Source of the DNA: Prorocentrum cordatum
Taxonomy: Eukaryota; Sar; Dinophyceae; Prorocentrales; Prorocentraceae
Assembly (NCBI GenBank): GCA_963575745.1
Contig: CAUYUJ010019609.1
Location: 106,563 to 170,562 of the forward strand
DNA length: 64,000 nucleotides
Direction of reading: 5' to 3'
In this document: piece after piece, positions 1 through 64,000 of the stretch
Position numbering within the stretch: position 1 is the stretch's first letter
How the letters are laid out: each line of letters opens with the position of its first letter
Position numbers and translations under genes: made by a program
The notes under the pieces: generated by a model
Database searches by the model: none
What the model was told of the DNA's origin: nothing
Seen by the model: only the letters and a program-made list of their open reading frames with translations

Positions 1-94
1 CTTCGCCATCGCAGGAGACCCTGCGGGGCACACGATCCGTGGGAGGGATGAGGGCAGAGCGTGGTTGGGGGGTAGCATACATGCGCGCCCACTC
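1..94. other. unassigned non-coding sequence
   Basis: I see no gene, RNA or named repeat here. It is ordinary mixed-composition sequence before the first TIR-bounded element. Confidence 0.4.
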
Positions 95-261
95 CCCATC
101 GGTCGGAAGAAGTAGGTAGAAACATGAAGTAGGAAGGCGTGGGAAGTAGATTGGCTGACCGCCCGCCCCCGAAAGAGGACGGACAAGGTGAAGCCACTCG
201 ATCATTGAAGTAGGAAGGCGCCTTGGGACTCCAAAAATACCTACTTTTAACGACCGATGGG
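95..261. mobile_element. small TIR-bounded element, copy 1 (MITE-like)
   Basis: The segment begins CCCATCGGTCG and ends CGACCGATGGG, a perfect 11-bp terminal inverted repeat. A second copy with the same ends and similar interior (GGAAGAAG.AGGTAG, AACATGAAG.AGGAAGGCG, AAGCCACTCGA) lies at 3046-3205. About 160 bp, no coding capacity and matched TIRs are typical of a miniature inverted-repeat transposable element. No clear target-site duplication is visible in either copy, so the superfamily cannot be assigned. Confidence 0.6.
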
Positions 262-1034
262 TATGCGCGGCGCGCCATACAAGGGTGTTATGGCCACTGG
301 AGCGCACAGAGCCTGACTAAAAACGATCAGAGAGAGAGAGAGGGAAGCTTGCGGCATTCCAGCGCGGCCTGGCCCAAAACGCTGCCAGCACGAAGCCGCG
401 CAGCACGCGGCGAGAGGGCGTGGTTGCAGCTTCCAGTCCTGAGATCTGGAGGGAGAGGCAAGATGAAAGACGAAGATGCACGGAGTCGGCGCTCGTGATC
501 AAGAACATCTGCCGACATGACTGAAACAGATGTCCTTCTAATAGCCTTCGCGTGTTTCCACGTGCGAAGCGCACAAAAACAAATACGTTCGCATGTGCGA
601 GAATCGGTTCGCCTCTCATACAGAAGTGCTACGAGGCCTTCCAAGTATGCACCCAAGAGGCCAAAATCCTTCCAATACCTGAGGAAACATAAGTCTTGTG
701 CCTTGGCGCCGTTTCGCAGATGATTGGCTCCTGAGGCCACAAGATGGCTACAAGAAGACGGAAAAGAGCTTCGAGTGGTGCCCAGGATGGCTCCAAGACA
801 GCCCCAAGAATGCCCAAGAAGGGCCCAAGAGGCAAGCGGTCGTGCGTCCTCCGAGACGGTCACCAAAGAGCCCACCCATGGTTCTCGAGAGGGCTCCGAT
901 AAGTGCCAATGTTGTCACAAGAGGCCCCAGAGAGGACTCCAAGAGCGATCGAGGAGACCTCCAACAGGCTCCCATATATGCATCCAAGAGGACTCTATGG
1001 CTCATTCCTGTTGTCGTCGTCATCGCGATCTTTG
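262..1034. other. unassigned sequence with degenerate CCAAGA.GGC motif
   Basis: There is no recognisable gene. From about 720 the sequence carries an irregular short motif (CCAAGA.GGC variants) that recurs near 7000-7170 and 8500-8660, so it is low-complexity repeat DNA. A short block near 575-640 (TTCGCATGTGCG, then ATCGGTTC and CGAGGCC) is repeated near 2415-2450. Short open frames in several phases are shadows of this composition. Confidence 0.4.
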
Positions 1035-1200
1035 TCCTCCTCCTCCTCCTCCTCCTCCTCCTCCTCCTCCTTCTGCTACTCCCACCTCCTCCTCCCACTC
1101 CTCAACCGCACAATGATCCTCCTCCGCCCGCCTCCTCCTCTTCCCACCTCCTCCTCCTCCTCCTCCTCCTCCTCCTCCTCCTCCTCCTCCCCCTCTTCCT
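1035..1200. repeat. (TCC)n microsatellite, two blocks
   Basis: Two nearly pure TCC/CTC tracts (about 1035-1070 and 1147-1190) are separated by C-rich sequence. Open frames over them read poly-Leu, poly-Ser or poly-Pro depending on phase, so they are composition artefacts. Confidence 0.95.
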
Positions 1201-1450
1201 GATTATTATTATTCTTCTCTTCGCTCCCTCCTCCGCCTCTTCCATTTCGCCATCGCATCTGAGGCTCACCGGATCTTGAGTGGGAACGAGTTCCTTCGAA
1301 GTCCTCTCCCTTCTGCTCGCCATCCTCCCTGATTAACCTCCCCCCTTCCTGTTCCGTTTTTACCCCTACATGTTCGATGGAGCCGCAAAGCCACTCGCCC
1401 ATGGATCTTCGCAGATGCATAGATCCCGAGTTCCAGTGTTAAGCCTGCCA
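1201..1450. other. unassigned sequence between microsatellites
   Basis: I recognise no gene or repeat family between the TCC and CT/TA tracts. Confidence 0.4.
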
Positions 1451-1486
1451 TCTCTCTCTCTCTCTCTCTCTCCATGTCCCTGTTGC

Positions 1487-1556
<70 letters not shown>

Positions 1557-1596
1557 CATATACATATATGTGTGTATATATATACACACACACACC
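1451..1596. repeat. compound (CT)n-(TA)n-(CA)n microsatellite
   Basis: CT runs at about 1451-1471 and 1486-1514 lead directly into a TA tract (1516-1569) and a short TG/CA stretch to about 1596. This is a compound dinucleotide microsatellite. Confidence 0.95.
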
Positions 1597-1799
1597 TCGT
1601 TCGACAGTGGAGCAAAGACATATATGGTCCAGGGCTTGGGCCCCCCCCAATGCTGATGCCATTGGGCCCCCCCCCCGCGCGATGGTCCCCCCCGCCAGTG
1701 ATGTGGTGGGTGCTGTGGTGGTTCAGAGGTGGGCGTGGCGTGGTGCTGCGCTGCGGTGCCCACCCCCCCCCTGTGGATGTGGTGTGGTGCTGTGGTGGT

Positions 1800-2011
1800 T
1801 CAGAGGTCGTCGTCGTCGTCGTCGTCCTCGTCGTCCTCGTCGTCCTCCTCGTCGTCGTCCTCCTCGTCGTCGTCGTCGTCGTCGTCGTCAACGTCGTCGT
1901 CGCCGTCGTCATCGTCGTCATCGTCGTCGTCGCCGTCGTCATCGTCGTCATCGTCGTCGCCGCCGCCGCCGGCGTCGTCGCCGCCGCAGCCGTCGTCGTC
2001 GTCGTGGCCAT

Positions 2012-2047
<36 letters not shown>

Positions 2048-2051
2048 CATA

Positions 2052-2130
<79 letters not shown>

Positions 2131-2150
2131 TCGTCGTCGTCGTCGTCTCT
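1800..2150. repeat. (GTC)n trinucleotide array, about 350 bp
   Basis: An extended GTC/TCG array with CTC and GCC interruptions. All six phases stay largely open, giving poly-Val, poly-Ser, poly-Arg, poly-Thr or poly-Asp frames. It is followed at 2152-2237 by a duplicated GGGA.CATACCATCTGGGGG segment. It is a microsatellite rather than a gene. Confidence 0.92.
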
Positions 2151-2237
2151 GGGATCATACCATCTGGGGGTGGGGGCCCGAGGAATCCTGGGACCATACC
2201 ATCTGGGGGGGGGGGGGCCGTGGGACCGGAGCCCGGG

Positions 2238-3045
2238 ATCATATATGGTTCCCTCGTGGGTCTGCCCTGGCCGCGTAAAGACTCTGATCCGACAGCGTTC
2301 CCCTCTCTCTGTTCCATTGAAGGCTCTAACACTTCCCTGCTTTGGGAAACTCGCCAAGCGATCGTCTCTTGATCGTCTCCTGATGGGCTGGTAGAGATAC
2401 GCGAAAAATGTGTTCGCATGTGCGGACATCGGTTCACGAGGCCTCACGTAGAGATCACACGGGGAAATGTTATCGGACCTTCCCAACCAGGCAATGCGAT
2501 TGGTGCAATTGGTGCTTCGTGTCCGTGGGGGAGGGGGACCCGTGCCGCGAAACTCGGATTGGACAGGTGTAGTTCAAGAAGGCGGGGCATATTATGTCAA
2601 GAGACCAGCGAGGCGATATCTGGGACAAGGGCATGAAACTAGCGATTGACCAAGCCAAGGGAGCAATACCCGCTGGGGCAACACTCCTCAACGAGCAAAA
2701 TCGCAACAACTGAAGACGGCCTTTCGGGGATTTGCGAAGCAGGGACCGCTGACAACATGCGGCGCCCGTTGGCCAATGTTCGTCAGGTGGTCCCAAAAAA
2801 TGTGAATTTCCAGTTTGGCTGGGCTCAACAAGCGAATCCACGTGCGTAGCTCAACTCGAACAAGAGTTGAGCATGCGCAGAAGGCCGCGTGCGTGAGCTG
2901 CACACAAACCATCTCTGCTGCCAGTCTCGGGCACTCGCTGGCACACTCCAGCAGAGACACGGGGGCGAAGCGCACACGTCTGCAGAGAGTGTACCGGAGC
3001 CTTGGCAGCACACCGAGGTGCATAAATGATAATCATACCTGACTA
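2238..3045. other. unassigned sequence
   Basis: No gene is recognisable. Apart from the short block shared with 575-640, I see no repeat structure. Confidence 0.35.
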
Positions 3046-3205
3046 CCCATCGGTCGGAAGAAGCAGGTAGGAACATGAAGCAGGAAGGCGTTGAAAGTAG
3101 ATTGGGCTTTCGCGCACCCATAGAAGAGGACGGCAAAGGTAAAGCCACTCGAGCACTAAAGTAGGAAGGCAATCTTAAAAGTACATAGCTTCAACGACCG
3201 ATGGG
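3046..3205. mobile_element. small TIR-bounded element, copy 2 (MITE-like)
   Basis: Same terminal inverted repeats (CCCATCGGTCG and CGACCGATGGG) and the same interior order as the copy at 95-261, with substitutions and small indels. Two diverged copies about 3 kb apart show it is a dispersed element and not a chance palindrome. No coding capacity. Confidence 0.62.
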
Positions 3206-3337
3206 GCTTGTTCGCGCGCACGAGGCTGGCGCAAGGGAGCCCCGAAAGGAACCAGCGGGCCCGTGGCTGCTCAAGGATCGCCTGGCCTTTCGAGCCTGGC
3301 CTCAAGAGCCCCACGAAGACCCAAGAGCCTGGCAGGA

Positions 3338-3363
3338 GCTCCTCCTCCTCCTCCTCCTCCTCC
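3338..3363. repeat. short (CTC)n microsatellite
   Basis: A CTC run inside a degenerate CCAAGA-type low-complexity stretch. Confidence 0.85.
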
Positions 3364-3520
3364 ACAAGGACAGGCGCGGGCTCCAAGGAGATGTCCAAGA
3401 CGGCCCCACGGGATCCTGGGGTGGTGTCCCTCCCGTGTCCCTCCGTCCCTCCATTGAGCCTCCGTTTCTCGTGCGGGCCAGGTCGCTTCCGGCGCACATC
3501 GGGTGACCAGCGTAGCTGAC

Positions 3521-3735
3521 AGAAGCTCACTCCAAGCGTGCTTGCACGCTGGCGGCGCACATCACGTTGCCAGTGCTGCTGCCAAGAAGCTTGCCAGGAG
3601 GCTCACTCCAAGCGTGTCCGCTCGCTCCGGCAGCCGTGGCGTTGCCAGCGCAACTGCCAGGAAGCAAGCCAGGAAGCGCACCCCGAGCGTGCCCGTTCGG
3701 GCCGCAAACGTGTACCCGTTCGACGCAAGCAAGTC
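3521..3735 (+). repeat. 75-bp tandem repeat (about 2.5 copies)
   Basis: GCTCACTCCAAGCGTG-like starts occur at about 3525, 3601 and 3676, giving a 75-76-bp period. Because the period is close to 25 codons, the plus-strand frame 3503-3796 stays open and reads a basic 25-residue repeat (LTPSVSARSGSRGVASATARK type). A peptide is possible, but there is no start context, homology or flanking gene to support it, so I annotate it as a repeat only. Confidence 0.6.
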
Positions 3736-4065
3736 GCAGTGCGAGTCCTCGTCGCCGTCGTCCTCCTCCTGCTCGCCCTCCTCGTCGGCCTGCTGATCCT
3801 TCCTCTTCTCCTCTTCCCCTGTCTTGGCTCCCAGGACGGATACAGCGGACGGCCGCCGACGATGGCCAGGACTCTTCTTAAGTCGTGCTCGGATCCCGAG
3901 CCTTCCAGGCTCAACCTGGGCCTCGGAGCCCCAGGGCGCCCAGGAGCGCCTTTGACATGTTCCAACGGCCCTGGAGGAGGCGTGCAACGCCCGCAGACCC
4001 AGGCGAATCTCTCGCCCCTGCACCAGGACGGCTTCGACGGGGCCACGGGGCAGACAGAGACCGTA

Positions 4066-4155
4066 CCTCCCCTCCTCCTCCTCCTCCTCCTCCTCCTCCT
4101 CCTCCTCCTCCTCCTCCTCCTCCTCCTTCTCCTCTTCCTCCTCTTCCTCCCCTTT
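4066..4155. repeat. (CTC)n microsatellite
   Basis: A nearly pure CTC array of about 80 bp ending in TTC/CTC variants. Overlapping open frames (poly-Leu, poly-Pro, poly-Glu, poly-Gly) are artefacts. Confidence 0.95.
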
Positions 4156-5218
4156 GCATGCACCCGTCGGCAAGACTGGACACCACGGTTTCGTTGTCAC
4201 CACGGCTGCCAAAACGACGAAGGTGGGTAGGGAAGAGGAGGATCGGGAAAAGGTGGTAAGACTTTGTATGAAGAGGGTAGGTGTTGATGTGTCGGACATT
4301 GTGCCCTGGAGATGTGCAGCACGAGCCCCGCTGAGAACAGAGAAAGCTCCAGGGGGGCATGCGCTACCCAAGAAGATCTAACCTGTTGCGACCAACACTG
4401 GAGCGGCGCTGCTCTTATAAAGCGTCAGATGGCCTGCAAATCGACGAAGAAGCAAGGGTGGATCACGCGCAGTGTACTTCTGACAGCATCCTGAGATCTG
4501 GAAGGGAACTTCTCAACATCGACCCTCCGTGCATGCTAGAAAAACACACAGCAATGCACAGACCCGTCCCTTCCTGGAGCGGGCGCGACATCCAATCTGG
4601 AGCTGGGTCCGTTATCTGGCACCTGCTGCGTCGGCCGCATGAAGCGTGACCGCGCCATCGCCCCAAGCGCCCACGGGCAAAAGCGCCCGTGCACGTGGCT
4701 TGAACAAATACCACAAAGGTATCGAAGCGGTGCGTGCGGACATGGGCCCTTGAAAGGAAGCGTATCAAGGTTGGTTGAAAAAAAACGCCCAAAAAAACAT
4801 AATGTTCTCAAAGAAAGCACTATCCCGTCACCCTGTCACTGACAATCCATCCTATCACGCGCCCGAACCCACTGCTAACACAACCAACCAAGTCTGCATC
4901 AAGAGTGGTATTCCAAAACGATGCACGTGCCCGTCTGCGGGCCATTCATGCGGGCCCTACTAACTGCGCAGGGCCCACCTGCCAAGTTCTAACATTTGTC
5001 CATGCTTGCGGGACCTTGTGCATGATAACTGTTTCGGTCGTTCCCCCCCCCCCCTTGTATTCCCCCCTGAGAGCCCCCAAACCTGCCTTACAGTTTGTAA
5101 ATGGGGGTCACGGGGCTCAGCGCACCAAACCCTCACACTAAGCGAGGTCACAGGGATGCCGAGAGGGCAGAAACGCACATGTCAAAGGCAGATCGGCCAT
5201 GTAAGTGAACATCGCCGT
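4156..5218. other. unassigned sequence
   Basis: No convincing gene, RNA or repeat is seen. Short open frames lack recognisable domains. Confidence 0.35.
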
Positions 5219-5386
5219 GCACACACCCACACACACACACACACTTTGCTTGGCTTCGCGGCCCCGCGCGCAGCGACAAGGCTGCGAAAGGGAACAAAAC
5301 GCGAGCGCGCGCCTCAAAACATCTACACACACACACATTCACGCGCGCAACCGACACACGAACACACACACACACACACACACAAA

Positions 5387-5428
<42 letters not shown>

Positions 5429-5715
5429 CATTTGTTGCGTCGGCGGCTGGGAAGAGGGTGACTGCTCCGGCGAACAGGCCACACTGCACGCAAATTCAAG
5501 CCGCGATGCACGAGGGAGGAGGGGGAGCTCCAGCGCGACAGGGAGAGAGGAAGCCGGGCCCGCTCAGGCGAGCCACGGGCCCACACACACACACACTTTT
5601 ACGTCGGCGGCTGGGCAAAGGTCGACTGCTCCGGCGGAAAGTCAACAGGGGACACGCTGCATGCAAATCAAGGCCACGATGCACGGGAGGAGGAGACACA
5701 CACACACACACGCTC
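5219..5715. repeat. (CA)n tracts interleaved with a duplicated block
   Basis: CA/AC tracts lie at about 5219-5245, 5323-5340, 5362-5430, 5581-5598 and 5693-5712. A block with CGTCGGCGGCTGGG, GACTGCTCCGGCG and a later GATGCACG.GAGGAGG is present twice (about 5434-5580 and 5602-5692), each copy followed by a CA tract. The unit was therefore duplicated with its microsatellite. Confidence 0.8.
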
Positions 5716-7300
5716 TTCAAGCGGCAAGGCAGACCGTGAGCGCATAACCCAAGCGTTCGTAGTACCAACTCGTAGCGAACACCTCCCCACTGCCTGTGCT
5801 TAACGGTAATGCTGGAATCGCGAAAATTCCATGCCGTCGCGTTCGCCGCCACGGCGGCCCGCGGCATTCTGACCCCCATCGTTAGGTTCCCCCCTCTCCC
5901 CGTCCACTCTTACCTTTTGCCTTCCGCCCCCGCATTCCTCTATCGCCTCCCTCTCCCTCCTTCCCTGTTTTTTTTAAACGATGTCGAGGTTACCCTCCGA
6001 AGCGGTCTCTGCCCCGCGCCCATCTGCCCCCCCCTTTCCCGTATCACCGAATACGTCCGACACGCCGCGAGCTTCTATCACATGCGCCAAAGCTTGAACG
6101 CCCAAGCACGCCCAAGAGACCCGGCCCCGTAAACCGGGCAACGCTGCACTGATCTGCAGGGGCTACAACCCAAGCTCCCTGGGGTCACCCGCTCCTGCGG
6201 CCTGACGGTCTCCCGCCGACGCAGGCGCCACAGGAGTTGCGCGACACCAAAACATCACGGCAACTGCGCGGCACATTTTACATGACGTAGTTTCACTGGC
6301 ACAACGCCCGCCACAAGGGCTGGCCCGCTCGACGAATGACCCGCCCACACGTGAAACCTGGGCCGGCAGCTCAACGCAAAGTCGTGCCCGCCCGACTCAA
6401 TCCGCGCCCGATCCACCCGACCGCCCGACATCTGGCCCAACCGACCGGACCGGTATGAGACTGGAACGCTGAACGACTAAAACTGTTTTTCATGCAGATA
6501 CCTTGCAGAAACCTGACGCAAAGAATCCGCAGATTCGCTGACAGGAAGCACCGACAGCTCCCGATCATGCAACTGCAAGCCCTTGCAGCGGCGCCCCCAG
6601 CTCACGCGCCGAACACATCCACCGCGCCACGAGCGAAATGGGAAGGACGCGATCCCCAGAAGTCCCAACACGCACCACGACTCCTGGAAAGTCGTAGACG
6701 CACCCCTCCAACCCACCAGCTGCAGTGTCCAGAGGGGGCGCGAACGCTGCCTGACGAACCACTGGGCACAACCATCGTGATCTCACACGAGTTTCGCTAC
6801 AGCGAGCACCACTGGAGGCGACTAAGATGCGCCCTTCCATACCCCCCCACGACACGCCCCCATTATGGCCCTCCCCCTTCTGCATCATTAAAAAGCGCGC
6901 GTTCCAGGGACAGTACTTGGTGGACCGACCAAACACATGCCGCTAGCACCAACGTCGCAAATCTACAAAGGCCTAGTGCCCGAGCACCAACTCAAGATGC
7001 ACCGCCATGGCTGACCCAAGATCCCCAGAATCCCACCAGCCCTCTGGGCAAAATTTTGCGGAAGGGGGGATCGCGGAGTGCCAGGGCGCCCCAGATGGCC
7101 CGCGACGGCTCCAAGAGGGAACCCCACGTTCCAAAATGGCCTGCAAGATGGCCCAAGACAACCGACGATGTTTCAAGATAACATCCGACATGCCCCCTCT
7201 TAGCTGTCTACATGCTCGCCAGCCGCCTGCACCACCCCAGTGGTGCTGCAGGCCTGACGCATCCCGACAAACGGGACGGTGAAACAAAGAAATGTGTGCA
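5716..7300. other. unassigned sequence
   Basis: I recognise nothing here except weak CCAAGA-type low complexity around 7000-7170. The longest open frame (about 6492-7181, plus) has no recognisable domain and a composition that matches the repeat, so it is not called. Confidence 0.35.
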
Positions 7301-7303
7301 TAC

Positions 7304-7337
<34 letters not shown>

Positions 7338-7555
7338 CTATAAGAAAAGAAGGGCTATAGGGCTATAGGGCTATAGGCACTAGAGCTATAGGGCTATAGG
7401 GCTATAGGGTTATAGGACTGTAAGGCTACTAGGCTATAAGGCTGCAGGACCATAGGGCTATAGGCCTATAGGGCTACAGGCCTATAGGGCTATGAGGGCT
7501 ATAAGGCTATAGGGTTTTAGGGCTATAGTGCTGTAGGGATAGAAAGCGATAAAAT
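7301..7555 (+). repeat. (TA)n then GCTATAGG octamer array
   Basis: A TA tract (about 7305-7326) and a short GA run are followed by about 180 bp of imperfect GCTATAGG octamers with decaying variants (GGTTATAGG, GGCCTATAG). It does not match the TTTAGGG telomere repeat, so it is an ordinary minisatellite. Confidence 0.88.
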
Positions 7556-7805
7556 AGAGCTACTGGGCACCCGGGCACCCCGGCACCCCCGGGCCTGTGG
7601 GCACCCCCCGGCATCTGGGCACCTGGGCACCTGGGCCAGCCACAGAAATCGGCGACGAACCTCATCTAGCCATGTGAATCCGCTAGGACCCCTATAGAAG
7701 CAAGCTCTGTTTGGGGGATGCACCTCCACCGACATCGGCGACGAACCTCACCTACCGATATGAATCCGCTACGACCCCTACAGAGGCAAGCTCTGATTGG
7801 GGATC
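7556..7805 (+). repeat. GGGCACC repeats and a duplicated 65-bp block
   Basis: Imperfect GGGCACC units span about 7565-7640. After this, a block starting CGACGAACCTCA and ending CAAGCTCTG.TTGGGG occurs twice (about 7651-7716 and 7740-7803), roughly 89 bp apart. It is a local tandem duplication with no coding evidence. Confidence 0.75.
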
Positions 7806-8040
7806 AAGCAAATAAGTCGACAAATAAACAAACAAAATAATAATTAGACGACTAATACTAAAAAATAGTGATAATAATAATAATAATAATAGAAAAGGAT
7901 GAAAAATGAAAAGAATCATAATAAAAATTACCAACCGTCCTGTGGTGTTGGGTCCTCCCTTTGAAGACACGGTCCCCGCGTTCCCCCCTCCTTCCTCCAT
8001 CCCCCTCTCCCCCCCCTCCCTCCTCCCCCTCCTCCCTGCG

Positions 8041-8330
8041 TTTCACCAACCCAGTACAGCGCTTCGTGGCCCCATAGAGAGCTCCACCGAAGCTCCCAGT
8101 GGGACCGTGTGCATGCGTCCCAGAAACCCAACTTGGCACACCCAATCGCACGCTTCGTGGCCCCATAGGGAGCTCCACCGAAGGCCCCAGTGCCACCGTC
8201 CGAATGCGTCCCAAAAACACTGTTTGGCAGTTTCACCCACCCAGTACAGCGTTTCGTGGCCCCATAAGGAGTTCCACCGAAGCCCCCAGTGGGACCATCC
8301 GCATGCGTCCCGAAACACCCAATTTGGCAT
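8041..8330 (+). repeat. about 95-bp tandem repeat, 3 copies
   Basis: Three head-to-tail copies start near 8041, 8138 and 8229. Each contains GCTTCGTGGCCCCATA, GAG.TCCACCGAAG, CCCAGTG and GCATGCGTCCC, and ends TTTGGCA or CTTGGCA. The same unit reappears at 8690-8915, so one array was split or duplicated around the intervening 360 bp. Confidence 0.85.
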
Positions 8331-8499
8331 GTTCTGGCGGGGCGAAGCATTCCAGGGAGGGGTCTAGGGGAGGGGCGAAGGCGGGGACGTTCCGGCGTTG
8401 ACGGCCGCCGGGGGTCCGTTGCCCCTGTATTTTATCGAGTGAAGCGGCTCCCAGGCGCCTTCCACGGCGCGCTTCCTCATATTTGCTTCAAATGAAGCT

Positions 8500-8660
8500 G
8501 CTCAAGGGCCCCAAGACGGCTCAAGAGGGCACCAAAACGATTCAAAGACGGCCCCCAGAGAGCTTCGGATGGCCTCCAGACGGTCCAAGAGAGCCTCGAG
8601 ACGGCTCCAGAGACCCTCCAGAGGGACTTCGAGAAGGCCTCAGGAGCCCAGAACGATGGA
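8500..8660 (+). repeat. degenerate short-motif repeat (CAAGACGGC type)
   Basis: An irregular series of 15-18-bp units resembling CCAAGA.GGC lies between the two blocks of the 95-bp repeat. The motif matches those near 720-1000 and 7000-7170. Confidence 0.55.
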
Positions 8661-8689
8661 TTACCGTATTGTTTTGAAGGTTCATGTCG

Positions 8690-8915
8690 GGCCCAGGAAT
8701 CCCACACACCCAGTCTGGCATTTTCACCCACACAGCGCAGCGCTTCGTGGCCCCAAAGGAAGCCCCACCGAAGCCCCAGTGGGACCGCCCGCATGCGTCC
8801 CATACACCCAATTTGGCATTTTCACCTACTCATCACAGCGCTTCGTGGCCCAATAGGGAGCTCCACCGGAGGCATGCACCCCACACACCCAATGTGGCAT
8901 TTTCACCCAGATCAC
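8690..8915 (+). repeat. about 95-bp tandem repeat, second block (about 2 copies)
   Basis: Two further copies of the 8041-8330 unit (CGCTTCGTGGCCC, GCTCCACCG, GCATGC, CACCCAATTTGGCATTTTCACC). The last copy is internally deleted. Confidence 0.82.
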
Positions 8916-9499
8916 AGTTCCAATGACTTCTTGGAAGTCCGGCCGCGCGCCGCGCTTTCCGAGCCCAGCGGGGTCCAGGTGTCATTCTATTGCCGACGAG
9001 ATGTTGGATAGGAGGGAGGCGAGCGGGAAGCTGCGCGGCAGTCTTAGGAATGGGATGTCCGACGATCTTACAGTGCTGAACCCTACTTTTTTTGGCTCCC
9101 AATATCTTGGTGGCTTCTACGTACTGTGCCAGAGCTTAAATTTTCAAGGGCACGTGCTGGGCGCGGGCGCCCGCCCACGCGCCCGGGTCGTCATCGAGGA
9201 GAAACTCGGAAAACTACGGGGTCTTGGGCCGCGAGAGGAAAGAGCCGCATTGAGGAAGAAGAGGAATTCGCATCGTCGTTCCTACAGACGGGATACTCAG
9301 GAATCGGAGTCGCCGCGATCTCGGGCCAGGGTGAAGCTTAAGCTCTCCGATCTCGAGGTCGATCGGGGCCGGTCTGATGATCGTCTCGCTTGGCACCAGG
9401 AGCTCGAGAAGTTTTGCAAGAAAAAGTTCTCTTCGGTGAGCAGACGGGTCGAGAATGGAAAATCCTGATGTCGACGAGGGAGGGGGCGGAGGAGGAGAT

Positions 9500-11475
9500 C
9501 CATTCGGGCGCGATGCTTTTTGCTATCAGCATGGGTGTTTTTTGCGCGGCCAAGGCCAAGCTGCGCAGTCGCCGTGCCACTGGTTCAGATTGATCGTTCT
9601 AATGGTGTCTCAAAGTGTTGTCCTGGTCGGGCCTCAATGTGATTAGGGGGTACTTTGGACCTCATCTGCGCCTTGCGACGCAGTGCCCTGTCAGTTGGCG
9701 CGAGGCGCTCATTTTTTACATGCCAGAAGCAAAAAGTATCACGCATTTGAAGGAGGGGGGGTTCCTGGTGATGCAGGCTTCACTCAGTCGCTGGCTCTCG
9801 TCTTGCATCGTTCTGCTCGTCGAAAAAAATCGGGGAGACTGGGCTCCTCAGGCGTCTCGGGATCGACGGCTGCAGGGAACGCCATTCCGCGCACCTGATC
9901 ACCTCGTCCCCCACATGCATATCACAACACAAAGTGCGCGGGGCAAGGGGGGGCACGTGTCACGTTGCCAACGTCGGTCGACGTTCTGCAAGCCTTCGAT
10001 GACACCAAGGTGGCTAACGTTTATCAGTGGCTACGGCATGCCGAATGTCCGTCTTACCTCATGCATGCGCGTCTTGATCCTCTGATATATTACCAGGGCA
10101 AGGTTTCCTATAAAGGTATGGAGGTGGAAGATGCGGGCTGGGAGCGTTGCATACGTGCGAGAACCACTGAGGGGCAATTTGCTTTCGTGTCTATTTGCGC
10201 CGCAGCGTGGGCGGATATTTCCTCGGTCTGGGACAGGGAGCAGGTCGATTATCCCGCGCAGTTCCGCTCTGGGGAGTTCTCCAAGGACAGTTGGATTAGC
10301 CTCCTTATCTGGGTGGACATTGTGTTCCTGGTTGCCAAGTGCCGTTGAGGGTTCACCAGGATGTTTTGTGACATATCTTATACACTCTCTTCGTTCTCGT
10401 TTGCTTGGAAAACTTCTAGCATACAGTACATGGTTCGTACATATTATGTTCGGATTCTGGCGAACGGGACGGTGGCTCCTGGTCAAGATCTCGCCCTGTC
10501 CTCCGTAAAGCCACGGAGATTCAGGCCTTGGGCGTGGTGGTCATACATGACCACAACCATCGCATTCACCGCGACTTGGAGTATCGTCTATCTTGTGCTC
10601 GGAAGGCCTGTTCAGCCAGGCATCGTACTTTCGTTCTCAAGGTGTGGAGCTTCGTCGCAAGTTCGTTGTATGTCGAGCGGGTGCTGAGCCTGGCCTTATG
10701 CTGCTGCGAAGGCATGACCGTCGACTCTCGGACTCTCGGCGTTGCAAGCGTTCGGAAACAAATGTCTGGCCGCGGTGTTCAGGTCCATCGTTTCCACCTT
10801 TTCGTTTACCATTCTCTGGTCAAGATTCCTTTGCGCGCGATGATTTTTCCAAAGACGCATGTAGCTTCCTGGGTATTCTGATGGGGGACACAAGTGACAA
10901 CGTCGATAACATCTTGGGAATTTGGAGTGAACACCATATCATGTGTTGTGATTCGTTTGGGCCCTACTTGAACGCGGGGAGGACGGAGGTGCAGGAGACA
11001 CATGGGGAGGAGGTGAGAATGTGGATCAACGCAGCTGGCAAGATTCTCTTGTTGAGTTCTACGGACCACGGCGGTGGCTTTCGTTCGAGGGGAGTTTGTG
11101 GGCGGAACATGTTTGCAAGCCGTCAATGTCGTTCAATTTCCAGCAATACAGCACGTTCGGGAACAAGAATTGCCCACTCTTTCTGAAAATGAGTTCGGAG
11201 ATCCAGGGGGGCACTTGTATTTCACCTGCTGGTTTGGGGCATCTGGCGAAACGTTTTGCCATCCATGACATGAGGAAGACAATGTGAGATTCGGCGACCC
11301 CTGGTTTCGGTCTTCAGATTCTAGGCGACTCCGCGATTGTGACGAGCTAGCTTTCAGGTCGCGCCCGCGCTTTGAGTCGCGGGTACATTGAGAGGGTGTA
11401 CAGTCTCACTAATTAGCTTGTTTATCTTCGTTATGTGTCTTCTGTAAGGCCTCCTTGTAGAGGCACCGACATCAC
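9500..11475 (+). pseudogene. LINE reverse-transcriptase pseudogene, interrupted by the LINE at 11475
   Basis: Collinear fragments in shifting frames align with the RTs elsewhere in the window. KLRSRRATGSD and WCLKVLSW near 9560-9620 match RLREGKAVGAD and ARMLRSLSW of the 14.4-17.4 kb RT. SLSRWLSSCIVLLVE matches SLSRWYSACVVILVE of the 37.5-39.9 kb RT. After these come VLQAFDD (motif A region), GWERCIRARTTEGQ (motif B region), WVDIVFLVA (motif C, where relatives have WADN), EFYGPRRW and LAKRFAIH. Near 11320 LQILGDSAIVTS marks the first permuted RNase H motif, and VRPPCRGTDIT near 11450 still aligns (IRPFAPGRDLI). The match stops exactly where the minus-strand LINE ends. Many frameshifts and stops show it is dead. 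Sequence between 8916 and 9500 may be its upstream part, but I cannot support that. Confidence 0.82.
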
Positions 11476-11530
11476 TGGGAGCCGGCGGTAGACCGTCAAC
11501 CTTGATTTTTGAGTTTGAGTCAGGGCGCAG
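11475..11530 (-). promoter_or_regulatory. LINE 3' terminal sequence
   Basis: On the minus strand the element ends AAGGTTGACGGTCTACCGCC, then GGCTCCCAGT. The same terminus (GGTTGACGGT.[TC]ACCGCCGG) ends the LINEs at 23101 and 37254, the LINE derivative at 26468, and dozens of A/B-family repeats. A conserved 3' end in LINEs is normally the reverse transcriptase recognition site for target-primed reverse transcription. That role is inference here. Confidence 0.65.
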
Positions 11531-12013
11531 ACAGCTGTGACAGCTGAGCCCTAAAACTCCCAAACGGAGCACAGGGTAGCTAGAGAAGGCATCTCTTATC
11601 ATCACACTGCCGAGCCACTGAGGCATAGGCATCGGAATAGGATGCAGGAACAAGGAAAAGGATGCAGCACGACATGTGAAATTGCAAAGGTGTAGGAACA
11701 GGTTAGAGATGAAAGAGGCTACCCAAATCGTGCACCACGGCCATACAGAGCCGTTGCGCTGCAAACATCACACAGAACACGACAGAAGCAGAGGCATCAA
11801 GCGAGAAAGCTTCCTCCGCCACGAACAGCCACGTCCCGTGTACACACAAACCTAAACACCATCCTGCAGCACATCCCTCCACAGAGCGACCTCCGTAGAA
11901 GAATCCACGGAGGCCGTCTAGTTTTGTTTCACTCGCATGTTCAATAAGGGAAGTATGGAATACAACGTAACAATTTCTGGTTCTGGCCAACCATGTCAGC
12001 CTATGTGCAATCA
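11531..12013 (-). other. LINE 3' untranslated region
   Basis: Between the end of ORF3 and the terminal sequence I see no domain. Short open frames (for example 11354-11764) run through the terminal repeat and are not supported. Confidence 0.5.
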
Positions 12014-14113
12014 CTAAATCAATCGATCAATTGGGTATCCCGCCTTGGCCGCCAACTCGCGGTAGTTCTTTACATTGCGACGCATCCATTCATCCTGAAA
12101 ATTCGTCACGTATCTCATGGCTTCCGTAACGCTTTTGGGAACGAGTCTGTGGTGACTAAAGTCTCTGATATCCGTCGACAGATGGGTCAAATTGGCTATC
12201 GGGCCAAGTCTCGCGCGATCCCGAAGAAGCGCTTCAAGCAACACAGCCTTTTCCTCGGCACCCGAGGCTATAAGGCGATACAGCGTGGCAGCCGTGAAAG
12301 AGTGAACGAGTTTTACTCAGCCAGACTTGCGGAAGCAGTATTTCCTGATCCTTGAATTACACGCCAACTGAAGCAAATAATCTGCGCGGTTACGTTTTTC
12401 CTCGTCCTCCGTCACTGCTGAACTCACAACTGCATCAGATAAACTCCCAGTCGTGGAACTCCCAGGGTGTGAAGCCATAGAATCTTTATGATGAGGAGGC
12501 CAAAAGGTTACACGAAGGTTCCTAATGTGGCTCTGCAAGCGTTGTTCCATCAACCGTTGAGCACCACTTGACTAGAATGTCAAGCACCGCCAATGTCCGA
12601 AGCACCACCCCGCAATACGGTGCATCCTTATCTTGTCCAACCGACACTGCTCCCAGAGTCTCTGGATGTCCGCGTCCTCCTCCCCATCACGGTGGTAAGC
12701 CTCACACAGACGGTGCAGAGTAGCCTGTTTCAAATAGACATTTGCCCTCTCTCGCAGGGTGGCCATTTTATCCCATGCGTGGAAGACCGCATCCCAATCA
12801 GCGTCCTCCTTCTGCAGGTGGTCCGCCACGAGCAGGCGCGTGATGTGCCTCTGGAGCACCCATGTGGTAGCCGTGCCGGCGCACTCTACGTGATTTGAAG
12901 AACTGCACAAGTCCGCAAAAGAGGACGGAGGTTGGGGAGGATCGCAAGTAGATGGATGGGTCGACTTTGACATAGAAGAGCCAGTTAGAACTGCCTGAGC
13001 CTTCGCCCTTGCCCGCCTCCTGTTTCTGCGGTGCCTCTGGCCTTTCCCACGGCCAGCATCCCCCTCTGGACTCGGCGCCTCCTCGGGACTCTCAATTCCC
13101 ATTCGAAGTTTGCATGCCTTGAGCGCCTCTATCCGAGCATGAAACTCATCTTTGGGGAGCCGTTCGAATTCCCGCCAAAGAGCATCTGCATCGCCATTGG
13201 CACGGGCCCAGTCCCTGGCAGCTTGACACTCAGATCGATTGCTCTGCAACTCATCTGAACAGAGCCGGGAAGAAGAAGCACAGTTATCTTTACGCTGGTC
13301 GACTTCGCACTCTCCGTGGGTTTTCGAGGAAGCCAACGGCAGCGCCTCGGGGCCTCCACCTTCCCTTTGCACTCGTAGAGCTTCCTTTCCATGGCAAGCT
13401 GAGTCTCCGTCAGAAGCTGAAGTGTGGCAAACTTCAGGGCGTGAGGCCGCATAATATGTATGATGAGAATAATGCAACTGCTCATTCAGCAACTCCTCAT
13501 TCTGCAACCCCACATCCTGCAACTCCTCATCATGCAACTCCTCTTTCCGAACACCTGGGTCAACAGAAGCCGACAGAGTGTCAGGAAATGGAGTGTGGCA
13601 AACTTCAGAGCTTGAGTCCAAGAAAACAGTATGCTGTGAATAATGCAACTTCTCATTCAGCACCTCCTCACTCTGCAAATCCTCATCCTGCAACTCCTCG
13701 TCCTGCAACTCCTCATTCTGAACACCAGGATCAAAAGAAACAGAGCCCAGTCTCGACTGCAGCCCACCATCAGGAGACTGCACCACATCTGGAGAATACG
13801 CAACCGAATGAGACGAGAAAGCTTCTCCACGATCAGTTGGCCCAGCAGTTGGCACCGATAAGGAACTCAACAATATACTGACCTTCTCCTCCGAGTTCCC
13901 CTGAAACGGGCATGGGTTTCGCGCACAATCATCGAGGTTATCAAACCAGCCAAACGCGGGGAAAGTATTCGGATCAGCCACAAAATACGGATCACGAGCA
14001 TTAAACTGCACAACATCAAATACAGCTTCTCTACAAATCACCAGTTTGATTATCCTTGTTTTTCTTCTCCAACTGGTCGAAACAGAACTCATCGAACAAA
14101 ATTGCGCTGTCAT
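12014..14113 (-). pseudogene. LINE ORF3, unrecognised protein with two in-frame stops
   Basis: A single frame runs from an ATG at 14113 to 12014, broken only by TAG at 12572-12574 and TGA at 12317-12319. Read through, it gives about 700 residues. The first 160 or so are mixed. Then come two copies of an acidic repeat (EELQDEELQDEDLQ, LHYSQHTVF, SEVCHT) of about 60 residues, an Arg-rich stretch (GRGKGQRHRRNRRRARAK) that could bind nucleic acid, and a helical C-terminus rich in Leu and Arg (AEEKAVLLEALLRDRARLG, DEWMRRNVKNYRELAAKAGY). I recognise no family. Its position 257 nt after the RT stop, on the same strand and before the element's 3' end, suggests it belongs to the LINE. Capture of a host cDNA is an alternative. 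Confidence 0.55.
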
Positions 14114-14369
14114 GATGCCGCACAAGGAAGGGGCACGCAAGAACAACTAATCAATCCAATGCCGACAGATCACCCGTTCGGCACACAGAGATGCACGTTA
14201 CGTGTGCATGCACAACCTGTCCGCACGACGCGGCTCGAGGGGTCCCCGACGGGCCAAGGCCGCGGGAGAGCGGAAGGTAAGCTCCGCTTCCGCAACCTTG
14301 GTTTTTGCGCATTGCGTGCCGCCACAGCAGGGTCGGGTCACCGCCCAGGCGATAGCCACACAAGGAGGC

Positions 14370-17357
14370 CTAGTATCCTGCCAAACGCAGGCACTCCTCC
14401 ACTCCCAAAAGGAGTTGTCGGGCAGACTCTAACTCTGCTGCAGTGATAGTGCTCGAGGGGGGAAGGAGGAAAGAGGATGAAGCCACGTTGGGCTCCCACA
14501 CGCCACTCGGGAGAGTGACAGGATAGTCAGCAACAGAAGAGGAGCACAAATGGAAATCAATCTGCCAGCCACAGCCTACGCCCAGATAGGATCTTCCACC
14601 ATCGAAGCTTCCCCGAATAGCGTCGATCAGAATAGCGTTAGCTTTAACATGGGATAGGAAATCATGCCTAAAATGTGTTCTACAAATTCCCTGTCGAGCT
14701 CTGTGTGTTAGCTCATCCGCAGCAGTATTGTCCTCCCTGTACACCCACTTGAAGATATGTCTCCCAAGAGGGGCCGCCTGCACACCACATCTCTTAGCTA
14801 GAGTGTCTAAAGTATTATGAATACCGCCCACAATCTTGTCATAATGCACATTAGCAGAAAAATACAATCCTTGGATCCACCGCACAAAACATTGAGAGTC
14901 TCCCTTCAGTTCAACGGCAAGCCTCCCCGCCTGGAACTCCCACTCCGTGTAATCCTCCAATATCTTGGCATACCGTTTGGACAACACCTCCTCCTTCTTC
15001 CTGCTGGGCTCCTCCGAAAGTACCTCCTCATCCCTCTCCTCCATAGGCTTCCAAGGAATAGGATCTTTAAGAACCAGGAAATCAGAAACACCAGGAACCT
15101 GGAGAAGCGTAAAAACTTCGCGAGCAAACTTGACCCAGGCCTCCTCCGTCCATTCCAGTACATGGTACCAGTTTTCCCCTCCCACGAGCTCAAAAGGTGT
15201 TCTCCACGGGCGCATGCCGATAGGAACTCGGCCAGTCCTCGCACGAGTCCCAGCACGTCCAGCCTGGCTTCCTAGAGATAATACCAGATCATCCCGCCTG
15301 GATTCCCACTCCCCTCCACCGTGCAACATGGACAGTCGTGCCTGCAGGTAGCCATTGACAGCAGTGCCAGTGTCCACCACCGTAGGCTGATTGTAATAAC
15401 GGGTTGGGTCCTCGAACCTGTCTCTGAGCCTCGCCGTATTCTGTGAAAGTTGGGCCCTCTGACGCTTGGCCTCATTCATGCACATCGTCTTTCTTTTCCG
15501 TCGGTTCATGGGCTCGGAGGGCGTCGTATTATCAGCAGAAGCACCAGGAGCATACAAAGGAGACGGCACCAACTGTGAGCCACACACCACAGATACCTCC
15601 TCCACGCCACCACCGTCTCTGCCAAAACAAGACAATGCAATATCTTTCGCCCATCTCCACTGCCGATACAAGAAGACTTGTGCGAGTGGAGGTCTGCCAG
15701 CTTCACATAAAGTTTGCCTCCCTCTTCTGTACATGCGCGACATGAATACAGCCCACCCCTCCCCCTCCCTCTCTGCTCTCCACGTCATCCTGCTCAACAT
15801 CTTCCCCTCCTCCTTATGTATAAAAGCAATCGTAGAACTGTCAACCGTGGCTCCTTCCAAGCCGAAAAGAAACTTAGATCTCACTCTCGATTCATATCGC
15901 CTAAATTTATTCTTCCCAGCAATTCCCATGGAGGTGTAAAACGCACGATCATTCCAGAAAGCACGAACAGCTTTTCCCATACGACATCGCACATCATCAT
16001 GATCCTTGAAATTCCTCGCAATCATAGTCCCGAACACAATAATCTCATCCACCTGCGGAATGGTAATACTCTCAGGGAGAGACACATTGGGCCCCCTGGA
16101 CATACCTGGCGGGAACAACGTCACCATGAGAGGCTCCGTCACACCGGTGGTAGTTCCCACATCCATGAACTCAAGACTGCTCTGCTTCAAACGAAAGCCA
16201 TGATCGTGGAGAGCCCACGTCAACTGTAAAATCATATTAGCCAGTGTGGGGCGATCAGGAGCCGTAAGAAGCACGTTGTCCGCCCATATGAAGTGACTCA
16301 CAACAATACCTCCCACCTCACTAGAGAGTTCAACACCGACAGCATCTCTCGCCCAAGCAGAAGTAATATCACCAAACATGACCAATGATTGAGCAGTCCA
16401 CAGGTCAGGTCCTTCCTTGGAACCTGTCTTCACACACGTTGTCCAAGGGAGCGTATCAGTGCAGACACCCTCAAATTGAAAGACCGCCTCATTACCGACA
16501 GAGTTCTCAATAAGACCATACCGAAGCTCCACATCAACACACAAACGCTCAAGCGTAGAAGAAGCAACTTGGACAGTGAGCAAATCAAATGCAGTGGCAA
16601 CGTCCAAGGAAGCAAAAACAATATTCTCCTCCTTCCCCCACAACCTGGCATGTCTACACATCGCCTTCAATCCCGACGTCACCTCATGTGTCTTACGACC
16701 TTGCTGGAAACCATACAAGCACAGAGACGGAGCAACAGCAGGAGCAATAGACACCAAGTGCAAATTGAGTAGAATACACAAGCAGCCCATATACCATGTG
16801 TTAACGACAGAATTCACAGCAAGAGTACGACTCTCATCAAACCTCTTTTCCCTTCCGTTCTTCAACATAATAGATGCACGAATGAACTTCCAAGACTCAG
16901 GTGCCTCTGCCATTCGCCAGAAGCGTCGCTGGAAGCAGTCTAACACCACACGTAGGGCTTCCCAGGACAAAGAACGTAACATGCGTGCACTGATACCGTC
17001 AGCACCTACAGCCTTGCCTTCACGAAGCCTCGAACGAGCACGACAGAGAAAATGCATGGTAATAGGAGAAGGAGTGTGAGTGCTGCACGCACGTGCCTCA
17101 TCAGCTTGAACCCGAAGCTGCTCCAGAGTCGCCAAGTTCATAGCAAGACGTTCCGACTTAGAGTACTTAGCCCTGACCACCCTCGTCATATCCTCCTTCC
17201 ACTTACTGCGGTCTTCACACCATTCCCCGTCGATCATCATAGTTAGTAACAGTCTTAGTCTTGACCCCATCCCGATAACGATAAAGAAGTAGACGTTTCT
17301 TGAACTGCCTTCGAACACGATTCCAACGACGACGACTATCCTTGAACGTGGCCCCAT
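14370..17357 (-). CDS. LINE ORF2 part 2: reverse transcriptase with C-terminal permuted RNase H
   Basis: The frame gives 995 residues; the meaningful part starts near residue 40 (about 17240), where it takes over from the upstream endonuclease frame. RT landmarks are GKAVGADGISARML (114-127), YGFQQGRKT (215-223), motif A with Asp252 in SLDVATAFD, motif B in TGSKEG (311-316), and motif C as WADN (358-361), with Asn in place of the usual second Asp. After the thumb and a linker containing RPWRTPFELVGGENW, the RNase H signature residues appear in rotated order: GDS (Asp820), NTAAD (Asp881), FDGG (Asp919) and AAEL (Glu975). The role is copying element RNA into DNA at a nicked target. The frame is intact to its stop at 14370. 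The +1 shift from the endonuclease frame may be a mutation or a programmed shift. Confidence 0.88.
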   Translation of the reverse strand: MGPRSRIVVVVGIVFEGSSRNVYFFIVIGMGSRLRLLLTMMIDGEWCEDRSKWKEDMTRVVRAKYSKSERLAMNLATLEQLRVQADEARACSTHTPSPITMHFLCRARSRLREGKAVGADGISARMLRSLSWEALRVVLDCFQRRFWRMAEAPESWKFIRASIMLKNGREKRFDESRTLAVNSVVNTWYMGCLCILLNLHLVSIAPAVAPSLCLYGFQQGRKTHEVTSGLKAMCRHARLWGKEENIVFASLDVATAFDLLTVQVASSTLERLCVDVELRYGLIENSVGNEAVFQFEGVCTDTLPWTTCVKTGSKEGPDLWTAQSLVMFGDITSAWARDAVGVELSSEVGGIVVSHFIWADNVLLTAPDRPTLANMILQLTWALHDHGFRLKQSSLEFMDVGTTTGVTEPLMVTLFPPGMSRGPNVSLPESITIPQVDEIIVFGTMIARNFKDHDDVRCRMGKAVRAFWNDRAFYTSMGIAGKNKFRRYESRVRSKFLFGLEGATVDSSTIAFIHKEEGKMLSRMTWRAEREGEGWAVFMSRMYRRGRQTLCEAGRPPLAQVFLYRQWRWAKDIALSCFGRDGGGVEEVSVVCGSQLVPSPLYAPGASADNTTPSEPMNRRKRKTMCMNEAKRQRAQLSQNTARLRDRFEDPTRYYNQPTVVDTGTAVNGYLQARLSMLHGGGEWESRRDDLVLSLGSQAGRAGTRARTGRVPIGMRPWRTPFELVGGENWYHVLEWTEEAWVKFAREVFTLLQVPGVSDFLVLKDPIPWKPMEERDEEVLSEEPSRKKEEVLSKRYAKILEDYTEWEFQAGRLAVELKGDSQCFVRWIQGLYFSANVHYDKIVGGIHNTLDTLAKRCGVQAAPLGRHIFKWVYREDNTAADELTHRARQGICRTHFRHDFLSHVKANAILIDAIRGSFDGGRSYLGVGCGWQIDFHLCSSSVADYPVTLPSGVWEPNVASSSFLLPPSSTITAAELESARQLLLGVEECLRLAGY

Positions 17358-18614
17358 CGATCTGACCAGATTTCCAGAGTTTGTGAACCCTGTAGTGGGC
17401 CTCTTTCACCTGAGCTTCCTCCTGGGTCAACTTCGGGACGAGTGAAGCCGATTTAAAGCCATAACAGCGTTTATCGGCAACAGCCCCCTCCTTCAATCGT
17501 GATTCCAGGTCGGCTAGAGAAACAGAACTCCACCTAGTATGCCAAATCACCCTTCCCTCAGACTCCTCCGTGCAGTACTGATTTTTGCGTTTGTTATTTT
17601 GGCCGCTCCCCCCTCCAGATTTCCACCCAGCAACCTGTGTTACAGCCATATCAAACTCTCTGTACTGTTTCAACTCCTTACCCTCCTGCACAAACCACGA
17701 AGCGAACGATCGACTGCCAGTGGCCTTCGTCCTACCAGAGGACTTTCCCTGCAGCAAACAAGGGAGATCAAAACATATCATCTTGTGGTCACTCCATTCC
17801 GTGTCCCGAGAGCCAGGAGGATGCGCATACATAACGTGCAACTTCGAACACATAACATGAGTCTCCCAAGTCACAGGGCACGCAACATAATCAATGACGT
17901 GTTTTGCCCTAGCACCTCCACCACACCAGGTAAACTCACGATCCATGAATGTGTTGATCAGCTTCAGACGTAGCTGGGCCATACAGACACACCAGGCACG
18001 CGCACATGCACCCTGCAACGCCTTCCTGCCAAAGCCCTCCTCCTCCCTCACAGTGCGCACATTCACACCACCACCAGAGATACGAAGTCGATCGATCTCA
18101 ACATGAGGCTGCACTTCAACATTGGCGTCGGCACAAACAACGTCACGGATACTGTACTTTTGACGCATGCGCACCACAGCACTCGATAATTCAAGAAGAA
18201 CGTTCTGGTACAGATGGAACGTGGCCTGGTACCCCTCAGACGTTGTCCCAAAGAAGCCCTGCTGAGGAAGATACACGCTAGCATAGATGAATGCGCCCAC
18301 TTCTGGCCCACGGAAGGCACAGACCGCAAATCTTCTACCAACAGCGTGCCCCAAGAAACAGGAGTTGAGAGTAGACGAGAATACTACACCTGCTTGGCCC
18401 TCCATCGAGCCACTGTCAAGCTTCACCTCAGCCGAGCAGCGATAGTGGAAACCAGCCTCATTCAACGTATCTCGTCTGAGGAACTGGCACTCCTGGAGCC
18501 CGACGAGTTGCACTCCAAGCTCACGCAAGTAAGGAAGAGCAGATAGAGCAGTAGCATCACTCATAATTCTGACGTTCCAACTGGCCGCCCTCAGCGGGCG
18601 AGTACGTCGTCACA
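17215..18614 (-). CDS. LINE ORF2 part 1: AP-like (EEP family) endonuclease
   Basis: This is an endonuclease/exonuclease/phosphatase domain, which in LINEs nicks target DNA to prime reverse transcription. The first ATG is at 18564, but the canonical opening strand (AASWNVRIM) lies just before it. The open frame reaches back to a TGA near 18614, so the domain must start upstream of that ATG or the ORF is translated from a longer message. Motifs, numbered from the ATG: LQECQ with Glu25, CADAN (145-148, the usual GDFN position), HVIDYV (222-227) and WSDHK (257-261). These are the metal-binding and catalytic blocks in the right order. The C-terminal 180 residues are basic. The reading frame ends at 17215, while the RT frame, offset by one base, carries on from about 17240. 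Confidence 0.85.
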
Positions 18615-18756
18615 CAGAGTCACCATTCAGCAGCGTCTGCCAGGGCCCAGGAAGGATCTTGTCATCGAACTCAATCACCGATTCTGGCCTCAGAGTCCAA
18701 CCATGCCTGGGGTCCCAAGTACCCAAACAGATCTGCCCACCGGTTTCAGGATAGCC

Positions 18757-19806
18757 TCAAGCCCAAGACATCACAGGAGACCCATACTGAATACGTACAC
18801 GATTGTTTTTCTTCAACGGGTTCCTCAAACGAAAGTATGTAGCTGTAAGTTTACTGCCAGCACTCACCTGTCCCTCACGCCAAGGCTCACACTGCACACG
18901 ACTGCCGATGCACGACTGGGTAGCTGCAAGAAGAGAATCATCTTTCCAAAGAGAACCCGCGCGCGAGGAGATAGCCTTCCAGAACTCCTCCCTGACCTTC
19001 CAGACAGCATCCTTACTCGTGCCGTGTACGAAGAAAATACGCAGCCTAAAGACACCGAACGGCTTGCCCTGGTACTCTCTCTTAATGGCCTCACGATCAA
19101 AGATCTTCGCATTTACCTCAAACTGCGAGCCAACTTCATCCAAGAGAATCTGGATAACTCTGGTGGCCCTGGCCTCAGACATGATGTTACTCGTACGAGC
19201 CTGGACATCTCGAGGGTCTCCCGAAGTCCAGCCCGAGAGCGTCAAGTATCCAGGGACAAATGGGGGTGTGTTCCTAGGGCCTGCATTGCCTCCAAGACTC
19301 ACCCGAGTAGATACAGAGGCAGCCTCACTGGCCGCACCATCATTCCCTACCGTCGCTAACTGCTTCTGAACCTGAGCATGCACCGCCTCCTGCTGCTGCT
19401 GCTGCTGCCTCACCACCTCCTTAAGTTGTTCAAGGTCCGACTTCAAGGGTGCAACCTCCTGCTGGATATCCTTCCTCACCTCCTCCTTATGTTCCGTCAG
19501 AGTACATTTGAGCATATCTGCCAAATTCTGGAACTCATTTCGCAATAGACCAATAGTGACAGGTTCTTTGTCATCTGAAGCGCCCTTACCACCCATCCCA
19601 GCACGAGCCATCTTGGAAGACCTGGAAGCATCCCCCACCTCGCCCCTCTCACTGATCTGCTTCATAGAGACATCAGCACAAGCGGCAGCAGCAGATGCAA
19701 AGGAATGAGCAGGGCCATGATGCATCACAAGTTGTGGTGGGTGGCCAGCAGAAGAAGGGTCTGTCGACATCGAATCTGCGATACGTCCTGCTTTCGAAGC
19801 CTCCAA
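18757..19806 (-). CDS. LINE ORF1: coiled-coil, probable RNA-binding protein
   Basis: The frame gives about 350 residues; the first ATG is at 19770. The frame is open upstream to about 19902 and encodes an acidic, protein-like stretch (SEDDWDFEGWDEIPE), so the true start may lie further 5' with a non-ATG or lost start. A Ser/Ala-rich N-terminus is followed by a heptad-like region of about 65 residues (FQNLADMLKCTLTEHKEE to HAQVQKQLATV) with a poly-Gln run. A folded part of about 150 residues follows (RATRVIQILLDEVGSQF, PFGVFRLRIFF, EEFWKAISS). A coiled coil followed by an RRM-like or ORF1p-like fold is usual for LINE ORF1 proteins, which bind element RNA. That fold is inferred from position and pattern only. 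Confidence 0.65.
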   Translation of the reverse strand: MEASKAGRIADSMSTDPSSAGHPPQLVMHHGPAHSFASAAAACADVSMKQISERGEVGDASRSSKMARAGMGGKGASDDKEPVTIGLLRNEFQNLADMLKCTLTEHKEEVRKDIQQEVAPLKSDLEQLKEVVRQQQQQQEAVHAQVQKQLATVGNDGAASEAASVSTRVSLGGNAGPRNTPPFVPGYLTLSGWTSGDPRDVQARTSNIMSEARATRVIQILLDEVGSQFEVNAKIFDREAIKREYQGKPFGVFRLRIFFVHGTSKDAVWKVREEFWKAISSRAGSLWKDDSLLAATQSCIGSRVQCEPWREGQVSAGSKLTATYFRLRNPLKKNNRVRIQYGSPVMSWA

Positions 19807-19902
19807 CGCCGAGAATAGAGCACGTTCGTCCTGTGTCGTATGTTCAGGGATCTCGTCCCAGCCTTCAAAGTCCCAGTCGTCTTCTGAGATAACAGCCGTG
19901 AT

Positions 19903-20180
19903 TACAAATCAACAAGACAACAAAGCAGCCCCAAGAGAATAACTGGAATACCCTGTGCCAGCTAGCCACAAGATATCTGTAATAGGCCTGCCAACAATTC
20001 ACCAAGCAGAGAAGATGCCAGCCGCCAGGCGCCAGCAGCCGCCGCTATCGCGAGGGTGCCGAGGCCCGAGAGGAGAGAGATGGACGGGCGCGGCCGAGGG
20101 CGGGTGGGGCGCGGCGGGGGGGGGGCACCAAGGAGTCCCCAGCGGCACCCAAGGCCCCCGCAAGGAGACCTTGGTTGCCG
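19903..20180 (-). other. LINE 5' leader
   Basis: Untranslated leader between the DinoSL and ORF1. GC-rich near 20040-20160. No repeat monomers are seen here, unlike the two short LINE derivatives at 25 and 27 kb. Confidence 0.5.
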
Positions 20181-20202
20181 CTTGAGCCAAAATGGCTACG
20201 GA
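20181..20202 (-). promoter_or_regulatory. dinoflagellate spliced-leader (DinoSL) sequence, complete genomic copy
   Basis: The minus strand reads TCCGTAGCCATTTT followed by GGCTCAAG, a perfect match to the 22-nt DinoSL consensus (first base A, G or T). It is followed by CGGCAACC, not by a GT donor, so it is not an SL RNA gene. It is the trace of an mRNA that was trans-spliced and then reverse-transcribed into the genome. It sits at the 5' boundary of the LINE, about 375 nt upstream of ORF1. Confidence 0.93.
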
Positions 20203-20430
20203 AACCCGTAGAGCTTCCTCGCGCAAGGCGGGCGCGGCGATCTCGCATTCTGCGCGCGCGCGAGGGTGAGGAAGACGAGGAGAAGGAGGAAGAGAAGGAG
20301 CAAAAAAAAAGAGAGAAGAAGCAGATGGAGGAGGAAGAGGGGAAGGGAAAAGACGAGAAGGAAGAGGACGAGGAACAGAACTAGAACTACGTTGACTTCT
20401 TTGTTCCAGCTCTGGTTGCGCCACACGGTC
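20203..20430 (+). repeat. family C repeat head (CCCGTAGAGCTTCCTCGCGC)
   Basis: It starts AACCCGTAGAGCTTCC, then a GC-rich block (GCGGGCGCGGC, TCTCGCATT, GCGCGCGCGAG) and a GAAGAAGG purine run. Related blocks occur at 28461-28610 and, inverted, at 32030-32117, so it is a dispersed repeat family. The purine run produces Lys/Glu open frames that are not genes. Confidence 0.65.
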
Positions 20431-21957
20431 GGCACCGTAAAAACTGCGCGTTCAAGGCTGGCGCCGCGCAAAGGGGGCGCCGAACGGCGACGCGCACGGT
20501 CGCGCGCGCCGAAGGCACTCTGGAAGTGCCTTCGAGGCGGCGCAGGGGCGACCAAAAAATGGAGGCGTTTGCGTGTCCACGCATTTTCTTCTGCGGAGTT
20601 GGGCGCCCTGGCCACACGGTCGGCGCCGCAAAAACTGCGTGTTCAAGGCTGGCGCCGCGCAGAGAAGGCGCCGAACGGCGCCGCGCACGGTCGCGCGCGC
20701 CGAAAGCACTCTGGAAGCGCCTGCGGGGCGGCGCAGGGGTGACCAAAGAATTGAAATATTTGCGTGCCAGCGCATTTTCTTTTGCGGAGTTGGGCGCCCT
20801 GGCGCAGACGGCCGAACGACCCCTGCAGCGGGGCGCCCTGGCCACACGGTCGGCGCCACCAAAACTGCGCGTTCAAGGCTGGCGCCGCGCAAAGGAGGCG
20901 CCGCACGGCGCCGCGCGCGGTCGCGCGCGCCGAAGGCACTGGAAGCGCCCACGAGGCGGCGCAGGGGTGACCAAAAAATTGGAACTGTTGCGTGCCAGCG
21001 CAATTTCTTTTGCGGAGTTGGGCGCCCTGGCGCGGACGGCCGAACGACCCCTGCAGCGGGACACCCTGGCCACGCGGTCGGCGCCGCAAAAACACCGCGT
21101 TCAAGGCTGGCGCTGCGCAAAGGCGGCGCCGAACGGCGCCGCGCACGGTCGCGCGCGCCGAGGGCACTCTGGCAGCGCCTTCGGGACGGCGCAGGGGTGA
21201 TCAAAAAATGGGGGCGTTTGCGTGCCAGCGCATTTTCCTTTGCGGAGTTGGGCGCCCTGGCGCGGACGGCCGGACGACCCTGCAGCGGGGCGCCCAGGCC
21301 ACGCGGTCGCCGCCGCAAAAACTGCGAGTTCAAGGCTGGCGCCGCGCAGAGGAGGCGCCGAACGGCAACGCGGACGGTCGGGCGCGTCGAAGGCGCTCTG
21401 GAAATGCCTGCGGGGCGGCGCAAGGGTGACCAAAAAGTGAACGTGTTTGCGTGCCAGCACATTTTCTTTCGCGGAGTTGGGCGCCCTGACACGGACGGCC
21501 GAGAGACACCTGCAGCGGGGCAACCTGGCCACGCGGTCGGCGCCGCAAAAACTGCGCGTTCAACGCTGGCGCCGCGCAAAGGGGGCGCCGAACGGCGACG
21601 CGCACGGTCGCGCGCGCCGAAGGCACTCTGGAAGTGCCTTCGGGGCGGCGCAGGGGTGACCAAAAAATGGAAGTGTTTGCGGGCCAGGGCATCTCCCCTT
21701 GCGGAGTCGGGCGCCCTGGCGCGGACGGCCGAACAACCCCTGCAGCAAGACGCCCTGGCAACGCGGTCGCCGCCGCAAAGACTGCACGTTCAACGCTGGC
21801 GCCGCGCAAAGGAGGTGCCGAACGGCGCCGAGCACGGTCGCGCGCGCCGAAGGCACTCTGGAAGTGCCTTCGGGGTGCGCAGGGGACCGAAGAATGAAGC
21901 TGTTTGCGTGCCAGTGCAAGTGTTTTTTGCGGAGTTGGGCGCCCTGACGCGACCGGC
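20431..21957 (+). repeat. GC-rich tandem array, about 229-bp unit, 7 copies
   Basis: Copies of a segment containing AAACTGCGCGTTCAAGGCTG, CGCCGCGCAAAG, GGTCGCGCGCGCCGAAGGC, CGGCGCAGGGGTGACCAAAA and GCGGAGTTGGGCGCCCTGG recur at about 20444, 20632, 20862, 21090, 21318, 21548 and 21778. Most spacings are 228-230 bp; one copy lacks about 40 bp. Period and GC content keep several phases open on both strands (501 residues plus, 403 residues minus), so those frames are not evidence of a gene. The array ends at the hairpin at 21958. Confidence 0.9.
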
Positions 21958-22350
21958 ACTGGCGCTGGCGGTAAACCGTCAACCTGGCTACCGCCGGGAA
22001 CCTCGTAGAGCTCCTTCCTCGCTCGATAATGCCCGAGACAGGAACAGAGAGCTTCTACAAGGATGTCTGAAAAAATAGAGAAAAAATCATGTCGACATGA
22101 AGTTGGTTCCGCCAAGTGTTTTGATAGTTATAGTGCGCCTACAGAGTTCATACTAAGACGCAGAGACCCTCATAGTCTGTTACAGGTGCGAAAAATCTCG
22201 TTTCTCAAAGCGAATGGTCACATATCTTTCCAATCTTAGCAAAACCGACCCAAAGTCACCACATTGTCCCTTCTGGTCGGGTCGGCCAACTAGCTCCACC
22301 CCGCGCCGGAATTCCTCTAGCTCATCGATAACGAAGAGCTCTACGAGGTA
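21958..22350 (+). mobile_element. hairpin plus family B element
   Basis: A hairpin (CTGGCGCTGGCGGTAAACCG, loop, then CTACCGCCGGG) is followed by AACCTCGTAGAGCTCC. The body has landmarks shared by all B copies: GTCGACATGAAG, CCAAGTGTTTTGATAGT, GAGGCCCTCATAGTC (GAGACCC here), GTGCGAAAAATCT, CAAATATCTTTC, GGCCAACTAGCTCCACCCCG and GGAATTCCTCTAGCTCATCG. It ends GAAGAGCTCTACGAGGTA. The ACCTCGTAGAGCTC and GAGCTCTACGAGGT ends are inverted repeats. It has no coding capacity. Confidence 0.78.
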
Positions 22351-23100
22351 CTGGAAGCCGGCGGTAAACCGTCAACCAGGTTACCGCCGGGAGCCTCGTA
22401 GAGCTCTTTCCTCGCGCATCGCTGCTCGGAGCACATGGGAAAAGCTCCCTCAAGCGGTAGCTGGAGAGCTCGATAAGAAATGATTTTTGTTGGTGTTCAT
22501 CCAAAGTCGGTTCCTCAAGTGTTTTGATAGTAGTACTGCAGCTACGGACCAGAGAATTTCACTGGCAGACGCAACCCACTAGAGGTCCGAGACATACCGG
22601 TTCTTCAAACGAATATTTAAATATCTCACAACGATCGCCCAAGCGGCCCAAAGTTCACACATTGTCCGTCGGGGCCAGGTCGGCCAACTAGCTGCACCCC
22701 GCACCGGAATTCCTCTAGCTCATCGATGCCGAAGAGCTCTACGAGGTTTCCTCTAGCTCATCGACTGGGACCCGGCGGTAAACCGTCAACCAGGTTACCG
22801 CCGAAGCCTCGTAGAGCTCTTTTCTCGCGTGGCGGTGCTCGGAACATGCAGGAAGCTGTCTCGAGCGTGAGCTGAAAAAACTCGAAAACACGTTTTTCGG
22901 TTTTCACCAGAGTCGGTTGCTTCAAGTGTTTTGATAGTAATACTGCAGTTACGGACCTGAGAGTTTAAATGACAAGCGAGGCATAACCCGCTAGAGGTGC
23001 GAAAAATACTTGTTCTCAAAACGAATTTTCAAATCTCTCGCAATGTTCGTCCAACCGACCCAGAGTTGCCACATTGTCCACCCGAGCCGGGTTGGCCAAC
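22351..23100 (+). mobile_element. two diverged family B elements, each with hairpin
   Basis: Hairpins at 22351-22391 and 22764-22803 each lead into CCTCGTAGAGCTC. The bodies keep the B landmarks (TCAAGTGTTTTGATAGTA, TACGGACC, GTGCGAAAAATAC) but are diverged from the 21998-22350 copy. The second is cut at 23100 by the end of the next LINE. Confidence 0.72.
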
Positions 23101-25160
23101 TGGCGCCGGCGGTGAACCGTCAACCTGATCTTTTGCGGTCTTTGCGGTCGACTGCGCGGGCCGCCAGGCCCAGTCGCAAGCAAGAAACGGGCAACATACA
23201 GGTGAGCCAAACCGCCCACCACAGCGAGTGCGGCAGGCAGGGAGCAAAGCTCTTATAAAGAACAAGTGACCGTCAAGCGAAGCTCTTATTCGACACACGT
23301 GCATGCATGAACACACAAGTATAAAGAAAACAACGCAATCACAAGTCACAACAGTTCAAACTCAAAGTATGTGTGAACAACCCGTGGGAGAACATCAATG
23401 ATATGTTCGATCGCCGACAACTCGGCATCAGTAACTGAAGCATTGTTGCCGATAGAGAAAGCAGCACTATACACCTCCGTCCACACAATATCTCTGGAGC
23501 TCGGCTTACGACAAGTCCGCGAGACCCGACCGACATCAATCCAGCAACCGACTCCGACACCCGCCGTCGACACACCGCCATCGAAGCCACAGTCGATGGC
23601 ACAATACCTGTAAAGACTCGAGAACTCATTGGGCTCCTGCCCGATACGATCCTGAAATATGTCGATGCCCTCACGGGCAGTATGAGTGAGCACGTCCGCC
23701 CTTGTATTCCATTCCCTGAAGCAGTGTTCGATCAGATCTCGTCCAGGAGCAAATGGGCGAATATGAAACATAAAAGACATACCATCCAGACAGCTAATCA
23801 TCCTGTCAACTCTTCTCTGAAAATCTTTGTTGCTGACTTTCCAGTACCCCTGGCACCATGATACAACCAAAAGACTATCTCCATGGATACTTATGGGGAC
23901 CCCGGAGGCCTCAAGATCCCACTCGGCATTTTCCCATTTGGACGTGTGTACAGCAAGTCGTTTAGCAAGACGATCATTGGCAAGTTGTGATCCCTCCTCA
24001 ACTCCATACTCCTGAAGTTCCTGCTGCGTTTGGATATAGACCTCACCAGCAACCCGAGGATGACTGAGAGCTTTAGCACGGATCTGGAAACAATCAAGCA
24101 TATCCCGTGAACACACGCGTGCGGCGAACTGCTCAAAGGTCCCAGGCGTAGCACGGAATCCTTCCCACCACTTGGGGCCGAAGAACTCCGAAAACGTGTG
24201 GGTCCAATGTCGTTGTCCGATAGCCAAGCCCCCTCCCCGTTGGCGTTTCATCTGACTGGATTCCCGAAAGCAGAAATTCATGCGCAGGAACTCCGAGGCA
24301 TCCGTACGTATACGATCCCCCCGCACACCATCTGCACACAAGCACGCACGTACATCACGCCAAGTTCGATCAGCACCCCTCCATTCATCATATGTATCCA
24401 CATCGAGCACATGGATAAACTCGCACATGTCTTTGGCCAAGGTCCAGGAAACACGACGAAACCTCTGCGCCAAGGAAGCGAAACCCAACTCCTTAAATTT
24501 CCTCCTAGCCTCCGCGTACCTCCTCCGATTCCAAGTGGAAACATCCTCCTCAGGTCCCCTGGGACAAGTGAACATTTTGCAAAGACAGAGCCCCTCGAAG
24601 GAGTGCATACGCTGCAGAGAATGGTTGTCGAGCGTCATACCCTCAATACCGTACATGGCAATCCCCTGTACCTTCTCCTGATAGCTCCAGAATTTATCAC
24701 GAAAACTCACAGCAGAAAATCGGAAATAGTTGGACATGCCGAAGAAGCTCTTACGTGCCATGGACAGACGATAATCAAAATCGGGATGAGTAGGAGTATT
24801 GAACTCAGAATGGATCTCGGCCCCGAGCACATTCATCGATGAAACTCTTCTGAAGCGCAAGACCTCAGGCGTGGCTACAATGAGATCCTCCTCAGGTACG
24901 ATGACGCCATCCGCATTACAGCGAGGTGCAAGGCCACATGTCATGAAGAGAAGCGATGACGCCTTCCACGCCATGCCGAAAGAATCAAGTGGTAGAGTTA
25001 GATCGTGCATAATGCTCCTGAGGTCTGCAGACGAGCCGGCTACAAGATAGACATTGTCAGCCCAGAGGAAGTGGCTGATGATGAGCTCCTTACGCCTGGA
25101 CCCGTAGAGTCCTTCGACACGGTAGACCATTCCCTTCACATCCCACGATCTGAAGACCTC
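23101..25160 (-). mobile_element. 5'-truncated LINE, second copy
   Basis: The minus strand carries the C-terminal two thirds of an RT-RNase H protein, a 3' untranslated region with AATAAGAGC and a G/C-rich segment (GCGACTGGGCCTGGCGG), and ends GGTTGACGGTTCACCGCCGG plus CGCCAG. The 5' end is cut just upstream of motif C, at a GTTCTACGAGGTC sequence resembling the repeat-family terminal motif. 5' truncation with an intact 3' end is the expected result of target-primed reverse transcription. Confidence 0.83.
23346..25159 (-). CDS. LINE reverse transcriptase (partial) with permuted RNase H
   Basis: An open frame of about 600 residues without its N-terminal RT half. The in-frame sequence before the first possible start (VFRSWDVKG) matches IFRDWDSRG of the 37.5-39.9 kb RT, so the protein originally extended upstream. 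Numbered from codon 25139: WADN (26-29, motif C) in SHFLWADNVYLVA, then a palm/thumb region and a linker with TFSEFFGPKWWEGF. The C-terminal RNase H signatures are in rotated order: GDS with Asp421, NTRAD with Asp482, GFDGG with Asp520 and TDAEL with Glu573. The last 189 residues align without a gap to the last 189 of the 37.5-39.9 kb protein. The frame is intact to its stop, but the truncated protein cannot be active alone. Confidence 0.87.
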
Positions 25161-25858
25161 GTAGAACTCCTCCGCCGGGAACCTGGTCTTTTTGCTGTCT
25201 TTGCGATCGACTATGCGGGCCGTCAGGCCCAGTCGCTAGCAGGAAGCAGGGCGGCATTCAGTCAGAAATGTGGCGACGAAGCAAAGAGAATAGAGGAAGG
25301 AACAAGTACAATTGTCACACAATGAATTCAATGTGCTACCCGCACTCGAAAGAGATCACTATGCAATCCACTCAAGGCAGATCTGGAAGAAACGAGACTT
25401 ACGAGCACCACTCTAGGCAGTGAGGAACAAGTCCGCGTATACAGATTGCCACCACCAAACCGCAACGAGAAATGAGTATGAGAGGCAGACAATGACAAGC
25501 AAGATGTATTACGAGCACCACTCTAGGCAGTGGGGAACAAGTCCGCGTATACAAATTGCCACCACCAAACCGCAACGAGAAATGAGTATGAGAGGCAGAC
25601 AATTACAAGCAATATGTATTACGAGCACCACTCTAGGCAGTGAGGAACAAGTCCGCGTATACAAATTGCCACCACCAAACCGCAACGAGAAATGAATATG
25701 AGAGGCAAACAATGACAAGCAAGATGTACAGGGAGATGGGCAGTTGCGTAAGCAGAGCAAAACAACACGCTAGCTCAACGTTCACCTTCGCGGAGGTTCC
25801 CCAGGCAGGAGAAAATGAACGTTCGCGGAGCCTTGAGCCTTGTAGAGCTTGAGCCGGG
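25161..25858 (-). mobile_element. short LINE derivative: 5' end plus 3' end only (copy E1)
   Basis: On the minus strand the segment starts with an SL-like remnant (GGCTCAAG at 25855-25848, then CTACAAGGCTCAAGG), continues through GCGAACGTTCATTTTC and three 110-bp monomers, and ends with a 3' segment like that of the full LINEs (CGCAAAGACAGCAAAAAGAC). All protein-coding sequence is missing. The copy at 26468-27447 has the same organisation, so these are internally deleted, non-autonomous LINE derivatives. Its extreme 3' end is altered: only CCGGCGG and flanking bases of the usual terminus remain. Confidence 0.72.
25401..25735 (-). repeat. 110-bp 5' monomers, 3 copies
   Basis: ACGAGCACCACTCTAGGCAG begins at 25401, 25511 and 25621, giving an exact 110-bp period. 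Each unit contains CAAGTCCGCGTATACA and CCACCACCAAACCGCAACG. Short minus-strand frames (CLEWCS, ISRCGLVVAICIRGLV) simply repeat with the unit. Tandem monomers at a LINE 5' end can act as promoters, as in mouse L1; here that is inference. Confidence 0.88.
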
Positions 25859-26467
25859 TCCCTCGTAGAGCTCCTCGCGCGCGTAAGAGTGCTCAGAGTC
25901 GAAGCAGAGAATTTCGCTGAAGATTTGCGTGAAATCTTCAAATTTGCGTTTTCATGTCGACATGAAGTTGGTTTTCCCAAGTGTTTTGATAGTAGAAGTG
26001 CGCCTACGGAGCTCATATTAAGACGCAGAGGCCCTCATAGCCTTTCACAGGTGCGAAAAATATGGTTTCTCAAAATGAATGGTCAAATATCTTTCAAAAA
26101 TGAGCAAAACCGACCCAATGTCGTCACATTATCCGCCCGGGCCGGGTGGGCCAACTGGGAGCCGGCGGTAAACCGTCAACCAGGTTACCGCTGGGACCCT
26201 CGTAGAGCTCTGGAGAGACCAAACCCCAAATAAGAGGACAAAAAAACGCTTGCGACTATGAGCTTCAAAACTGAAGGAATATTTTTGTTTCGGGTTTTAC
26301 ACAACATCAGTTCCTCCTAGTCTTTTGATCGAAATAATGCAGCTAGAGTCCTGAGAATTCCACCATCGAATGCGCAATGATCGACTGCTGAGAATAAGAA
26401 TTGTCGATTCCAAAAACGAATTTCAAAATCACTCGGACTCTTCGAAAAACCGGCCCCAGGTCATCAC
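25859..26467 (+). mobile_element. two family B elements with hairpin between them
   Basis: The first copy starts CCTCGTAGAGCTCC at about 25861 and has GTCGACATGAAGTTGG and CCCAAGTGTTTTGATAGTAG. A hairpin at 26154-26194 (GCCGGCGGTAAACCGTC, then GGTTACCGCTGGG) begins a second, more diverged copy running to the next LINE derivative at 26468. Confidence 0.72.
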
Positions 26468-27447
26468 ACTGGGCGCCGGCGGTAAACCGTCAACCTTGGT
26501 TTTTTGCGGTCTTTGCGATCGACTGCGCGGGCCGCCAGGCCCAGTCGCTAGCAGGAAAAAGGGCGGCATACAGAGTCAGGCAAGACACCCACCACTCTTG
26601 GAGCGGAAGTGGGCACATGCGAAACTCTTATTCCGAACAAAATGAAAAGCACGCGGAGCTCTTATACCAACATGCGCGCATGCCCGACACACACACACAG
26701 CATGGCAAGAGTCAATGCAAACACAAAGTCCGAAGTATGTCGAAACCTCAGAGACACATCGATGATGCGACAACCGACCGTGTTACGATATTTCCATCAA
26801 AGAAACAACATGCACAAACCAAAGAATGCAAGAGAATGGTGATGCTGATCGGACCCATCTCAGATGGCAGGCCCGAGCACGACGCATACGCCTGGATGTG
26901 AGGCTCCGCACGTGAGGCATCAGCCACAATCAAAGTCCAATTCAGTCAGAAATGTGGCGACGAAGCAAAGAGAATAGAGGAAGGAACAAGTACAATTGTC
27001 ACACAATGAATTCAATGTGCTACCCGCACTCGAAAGAGATCTATATGCAATCCACTCAAAGCAGATCTGGAAGAAACGAGACTTACGAGCACCACTCTAG
27101 GCAGTGAGGAACAAGTCCGCGTATACAAATTGCCACCACCAAACCGCAACGAGAAATGAGTATGAGAGGCAGACAATGACAAGCAGGATGTATTGAGAGC
27201 ACCACTCTAGGCAGTGAGGAACAAGTCCGCGTATACAAATTGCCACCACCGAACCGCAACGAGAAATGAATATGTGAGGCAAACACTGACAAGCAAGATG
27301 TACAGGGAGATGGGCAGTTGCGTAAGCAGAACAAAACAACACGCTAGCTCAACGTTCACCTTCGCGGAGGTTCCCCAGGCATGAGAAAAATGAACGTTCG
27401 CGGAGCCTTGAGCCTTGAGAGCTTGAGCCAAAATGGCTTGAGCCGGG
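26468..27447 (-). mobile_element. short LINE derivative with tandem SL relicts (copy E2)
   Basis: The minus strand begins with a double SL relict, then GCGAACGTTCATTTT, two 110-bp monomers (starts at about 27084 and 27194), a region of LINE 3' UTR type (AATAAGAG) and a complete 3' terminus (CGCAAAAAACC, then AAGGTTGACGGTTTACCGCC). Compared with copy E1 it keeps extra sequence at 26480-26940. No RT sequence is present. Both ends of a LINE with the middle deleted implies mobilisation in trans. Confidence 0.78.
27422..27444 (-). promoter_or_regulatory. tandem DinoSL relicts
   Basis: The minus strand reads GGCTCAAG followed directly by CCATTTTGGCTCAAG. The second part is the DinoSL lacking its first six or seven bases, exactly what remains when the AG of CCGTAG is used as acceptor in a new round of trans-splicing. 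Two more CTCAAG/GCTCAAG remnants follow downstream (27421-27405). This layered pattern is known from recycled cDNAs in dinoflagellates. Confidence 0.87.
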
Positions 27448-28416
27448 AGAGCTTCCTTGCCATCAAAGAATTAGCAGAGTACGAATAGTTGTTCAGTCCC
27501 AGCACTGATAGAAGACAACTTTCAGGCGTCTAGATACTTTGAAATAGCGCGCCTGATGATGTCCTTTCGATTGGGATGCCTAAGAGCTCTGAAGACCATC
27601 TGCAACTCGAGTTAAATGAAGAAACTCATGATCATCTCGAAAAAATCTGTAGAGTACGAATACCTCCGCGGACCTAGCTCGAGTAGCAGACCGAGTTTAG
27701 ACCTCTAGATGCTTCAGACGAACGCGCCTGACGATTCTGAATCGATTACGTGTGCGCACCAGCTCTGTAGCTCTCCTACAGCTCGAGTTAAGTCAATAAA
27801 ACCAATGCGATCTCGAAAGAAAATCGCAGAGTATGAATAATTATTCGGCTTCTGCGCTGATGGCAGCTAGATACTTCAGACTAGCTCGCCCGATGACTTA
27901 CTTGCAATTGATGCGCCAAAGAGCTCTCTAGCTCATCTGGAGCTCGAGTTAAGTAAAGAAACTTATCATTATCTCGAGAAAAATCAGTAGAATACGAAAA
28001 GTTGTGCGAGCCTAGCTCGAATAGAAGACCGAGTTCAAACGAACGCGTCTGATCATTCTGAATCGATTGGGTGTGCGTACCAGCTCTGCAGCTCTCCTAC
28101 AGCTCGAGTTAAGCACGGAAAACCGACAGTACCTGTTAAGATGACTCGAAACAGCCGATACCGCCCGGATGCTTTTTGGCAGTAATAGGTACCCGATCGA
28201 GCTGAGATTGAGACAGCGAGTGGGAAGAAGATCGAACATCACGGGAAGAATACTTGAGCTCTACAGAATGGTTGAAGTTCGAGAACATAATCTTCAACCG
28301 AGCACAAATCATCAAAAGGTCCGTCGAGATTTTTCTTGCCAACTAGCCCTCCAGCGCGCTGGAATTACTCTTAAGCTTCCCGCAACTAGCTAAGGGAAGC
28401 TCTACGAGTTATTGTC
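27447..28416 (+). mobile_element. family A element
   Basis: It starts GAGAGCTTCCTTG and has five or so internal units of about 180 bp (landmarks: AGTACGAATA, GACCGAGTTCAG, CGCGCCTGA, CAGCTCTGTAGCT, CTCGAGTTAAGT). A tail follows, shared by all A copies (CTTTTTGGCAGTAATAGGTAC, CCGATCGAGCTGAGAT, GGTCCGTCGAGATTTTTCTTG), ending AGGGAAGCTCTACGAGTTA. The left TIR is damaged and abuts the SL relict. Confidence 0.75.
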
Positions 28417-28437
28417 CGCCGGGCCGGGTTGGCCAAT

Positions 28438-28805
28438 GGGAGCCGGCGGTAACCGCCGGGAACTCGTGGAGCTTCCTCGTGCAATGCGGGCGCGGCAGTC
28501 TCGCATTGCGCGCGCGAGGGCGCGGTCTCATGGGGAAAGACGTGAAGGAGAAGAAGGAGCAAGGGAAAAGCATCGCTGGACAAAAAAAATAGACATCAAG
28601 AAAGACATCACCGTCTCTAAAAAATTAGCAGAGTAAGAATAGTTTGTTCAACTCCAGCGCTGATAGCAGACCGAGTTCAGGCGTCCAGATACTTAAAACT
28701 AGCGCGTCTGATGGTTGCCTTCCGATTGCCGTGCCAAACAGCTCTATAGCTTATCTGCAGCTCGAGTTAAGTCCAGAAAACCAATACCATCTTCATAAGA
28801 ATGAC
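28438..28805 (+). repeat. collapsed hairpin, family C head and A units
   Basis: GCCGGCGGTAACCGCCGGG at 28442-28460 is the hairpin with its loop deleted. A family C head follows (CTCGTGGAGCTTCC, GCAATGCGGGCGCGGC, GCATTGCGCGCGCGAG), then an A-type unit (AGCAGACCGAGTTCAG, GCGCGTCTGATG, CTCGAGTTAAGT) running to the inverted element at 28806. Confidence 0.68.
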
Positions 28806-29864
28806 TCGTAGAGCTTCCCTAAGAGCGTTAGCGGCGAAGCCAGAAGAGTAATTCCGGCGCGCTGGGGGGCTAGTTGGCAAGAAAATATCGACGGAAGTTT
28901 TGGGAATTCTCGACCTGTTGAAATTTGATTTCTCGAAATTCAACCATTCGTTAGAGCTCTAGTATTTTTCCCCCATATTCGATACTATTCCCGCTCGCCA
29001 TCTTAATCTCAGCTCGATCGGGTAACTATTACTGCCAAAAAGCATGTGGGCGGGACCGGCTGTTCGGGTCATCTTGAGAGATGCTGTCGGTTTTCTGTAC
29101 TTAACTCGAGCTGTAGAAGCGCTACAGAGCTGGAATGCACACCTACTCGATCCAGAATGATCAGGCGCGTTCGTCTCTACCATCTAGAGGTCGGAACTCT
29201 GTCTGCTACTCGAGCTATGTCCGCGAAACTATTCGTACTCTATCATTTTTTTCGAGATGATGATGATTTTCTCGGCTTACCTCGCAGATGAGATACAGAG
29301 CTGCTTGGCACAGAAATCGGAAGGGAATCATCAGGCGCGCAAGTTGAAAGTATGTAGACGCCCGATCTCGGCCTGCTATCAGCGCTGGCACTGCAAAAGT
29401 ATTCGTGCTCTGCTATGTCTTCCGAAATGATGATGCTTTTATCGACTTAATTCGAGTTGGAGATGGACTACAGAGTTGTTCGGCGCAGCAGTGTGAAGAA
29501 AACCATCAGGCGCGATAGCCTGCAGTATCTAGACGCCTGATCTCGGTCTGCTAGCAGCACTGGGAGTGAATTACTCCGACGGAAGAACCCCGCATAAGAA
29601 TCCTCTGGGCAAATCTGGAAAAAGCCATCACCGTCGTCCTCGTGGTTGGTGAGGCGTCCTGGCTGTCTCTTCTGCGTATATTTCCTCTCGCCTTGGCGCG
29701 GGCCCCCCTTCCACTCCTTACGTTGTCCCCATCCTCGCCCCCCTGTTTGTTCCGCGCCCCGCCACCTCCTCCCCTTCCTGTTGCATGAGCGCGCATGTCG
29801 ATGTTCCTCGGCGCCGTCGCCGCCACGGCCAGCACAGGCGCGTTCTCTACTGGTCACGTCGCGC

Positions 29865-29960
29865 AGCCGTTGGGACAACCCCGCGGGCCAGGCTGTCGGG
29901 ACAACCCCGCGAGCCGTTGGCGCGCAAGACCAAGCCGTTGGGACAACCCCGCGGGCTTCG
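29865..29960 (+). repeat. three short direct repeats (GGGACAACCCCGCGGG)
   Basis: GTTGGGACAACCCCGCGGGC and close variants start near 29869, 29896 and 29937, just downstream of the helicase stop codon on the minus strand. No function is evident. Confidence 0.75.
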
Positions 29961-29978
29961 AGCGAGGCGCAGCCGCGC

Positions 29979-30461
29979 TCAGGCGGAAGGCAGCACGAAG
30001 CCCAGCTCTGCCGCGAGCTGCTTCGCCTCCGCCCTGGACAAAACCGCTCTCTTGTCGAACTCCAGGAGCGCCTTCCGCAGGGACGCCGGCGGCCCGCACT
30101 CCAGGAACTCTCGCGGCGGCGGCCGCAGGATCAGCATGTTCCGCATGCACGTGGCGCGGGAGAACATGACGTAGAGGTGCAGCCACCACTGCTCGTCCGA
30201 CATGCCCGTGCGGCCAGCGTCCTCGTCTCTCGCGCAGTCGATGGTGACGCCCTTGCGCAGCGTCTGGCCCTGCGACAGCGTGGAGGTCAGGTAGGGCGCG
30301 TGCGTCAGGGTGAACCCCGAGCGGCGCACGCTGTGCGCCCCCGAGCTCTGCCATGTGAACTCCCTTTCGCTGGGCCTGAACATCAGCAAGCTCCGCGCCC
30401 GCGCCTCGGCCTGGCCGTCGTCGTCGGCGCCTTCGGCGCCCTGTCGCAGCACCTCGGCGAC
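29979..30461 (-). pseudogene. helicase C-terminal exon fragment (SF1, Pif1/RecD-like UvrD_C_2 type)
   Basis: About 160 codons end at a stop at 29979. The sequence FTLTHAPYLTSTLSQGQTL followed by LHLYVMFSRATCMRNMLIL matches the last helicase motifs of superfamily 1 enzymes: a ThxSQGxTL-like motif V and a YVaLSRa-like motif VI, the latter with the arginine finger position. Downstream comes a conserved-looking tail (PPREFLECGPPASLRKALLEF, AEAKQLAAELGF). The exon probably begins at 30461, where the minus strand has GTTTTTGGGCTCCTCAG before GTCGCCGAGG, a good 3' splice site. The ATP-binding half is absent, so this is a captured fragment or a 3' exon whose other exons lie outside the window. Confidence 0.65.
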
Positions 30462-30529
30462 CTGAGGAGCCCAAAAACTTCCTTGTTGCGTCCAAAATGT
30501 GGCCTGGGAACTGCGTTCTGGCAGCGCGA

Positions 30530-31283
30530 GAACCCAAAATTGACGACAGTTACAGGTTTTGGATGACCCGCTCGGATTACCAACATGATCTGCGGGCCCC
30601 ATAGGGAGGGGGCTCCCGCCTGAGACTTCCTCGCAGTTCACTCACAGACGAGGCTCCCGCCTGAGACTTCCTCCATATTCAGGCTTGAGGAGCCCAAAAG
30701 TGACGACAGTTACAGGGTTCCGATGACCCGCTCGGATTACCAACATGATCTGCGGGCCCCATAGGGAGGGGGCTCCCGCCTGAGACTTCCTCACAATTCA
30801 CTCAGAGACGAGGCTCCCGCCTGAGACTTCCTCCAAATTCAGGCTTGACGAGCCCAAAAGTGACGACAGTTACAGGGTTCCGATGACCCGCTCGGATTAC
30901 CAACATGATCTGCGGGCCCCATAGGGAGGGGGCTCCCGCCTGAGCCTTCCTCCGAATTCACTCACAGACGAGGCTCCCGCCTGAGACTTCCTCCAAATTC
31001 AGGCTTGAGGAGCCCAGAATTGACGACAGTTACAGGGTTCCGATGACCCGCTCGGATTACCAACATGATCTGCGGGCCCCATAAGGAGGGAGCTCCCGCC
31101 TGAGACTTCCTCCCAATTCACTCACAGACGAGGCTCCCGCCTGAGACTTCCTCCATTTTCAGGCCTGGGGAGCCCAAAAGTGACGACAGTTACAGGAGTT
31201 CCGATGACCCGCTCGGATTACCAACATGATCTGCGGGCCCCATAGGGAGGGGGCTCCCGCCTGAGACTTCCTCACAATTTACT
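30530..31283 (-). repeat. 161-bp tandem repeat, 5 copies
   Basis: TGACGACAGTTACAGG starts at about 30541, 30702, 30862, 31021 and 31182, giving a 159-161-bp period. Each unit contains GATGACCCGCTCGGATTACC, GATCTGCGGGCCCCATA and two copies of GGCTCCCGCCTGAGACTTCC. Read on the minus strand each unit includes TTTTGGGCTCCTCAAG or a variant, a near copy of the helicase exon's acceptor site. The array is probably intronic. Confidence 0.9.
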
Positions 31284-31565
31284 CAACGATGATGAGGATG
31301 AGGATGAGGAGTGGTGGTGAAGATGAGTGGTGAAGAGGATGATGATTGATTGTGAGTGGTGGTGGCGATGATGATGTTTGAATGAGGATGATGCCGATGC
31401 CGATGATGATGATGATGTTCGTGAGCGTGTGAGAGAGTGCGAGTGATGATGATGATGAGTATGTGAGTGACTAAGCATGTGAGAGAGCATCATCGATGAT
31501 GCTGATGAGGTTGATGATGAGAGAGTGTGAGTGAATGTGAGTGGGTGTGTGTGTGTGTTCCTGTT
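31284..31565. repeat. (GAT)n/(GTGA)n microsatellite
   Basis: Irregular GATGAT, GAGGAT and GTGAGTG runs ending in a short GT tract. Minus-strand frames read Ser/His/Thr-rich peptides by composition only. Confidence 0.9.
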
Positions 31566-32117
31566 CCTGCGCGGGGTGTCCAGAGAAAACAAGAACCCCA
31601 CTTTGGATGTGGGGAAAAACTATTCGTACTCTGCTTTTTTTTTGAGATGGTGATGGTTTTCTTGACTTAACTCGAGCTGCAGATGAGCTACACAGCTGTT
31701 CGGCACAATAATGGGGAGGAAATCATCAGGCGCGAGAGTCTGCGGTACCTAGAGGCCTGATCTCGGTCTGCTATCAGCGCCGGGGCTGAAAAACTGTTCG
31801 TACTCTGCATTTTTCGAGATGGTGATACTTTCCTTGACTTAACTCGAGCTGCAGATGAGCTGCCGAGCTGTTCAGCACAGCGGAAGGAAATAATCAGACG
31901 CGCTGGGGCCGCAAAACTAGTCGCACTCTGTTAATTTTTAGAAATGGTGATGCAGTGTCCAGACGCCTGAACTCGGCCTGGTATGTCTATCATTTCATTC
32001 CAGAGGATATTTTCCCTGGCTCCTGCTTCTCCTCCACGTCCTCCTCCATGAGACCCCGCGCTCGCGCGTGCAATGCGAGATTGCCGCGCCCGCATTGCGC
32101 GAGGCAGCTCTACGAGT

Positions 32118-32160
32118 TCCCGGCGGTAACCAAGGTTGACGGTTTACCACCGGCTCCCAG
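32118..32160 (-). repeat. 3'-tail hairpin, minus orientation
   Basis: TTCCCGGCGGTAACCAAGG, then TTGACGGTTTACCACCGGC. It lies in the opposite orientation to most copies in the window and follows the inverted composite element, consistent with that element having been inserted in the other direction. Confidence 0.8.
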
Positions 32161-32904
32161 TTAGCAGAGTACGAATACTTCTTCAGCCCCAGCGCTGATT
32201 ACAGACCGAGTTCGCGCGTCTGAACTTAAAACTATAGCGCCTGACGATTTCCTTCCCATTTCTGTGCCGAGATGCTCTGTAGCTCATCTGCAACTCGATT
32301 CAAGTCGAGAAAAGCATCACCATCTCGAAAAATTGACAGCGCACGAATACTGTTTCAGCCCCAGCGCTGATAGCAGACCGAGATCAGGCGTCTAGATGCA
32401 GTAAACTAGCGCGTCCGACGATTTCCTTCCGATTTATGTGCTGAACAGCTCTGTACTTCATCTGTTGCTCGAGTTAAGACGAGAAAACCAAGACCATCTC
32501 CAAGAAATTACCAGAGTACAAATACTTTTTCAGACCCAGCGCTGTAGCAGACCGCCTCGAGGCGTCTAAATACGTCGGACCACCGCGCCTGATCATTTGC
32601 TCCCAGTTGATGTGCCAAAGAGCTCTGTAGCTCATCTGCAACTCAATAAAGTCCAGAGAATCATCATCATCGCAAAAAAATTTAATACATTACGAATAAT
32701 TTTGCAAACCTGGCTCGAGTAGCAGACCGGGTTCAGACCTGTAGACGCTGGAGACGAACGCGCCTGATGATTCTGGATCGATTACGTGTGCATACCAGCT
32801 CTGTAGCGGTCCTACAGCTTGAGTTAAGTTCAGAAAACCGACAGCACTTGTCAACATGACTCGAACAGCCGATCCCGCCCACATGCTTTTTGGCAGTAAT
32901 ACCT
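32161..32904 (+). repeat. family A units and partial tail
   Basis: About four A units in plus orientation (AGCAGACCGAGTTC, GCGCCTGA, CTCGAGTTAAG) end at CGATCCCGCCCACATGCTTT. The A tail is replaced at 32902 by an inverted B terminus. Confidence 0.72.
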
Positions 32905-33897
32905 CGTAGAGCTCGTCGGCAAGATGAGCTTAGGAGGAATTCGGGCGATGGGTGGAGCTAGTTGGCCAACCCGACGTCAAGAGACAATGTGATGACTTCG
33001 GGTCGGTTTTGCAAAGAATTGAAAGCTATGTCATAATTCATTATGAGAAACCCGATTTTTCTCACGTGTAGTGGGTTATGCCGCGTCTGCCAGTGAAATT
33101 CTCAGGTCCGTAGCTGCACTATTACTGTCAAAGACTTGCAGGAACCAACTGCGTTCGGAGTCATCTTGACACGCGTTCACGGTTTTCTCTACTTCATTCG
33201 AGATTTCGGAGAGCTACAGAGCCGATGCCCACAGAAACCGATTCAGAATCATCAGACGCGTTCGTTTGTTGCATCTAGAGGCCTCAACTCGGTCTGTCAC
33301 TCGAGCTAGGTCCGTCAAACTATTTGTTATTCGAGTCATCTTGATCAGTAATGTCAGTTTTCTGTACTCAACTCAAGATTCAGAGGAGCTACAGAGCTGG
33401 TACGCAAATACAACCGATTCAGTATCACCAGGCGCGTGCGTCTGTTGCATCGAGAGGCCTGAATTCGCTCTGCGACTCGAGCTAGGTACACAGCACTAGT
33501 CGTATTTCTCAAGTTCTATTTAGAGGCGCAGTCAGCAGTTTGCACTTAACTCTAGCTGTAGCACAGCCACAGAGCTGGTACACACAGAAAGCGATAAAGA
33601 ATTATGAAGGGCGTTTGGCTGAAGCATCGAGAGCTCTAAACAGAGTCTGCTTCTCGAGCTAAGTCCGCAAAACTATTTATTTGTATGCGACCGAGTTTTC
33701 AAAGTTTTTTGGCTCGCTTGAGCTTGCTTCACGTGTTCCAAAGAACTCGACAAGAAAAGAGCTGTGCGAGGTCCCGGCGGAAACCAGGTTGACGGTTTAC
33801 CGCCGGCGCTCAGTTGGTACCGGATCGAGCTGAGATTAAGATGGCGATCGCAAATAAGATGGAATATGGGGGGAAGAATATTGGAGCTCTAGCGGAC
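32905..33897 (-). repeat. inverted B and A fragments with minus-oriented hairpin
   Basis: CTCGTAGAGCTCGTCGG begins an inverted B segment (GGAGCTAGTTGGCCAACC, GGTCCGTAGCTGCA) to about 33145. Inverted A units follow (GGCCTGAATTCGCTCTGCG, CTCGAGCTAGGT) to about 33700. A minus-oriented hairpin lies at 33772-33813 (GGCGGAAACCAGG, TTGACGGTTTACCGCCGG), and a short plus-oriented A tail fragment follows (33817-33897). Confidence 0.65.
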
Positions 33898-35122
33898 TGG
33901 GCGCCGGCGGTAAGCCGTCAACCTTTGTTACCGCCGGGGGACTCGCAGAGCTTCCTGACAACATATAATGTCGAAAAAAAATACACCGAAAAAATATGTT
34001 TTTGAGCCCAAGCAATTTCAGACCTCTCGGATGCAACAGCCGAATGCCCCCGATGCTTCCGGATTGTCTTCTGTACGAGCTCTGTAGCTCTCCTACAGCC
34101 CGAGTTACGTGCGTAGATCGACAGCACATCTCAAGATGACTCGAACAATACGAATAGTTTGGCAAACCTAGCTCGAGTATCAGACCGAGTTCAGACCTCT
34201 GCATGCGACAGGCGGACGCGTCTGATGTCTCTGAATCGATTCCTGTGATACCAGCCCTGCAGCCCCCCCTACAGCCCGAGTTAAGTGCAGAAAACCGACA
34301 GCACCTCTCAGGATGACTCGAACAATACGAATAGTTTTGCGGACCTAGTTCGGGCAGCAGACAGAGTTCGGAGCTCTGGATTCGACAGACGGACGCGCCT
34401 GATGTCTCCGAATCGATCCCAGTGATTACCAGCCATGCAGCCCCCCCTACAGCCCGAGTTAAGTGCAGAGAACCGACAGCATCTCTCAAGATGACTCGAA
34501 CAATACGAATAGTTTCGCGGTTCTAGATCGGGCAGCAGACCGAGTTCAGAGCTCTGGATTCAACGAACAACGGCCACTGATGATTATGAATTAGATTCTG
34601 TACGCATCAGCTCTGTAGCTGTCCTCTAGCTCGAGTTAAGTACAGAAAAACGAGAGCGTCTGTCAAGATGACTCGAATAATACAAATAGGTTTGCGGACC
34701 TAGCTCGGCTAGCAGACCGAGTTCAGACCTCTGGAATCAACAGGCGAACGCGCCTGATCATTCTGAATCGATTAGCTGTGCTTACCAGCTCTGTAGCTGT
34801 CCTGAAGCTCGAGTTATCTTGAGAAAACTGTCAGCGCGTGATAAGATGACTCGAAACGGCCGATCCCGCCCGTGTGCTTTTTGGCAGTAAAAGGTACCCG
34901 ATCGAGCTGAGATCAAGATGGCGAGCGGGAATAAGACCGAATATCACGGGAAAAAATACTAGAGCTCGAACGAATTGAGGAATTTCGCGAACAAAATTTT
35001 CAACCGACCAAAAGTCACCAAAAGGTCCGTCGAGATTTTCCTTGCCAACTAGCTCTCCAGCGCCCCGGAATTACTCTTAAGCTTCCAGCATCAAATTGCT
35101 AAGGGAAGCTCTACGAGTTACT
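33898..35122 (+). mobile_element. hairpin plus complete family A element
   Basis: A good reference copy. It has a hairpin (33898-33939), left TIR GACTCGCAGAGCTTCCTG, an AT-rich stretch (CATATAATGTCGAAAAAA), five internal units, the conserved tail (CGGCCGATCCCGCCCGTGTG, GGTACCCGATCGAGCTGAGA, GGTCCGTCGAGATTTTCCTT) and right TIR GGGAAGCTCTACGAGTTA. The ends ACTCG.AGAGCTTCC and GGAAGCTCTACGAGT are inverted repeats. No ORF shows a recognisable protein. Confidence 0.82.
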
Positions 35123-37253
35123 GGGCGCCGGCGGTAAATCGTCAACCTTCGTTACCGCTGGGGGACTCGTAGAGCTTCCTGACAACATATAATGTCGAAA
35201 AAAAACACAGGAAAAAAAGTTTTTCAGCCCAGGCAATTTCAGACCTCTCCGATGTAACAGCCGAACGCCCCCGATGCTTCTGGATTGTCTTCTGTACGAG
35301 CTCTGTAGCTCTGCTACAGCCCGAGTTACGTGCGTAAATCAACAGCACCTCTCAAGATGACTCGAACAATACGAATAGTTTGGCAAACCTAGCTCGAGTA
35401 TCAGACCGAGTTCAGATCTCTGCATGCGACAGGCGGACGCGTCTGATGTCTCTGAATCGATTCCTGTGAGTACCAGCCCTGCAGCCCCCCTACAGCCCGA
35501 GTTACGTGCAGGAACCCGACAGCACCTCTCAGGATTACTCGAACAATACAAATAGTTTCGCGGACCTAGTTCGGGCAGCAGACAGAGTTCGGAGCTCTGG
35601 ATTCGAAAGGCGGACGCACCTGATGTCTCCGAATCGATTCCAGTGATTACCAGCCATGCAGCCCCCCCACAGCCCGAGTTGAGTGCAGAGAACCGACAGC
35701 ATCTCTCAAGATGACTCGAACAATACGAATAGTTTCGCGATTCTAGATCGGGCAGCAGACCGAGTTCAGAGCTCTGGATTCAACAGACAACGGCCACTGA
35801 TGATTCTGAATCAGATTCTGTACGTATCAGCTCTGTAGCTGTCCTGTAGCTCGAGTTAAGTACAGAAAATCGAGAGCGTCTGTCAAGATGACTCGAATAA
35901 TACGAATAGGTTTGCGGACCTAGCTCGGCTAGCAGACCGAGTTCAGACCTCTGGGTTCAACAGGCGAACGCGCCTGATCATTCTGAATCGATTAGCTGTG
36001 CTTACCAGCTCTGTAGCTGTCCTAAAGCTCGAGTTATCTTGAGAAAACCGACAGCGCGTGACAAGATGACCCGAAACGGCCGATCCCGCCCGTGTGCTTT
36101 TTGCCAGTAAAAGGTACCCGATCGAGCTGAGATCAAGATGGCGAGCGGGAATAAGATCGAATATCACGGGAAGAAATACTAGAGCTCTAACGAATGGTTG
36201 AATTTCGAGAACAAAATGGCAGCCGAACGCCCCCGATGCTTCTGGATTGTCTTCTGTACGAGCTCTGTAGCTCTTCTACAGCCCGAGTTACGTGCGTAAA
36301 TCGACAGCACCTCTCAAGATGACTGGAACAATACGAATTGTTTGGCAAACCTAGCTCGAGTATCAGACCGAGTTCAGACCTCTGCATGCGACAGGCGGAC
36401 GCGTCTGATGTCTCTGAATCGATTCCTGTGATTACCAGCCCTGCAGCCCCCCTACAGCCCGAGTTAAGTGCAGGAAACCGACAGCACCTCTCAGGAGGAC
36501 TCGAACAATACGAATAGTTTCGCGGACCTAGTTGGGGCAGTAAACAGAGTTCGGAGCTCTGGATTCGAAAGGCGGACGCACCTGATGTCTCGAATCGATT
36601 CCAGTGATTACCAGCCATGCAGCCCCCCACAGCCCGAGTTGAGTGCAGAGAACCGACAGCATCTCTCAAGATGACTCGAACAATACGAATAGTTTCGCGA
36701 TTCTAGATCGGGCAGCAGACCGAGTTCAGAGCTCTGGATTCAACAGACAACGGCCACTGATGATTCTGAATCAGATTCTGTACGCATCAGCTCTGTAGCT
36801 GTCCTGTAGCTCGAGTTAAGTACAGAAAACCGAGAGCGTCTGTCAAGATGACTCGAATAATACGAATAGGTTTGCGGACCTAGCTCGGCTAGCAGACCGA
36901 GTTCAGACCTCTGGGTTCAACAGGCGAACGCGCCTGATCATTCTGAATCGATTAGCTGTGCTTACCAGCTCTGTAGCTGTCCTAAAGCTCGAGTTATCTT
37001 GAGAAAACCGACAGCGCGTGACAAGATGACCCGAAACGGCCGATCCCGCCGGAGTGCTTTTTGGCAGTAAAAGGTACGCAATCGAGCTGAGATCAAGATG
37101 GCGAGCGGGAATAAGATCGAATATCACGGGAAAAAATACTAGAGCTCGAACGAACGGTTGAATTTCGAGAACAAAATGTTCAACCGACCAAAAGTCACCA
37201 AAAGGTCCGTCGAGATTTTTCTTGCCAACTAGCTCTCCAGCGCCCCGGAATTA
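35123..37253 (+). mobile_element. family A elements, fused tandem pair
   Basis: A hairpin (to 35162) and a normal A copy run to about 36218, where the tail (GAGAACAAAATG) jumps straight into the first unit of a second copy (GCAGCCGAACGCCCCCGATG) without hairpin or TIR. The second copy runs to 37253 and is cut by the LINE 3' end. The two halves are nearly identical, pointing to recent unequal exchange. Confidence 0.75.
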
Positions 37254-39913
37254 CTGGGCGCCGGCGGTAAACCGTCAACCTTCCTTTTTGCGGACTTTGC
37301 GGTCGACTGTGCAGGCTTTCCAGCCTAGTCGGAAGCAAGGAGCGGGCGCATCGGGAGTAGGCGGAAGCCTCACCGATCCAAACGATCAGAGGCGAAAGCC
37401 AACTCTTATTAGGAGGATGAGAGGTCAAGCACACACACACGACAAACGAGGGCATGGCGTGAGTGAGCACAATCAAAATCACATCATATCCTGTCCGAAA
37501 TACGCTTGTACAACCCGCGGCAAGATCATAATCGTATGCTCAACGGCCGAGACCTCGGCATCAGTCACTGTTGAAGTTGGATCAATCGAGAACGCCGCAC
37601 TGTACACCTCCGTCCAAATGATCTCATGGCTGAGTGGCTGCCTTGAGAGTCTCGATACCCTTCCAACATCTATCCAGCACCCGACTCCCACGCCGTCGCA
37701 AGAGACACCACCATCGAATCCAGCTCTGATGGCACAAACGCGAAACACCTGTTGTAACTGAGGGGCGTGAAGCCCTATCCTATCTCGAATCACTGGTGGC
37801 CCGACGCGGGCCGTATGAGTGAGTACATCTGCACGTGTGTTCCATTCCCTATGTGTGTGGTCAATAATTTCCCTCCCGTGACAGGCGGGCCTAATTCCAT
37901 GTCTTTGACACATGTTGTCGAGTTGGTTTATCATTCTGTTGATCCTATCTTGATACCTACGATTTAGCACCCTCCAGACACCCTGCAGCCAAGACACCAC
38001 CAGAAGACTGTCCCCAGAAATATACACAGGGATCCCAAATGAGTCGAGGTCGTACTCAACCTCCTTCATATTTTGTAACGCAATACGTTTGGCCAGTTTG
38101 TCGTTGAACGCCGCAGTGCCCTCTTGGGCCCCATAGGTGTGTAGGTCGCTTTGTGTGATAGTAAGTACCTCCTGCGGGGCCCCACCTGTTGTACCGTACC
38201 CTTTTCTTTTCTGAAAGTAACTCAGCATCGTCCGTGTACACATGTGCTCGCAGAACTGAACATACGCAGCATCTGTCGGCACAAAGGACTCCCACCATTT
38301 GAGTCCGTAGAATTCGCAGAAAGAAAATAGCCAGCATCTCTGGCCGACAGCTCGACCTGAACTAACATGTCTCCTTTTTAGCTGCGAAGCCTCTTGGAAG
38401 TGAAACATACCCCGCAAGCACTCAGACGCATCCGTCCTGAGTCTGTCCCACAATGGGCCATACGCAACCGTAGTCATGTGGTGATCTCTCCACGTACGTT
38501 GCGTCGAAGATATATCCTCATGAGAAGCAGTACACATCATAGAAATGAAATCTGCAGCATCCTTCGCGGAGTTCCACACCATACGAAGAAATCTCTGCAA
38601 CAAACTCGCAAATCCATAAGATCGGAATTGCTCTCTGGCCTCGTGGTATCGTCGTCGGTTCCAGTCCGCCATAATCTCCTCCTCTCTCCTCGGCCGTCGA
38701 AACATACGGCACAAACACCATCCCTCGAAGGCATTGAGCATGTGTAGCGAGGAAGCATCCGCAGTACATGTCTCTAGACAATACAACGCCATACTCTGCA
38801 CCTTGTCTTGATAACGGCAAAACTTATCACGAACAGCAACCGCTCTGTTACGAAAGAAATTCGATTGTCCAATGAAACAAGCTCGAGCCTCCTTGATGCG
38901 ATATTCAACATCAGGATGAGCAGGCACTAGGTATGTGGAGAAAATCTCATGACCCAATACTTTCACACTGCCAACACGTCGAAGTCTAAAGCCCTGATAT
39001 CTCGAGCACGCAGGTATACACAAATCCTCGCTGGTAAGTATATGTCCGTCACCGTCCACTTTAGCATTCTCCCCACATGTCATGTACAACAGGCTGCTAT
39101 CCTTCCACCTCATCCCCCAGTCATGTAGTGGTAGTGTTAGATCGTGCATCATCTGAGCCAACATAGTTGAGGAGGCAGAGACAAGGTAGCAGTTGTCCGC
39201 CCACACAAAGTGGTTCACAGTTGTCCGTCGCTCATACTCACCACAGACGCTCTCCAGCACATACCCCACACCTCTACTGTCCCAATCCCGAAATATAGGT
39301 CCCCACATGGCACATATGATAAGATTAAATAGAAGAGGCCCCTCAGGGCCGCCCGTCCGTATGCAGACGTCCCAGTTGATGTCGTGAATGGCCATACCCT
39401 CGACAACTAACGACCCCGTAGTGCAAACCAGCGGTGATAGCAAAGCATACTGGAGATAGGCAGGAATATTGGCATGGCACATAGCACGTTTGGCGTTTAG
39501 AAGGCTGCAGTGGTCGAACGCTTGTTTGATATCGGCGTTAGCGATATGGACCGTCTGATCTTTTCCCCAGATGTCCCCGTGTTGAGCCAGAGCCTTGAGG
39601 GCCCCCACAATTTCCACCGTCTTACGTCCCTCCTGGAAGCCGTAGATGCCCAGGGGTCCCATGAGGCCAGCCCGAGACACAAATTGTTCGACCAAGATCA
39701 CCACGCAAGCAGAGTACCAACGGCTGAGACTGTTTTGCAGACAGAGGTACCGCGCATCTGTCAGCGATGTCAAGCTCGGCAGCTTGGGCATGAAGGCGAT
39801 CAAAATCTGCCTCCAATCCTGCGGATACTGCCGTGCCAAGCGAAATATATCATCAAACATCCGAGCAACGCCACGCAAAGTCGCCCACGGCAATGCCTTG
39901 AGGATTTCACAAC
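37254..39913 (-). mobile_element. 5'-truncated LINE, third copy
   Basis: The minus strand carries RT plus permuted RNase H, a 3' UTR with AATAAGAGTT, the segment CAGTCGACCGCAAAGTCCGC, and the terminus GGTTGACGGTTTACCGCCGG followed by CGCCCAGT. It sits inside the A-repeat mosaic. On the right it joins CCGCCGGGGGACTCGTAGAG, which in other copies is the second half of the hairpin. The LINE body therefore replaces only the hairpin loop region. Confidence 0.87.
37479..39911 (-). CDS. LINE reverse transcriptase with permuted RNase H, N-terminally truncated
   Basis: The open frame (876 residues from 40109) includes about 66 N-terminal residues that come from A-repeat and hairpin DNA; RT homology starts near residue 67 (39911). 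Landmarks: NSLSRWYSACVVILVEQ (126-142), YGFQEGRKT (156-164), motif A Asp193 in NADIKQAFD, motif B in RTGGPEGPLLFNL (251-263), and motif C WADN (303-306). A linker with FSFCEFYGLKWWESF follows. The RNase H signatures are rotated: SGDS with Asp700, NTRAD with Asp761, GFDGG with Asp799, and TDAEV with Glu852. The RT is otherwise intact and the best template for structure prediction in the window. It probably lost its endonuclease and ORF1 by 5' truncation. Confidence 0.88.
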   Translation of the reverse strand, partial: CEILKALPWATLRGVARMFDDIFRLARQYPQDWRQILIAFMPKLPSLTSLTDARYLCLQNSLSRWYSACVVILVEQFVSRAGLMGPLGIYGFQEGRKTVEIVGALKALAQHGDIWGKDQTVHIANADIKQAFDHCSLLNAKRAMCHANIPAYLQYALLSPLVCTTGSLVVEGMAIHDINWDVCIRTGGPEGPLLFNLIICAMWGPIFRDWDSRGVGYVLESVCGEYERRTTVNHFVWADNCYLVSASSTMLAQMMHDLTLPLHDWGMRWKDSSLLYMTCGENAKVDGDGHILTSEDLCIPACSRYQGFRLRRVGSVKVLGHEIFSTYLVPAHPDVEYRIKEARACFIGQSNFFRNRAVAVRDKFCRYQDKVQSMALYCLETCTADASSLHMLNAFEGWCLCRMFRRPRREEEIMADWNRRRYHEAREQFRSYGFASLLQRFLRMVWNSAKDAADFISMMCTASHEDISSTQRTWRDHHMTTVAYGPLWDRLRTDASECLRGMFHFQEASQLKRRHVSSGRAVGQRCWLFSFCEFYGLKWWESFVPTDAAYVQFCEHMCTRTMLSYFQKRKGYGTTGGAPQEVLTITQSDLHTYGAQEGTAAFNDKLAKRIALQNMKEVEYDLDSFGIPVYISGDSLLVVSWLQGVWRVLNRRYQDRINRMINQLDNMCQRHGIRPACHGREIIDHTHREWNTRADVLTHTARVGPPVIRDRIGLHAPQLQQVFRVCAIRAGFDGGVSCDGVGVGCWIDVGRVSRLSRQPLSHEIIWTEVYSAAFSIDPTSTVTDAEVSAVEHTIMILPRVVQAYFGQDMM

Positions 39914-40848
39914 CCGCCGGGGGACTCGTAGAGCTTCCTGACAATATATAATATGGGCAAAAAAATGTAGAGAACGAATAGTTTTTCAGCCCAAGCGATT
40001 TCAGACCTCTCGATGCAACAGCCGAACGCCCCCGATGCTTCTGGATTGTCTTTTTTGCGAGCTCTGTAGCTCTCCTAAAGCCCGAGTTTCGTGCGTGAAT
40101 CGACAGCACCTCTCAAGTAACAAAACGAATAGGGCAACCCAGCTCGAGTATCAGACTGAGTTCAGACCTCTGAATGCGACATGCGGTGATGTCTGCGAAC
40201 CGACGACGCGCCTAATCTCTTCGAATCGATACCTGTGACCACCAGCACTGTAGCCCCCCCCAGCCCGAGTTGAGTGCAGAAAACCGAGAGTACTTCTCGA
40301 GATGACTCGAACAATACGAATAGTTTCGCGATTCTAGATCGGGCAGCAGACCGAGTTCAGAGCTCTGGATTCATGCGACTGATGATTATAAATCAGTTTT
40401 TGTAAGCATCAGCTCTGTAGCTGTCCTATAGCTCGAATTGAATACAGAAAACCGAGAGCGTCAGTCAAGATGACTCGAATAATACGAATAGGTTTGCGGA
40501 CCTAGCTCGGTTAGCAGACCGAGTTCAGACCTCTGGATGCAACAGACGAACGCGCCTGATCATTCTGAATCGATTAGCTGTGCTTATCAGCTCTGTAGCT
40601 GTCCTCAAGCTCAGTTATGTTCAGAAAACCGACAGTGCGTATCAAGATGACTCGAAACGGCCGATACCGCCTGGACGCTTTTTGGCAGTCAAAGGTACTC
40701 GATCGAGCTGAGATCGAAATGGCGAGTGGGAATAAGATCGAATAGCACGGGAAGAAATACTAGAGCTCTAACGAATGGTTGAATTTCGAGAACAAAATTT
40801 TCAAGCGACCAAAAGCCAGACAAGGTCCGTCGAGATTTTTCTTGGCAA
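39914..40848 (+). mobile_element. family A element
   Basis: Left TIR GACTCGTAGAGCTTCCTG, AT-rich stretch, about four units and the A tail to CGAGATTTTTCTTGGCAACT. The right TIR is missing; a new hairpin starts at 40849. It is the downstream remainder of the element that carries the LINE. Confidence 0.75.
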
Positions 40849-42109
40849 CTGGCTCCGGCGGTGAACCGTCAACCTGGTCATCGCCAGGAACCTCGTAGAG
40901 CTCCTAGCACGCGTAAGAGTGCTCAGCAACAAAAGAGAAGGCTTCTCGAAGCATTGCTCGCAAAAAGGAAAAATATTTCTTTCATGTCGATATAAAGATG
41001 GTTTCGCCAAGTGTTTTGATAGTAATAGTGCACCTAGAGAGCTCATATCAGACCGCAGAGGCCCTCATAGTCGTCTGCAGCTGCGAAAAATCTGCTCTCT
41101 CAACATGAATGGTTAAATATCTTTCAAATATCAAATATTCGCAAAACCACCCAAAAAGTTGTCACTTTGTCCGTTGGGGCCGGGTCGGCCAACTAGCTCC
41201 GCCCCGCGCCGGAATTCCTCTAGCTCAGCGACTGGCACTGGCGGTGAACTGTCAACCTGGTCACCGCCGGGAACCTCGTAGAGCTCCTAGCACGCGTAAG
41301 AGTGCTCTGCATCAAAAGAGAGGGCTTCTGGAAGCATTTCTCGAAAAAGAGAAAACATGATTTTTTTTTTCATGCCGACATGAAGTTGGTTGCGCCAAGT
41401 GTTTTGATAGTAAAAGTGCATCTAGAGAGCTCATATGAAAACGCGGAGGCCCTCATAGTCGTCTACAGGTGCGAAAAATCTGCTTTCTCAAATAAATGGT
41501 CAAATATCTTTCAAATTTTCGCAAAACCACCCGAAAGTTGTCACTTTATCCTTTCTGGCGGGTCGGCCAACTAGCTCCACCCCGCGCCGGAATTCCTCTG
41601 GCTCATCGATGTCGAAGAGCTCTACGAGGTATGTCGAAGAGCTCTACGGGTACTAGCTCTCCAGCGCCCCGGAACCTGTAACTGGCGCCGGCGGTGAACC
41701 GTCAACCTCGTCACCGCCGGGAACCGTAGAGCTCCTAGCATGCCTGAGAGTGCTCAGCATGAAAAGAGAGGGCTTCTGGAAGCATTTCTGAGAAAAGAGA
41801 AAACATGTTTTTTTCCATGTCGACATAAAGTTGGTTTCGCCAAGTGTTTTGACAGTAAAAATGCATCTAGAGAGCTCATATTAAAACGCGGAGGACCTCA
41901 TAGTCATCTACAGGTGCGAAAAATCTGCTTTCTCAAAATAAATGGTCAAATATCTTTCAAATATTCGCAAAACCACCCAAAAATTGTCACTTTGTCCTTT
42001 CTGGTCGGGTCGACCAACTAGCTCCACCCCGCGCCGGAATTCCTCTAGCTCATCGATGCCGAAGAGCTCTACGAGGTATTGTCCAAAACCCGGATAGCCA
42101 AGCGCAAGA
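40849..42109 (+). mobile_element. three tandem hairpin-plus-family B elements
   Basis: Hairpins at 40849-40889, 41232-41271 and 41682-41721 are all of the GGTGA.../TCACC or TCATC type. Each is followed by ACCTCGTAGAGCTCCTAGCA (the third has lost CTC) and a B body of about 340 bp. The second and third copies end GAAGAGCTCTACGAGGTA; the first is truncated before its right TIR. Open frames reading QHQKRGLLEAF or KCFDSK recur in all B copies and are not genes. Confidence 0.8.
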
Positions 42110-43177
42110 CTGGGCGCCGGCGGTAAACCGTCAACCTTTGTTACCGCCGGGGGACTCGTAGAGCTTCCTGACAACATGTGCTGTCGAAAAAAATGACACA
42201 GAAAATATAATTTTTCAGCCCAAGCAATTTCAGACCTGTCGGATGCAACAGCCGAACGCCCCCGATGCTTCTAGATTGTCTTCTGTACGAGCTCTGTAGC
42301 TCTCCTACAGCCCGAGTTATGTGCGTAAATCGACAGCACCTCTCAAGATTACAGGAACAATACGAATAGTTTGGCAAACCTAGCTCGAGTATCAGACCGA
42401 GTTCAGACCTCTGCATACGCGTCTGATGTCTCTGAATCGATTCCTGTGATTACCAGCCCTGCAGCCCCCCCTACAGCCCGAGCTAAGTGCAGGAAACCCA
42501 CAGCACCTCTCAGAATGACTCGAATCATACGAATAGTTTCGCGGATCTAGTTCGGGCAGCAGACAGAGTTCGGAGCTCTGGATTCGACAGGCGGACGCGC
42601 CTGATGTCTCCGAATCGATTTCAGTAATTACCAGCCATGCAGCCCCCCTACAGCCCGAGTTTTAAGTGCAGAGAACCGACAGCATCTCTCAAGATGACTC
42701 GAACAATACGAATAGTTCGGGATTCTAGATCGGGCAGCAGACCGAGTTCAGAGCTCTGGATTCAACAGACAACGGCCACTGATGATTCTGAATCAGATTC
42801 TGTACGCATCAGCTCTGTAGCTGTTCTATAGCTCGAGTTAAGTACAGAAAACCGAGAGCGTCTGTCAAGATGACTCGAATAATACAAATAGGTTTGCGGA
42901 CCTAGCTCGGCTAGCAGACCGAGTTCAGACCTCTGGACTCAACAGGCGAACGCGCCTGATCATTCTGAATCGATTAGCTGTGCTTACCAGCTCTGTAGCT
43001 GTCCTGAGAAAACCGACAGCGCGTGACAAGATGACTCGAAACGGCCGATCCCGCCCGCGTGCTTTCAGGCTGAAAGGTACCCGATCGAGCTGAGATCAAG
43101 ACGGCGAGCGGGAATAAGATCGAATATCACGGGAAAAGATACTAGAGCTGAAACGAATGGTTGAATTTCGAACAAAA
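42110..43177 (+). mobile_element. hairpin plus family A element
   Basis: A GGTAA.../TTACC-type hairpin (42110-42151), left TIR, five units and a tail truncated at GAATTTCGAACAAAA, where the next hairpin begins. Confidence 0.78.
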
Positions 43178-43694
43178 CTGGCGCCGGCGGTGAACCGTCA
43201 ACCTGGTCACCGCCGGGAACCCCGTAGAGCTCCTAGCACGCGTAAGAGTGCTCTGCATCAAAAGAGAGGGCTTATGGAAGCATTTCTCGAAAAAGAGAAA
43301 ACATGTTGTTTACATGTTGACATGAAGTTGGTTTCGCCAAGTGTTTTGATAGTGCATCTAGAGAGATCATATTAAGGCGCAGAGGCCCTCATAGTCGTCT
43401 ACAGGTGCGAAAAATCTACTTTCTCAAAATACATGGTCAAATATCTTTCAAATATTCGCAGAACCACCCAAAAGTTGTCACTTTGTCCTTTCTGGCCGTG
43501 GCGGCCAACTAGCTCCAGCCCGCGCCGGAATTCCTCTAGCTCATCGATGCCGAAGAGCTCTACGAGGTATTTTCAACCAACCAAAAGTCACCAAAAGGTC
43601 CGTCGAGATTTTTCTTGCCAACTAGCTCTCCAGCGCCCCGGAATTACTCTTAAGCTTCCAGCAATAGCTTGCTAAGGGAAGCTCTACGAGTTAC
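43178..43694 (+). mobile_element. hairpin, family B element and A tail fragment
   Basis: A GGTGA/TCACC hairpin and a B element end at 43568 with GAGCTCTACGAGGTAT. An A tail fragment follows directly (CAAAAGGTCCGTCGAGATT to GGGAAGCTCTACGAGTTA). Confidence 0.78.
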
Positions 43695-43870
43695 GCGCGC
43701 ACGGACGCGTCTCGTCACGCAAGCGCACCCCTGGCGCCGCGCGTGTCCCTGCGGGTTCGTGTCATGTAGCCTCAAGCACGCTTCAAAGGTGCGTGGTGGT
43801 GCTGGAGAGCTTGCCTGGCGCGCCCCTGAAGGGCTGTAAATTGCCTGGCGCGCCCCTGAAGGGCTGCAAA
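43695..43870 (+). other. unique spacer with a short duplication
   Basis: GC-rich sequence not assignable to A or B. GCCTGGCGCGCCCCTGAAGG occurs twice (43812 and 43842 regions), and GGTGCGTGGTGGTGCTGGA recurs at about 45810. It is probably a fragment of another repeat. Confidence 0.5.
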
Positions 43871-44516
43871 CTGGCGCCGGCCGTGAACCGTCAACCTGGT
43901 CACCGCCGGGAACCTCGTAGAGCTCCTTTCACGCGTAAGAGTGCTCAGAGTTGAAAGAGAGAACTTCTGGAAGCATTTCTCGAAGAAGAGAAAAATTGAT
44001 TTTTTTTTCGTGTCGACATGAAGATGGTTCCCCCAAGTGTTTTGATAGTAAAAGTGTGCCTACAGAGCTCATACTAAGACAGAGAGGCCCTGATAATCGT
44101 TTACAGGTGCGAAAAATCTGCTTTCTCAAAATGCATTGCCAAATATCTTTGAAACTGGGAACCGGCGGTAAACCGTCAACCAGGTTACCGCCGGGACCCT
44201 CGTAGAGCTCTTTGCTCACACCGCGCTTCTCGTAATACATCAAGAGAGCTTCTGGAGCGAGAAACGAAAAAAACGAAAAATCACGTTTTTCTGTTTTCAC
44301 CCAACGTTGGTTCCCCCAAGTGTTTTGATAGTAATACTGTACCTACGGACCTGAAAATTTTACTGGCGAGCGCGGCATAACTCACTACAGGTGCGAAAAA
44401 TCTGGGTTCTCAAAATGAATTGTCAAATATCTTTCAAATATTCGCAAAACCACCCAAAAAATGTCACATTGTCCGCCTCGGCCGGGTGGGCCAACTAGCT
44501 CCACCCCGCGCCGGAA
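43871..44516 (+). mobile_element. two truncated family B elements with hairpins
   Basis: A hairpin at 43871-43910 (first stem altered to GGCCGTGA) leads a B copy truncated at 44154. A hairpin at 44155-44195 leads a second, diverged B copy (TTTTCACCCAACGTTGG, ACTCACTACAGGTGCG) truncated at the next hairpin. Confidence 0.75.
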
Positions 44517-45436
44517 CTGGGCGCCGGCGGTAAACCGTCAACCTTGGTTACCGCCGGGAGACTCGTAGAGCTTCCTAGCTCGACTTAAATTGAGAAAACC
44601 GACAGCACCTACCAACATTCCGACTCAATATTTTTTGACCTCTGAATGCGACGGGCGGACGCGTCTGATGTCTGCGAATCGACTCCTGTCATTACCAGCC
44701 CTGCAGCCCCCCTACAGCCCGAGTTAAATGCAGAAAACCGACAGCACCTCTCAGGATGACTCGAACAATACAGCAGTTTCGCAGACCTAATTCGGGCAGC
44801 AGACCGAGTTCCGAGCTCTGGATTCGACAGCCGGACGCGCCTGATGTCTTCAAGTCGATTCCTGTGACCACCAGCACTGTAGCCCCCCTCAGCGCGAGTT
44901 GAGCGAAGAAAACCGAGAGCACTTCTCAAGATGACTCGACCAATACGAATAGTTTCGCGATACTAGATCGGGCAGCAGACCGAGTTCAGAGCTCTGGATT
45001 CGACAGACAAACGCAACTTATGATTCTGAATCGGTTTCTGCAAATATCAGCTCTGTAGCTGTCCTACAGCTCGAGTTAAGTACAGAAAACCAGGAGTTCC
45101 TGTCAAAATGACTCGAATAATGCGAATAGGTTTGCGGACCTAGCTCGGCTAACAGACCGACTTCAGACCTCTGGATTCAACAGGCGAACGCGCCTAATCA
45201 TTCTACATCGATGAGCTGTGCTTACCAGCTCTGTAGCTGTCCTGAAGCTCGAGTTATGTTCAGAAAACCGTCAGCGCGTATCAAGATGACTCAAAACGGC
45301 CGATCCCGCCACAATGCTTTTCGATAGTAATATTCACCCGATCGAGCTGAGATCAAGATGGCGAGCGGGAATAAGATCGAATATGACGGGCAAAAATACT
45401 AGAGCGCAAACGAAGTGTTGAATTTCGAAAAGAAAA
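44517..45436 (+). mobile_element. hairpin plus family A element (subtype 2)
   Basis: A hairpin at 44517-44558, then GACTCGTAGAGCTTCCTAGC. This subtype opens with CTCGACTTAAATTGAGAAAA instead of the CATATAATG stretch. About four units and a tail follow, truncated at GAAAAGAAAA. Confidence 0.75.
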
Positions 45437-45810
45437 CTGGCGCCGGCGGTGAACCTCGTAGAGCTCATTTCAAGCGTAAGAGTGCTCGGAGTCGAAAGAG
45501 AGAGCTTCTGGAAGCATTTCTCGAAAAAAAGAAAAATTGATTTTTTCGTGTCGACATGAAGATGGTTCCGCCAAGTGTTTTGATAGTAAAAGTGCGCCTA
45601 CAGAGCTCATACTAAGACAGAGAGGCCCTCATAGTCGTTTACAGGTGCGAAAAATCTGCTTTATCAAAATGAATTGTCAAATATCTTTCGAAAAATTGCA
45701 AAACCACCCAAAAGTTATCACTTTGTCCTTTCTGGCCGGGTCGACCAACTAGCTCCACCCCGCGCCGGAATTCCTCTAGCTCATCGATGCCGAAGAGCTC
45801 TACGAGGTAG
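45437..45810 (+). mobile_element. family B element with collapsed hairpin
   Basis: CTGGCGCCGGCGGTGAACC runs straight into TCGTAGAGCTC. The loop and second stem were lost between two GAACC direct repeats. The B body is complete and ends GAAGAGCTCTACGAGGTA. Confidence 0.78.
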
Positions 45811-46090
45811 GTGCGTGGTGGTGCTGGAAAGCTTGCCTGGCGCGCTTCCGAGGGGCTGAGAGCGACGCTTCCACGCGTGCCTGAACGCGCGGGAGCTCGC
45901 TGCCCGGGAGCTTCGCGAGACCTCTGGAGCACGTTCTACGGGAACGTATTGGAACAGAGTCTCCGGGACACGCTGCGGAACCCGAGGACTCATGGAAGGA
46001 AACGTGGAGCGGTGGGCGGAAGGGTGCGCCGGCGTACGCGCACCCGCCGGCTTCTTCTCTAACAACCCTGCTAAGCCCAAGGGTCTATCC
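45811..46090. repeat. family E spacer (…CGCCGGCTTCTTCTC…)
   Basis: GC-rich sequence with CGCGCGGGAGCTCGCTGCCC, and CGCCGGCTTCTTCTCTAAC and CTATCCGGG near its right end. Related blocks occur at 47211-47527, 56261-56855 and 61589-61851, so this is a fifth dispersed repeat family. No coding evidence. Confidence 0.55.
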
Positions 46091-46655
46091 GGGAATTACT
46101 CTTAAGCTTCCAGCAACAACTTGCTAAGGGAAGCTTTACGAGTTACTCGTAAGCTTCCAGCAAGAACTTGCTAAGGGAAGCTCTACGAGTTATGGTTGAA
46201 TTCCGAGAAATCGAATTTAAACAAAACAAAAATTCCCAAAACTTCTGCCGAGTATTCTTTTGCCAACTGGCCCCCCAGCGCGCCGGAATACCTCGTGGAG
46301 CTCTTTGGCATCGATGAGCCAGAGTAATTCCTGCACATGTACCGAGGAACGCCGTGCGAGAAAAGAGCTCTACGAGGACCCCGGCGGTAACTTGGTTGAC
46401 GGTTTACCGCCGGTTCCAGCTCCGGCCAGAAAGGACAAAGTGGTAACTTTTGGGTGGTTTTGCGAATATTTGAAAGATATTTGACAATTCATTTTGAGAA
46501 AGCAGATTCTTCGCACCTGTAGTGGGTTATGCCGCGCCTGCCAGTAAAATTTCGAGGTCCGTAGCTGCAGTCTTCCTATCATAACACTTGAGGAACCGAC
46601 CTTGGATAAAAACAGAAAAACGCGATTTTATGAATTTCTCAGGTCTTGCTCTAGA
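46091..46655. repeat. A tail fragments and inverted B element with minus-oriented hairpin
   Basis: Two copies of the A right end (TTCCAGCAA.AACTTGCTAA, then GGGAAGCT.TACGAGTTA) lie at 46091-46192. A mixed fragment follows, then a minus-oriented hairpin at 46379-46418 (CCGGCGGTAACTTGG, TTGACGGTTTACCGCCGG) and an inverted B piece to about 46610. Confidence 0.65.
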
Positions 46656-48175
46656 CTGGGCGCCGGCGGTAATATGTCAACCTTTGTTACCGCCGGGGGA
46701 CTCGTAGAGCTTCCTGACAACATATAATGTCGAAAAAATTATACACAAAAAACCATTTTTCAGCCCAGGCAATTTCAGACCTCGGGTGCAACAGCCGAAC
46801 GCCCCCGATGCTTTTGGATTGTCTGCTGTACGAGCTCTGTAGCTCTCCTACAGCGCGAGTTACGTGCGTGAATCAACAGCACCTCTCAAGATGACTCGAA
46901 CAATACGAACAGTTTGGCAAACCTGGCTCGAGTATCAGACCGAGTTCAGACCTCTGCATGCGACAGGCGGACGCGTCTGATGTTTCCGAATCGATTCCTG
47001 TAATTACCTGCCCTGCAGCCCCCCCTACAGTGCAGCAAATCGACAGCACCTCTCAGGATAACTCGAACAATACCAATAGTTTCGCGGACCTAGTTCGGGC
47101 AGCAGACAGAGTTCGGAGCTCTGGATTCGAAAGGCGGACGCCCCTGATGTCTCCGAATCGATTCCAGTGATTACCAGCCATGCAGCCCCCCTACAGCCCG
47201 AGTTAAGTTCCCGGAGAGCTCTCTGAGAGCTAGAGGGTTCTAGATTAGAAGCCGGACGGTGGTGGTGCCCGCCAGCAGCCCATCTCCGCCGCTCCACGAT
47301 CCTCGCAGCAACTCGCCCGACCCGGCAGCGTGTCCGGGAGAGCTTCCGGCAAGCTTCCACGCGTGCCTCCACGCGTGCAGGCACGCATGGAAGCGTTCCT
47401 GGCAGCGTTTCAGAAACGCTGCAGGGGGGCCCCCTGAGCCCCAGAAGAGCTTCACGAGAGCTTCTGTGGGCTTGCCAGACAGGCTTTTCAGTGCGTGCCC
47501 TCTTTGCTCTCCGGGTTTTGGACGCTACCAAGTGCAGGGAACCGACAGCATCTCTCAAGATGACTCGAACAATACGAATAGTTTCGCAATTCTAGATCGG
47601 GCAGCTGACCGAGTTCAGAGCTCTGGATTCAACAGACAACGGCCACTGATGATTCTGAATCAGATTATGTACGCATCAGCTCTGTAGCTGTCCTGTAGCT
47701 CGAGTTAAGTACAGAAAACCGAGAGCGTCTGTCAAGATGACTCGAATAATACAAGCTCGGCTAGCAGACCGAGTTCAGACCTCTGGGTTCAATAGGCGAA
47801 CGCGCCTGATCATTCTGAATCGATTAGCTGTGCTTACCAGCTCTGTAGCTGTCCTGAAGCTCGAGTTAAGTGCGAAATACCGGCAGCGCGTATCAAGATG
47901 ACTCGAAACAGCCGATCCCGCCCGTATGCTTTTTGGCAGTAAAAGGTTCCCGATCGAGCTGAGATCAAGATGGCGAGCGGGAATAAGATCGAATATCACG
48001 GGAAAAAATACTAGAGCTCTAACAAATGGTTGAATTTCGAGAACCAAATTTTCAACCGACCAAAAGTCAGAAAAGGTCCGTGGAGATTTTTCTTGCCAAC
48101 TAGCTCTCCAGCGCCCCGGAATTACTCTTAAGCTTCCAGTAACAACTTGCTAAGGGAAGCTCTACGAGTTATACT
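46656..48175 (+). mobile_element. family A element with an inserted family E segment
   Basis: A hairpin at 46656-46697 and A units run to about 47210, where CCCGGAGAGCTCTCTGAGAG begins non-A sequence ending GCTCTCCGGGTTTTGGACGC at about 47527. A units then resume and the tail ends GGGAAGCTCTACGAGTTAT. The inserted segment has CCCGGAGAGC and GCTCTCCGGG at its two ends, a 10-bp inverted repeat. Confidence 0.72.
47211..47527. mobile_element. family E insertion with CCCGGAGAGC inverted ends
   Basis: About 317 bp bounded by CCCGGAGAGC and GCTCTCCGGG, interrupting A-unit sequence on both sides (GAGTTAAGT on the left, AAGTGCAGGGAACCGACAG on the right). AAGT appears on both sides and could be a target-site duplication, although the left copy is followed by TCC and the right one is preceded by GGACGCTACC. 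Interior: GACGGTGGTGGTGCCCGCC, a CACGCGTGC run, CGTTTCAGAAACGCTG. Confidence 0.5.
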
Positions 48176-48701
48176 TTCTTGATGCATACGGAGGCGCGCA
48201 GTGTGAGAAAAGAGCTCTACGAGGGCCCCGGCGGTAAACCGTCAACCTGGTCACCGCCGGGAACCTCGTAGAGCTCCTTGCGCGCGTAAGAGTGATCGGA
48301 TGTAAAGCAGACAGCTTCTCAGAGCATTTCTAGAAAAACACGAAATTCTGATTTTTCGGTATCAACATGATGTCGGTTCCTCCAAATGTTTAGATGTCAA
48401 AACTCCCTCCAGACGGCTGAGCTGCTCGCAGAAGGAAGTTTAGATACTAATGCTCGGTGTAAAAATCTGCTTTTCCAAAATAAATTGTCAAATATCTTTC
48501 AAATGTTCGCAAAACCAACCCAAAGCTACCACTTTGTCCTTTCTGGCCGGGTCGACCAGCTAGCTCCACCCCGCGCCGGAATTCCTCTAGCTCATCGATG
48601 CCCAAGAGCTCTACGAGGTACCTGGTTGACGGTTTACCGCCAGTTCCCAGTTAGTTGGCAAGAAAAATCTCAACTTGGTAGCGTCCAAAACCCGGAGAGC
48701 A
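48176..48701 (+). mobile_element. hairpin plus family B element, then inverted tail fragment
   Basis: GAGCTCTACGAGGGCCCC leads into a hybrid hairpin (GGTAA stem with TCACC partner) at 48225-48261, then a B copy with GTATCAACATGATGTCGG, ending CAAGAGCTCTACGAGGTA. A minus-oriented half hairpin (48620-48651) and CCCGGAGAGC follow. Confidence 0.7.
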
Positions 48702-51478
48702 ACTGGGCGCCGGCGGTAAACCGTCAACCTTGGTTACCGCCGGGAGACTCGTAGAGCTCCCTAGCTCGACTTAAGTTGAGAAAACCGACAGCACCTACCA
48801 ACATTCCGACTCATAGTGAATATTTTTTGACCTCTGACTGCGACAGGCGGACGCGTCTGATGTCTGCGAATCGACTCCTGTCATTACCAGCCCTGCAGCC
48901 CCCCTACAGCCCGAGTTAAGTACAGAAAACCGACAGCAACTCTCAGGATGACTCGAACAATACAGTAGTTTCGCAGACCTAATTCGGGCAGCAGACCGAG
49001 TTCCGAGCTCTGGATTCGACACGCGGACGCGCCTGATGTCTTCAAATCGATTCCTGTGACCACCAGCACTGTAGCCCCCCTCAGCGCGAGTTGAGTGAAG
49101 AAAACCGAGAGCACTTCTCAAGATGACTCGACCAATACGAATAGTTTCGCGATTCTAGCAGACCTCTCTGGATTCGACAGACAAACGCAACTGCTGATTC
49201 TGAATCGGTTTCTGTAAATATCAGCTCTGTAGCTGTCCTACAGCTCGAGTTAAGTACAGAAAACCGAGAGTTCCTGTCAAGATGACTCGAATAATACAAA
49301 TAGGTTTCAGGACCTAGCTCGGCTAACAGACCGAGTTGAGACCTCTGGGTTCAACAGGCGAACGCGCCTAATCATTCTACATCGATTAGCTGTGCTTACC
49401 AGCTCTGTAGCTGTCCTAAATAAACCTCGAGCTATGTTCAGAAAACCGTCAGCGCGTATCAAGATGACTCAAAACGGCCGATCCCGCCACAGTGCTTTTC
49501 GATAGGAATATTCACCCGATCGAGCTGAGATCAAGATGGCGAGCGGGAATAAGATCGAATATCACGGGAAAAAATACTAGAGCTCAAACGAATTGTTGAA
49601 TTTCGAGAACAAAATTTTCAACCTACCAAAAATCAGCAAAAGTTCCGTCGAGATTTTTCTTGCCAACTAGCTCTCCAGCGCGCCGGAAATACTGGGCGCC
49701 GGCGGGAAACCGTCAACTTTGGTTACCGCCGGGAGACTCGTAGAGCTTCCTAGCTCGACTTAAGTTAAGAAAACCGACAGCACCTACCAACATTCCGACT
49801 CATAGTGCGACTCATAGTGAACATTTTTTGACCTCTGAATGCGACAGGGGGACGCGTCTGATGTCTGCGAATCGACTCCTGTCATTACCAGCCCTGCAGC
49901 CCCCCTATAGCCCGAGTTAATGTGCAGAAAACCGACAGCAACTCTCAGGATGACTCGAACAATACAGTAGCTTCGCAGACCAATTCGGGCAGCAGACCGA
50001 GTCCCGAGCTCTGGATTCGACAGGCGGACGCGCCTGATGTCTTCAAATCGATTCCTGTGAGCACCAGAACGTAGCCCCCTCAGCGCGACTTGAGTGAAGA
50101 AAACCGAAAGCACTTCTCAAGATCACTGGACCAATACGAATAGTTTTGCGATTCTGGATCGGGCAGCAGACCGAGTTCAGAGCTCTGGATTCGACAGACA
50201 AACGCAACTGGTGATTCTGAATCAGTTTCTGTAAATATCAGCTCTGTAGCTGTCCTACAGCTCGAGTTAAGTACAGAAACCCGAGAGTTCCTGTCAAGAT
50301 GACTCGAATAATACGAATAGGTTTGCGGACCTAGCTCGGCTAACAGACCGAGTTCAGACCTCTGGGTTCAACAGGCGAACGCGCCTAATCATTCCAAATC
50401 GATTACCTGTGCTTACCAGCTCTGTAGCTGTCCTAAAGCTCGAGTTATGTTCAGAAACCGGTCAGCGCATGTCAAGATGATCCGAAACGGCCGATCCCGC
50501 CAAAGTGCTTTTCGATAGTAATATTCACCCGATCGAGCTGAGATCAAGATGGCGAGCGGGAATAAGATCGAATATCACGGGAAAAAATACTAGAGCTCAA
50601 ACGAATTGTTGAATTTCGAGAACCAAATGTGCAACCGACCAAAAAAGAGCAAAAATTCCGTCGAGATTTTTCTTGCCAACTAGCTCTCCAGCGCGCCGGA
50701 ATTACTCTTAAGCTTCCAGCAACTAGCTTAGGGAAGCTCTACGAATCCAGCAATAACTGGGCGCCGGCGGTACACCGTCAACCTTGGTTACCGCTGGGAG
50801 ACTCGTAGAGCTTCCTAGCTCGACTTAAATTGAGAAAACCGAGAGCACCTACCAACATTCCGACTCATAGTGAAGGCGACGCGTCATTACCGGCCCTGCA
50901 GCCCCCGATACAGCCCAGTTAAGTGCAGAAAACCGACAGCACCTCTCAGGATGACTCGAACAATACAATAGTTTTGCAGACCTAATTCCGACAGCAGACC
51001 GAGTTTCGACACGCGGACGCGCCTGATGTCTTCAAATCGAGTGCTGTGACCAGCACTATAGCCCCTCAGAGCGAGTTGAGTGAAGAAAACCGAAAGCACT
51101 TCTCAAGATGACTCGACCAATACGAATAGTTCTGCGATTCTGGATCGGGCAGCAGACCGAGTTCAGAATAGGTTTGCGGACCTAGCTCGGCTAACAGACC
51201 GAGTTCAGAACTCTGGATTCAACAGGCGAACGCGCCTAATCATTCTACATCGATTAGCTGTGCTTACCAGCTCTGTAGCTGTCCTAAAGCTCGAGTTATG
51301 TTCAGAAAACCGTCAGCGCGTATCAAGATGACTCGAAACGGCCGATCCCGCCACAGTGCTTTTCGAGAGTAATATTCACCCGATCGAGCTGAGATCAAGA
51401 TGGCGAGCGGGAATAAGATCGAATATCACGGGAAAAAATACTGGAGCCCTAACGAACTGTTCAATTTCGAGAACAAAA
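48702..51478 (+). mobile_element. three tandem family A elements (subtype 2)
   Basis: Hairpins at 48702-48743, 49691-49732 and 50757-50798 each precede an A element of subtype 2 (GACTCGTAGAGC, CTCGACTTAA, CACCTACCAACATTCCGACT). The copies are about 0.99, 1.07 and 0.72 kb. The third has lost part of its units. Only the second keeps a right end (GGGAAGCTCTACGA). High similarity suggests amplification as a block. Confidence 0.78.
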
Positions 51479-52300
51479 TGGCGCCGGCGGTGAACCGTCA
51501 ACCTGATCACCGCCGGGAACCTCGTAGAGCTCCTAGCACGCGTAAGAGTTCTCAGCATCAAAAGAAAGGGCTTCTGGAAGCATATCTCGAAAAAGAGAAA
51601 ACATGTTTTCTTTCATGTCGACATGAAGATGGTTCCGCCAAGTGTTTTGATAGTAAAAGTGCATCTAGAGAGCTCATATTGAGACGCAGAGGCCCTCAAA
51701 GTCGTTTACAGGTGCGAAGAATCTGCTTTCTCAAAATGAATTGTGAAATATATTTTAAATATTCGCAAAACCAACCAAAAGTTGTCACATTGTCCGCCTC
51801 GGCCGGCTGGGCCAACTGGGATCTGGCGGTAAACCGTCAACCAGGTAACCGCCGGAGCCTCGTAGAGCTCTATTCTGGCGCGGTGCTCGAAGCACACGAA
51901 AGAAGCTTTCTGAAGCGCGAAGAAGAAATATCGGAAATATGTTTTTTTTTTTAATTTGCATCTTCGCTTTGTCGACCTAGCTGCCAGACCGAGTTCGGAC
52001 TCTCGATGCGAGGAAAATCGCGCCGGGTGATACTGAGTCAGTTTATATGCGTGCCAGCTCTGTAGCTCTTCTAAATCTTCAGTTAAAGGAAACACTCGTC
52101 AAAACGATTGCATATTACAAATAGTTTTGCGGGCCTAGCTCGCGCAGCAGACCGAGTTCAGACTTCTCGATGGGACAGACGAACGCGTCTGATAATTCTG
52201 AATCAGTTTCTGTAAGAATCAGCTCTGTAGCTGTCCTAAGTCTCGAGTTAAGTACAGAAAACTGTCAACGTGTCTCAAGATGACTTGAAACAGCCGACGG
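51479..52300 (+). repeat. two family B elements and A units
   Basis: A hairpin at 51479-51518 and a B copy truncated near 51815; a degenerate hairpin at 51816-51855 (CTGGCGGTAAACCG, GTAACCGCCGG) and the start of another B-like copy to about 51955. A units follow (ATCGCGCCGGGTGATACTGA, CTCGAGTTAAGTACAG) to about 52290. Confidence 0.65.
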
Positions 52301-53765
52301 TTCCCTCAAGTCTTTTGATAGTAATATTGCAGCTACAGACCTGGAAATATTACTGGCAGGCGCGGAATAACCTGCTACAGGTGGGAAAAATACCTGCTCT
52401 TGAAACGAATTTTCAAAGTTTACAGAAAGATAGAAAAAACGACCCCAAGTCCTCACCTCGAAGAGCTCTTGAGCAAAGAGCTAAGAGGAATTCGGGCGCA
52501 GAGTAGAGCTAGTACCTCGTAGAGCTCTTCGCAAGATGAGCTTAGAGGAATTCGGGCGCAGGGTGGAGCTAGTTGGCCGATCTGGCATTAAGAGACAATG
52601 TGTTAATTTTGGGTGAGTTTTTGAATGTTTGCGTAAAATTTGAAAATTCGCTTTGAGAACCGGTAATTCTCTCACGTGTAGTGGGTTATGCTGCACATGC
52701 CAGGTAAATTCTGAGGTTCGCAGCTGCAATATTACTGTCAAAACACTTGCTGGAACCGACGGCCGTTTCGAGTCACCTTGACACGCATCGCTGGTTTTCT
52801 TTACTTATCTCGAGATTTAGACAGCTAAAGACACTTAGAGGAACCGATTGAAAATTATGAGGCGCGTTAATCCGTCCATCTTCAGCTCTGAACTCGCTCT
52901 GGCTGGAAATGGTCGCATCGTTTGGTGCGTGCCTTTCTTGTATTCGGAAGTTTGCACTCGCCCTACTACCCGAGCTAGGTCCGCAAAAATATTCGCTGAA
53001 AACACTTGGTGGAACGGTCTTTCCATGCAAACATAAAACGTGATTTTTGAAGTTTTTCGGTCTTGCTCCAGAGTTTTTTTGCATATGCACCGAGCGCCTT
53101 GCGAGAAAAGAGCTCTACGAGGACCCCGGCGGTAACCTGATTGACGGTTTACCGCCGGTTCCAGTTGGCGGGGCCGACCTTGGCGGAACCGTCGTTGAAT
53201 AAAAATATAAACACGTGATTTTTCGAGATTTTTGGGCCTTGCTGCAGAGTCTTCCGTAATTCTGGGGAGCGCCGTGCGAGAAAAGAGCTCTACGAAAGCG
53301 AATTCAGGCGCAGGGTGGAGCTAGTTGGCCGACCCGACCTTAAAAGACAATGCTACAGCCCGCGTAAATCGACAGCACCTCTCATGATAACTCGACAAAT
53401 AGAAAAAGTTTGCAAACCTAGTACTAGTATCAGACGAGTTCAGACCTCTGCATGCGACAGACGCAGGCAGCTGATGTATCTGAATTAATTGCCAGCCCAG
53501 CAGCTCCCCCTACAGCCGAGTTTAGTGCAAGGAATAGACAGCACCTCTCAGGATGACTGATACAATACAAATAGTTTCGCGGACCTATGGTCAAATATCT
53601 CTCACATTTTCGCAAAACCACCCAAAAGTTGTAACATTGTCTTTTCAGATCGGGTGGGCCAACTAGCTCCACGCCGCGCCGGAATTCCTCTAGCTCATCG
53701 ATGCCGAAGAGCTCTATGAGGTACTTGGTAGCGTCCACTTGCAAGCGTCCATTTGTAAGCGTCCA
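52301..53765. repeat. scrambled B and A fragments in both orientations
   Basis: A B fragment (CTCAAGTCTTTTGATAGTAA), a duplicated inverted B end (GGAATTCGGGCGCAG) near 52490 and 52550, inverted A units to about 53050, a minus-oriented hairpin at 53123-53164, another inverted B piece, a plus A fragment (53345-53585) and a B tail ending GAAGAGCTCTATGAGGTA. AAGCGTCCA is repeated just before 53766. This is the most rearranged part of the mosaic. Confidence 0.6.
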
Positions 53766-56260
53766 CTGGGCGCCGGCGGTAAACCGTCAACCTTTGTTAC
53801 CGCCGGGGGACTCGTAGAGCTTCCTGACAACATATAATGTCGAAAAAAATTGCAGAGAACGAAAAGTTTTTCAGCCCAACTCGAGTATCAGACCGAGTTC
53901 GGACCTCTGAATGCGACAGACGGACGCGTCTGATGTCTACGAATCGATTCCTGTGATTAACCGCCCTGCAGCCCCCCTACAGCCCGAGTTAAGTGCAGAA
54001 CGCCGACAGTAGCTTTCAAGATAACTGGAAGAATACGAACAGTTTCGTGATTCTGGATCGCGCAGCAGACCGAGTTCAGAGCTCTGGATTCAGCAGGCGA
54101 ACGTGCCTGATTATTCTGAGTGTGATGGGTGTGCTTACCAGCACTGTAGCTGGCCTACAGCTCGAGTAAGATAGAAAATACCGACAAGGCGTATCAAGTT
54201 TACTCGAATAATACGAATAGGTTTGCGGACCTAGCCCGGCTAGCAGACCGAGTTCAGACCAATGGATTCAACAGGCGAGCGCGCCTGATGATTCTGCGTG
54301 CGATAGGTGTGCGTACCAGCACTGTAGCTGCCCTACAGCTCGAGTTCAGTAGAAAATACCGACAACGCGTATCAAGTTGACTTGAATAATACGAATAGGT
54401 TTGCGGACCTAGCTCGGCTAGCAGACCGAGTTCAGACCTATGGATTGAACAGCCGAGCGCGCCTGATGATTCTGCGTGCGATAGATGTGCGTACCAGCAC
54501 TGTAGCTGCCCTACAGCTCGAGTTAAGTAGAAAATATCGAGAACGCGTATCAAGTTGACTGGAATGATACGAATAGGTTTGCGGACCTAGCTCGGCTAGC
54601 AGACCGAGTTCAGACCTATGGATGGACAGGCGAACGCGCCTGATGATTCTGAGTGCGATAGCTGTGCTTACCAGCTCTGTAGCTGTCCTACAGCTCGAGT
54701 TTAGGACAAAATACCGACAACGCGTATGAAGATGACTCGAAGCGGCCGTTCCCGCCAGAGGCTTTTTGGCCTTCAAAGTTACCCGATCGAGCTGAGATCA
54801 AGATGACGAGCGGGAATAAGGTCGAATATCACGGGAAAAAATACTAGAGCTCTAACGAATTGTCAAATTTCGAAAACAAAATTTTAGATTTTTCTTGCCA
54901 CTAGCTCTCCAGCGCGTCAGAATTACTCTAAGCTTCCAGCTATAACTAGCTAAGGGAAGCTCTACGAGTTACTGGGCGCCGGCGGTAAACCGTCAACCTT
55001 TCTTACCGCCGGGAGACTCGTAGAGCTTCCTGACAATATATACTGTGGAAAAAAACTCGAAAGAACGACTATTTTTTAAGCCCAAGCGATTTCAGACCTC
55101 TCAAGATGACGCTAACAAAAAACGAACAGTTTCGCAACCCAGTTCGAGTATCAAACCGAGTTGAGACCTCTGAATGCGACAGGCGGGCGCGTCTGATGTC
55201 TGCGAATCCACTCATGTGATTCCCAGCACTGAAGCCCCCCTACAGCCCGAGTTAAGTGCAGAAAACCGACAGTATCGATTCGAATAATATAATAGTTTTG
55301 CGAACCTAGTTCGAGCAGCAGACCGAGTTCCGAGCTCTGGAATCGACCGAAAGACGCGCCTGATGTGTGCAAATCGATATATGTGACCTGCAGCACTGTA
55401 GCCCTTCCCCAGCACGAGTTGAGTGCAGAAAATTGAGAGCATGTCACAAGATCATTCGGACAATACGAACAGTTTCGCGAACCTAGCTCGGGCAGCAGGC
55501 CGAGTTCAGAGCTCTCGGTACGATAGACGAACGCGACTGATAATTCCCCAGCGATGTCTGTCACAATGAGCCCTGTAGCTGCCCTACAGCTCGAGTTAAG
55601 TACAGAAAACCGAGAGCGTCTATCAAGATCACTCCAATAATACTGATAGGTTTGCGGACCTAGCTCGGCTAGCAGGCCGAGTTCAGACCTCTGGATTCAA
55701 CAGACGAACGCGCGTGATGATTCTGAGTGCGATAGCTGTGCTTACAAGCACTGTAGCTGCCCCAAAGCTCGAGTTAAGTACAGAAAACCGAGAGTGTCTA
55801 TCAAGATGACTCGAATAATACAAATAGGTTTGCGAACCTAGCTCGGCTGGCAGACCGAGTTCAGACCTCTGGATTCAACAGGCGAACGCGCGTGATAATT
55901 CTGAGTGCGATGGCTGTGCTCACCAGCTCTGTAGCTGCCCTACAGCTCGAGTTAAGTACAAAATACCGATAGCGCGTATCAAGATGACTCGAACCGGCCG
56001 TTCCCGCCCGTGCGCTTTTTGGCCTTCAAAGTTACCCGATCGAGCTGAGATCAAGATGGCGAGCGGGAATAAGATCGAATATCATGGGAAAAAATACTAG
56101 AGCTCTAACGAATTGTCAAATTTCGAGAACAAAATTTTCAACCGAGCAAAAGTCAGCAAAAGGTCCGTCGAGATTTTTCTTGCCAACTAGCTCTCCAGCG
56201 CGCCGGAATTACTCTTAGCTTCCAGCTATAACTAGCTAAGGGAAGCTCTACGAGTTACTT
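53766..56260 (+). mobile_element. two family A elements with regular 178-bp units
   Basis: Hairpins at 53766-53807 and 54971-55012. In the first copy the AATAATACGAATAGG landmark recurs at 54207, 54385 and 54563, exactly 178 bp apart. Both copies have complete tails ending GGGAAGCTCTACGAGTTACT, and both use the CTTTTTGGCCTTCAAAGTTA tail variant. Confidence 0.8.
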
Positions 56261-56855
56261 GTAAGCGTCCAAAACCCGGATAGCGAAGCCAAGCGCGAAA
56301 CGCCGCACGGGGATCTCTGCCAGGCCGCCTGAAACGATGCGCGGGACGCTGGAAACCTCGCAGGAGATGCTTGCAGGGGCGCCGTTTACGATGCGTGGGG
56401 CCCCTGCAGAGCGCGCATAGGAAATCTGCCTAGGAGCCTGGAAGAACTGCCGAAGCTCTTCCGAAGCTGTGCCGAAGCGCTTCGCGCACCCTGGAGCCAC
56501 GCGTATTGGGAAACGCTAAGAAGCCACGCTCCTGGACCCGCTGTAAGCTCCGGCAACCTGCTGCGGGGATCGTGGACCGGCGGAGGTGGGCGTGTCTTCC
56601 TCACCACCCACCGCCGGCTTCTTATCTGAAACCCTCAGCCCCCCAAGGAGCTATGCGGGAAAAACCCGGATAGCGAAGCCAAGCGCGGAACGCCTCACGG
56701 AGACCTCTTGGAAACCTCGCAGGAGACGCTCGCAGGGGTGCCGTTTACGATGCGTGGGGCCCTGCAAAGCGCGCAAGGAAGATCTGCCTAGAGACCTGGA
56801 AGATCTGCCGCAGCTCTTCTGAAGCTCTGCCGAAGCGCGTCGCGCATTGGGAAAC
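56261..56855. repeat. family E repeat, one full and one partial copy
   Basis: AAAACCCGGATAGCGAAGCC starts at about 56273 and again at 56665, a unit of roughly 390 bp. The first ends ACCGCCGGCTTCTTATCTGA and GCTATGCGGG. The second is cut by the hairpin at 56856. No recognisable protein. Confidence 0.68.
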
Positions 56856-59707
56856 ACTGGGCGCCGGCGGTAAACCGTCAACCTTTGTTACCGCCGGGGG
56901 ACTCGTAGAGCTTCCTGACAACACATAATGTCAAAAAAAATTGCAGAGAACGAATAATTTTTCAGCCCAACTCAAGTATCAGACCGAGTTCGGACCTCTG
57001 AATGCGACAGACAGACGCGTTTCATGTCTCCGAATCGATTCATGTGATTAACCGCCCTGCAGCCCCCCTGCAGCCCGAGTTAGGTGCAGAACGGCGACAG
57101 TAGCTGTCAAGATGACTGGAAGAATACGAACAGTTTCGTGAGTCTGGATCGCGCAGCAGACCGAGTTCAGAGCTCTGGATTCAACAGGCGAACGCGCCTG
57201 ATTATTCTGAGTGTGATAGGTGTGCTCACCAGCACTGTAGCTGGCCTGCAGCTCGAGTTAAGTAGAAAATACCGACAACGCGTATCAAGTTGACTCGAAT
57301 AATACGAATAGGTTTGCGGACCTAGCTCGGCTTGCAGACCGAGTTCAGACCTATGGATTCAACAGGCGAGCGCGCCAGATGATTCTGCATGCGATGGGTG
57401 TGCCCACCAGCACTGTAGCTGCCCTACAGCTCGAGTTAAGTTGAAAATACCGACAACGCGTTCAAGTTGACTCGAATAATACGAATAGGTTTGCGGACCT
57501 AGCTCGGCTAGCAGACCGAGTTCAGGCCTCTGGGTTCAACAGGCGAACGCGCCTGATCATTCTGCATGCATTAGCTGTGCTTACCAGCTCTGTAGCTGCC
57601 CTAGAGCTCGAGTTATGTTCGAAAAACCGACAGCGCGTATCAAGATGACTCGAAACGGCCGTTCCCGCCCCCCTGCTTTTTGGCCTTCAAAGTTACCCGA
57701 TCGAGCTGAGATCAAGATGGCGAGCGGGAATAAGATCGAATATCATGGGAAAAAATACTAGAGCTCTAACGAATGGTCAAATTTCGAGAACAAAATTTTC
57801 AACCGACCAAAAGTCACCAAAAGGTCCGTCGAGATTTTTCTTGCCAACTAGCTCTCCAGCGCCCGGAACTGGGCGCCGGCGGTAAACCGTCAACCTTTCT
57901 TACCGCCGGGGGACTCGTAGAGCTTCCTGAAAATATAAAGTGTGGGAAAAAACTCCAAAGAACGACTAGTTTTTCAGCCCAAGCGATTCCAGACCTATCA
58001 AGATAACGTTAACAAAAAACAAACAGTTTCGCAACCGAGTTCGGGTATCAAACCGAGTTCAGACCTCTGAATGCGACAGGCGGCCGCGTCTGATGTCTGC
58101 CAATCCACTCATGTGATTCCCAGCCGTGCAGCCCCCCTACAGCCCGAGTTAAGTGCAGAAAACCGACAGTATCGACTCGAATAATAGAATAGTTTTCCCG
58201 ATCTAGTTCGAGCAGCAGACCGAGTTCCGAGCTCTGGAATCGATCGACAAACACGCCTGATGTGTGCAAATCGATATATGTGACCCGCAGCACTGTAGCC
58301 GGCCCAAACACGAGTTAAGTGCAGAAGACAGAGAGCACTTCTCAAGATCATTCAACAATACGAATAGTTTCGCAAATCTAGCTCGGGCAGCAGGCCGAGT
58401 TCAGAGCTCTCGGTTCAGTAGACGAACGCGACTGATGATTCCCCATCGATGTCTGTGACAATGAGCCCTCTAGCTGCCCTACAGCTCGAGTTAAGTACAG
58501 AAAACCGAGAGCGTCTGTCAAGATGACTCGAATAATACGAATAGGTTTGCGGACCTAGCTCGGATAGCAGACCGAGTTCAGACCTCTGGATTGAACAGGC
58601 GAACGCGCCTGATGATTCTGAGTGCGATAGCTGTGCTTACCAGCACTGTAGCTGCCCTAGACCTCGAGTTAAGCAGAAAATGCCGACAACACGTTTCAAG
58701 TTGACTAGAATAATACGAATAGGTTTGCGGACCTAGCTCGGCTAGCAGACCGAGTTCAGACCTCTGGATTCGACAGGCGAACGCGCCTGATGATTCTGGG
58801 TGCGATAGGCGTGCTTACCAGCACTGTAGCTGCCCTACACCTCGAGTTAAGTAGGAAATACCGACAACGCGTATCAAGTTGACTCGAATAATACGAATAG
58901 GTTTGCGGACCTAGCTCGAGTAGCAGACCGAGTTCAGACCTCTGGATTGAACAGGCGAACGCGCCTGATGATTCTGAGTGCGATAGCTGTGCTTACCAGC
59001 ACTGTAGCTGCCCTAGACCTCGAGTTAGCAGAAAATACCGACAACGCTATCAAGTTGACTGGAATAACACGAATAGGTTTGCGACCCTAGCTCGGGTAGC
59101 AGACCGAGTTCGGACCTCTGGATTGAATAGGCGGACGCGCCTGATGATTCTGAGTGCGATAGGTGTGCTTACAGACACTGTGGCTGCCCTACAGCTCGGG
59201 TTAAGTACAAAATACCGACAGCGCATATCAAGTTGACTCGAATAATACGAATAGGTTTGCGGACCTAGCTCGGGTAGCAGACCGAGTTCAGACCTCTGGA
59301 TTGAACAGGCGAACGCGCCTAATGATTCTGAGTGCGATAGCTGTGCTTACCAGCACTGTAGCTGCCCTACAGCTCGACTTAAGTACAAAATACCGACAGC
59401 ACGTATCAAGATGACTCGAAATGGCCGTTCCCGCCTGCCTGCTTTTTGGCCTTCAAAGTTACCCGATCGAGCTGAGATCAAGATGGCGAGCGGGAATAAG
59501 ATCGAATATCATGGGAAAAAATACTAGAGCTCTAACGAATGTCAAATTTCGAGAACAAAATTTTCAACCGACCAAAAGTCACCAAAAGGTCCGTCGAGAT
59601 TTTTCTTGCCAACTAGCTCTCCAGCTCCCCGGAATTACTCTTAAGCTTCCAGCTATAACTAGCTAAGGGAAGCTCTACGAGTTATTACTCTTAAGCTTCC
59701 AGCAATA
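56856..59707 (+). mobile_element. two family A elements, the second with a long 178-bp array
   Basis: Hairpins at 56856-56898 and 57868-57910. In the second copy the landmark recurs at 58531, 58709, 58887, 59063 and 59241 (178, 178, 176, 178 bp), the clearest satellite-like array in the window. Right end GGGAAGCTCTACGAGTTAT at 59685, followed by a short repeat of the A end. Confidence 0.82.
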
Positions 59708-60123
59708 ACTGGCGCCGGCGGTGAACCGTCAACCTGTCACCGCCGGGGACCTCGTAGAGCTCCTTGCATCCGTGAGAAAGCTCAGCATCGAAGCGGAAGC
59801 TTCTGGGAGCTTTTCTACAAAAACTTCAAGTTGAGATTTTTCGGAGTGAACATGAAGTCGGTTCCTCCAAGTGAACTGGTACTAAAAATGGCTCTAGAGG
59901 GCTGAGCTGCTCAGAAAACGAAGTTTATATCTCAATGCTCGGAGTAAAAATCTGCTTTCTCAAAATGAATTGTCAAATATCTTTCAAAAAATTACAAAAC
60001 CACCCAAAAGTTGTCACATTGTCCGCCTCGGCCGGCTGGGCCAACTAGCTCCACCCCGCGCCGGAATTCCTCTAGCTCATCGATGCCGAAGAGCTCTACG
60101 AGGTACTTGCTAAGGGAAGCTCT
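59708..60123 (+). mobile_element. hairpin plus family B element
   Basis: A GGTGA/TCACC hairpin (one loop base shorter than usual), then ACCTCGTAGAGCTCCTTGCA. The body is the GTGAACATGAAGTCGG variant. Right end GAAGAGCTCTACGAGGTA at about 60104, followed by an A end fragment. Confidence 0.78.
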
Positions 60124-61588
60124 ACTGGGCGCCGGCGGTAAACCGTCAACCTTTCTTACCGCCGGGGGACTCGTAGAGCTTCCTGAAAATATAAAGTGTG
60201 GGAAAAACTCCAAAGAACGACTAGTTTTTCAGCCCAAGCGATTTCAGACCTCTCAAGATAACGCTAACAAAAACCAGCCGGTTTCGCAACCCAGTTCGAG
60301 TATCAAACCGATTCAGACCTCTGAATGCGACAGGCGGCCGCAGCTGATGTCTGCGAATCCACTCATGTGATTCCCAGCCCTGCAGCCCCCCTACAGCCCG
60401 AGTTAAGTGCAGAAAACCGACAGTATCGACTCGAATAATAGAATAGTTTTGCGGACCTAGTTCGAGCAGCAGACCGAGTTCCGAGCTCTGGAATCGACCG
60501 AGAAACGCGCCTGGTGTGTTCAAATCGATATCTGTGACCCGCAGCACTGTAGCCGGCCCCAAACACGAGTTAAGTGCAGAAAACCGAGAGCACTTCTCAA
60601 GATAACTCGGACAATACGAATAGTTTCGCGAACCTAGCTCGGGGAGCAGACCGAGTTCAGAGCTCTCGGTTCAGTAGACGAACGCGACTGATGATTTCCC
60701 ATCGATGTCTGTGACAATGAGCCCTGTAGCTGCCCTAAAGCTCGAGTTAAGTACAGAAAATCAAGAGCGTCTGTCAAGATGACTCGAATAATACGAATAG
60801 GTTTGCGGACCTAGCTCGGCTAGCAGACCGAGTTCAGACCTCTGGATTCAACAGGCGAACGCGCGTAATGATTCTGAGTGCGATAGGTGTGCTGACCAGC
60901 ACTGTAGCTGCCCTACAGCTCGATTTGAGTCGAGAAACCCGACAACGCGTATCAAGTTGACTCGAATAATAGGAATAGGTTTGCGGACCTAGCTCGGCTA
61001 GCAGACCGAGTTCAGACCTATGGGTTCAACAGGCGAACGCGCCTGATGATTCTGAGTGCGATAGCTGTGCTTACCAGCACTGTAGCTGCCCTGGAACTCG
61101 AGTTAAGTAGAAAATACCGACAACACGTATCAAGTCGACTCGAATAATACGAATAGGTTTGCGGTCCTAGCTCGGCTAGCAGACCGAGTTCAGACCTCTG
61201 GATTCAACAGGCGAACGCGCCTGATCATTCTGAATGCATTAGCTGTGCTGACCAGCTCTGTAGTTGTCCTGAAGCTCGAGTTATCTTGAGAAAACCGACA
61301 GCGCGTATCAAGATGACTCGAAACGGCCGTTCCCGCCTGCCTGCTTTTTGGCCTTCAAAGTTACCCGATCGAGCTGAGATCAAGATGGCGAGCGGGAATA
61401 AGATCGAATATCATGGGAAAAAATACTAGAGCTCAAACGAATTGTCAAATTTCGAGAACAAAATTTTCAACCGACCGAAAGTCAGCAAAAGGTCCGTCGA
61501 GATTTTTCTTGCCAACTAGCTCTCCAGCGCGCCGGAATTACTCTTAGCTTCCAGCTATAACTAGCTAAGGGAAGCTCTACGAGTTACT
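60124..61588 (+). mobile_element. hairpin plus family A element
   Basis: Hairpin (CGCCGGCGGTAAACCG, TTTCTTACCGCCGGGGG), left TIR, about seven units, tail and right TIR (GGGAAGCTCTACGAGTTACT). Confidence 0.8.
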
Positions 61589-61851
61589 AGGGAGCCACGC
61601 TCCCGGACACGCTGCAAGCCCCGGCGAGTCGCTGCGGGGAACGTGGACCGCCGTGGAGGAGCTCCTGGCGGGCACCACCCACCGCCGGCTTCTTCTCTGA
61701 AACCCTTAGCTCTCCAAGGAGCTATCCGGGAAAAACCCGGAGAGCAAAGAGAGTCTTTAGCGACGGGAAATCTTTCCTGGAGATCTCCGGGAAGCTCTCT
61801 GCAGCGCTGCCGAAGTTCCCGGATAGCTCCTTGGAGAGCTAAGGGTTTCAG
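61589..61851. repeat. family E repeat fragment, with an internal inverted repeat
   Basis: GGAGCCACGCTCCCGGACAC, ACCGCCGGCTTCTTCTCTGA and CCCTTAGCTCTCCAAGGAGC mark family E. GAAACCCTTAGCTCTCCAAG near 61699 and its inverse CTTGGAGAGCTAAGGGTTTC near 61830 form a long inverted repeat enclosing about 110 bp. Confidence 0.62.
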
Positions 61852-62190
61852 ACTGGCGCCGGCGGTGAACCGTCAACCTGGACACCGCCGGGAACCTCGT
61901 AGAGCTCCTGGCACGCGTGAGAGTGCTCAGCATCAAAAGAGAGGGCTTCTGGAAGCATTTCTCGAAAATAAGAAAACGTGATTTTTTCCATGTCGACATG
62001 AAGTTGGTTTCGCCAAGTGTTTTGATAGTAAAAGCGCATCTACAGAGCTCATATTAAGACGCAGAGGCCCTCATAGTCGTCTACAGGTGCGAAAAATCTG
62101 CTTTTCAAAAATAAATGGTCAAATATCTTTCAAATATTCGCAAAACCACCCAAAAGTTATCACTTTGTCCGTTCTGGCCGGGTCGGCCAA
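61852..62190 (+). mobile_element. hairpin plus truncated family B element
   Basis: A GGTGA hairpin with second stem GACACCGCCGG, ACCTCGTAGAGCTCCTGGCA and a B body to GGGTCGGCCAA. The right TIR is absent. Confidence 0.76.
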
Positions 62191-64000
62191 CTGGGCGCCG
62201 GCGGTAAACCGTCAACCTTTCTTACCGCCGGGGGACTCGTAGAGCTTCCTGAAAATATAAAGTGCTGGAAAAAACTCCAAAGAACGACTAGTTTTTCAGC
62301 CCAAGCGATTATAGACCTCTCAAGATAACGCTAACAAAAACCAACCGGTTTCGCAACCCAGTTCGAGTATCAAACCGAGTTCAGACCTCTGAATGCGACA
62401 GGCGGCCGCGTCTGATGTCTGCGAATCCACTCATGTGATTCCCAGCCCTGCAGCCCCCCTACAGCTCGAGTTAAGTGCAGAAAACCGACAGTACCGACTC
62501 GAATAATAGAATAGTTTTGCGGACCTAGTTCGAGCAGCAGACCGAGTTCCGAGCTCTGGAATCGACCGACAAACGCGCCTCATGTGTTCAAATCGATATG
62601 TCTGACTCGCAGCACTGTAGCTGGCCCCAAACACGAGTTAAGTGCAGAAAACCGAGAGCACTTCTCAAGATGACTCGGACAATACGAATAGTTTCGCGAA
62701 CCTAACTCGTGCAGCAGACCGAGTTCAGAGCTCTCGGTTCAGTAGACGAACGCGACTCATGGTTCCCCATCGATGTCTGTGACAATGAGCCCTGTAGCTG
62801 CCCTACAGCTCGAGTTAAGTACAGAAAATCGAGAGCGTCTGCCAAGGTGACTCGAATAATACGAATAGGTTTGCGAACCTAGCTGGGCTAGCAGACCGAG
62901 TTCAGACCTCTGGATTCAACAGGCGAGCGCGCGTGATGATTCTGAGTGCGATAGGTGTGCTTACCAGCGCTGTAGCTGCCCTACAGCTCGAGTTGAGTAG
63001 AGAAATCCAACAACACGTATCAAGTTGACTCGAATAATACGAATAGGTTTCCGGACCTAGCTCGGCTAGCAGACCGAGTTCAGACCTGTGGATTCAACAG
63101 GCGAACGCGCCTGATGATTCTGAGTGCGATAGCTGTGCTTACCAGCACTGTAGCTGCCCTACAGCTCGAGTTAAGTAGAAAATACCGACAACGCGTATCA
63201 AGATGACTCGAAACGGCCGTTCCCGCCAGTGTGCTTTTTGGCAGTAAAAGGTACCCGATCGAGCTGAGATCAAGATGGCGAGCGGGAATAAGATCGAATA
63301 TCATGGGAAAAAATACTAGAGCTCAAACGAAATGTTCGAATTTCGAGAACAAAATTTTCAACCGACCAAAAGTCACCAAAAGGTCCGTCGAGATTTTTCT
63401 TGCCAACTAGCTCTCCAGCGCCCCGGAATTCTGGCGCCGGCGGTAAACCGTCAACCTTTCTTACCGCCGGGGGACTCGTAGAGCTTCCTGACAATATATA
63501 ATGTGGAAAAGGATTTCAGAGAACGACTAGTTTTCCAGCCCATAGACCCCTCAAGATGACAGTTTTCCAATCGAGCTCGAGTATGAGACTGAGTTCAGAT
63601 CTCTGAATGCGACAGGCGGACGCGTCTGATGTCTGCAGATCGATTCCTGTGATTACCAGCTCTGCAGCCACCAATACGGCCTGAGTTAAGTGCAGAAAAC
63701 CGAGAGTACCTCTCAGGATGACTCGAATAATACAACAGTTTTGCGGATCTCGTTCGAGCAGCAGACCGAGTTCCGAGCTCTCGGTTCGGCGAACGGGCGC
63801 GCCTGATGTCTCGAATCGGTTTCTCTGACCAGCAGCACTGTAGCCCCCCCCCCCTCCCAGCACGATTTAAGTACAGAACCGAGAGCACTTCTCAAGATGA
63901 CTCGAACAATACCAATAGGTTCGCGAACCTAGCTCGGGGAGCAGGCCGAGTTCAGAGCTCTTGATTCAACAGACGAACGCGCCTGATAATTCTCAATCGA
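62191..64000 (+). mobile_element. two family A elements, the last running off the window
   Basis: Hairpins at 62191-62231 and 63431-63471. The first copy is complete to the A tail (CCAGCGCCCCGGAATT) but lacks the right TIR. The second begins GGACTCGTAGAGCTTCCTGA and is still in its third or fourth unit at the window edge. Confidence 0.78.

Follow-up and report, generated by a model that had tools for sequence, protein, structure and literature searches.

Archaea-like RNases H are known in non-LTR retrotransposons, among them plant Ta11/L1 elements and the oomycete L1 and Utopia elements; in the plant and oomycete L1s the domain lies at the C-terminal end of ORF2, and RNases H of this kind have Arg rather than His in the active site (PMC5348765). 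Viral and LTR reverse transcriptases (RTs) encode an RNase H of their own, in contrast to the non-LTR RTs with which they have been compared, and the LINE cycle, as is also generally known, runs from nicking of the target DNA through reverse transcription from the nick and removal of the RNA to synthesis of the second strand (PMC10830420). The known enzymes nearest to the domain described here are archaeal-type RNases HI, namely Sulfolobus tokodaii ST0753 (2ehg/3aly), LC11-RNase H1 (3u3g/4h8k) and Halobacterium salinarum RNase H1 (4e19), in which the chain runs b1-b2-b3-aA-b4-aB-aD-b5-aE. The ORF2 proteins described here resemble Sulfolobus RNase HI in having xDS in strand 4, RExN..AD in helix E, FDG in strand 1 and xAE in helix A. 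They differ from the archaeal-type enzymes in that the two halves of the fold are swapped, with new termini in the aA/b4 loop, and in a long b2-b3 insertion. Judged from sequence and models, the domain is a permuted relative of archaeal-type RNase HI and not an ordinary member, and we consider it very probable that it is a complete enzyme of this type whose chain has been circularly permuted. An archaea-like RNase H at the C-terminus of a LINE ORF2 is known; its circular permutation is what appears to be new. The permuted domain and a WADN motif in the RT set these proteins apart from the plant and oomycete LINEs with an archaea-like RNase H, in the description of which the string 'permut' does not occur in the main text (PMC5348765). 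The titles and opening lines of abstracts in the open-licence literature yielded no report of a permuted RNase H in a retroelement, although absence there does not equal absence in print.

The window, by which we mean the whole 64-kb stretch of DNA analysed, holds three such ORF2 copies (A, B and C), a decayed copy and a fragment (Table 1). Translation of 37479-40109 (-) gave the 876-aa ORF of copy A, with motifs starting at residues 699 (GDS), 757 (NTRAD), 798 (FDGG) and 849 (TDAE), and the positions given in the first-pass annotation, Asp700, Asp761, Asp799 and Glu852, proved exact. Copy B has the variants NTAAD and TAAE in the same order. That annotation had described the rotated order in three LINE proteins; it recurs in A, B, C and all ten relatives (2 + 2 + 6) retrieved from a database of 5.8 billion proteins. 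In each of these 13 proteins the C-terminal ~190 aa carry GDS (D), xxAD (D), FDGG (D) and TxxE (E) in that sequence, with a linker of 12-15 aa between the halves and, as recorded, 20-25 aa from the Glu to the protein end. The relatives are partly non-independent, since domain identity among P0003, P0005, P0008 and P0009 is 80-95% and P0006 hardly differs from P0007. None of the four acids varies in the 12 rows kept in the alignment, which span 28 to 95% domain identity, and within the columns of both halves only one further acid is equally constant, the RExN Glu that precedes the last Asp. Domain identity between the A-type (A, C, P0001 and P0002) and the B-type (the eight others) is 28-35%, and because both types have the permuted order, that order predates their split.

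Table 1. Features of the LINE copies in the window, with positions counted from its first nucleotide
Feature	Position	Strand	Remarks
Copy A, 5'-truncated LINE ORF2	37479..40109	-	RT, linker, permuted RNase H; first ~60 codons are an interspersed repeat
Copy A, permuted RNase H domain	37482..38057	-	ORF residues 685-876
Copy A, second half of the fold, placed first (b4-aB-aD-b5-aE)	37800..38057	-	residues 685-770; profile match and model secondary structure
Copy A, inter-half linker	37761..37799	-	13 residues (771-783)
Copy A, first half of the fold, placed last (b1-b2-b3-aA)	37482..37760	-	residues 784-876
Copy A, Asp700 (GDS)	38010..38012	-	equivalent to S. tokodaii RNase HI D76
Copy A, Asp761 (NTRAD)	37827..37829	-	equivalent to S. 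tokodaii RNase HI D125
Copy A, Asp799 (FDGG)	37713..37715	-	proposed equivalent of S. tokodaii RNase HI D7
Copy A, Glu852 (TDAE)	37554..37556	-	proposed equivalent of S. tokodaii RNase HI E52
Copy A, RT motif C	39192..39203	-	WADN in place of Y/FxDD
Copy B, ORF of 995 aa	14370..17357	-	RT and permuted RNase H
Copy B, permuted RNase H domain	14373..14945	-	residues 805-995; D820, D881, D919, E975
Copy B, endonuclease-like part	17215..18564	-	in a different frame from the RT/RNase H ORF
Copy B, possible ORF1 protein	18757..19806	-	coiled-coil-like stretch; weak, sub-threshold coiled-coil families
Copy C, 5'-truncated ORF2	23346..25139	-	597 aa
Copy C, permuted RNase H domain	23349..23924	-	residues 406-597; D421, D482, D520, E573
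Copy D, decayed	8926..11473	+	several frame changes; matches extend into the GDS half
Fragment E	11736..11939	-	b1-aA half of a copy only; FYGG replaces FDGG

The half of the fold that comes first in the chain (b4-aE) is firmly homologous to RNase H by both sequence and structure. Its family profile aligned pairwise with a 64-row archaeal-type RNase HI profile at an hhalign E of 5.4e-13, in a match that takes in RExNxxAD, and Foldseek superposed it on archaeal-type RNase HI at 2.8 Å over 76 columns, with 21-26% identity across the superposed half. In RExN the Arg (R754 in A) does not vary and stands opposite the R of the Sulfolobus VPREEN motif in the alignment; we read this residue as the probable counterpart of the diagnostic active-site Arg of archaea-like RNases H. 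When a profile of the rotated domain was run against PDB sequences, six chains were matched, all of them RNases H or RNase H-related (best E 0.006), and in another such search five of the six chains were RNases H (best E 0.0023), the sixth being a designed protein at an E of 1. The chains matched represent only three or four distinct proteins, and the RNases among them were matched via the GDS..AD half.

For the half placed last (b1-aA), the proposed identification as RNase H comes from register, predicted secondary structure and the domain model; its own profile match is not significant. The profile score of this half fell within those of column shuffles, being reached by 23 of 200, and the scores of its parts were reached by 25, 30 and 81 of 200. 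With the default threshold, the rotated alignment placed its Glu on the E52 column of Sulfolobus RNase HI; with a low one, the FDGG Asp fell on the D7 column and the acids of the GDS..AD half on D76 and D125. When the FDGG..E half was shuffled 1000 times, the Asp landed on the catalytic column in 113 cases, the Glu in 69 and both in 7; with shuffles per segment, b1-b2 met its column in 25/400 and b3-aA in 10/400. A Pfam scan of ten rotated members matched RVT_3 in five of them at E up to 10 (best 0.007). The native-order profile, compared with a tandem RNase HI profile, aligned through the GDS..AD half alone and did not cross the junction. Among Pfam RNase H families none reached its cut-off in the native-order proteins, and neither single-sequence Pfam scans of the native and rotated domains of A, B and C nor a PDB search with rotated B gave a useful match. 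Ordinary profiles assume the ordinary order and so see at most half of the domain. The profile comparison that the first-pass annotation had proposed, half by half and with the domain re-rotated, was borne out for the GDS..AD half, which is significant, and by score was not for the FDGG..E half.

The structure prediction proposed there came out in favour of the permuted fold. AlphaFold2 models of two divergent members (pLDDT 85; pTM 0.81 and 0.79) both have the RNase H elements in the order b4-aB-aD-b5-aE-[linker]-b1-b2-b3-aA, the names being assigned by position, and each of the four acids occupies its canonical place in the predicted secondary structure. A full-length RNase H match is absent from the VIA and Foldseek lists, which says little because both align in chain order only. 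Ahead of b4, in the position that helix A has in the ordinary order, both models place a helix (23-42 or 27-41); it has no invariant Glu and may be a remnant of helix A, or simply linker.

Could the GDS..AD half alone be RNase H, truncated or degenerate like the connection domain of a retroviral RT, with an unrelated b-b-b-a part in which FDGG and TxxE are accidental? We regard this as improbable, if the least so of the alternatives. It would accord with profile scores of the FDGG..E half that do not rise above shuffles and with the lack of any listed structure match spanning both halves, but it would leave to chance that both acids of this half sit on catalytic columns in the register needed (7/1000 shuffles), that neither FDGG nor the Glu varies among the 12 aligned sequences, and that a b-b-b-a arrangement with acids at canonical places is predicted within a whole-domain model with a pTM near 0.8. 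Nor is it easy to see why a lone GDS..AD half should have retained D700 and D761, whose equivalents are present in 40/40 genome copies.

An ordinary first half elsewhere in the protein was also sought. Four residues (W, W, R and A), none of them acidic, are invariant in the 106 columns ahead of b4, and these columns gave no match to an RNase HI profile or to the first half of RNase H. This agrees, as far as tested, with the earlier observation that no FDGG-like strand lies ahead of GDS. Among the best four matches per test, there was no second FDGG..E half in the ORF before b4 or in 1.5 kb upstream, and no second GDS..AD half within 2 kb downstream of the stops of A, B and C (best E 0.014). 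The claim that the domain is rotated and complete, not a fragment, is largely supported, and no ordinary half was found upstream or downstream.

A permutation that is real in the sequence might still act between molecules, with RNase H folds formed by domain swap between two ORF2 proteins and an active site shared by the dimer. The short linkers between the halves (12-15 aa plus the lead-in) would suit such an exchange, but the monomer models are confident at pTM 0.81 and 0.79, and we think a swap very unlikely compared with closure of a circularly permuted domain within one chain.

The permuted domain belongs to a repeat family with many intact copies. Using A to search an assembly of 4,128,499,153 bases, we obtained 17,977 first-look candidates and at least 52 scored matches, copy A included, at 93-100% identity; of these at least 52, 47 were stop-free and 33 lay in an open frame of 1323 codons. 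For the 37.5-39.9 kb protein of the same annotation the residues and their order stand, with one correction: copy A is 5'-truncated, with a repeat-derived start. The stretch that makes up its first ~60-75 residues is an interspersed repeat, present at other sites of the window; 50 of the at least 52 genome matches begin only at residue 61 or 65, and two, copy A itself and one other, begin at residue 2. The 876-aa ORF is not a full element, as the copies fetched in full have an ORF2 of 1287 aa. Twenty copies were fetched with flanks, all chosen from matches in an open frame; each has the 1287-aa ORF2, counted from the first ATG, with GDS, NTRAD, FDGG and TDAE/Q in that order. Their pairwise nucleotide identity is 98.4-99.8% (mean 99.2), an ORF of 369-598 aa lies just upstream of ORF2 in 17 of them, and similarity among them stops about 200 bp past the ORF2 stop. 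Sequence comparison of these copies indicates that the element was recently mobile. A search of viral contigs with A, A1 and A2 returned no relatives.

Signs of purifying selection were seen in both halves. In a set of 40 copies, made up of the 20 full copies, 19 of 20 further 3' fetches and copy A, no stop interrupts the domain, the Asps are kept in 40, 40 and 40 copies, and the Glu is kept in 39, with Gln in one. Counted by distinct changes, pN/pS in this set is 0.27 for each half, from 17 nonsynonymous and 18 synonymous changes in the GDS..AD half and 9 and 10 in the FDGG..E half. In the 20 copies alone the FDGG..E half seemed relaxed (6 to 3, pN/pS 0.61, and 0.09 for the GDS..AD half), and the within-family figures are weak because the value for the FDGG..E half moved from 0.61 to 0.27 as copies were added. 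Between A and C, the FDGG..E half has a dN/dS of about 0.17 (0.345/2.04), a comparison in which dS is close to saturation. The single Gln could be taken to mean that the permuted fold has lost catalysis and acts as a nucleic-acid clamp, a reading to which we give as little weight as to the domain swap, since A-type and B-type elements alike keep the four acids, as well as the Arg and Glu of RExN, without exception. In the window, A lacks its 5' part and D and E are decayed copies, but nothing was found to suggest that the order itself stems from rearrangement of a pseudogene copy or from faulty assembly. Such an artefact has a negligible chance of explaining an order that 20/20 fetched copies, chosen for their open frame, show on other contigs within an open 1287-aa ORF and that proteins from other public records share at 28-49% identity to the domain of A.

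We suggest that in the permuted RNase HI the old N- and C-termini are joined through the 12-15-residue linker and a lead-in to strand 1, and that the new termini lie in the loop between helix A and strand 4, such that the RT and its linker would enter at strand 4 and the protein would end with helix A. The two halves would come together as a single fold around a two-metal active site, and the domain would cut the RNA of RNA:DNA hybrids. Its most likely role would be removal of template RNA from the cDNA hybrid during target-primed reverse transcription, which would make second-strand synthesis possible. As for origin, the classical route seems likely, in which an RNase H segment is duplicated in tandem and the outer halves are then lost, and the permutation probably arose in an ancestor shared by A-type and B-type elements; no duplication intermediate was seen among the proteins and copies compared.

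With the chain entering at b4 and leaving at aA, topology suggests that the RT would attach to RNase H on another face than the one used in retroviral and ordinary LINE proteins. If so, the permutation would alter how RNase H is tethered to the polymerase, and hybrid cleavage could be coupled differently to synthesis; we know of no retroelement that couples the two in such a way. A permutation that arose in nature and is conserved in an element of recent expansion would mean that retroelements can rewire RNase H and do not merely gain or lose it. If the permutation is confirmed, nature has here rewired one of the most thoroughly studied enzyme folds; the domain would offer a natural experiment on how the fold forms and how RT and RNase H are coupled, and it would point to under-annotation of RNase H in protist LINEs.

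The RT itself places these ORF2 proteins, by sequence, with the non-LTR type. On copy A and B, Pfam recognised only reverse transcriptase, RVT_1 lying just above the cut-off in A and below it in B, and C gave no match. A family RT profile of eight sequences matched only LINE-1 ORF2p (E 2e-9) and R2 (8e-5) in the PDB, and these are the nearest solved structures to this region. Motif C reads WADN, not Y/FxDD, in all eight family proteins that span it and in 20/20 long genome copies. Its first Asp, which binds metal in known RTs, is kept. We lean, with some reserve, towards a separate, recently mobile LINE clade in which a permuted and catalytically active RNase HI is joined to the RT via strand 4 and motif C is WADN. 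The ORF2 layout is an endonuclease-like N-terminus, RT, linker and permuted RNase H, and in the relative P0003 the endonuclease-like part, RT and RNase H all lie within one frame. The endonuclease-like N-terminus had no Pfam or PDB match; across four sequences it has the invariants QE, DxN, DY and DH, which we take to resemble APE endonuclease motifs.

In all eight family proteins that span reverse transcriptase (RT) motif C, namely the LINE ORF2 copies A, B and C and the database relatives P0001, P0002, P0003, P0004 and P0006, WADN replaces Y/FxDD, so that the second Asp of the motif is Asn. The same WADN is carried by 20 of 20 long genome copies. In one of 40 genome copies (L105), Gln stands at ORF2 residue 1263, where the permuted RNase H otherwise has its catalytic Glu; the rest of this ORF2 is open.

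The AlphaFold2 models of the permuted domain both place a helix just before strand 4 (model residues 23-42 in B and 27-41 in A), a position that helix A occupies in ordinary RNase H. The family alignment has an invariant RxA, and no invariant Glu, in the columns of this helix. The helix could be the remnant of a duplicated domain.

Coordinates of the features discussed
Feature	Position	Strand	Basis or remark
RT motif C WADN, copy A	39192-39203	minus	family protein motif comparison
RT motif C WADN, copy B	16275-16286	minus	family protein motif comparison
RT motif C WADN, copy C	25053-25064	minus	family protein motif comparison
Copy B, endonuclease-like part	17215-18564	minus	
Copy B, RT part	14370-17357	minus	
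Interspersed repeat forming start of ORF A	39930-40109		first ~60-75 codons
Further repeat copies in window	33.9-34.1, 35.1-35.3, 36.2-36.3, 42.1-42.3, 46.7-46.9 kb		
Fragment E	11736-11939	minus	FDGG half of a copy only

In copy B the endonuclease-like and RT parts overlap by 143 bases and are read in different frames, whereas in the relative P0003 they share one frame; the split may reflect either a frame change in copy B or a frameshift signal. The first codons of ORF A are interspersed-repeat sequence, further copies of which occur within the window. Since one other match from a genome search with A (C1715; 93%, with stops) likewise starts at residue 2, the repeat/ORF2 junction of A is not unique to its locus.

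Fragment E, in which the catalytic Asp of FDGG is changed to give FYGG, is arranged tail to tail with the decayed copy D. By eye, genome copies L089-L094 end ~200-230 bp past the ORF2 stop, their common 3´ end is G/C-rich and not a plain poly(A) tail, and the translated bases past the stop of copy C (below 23346) resemble this G/C-rich end.
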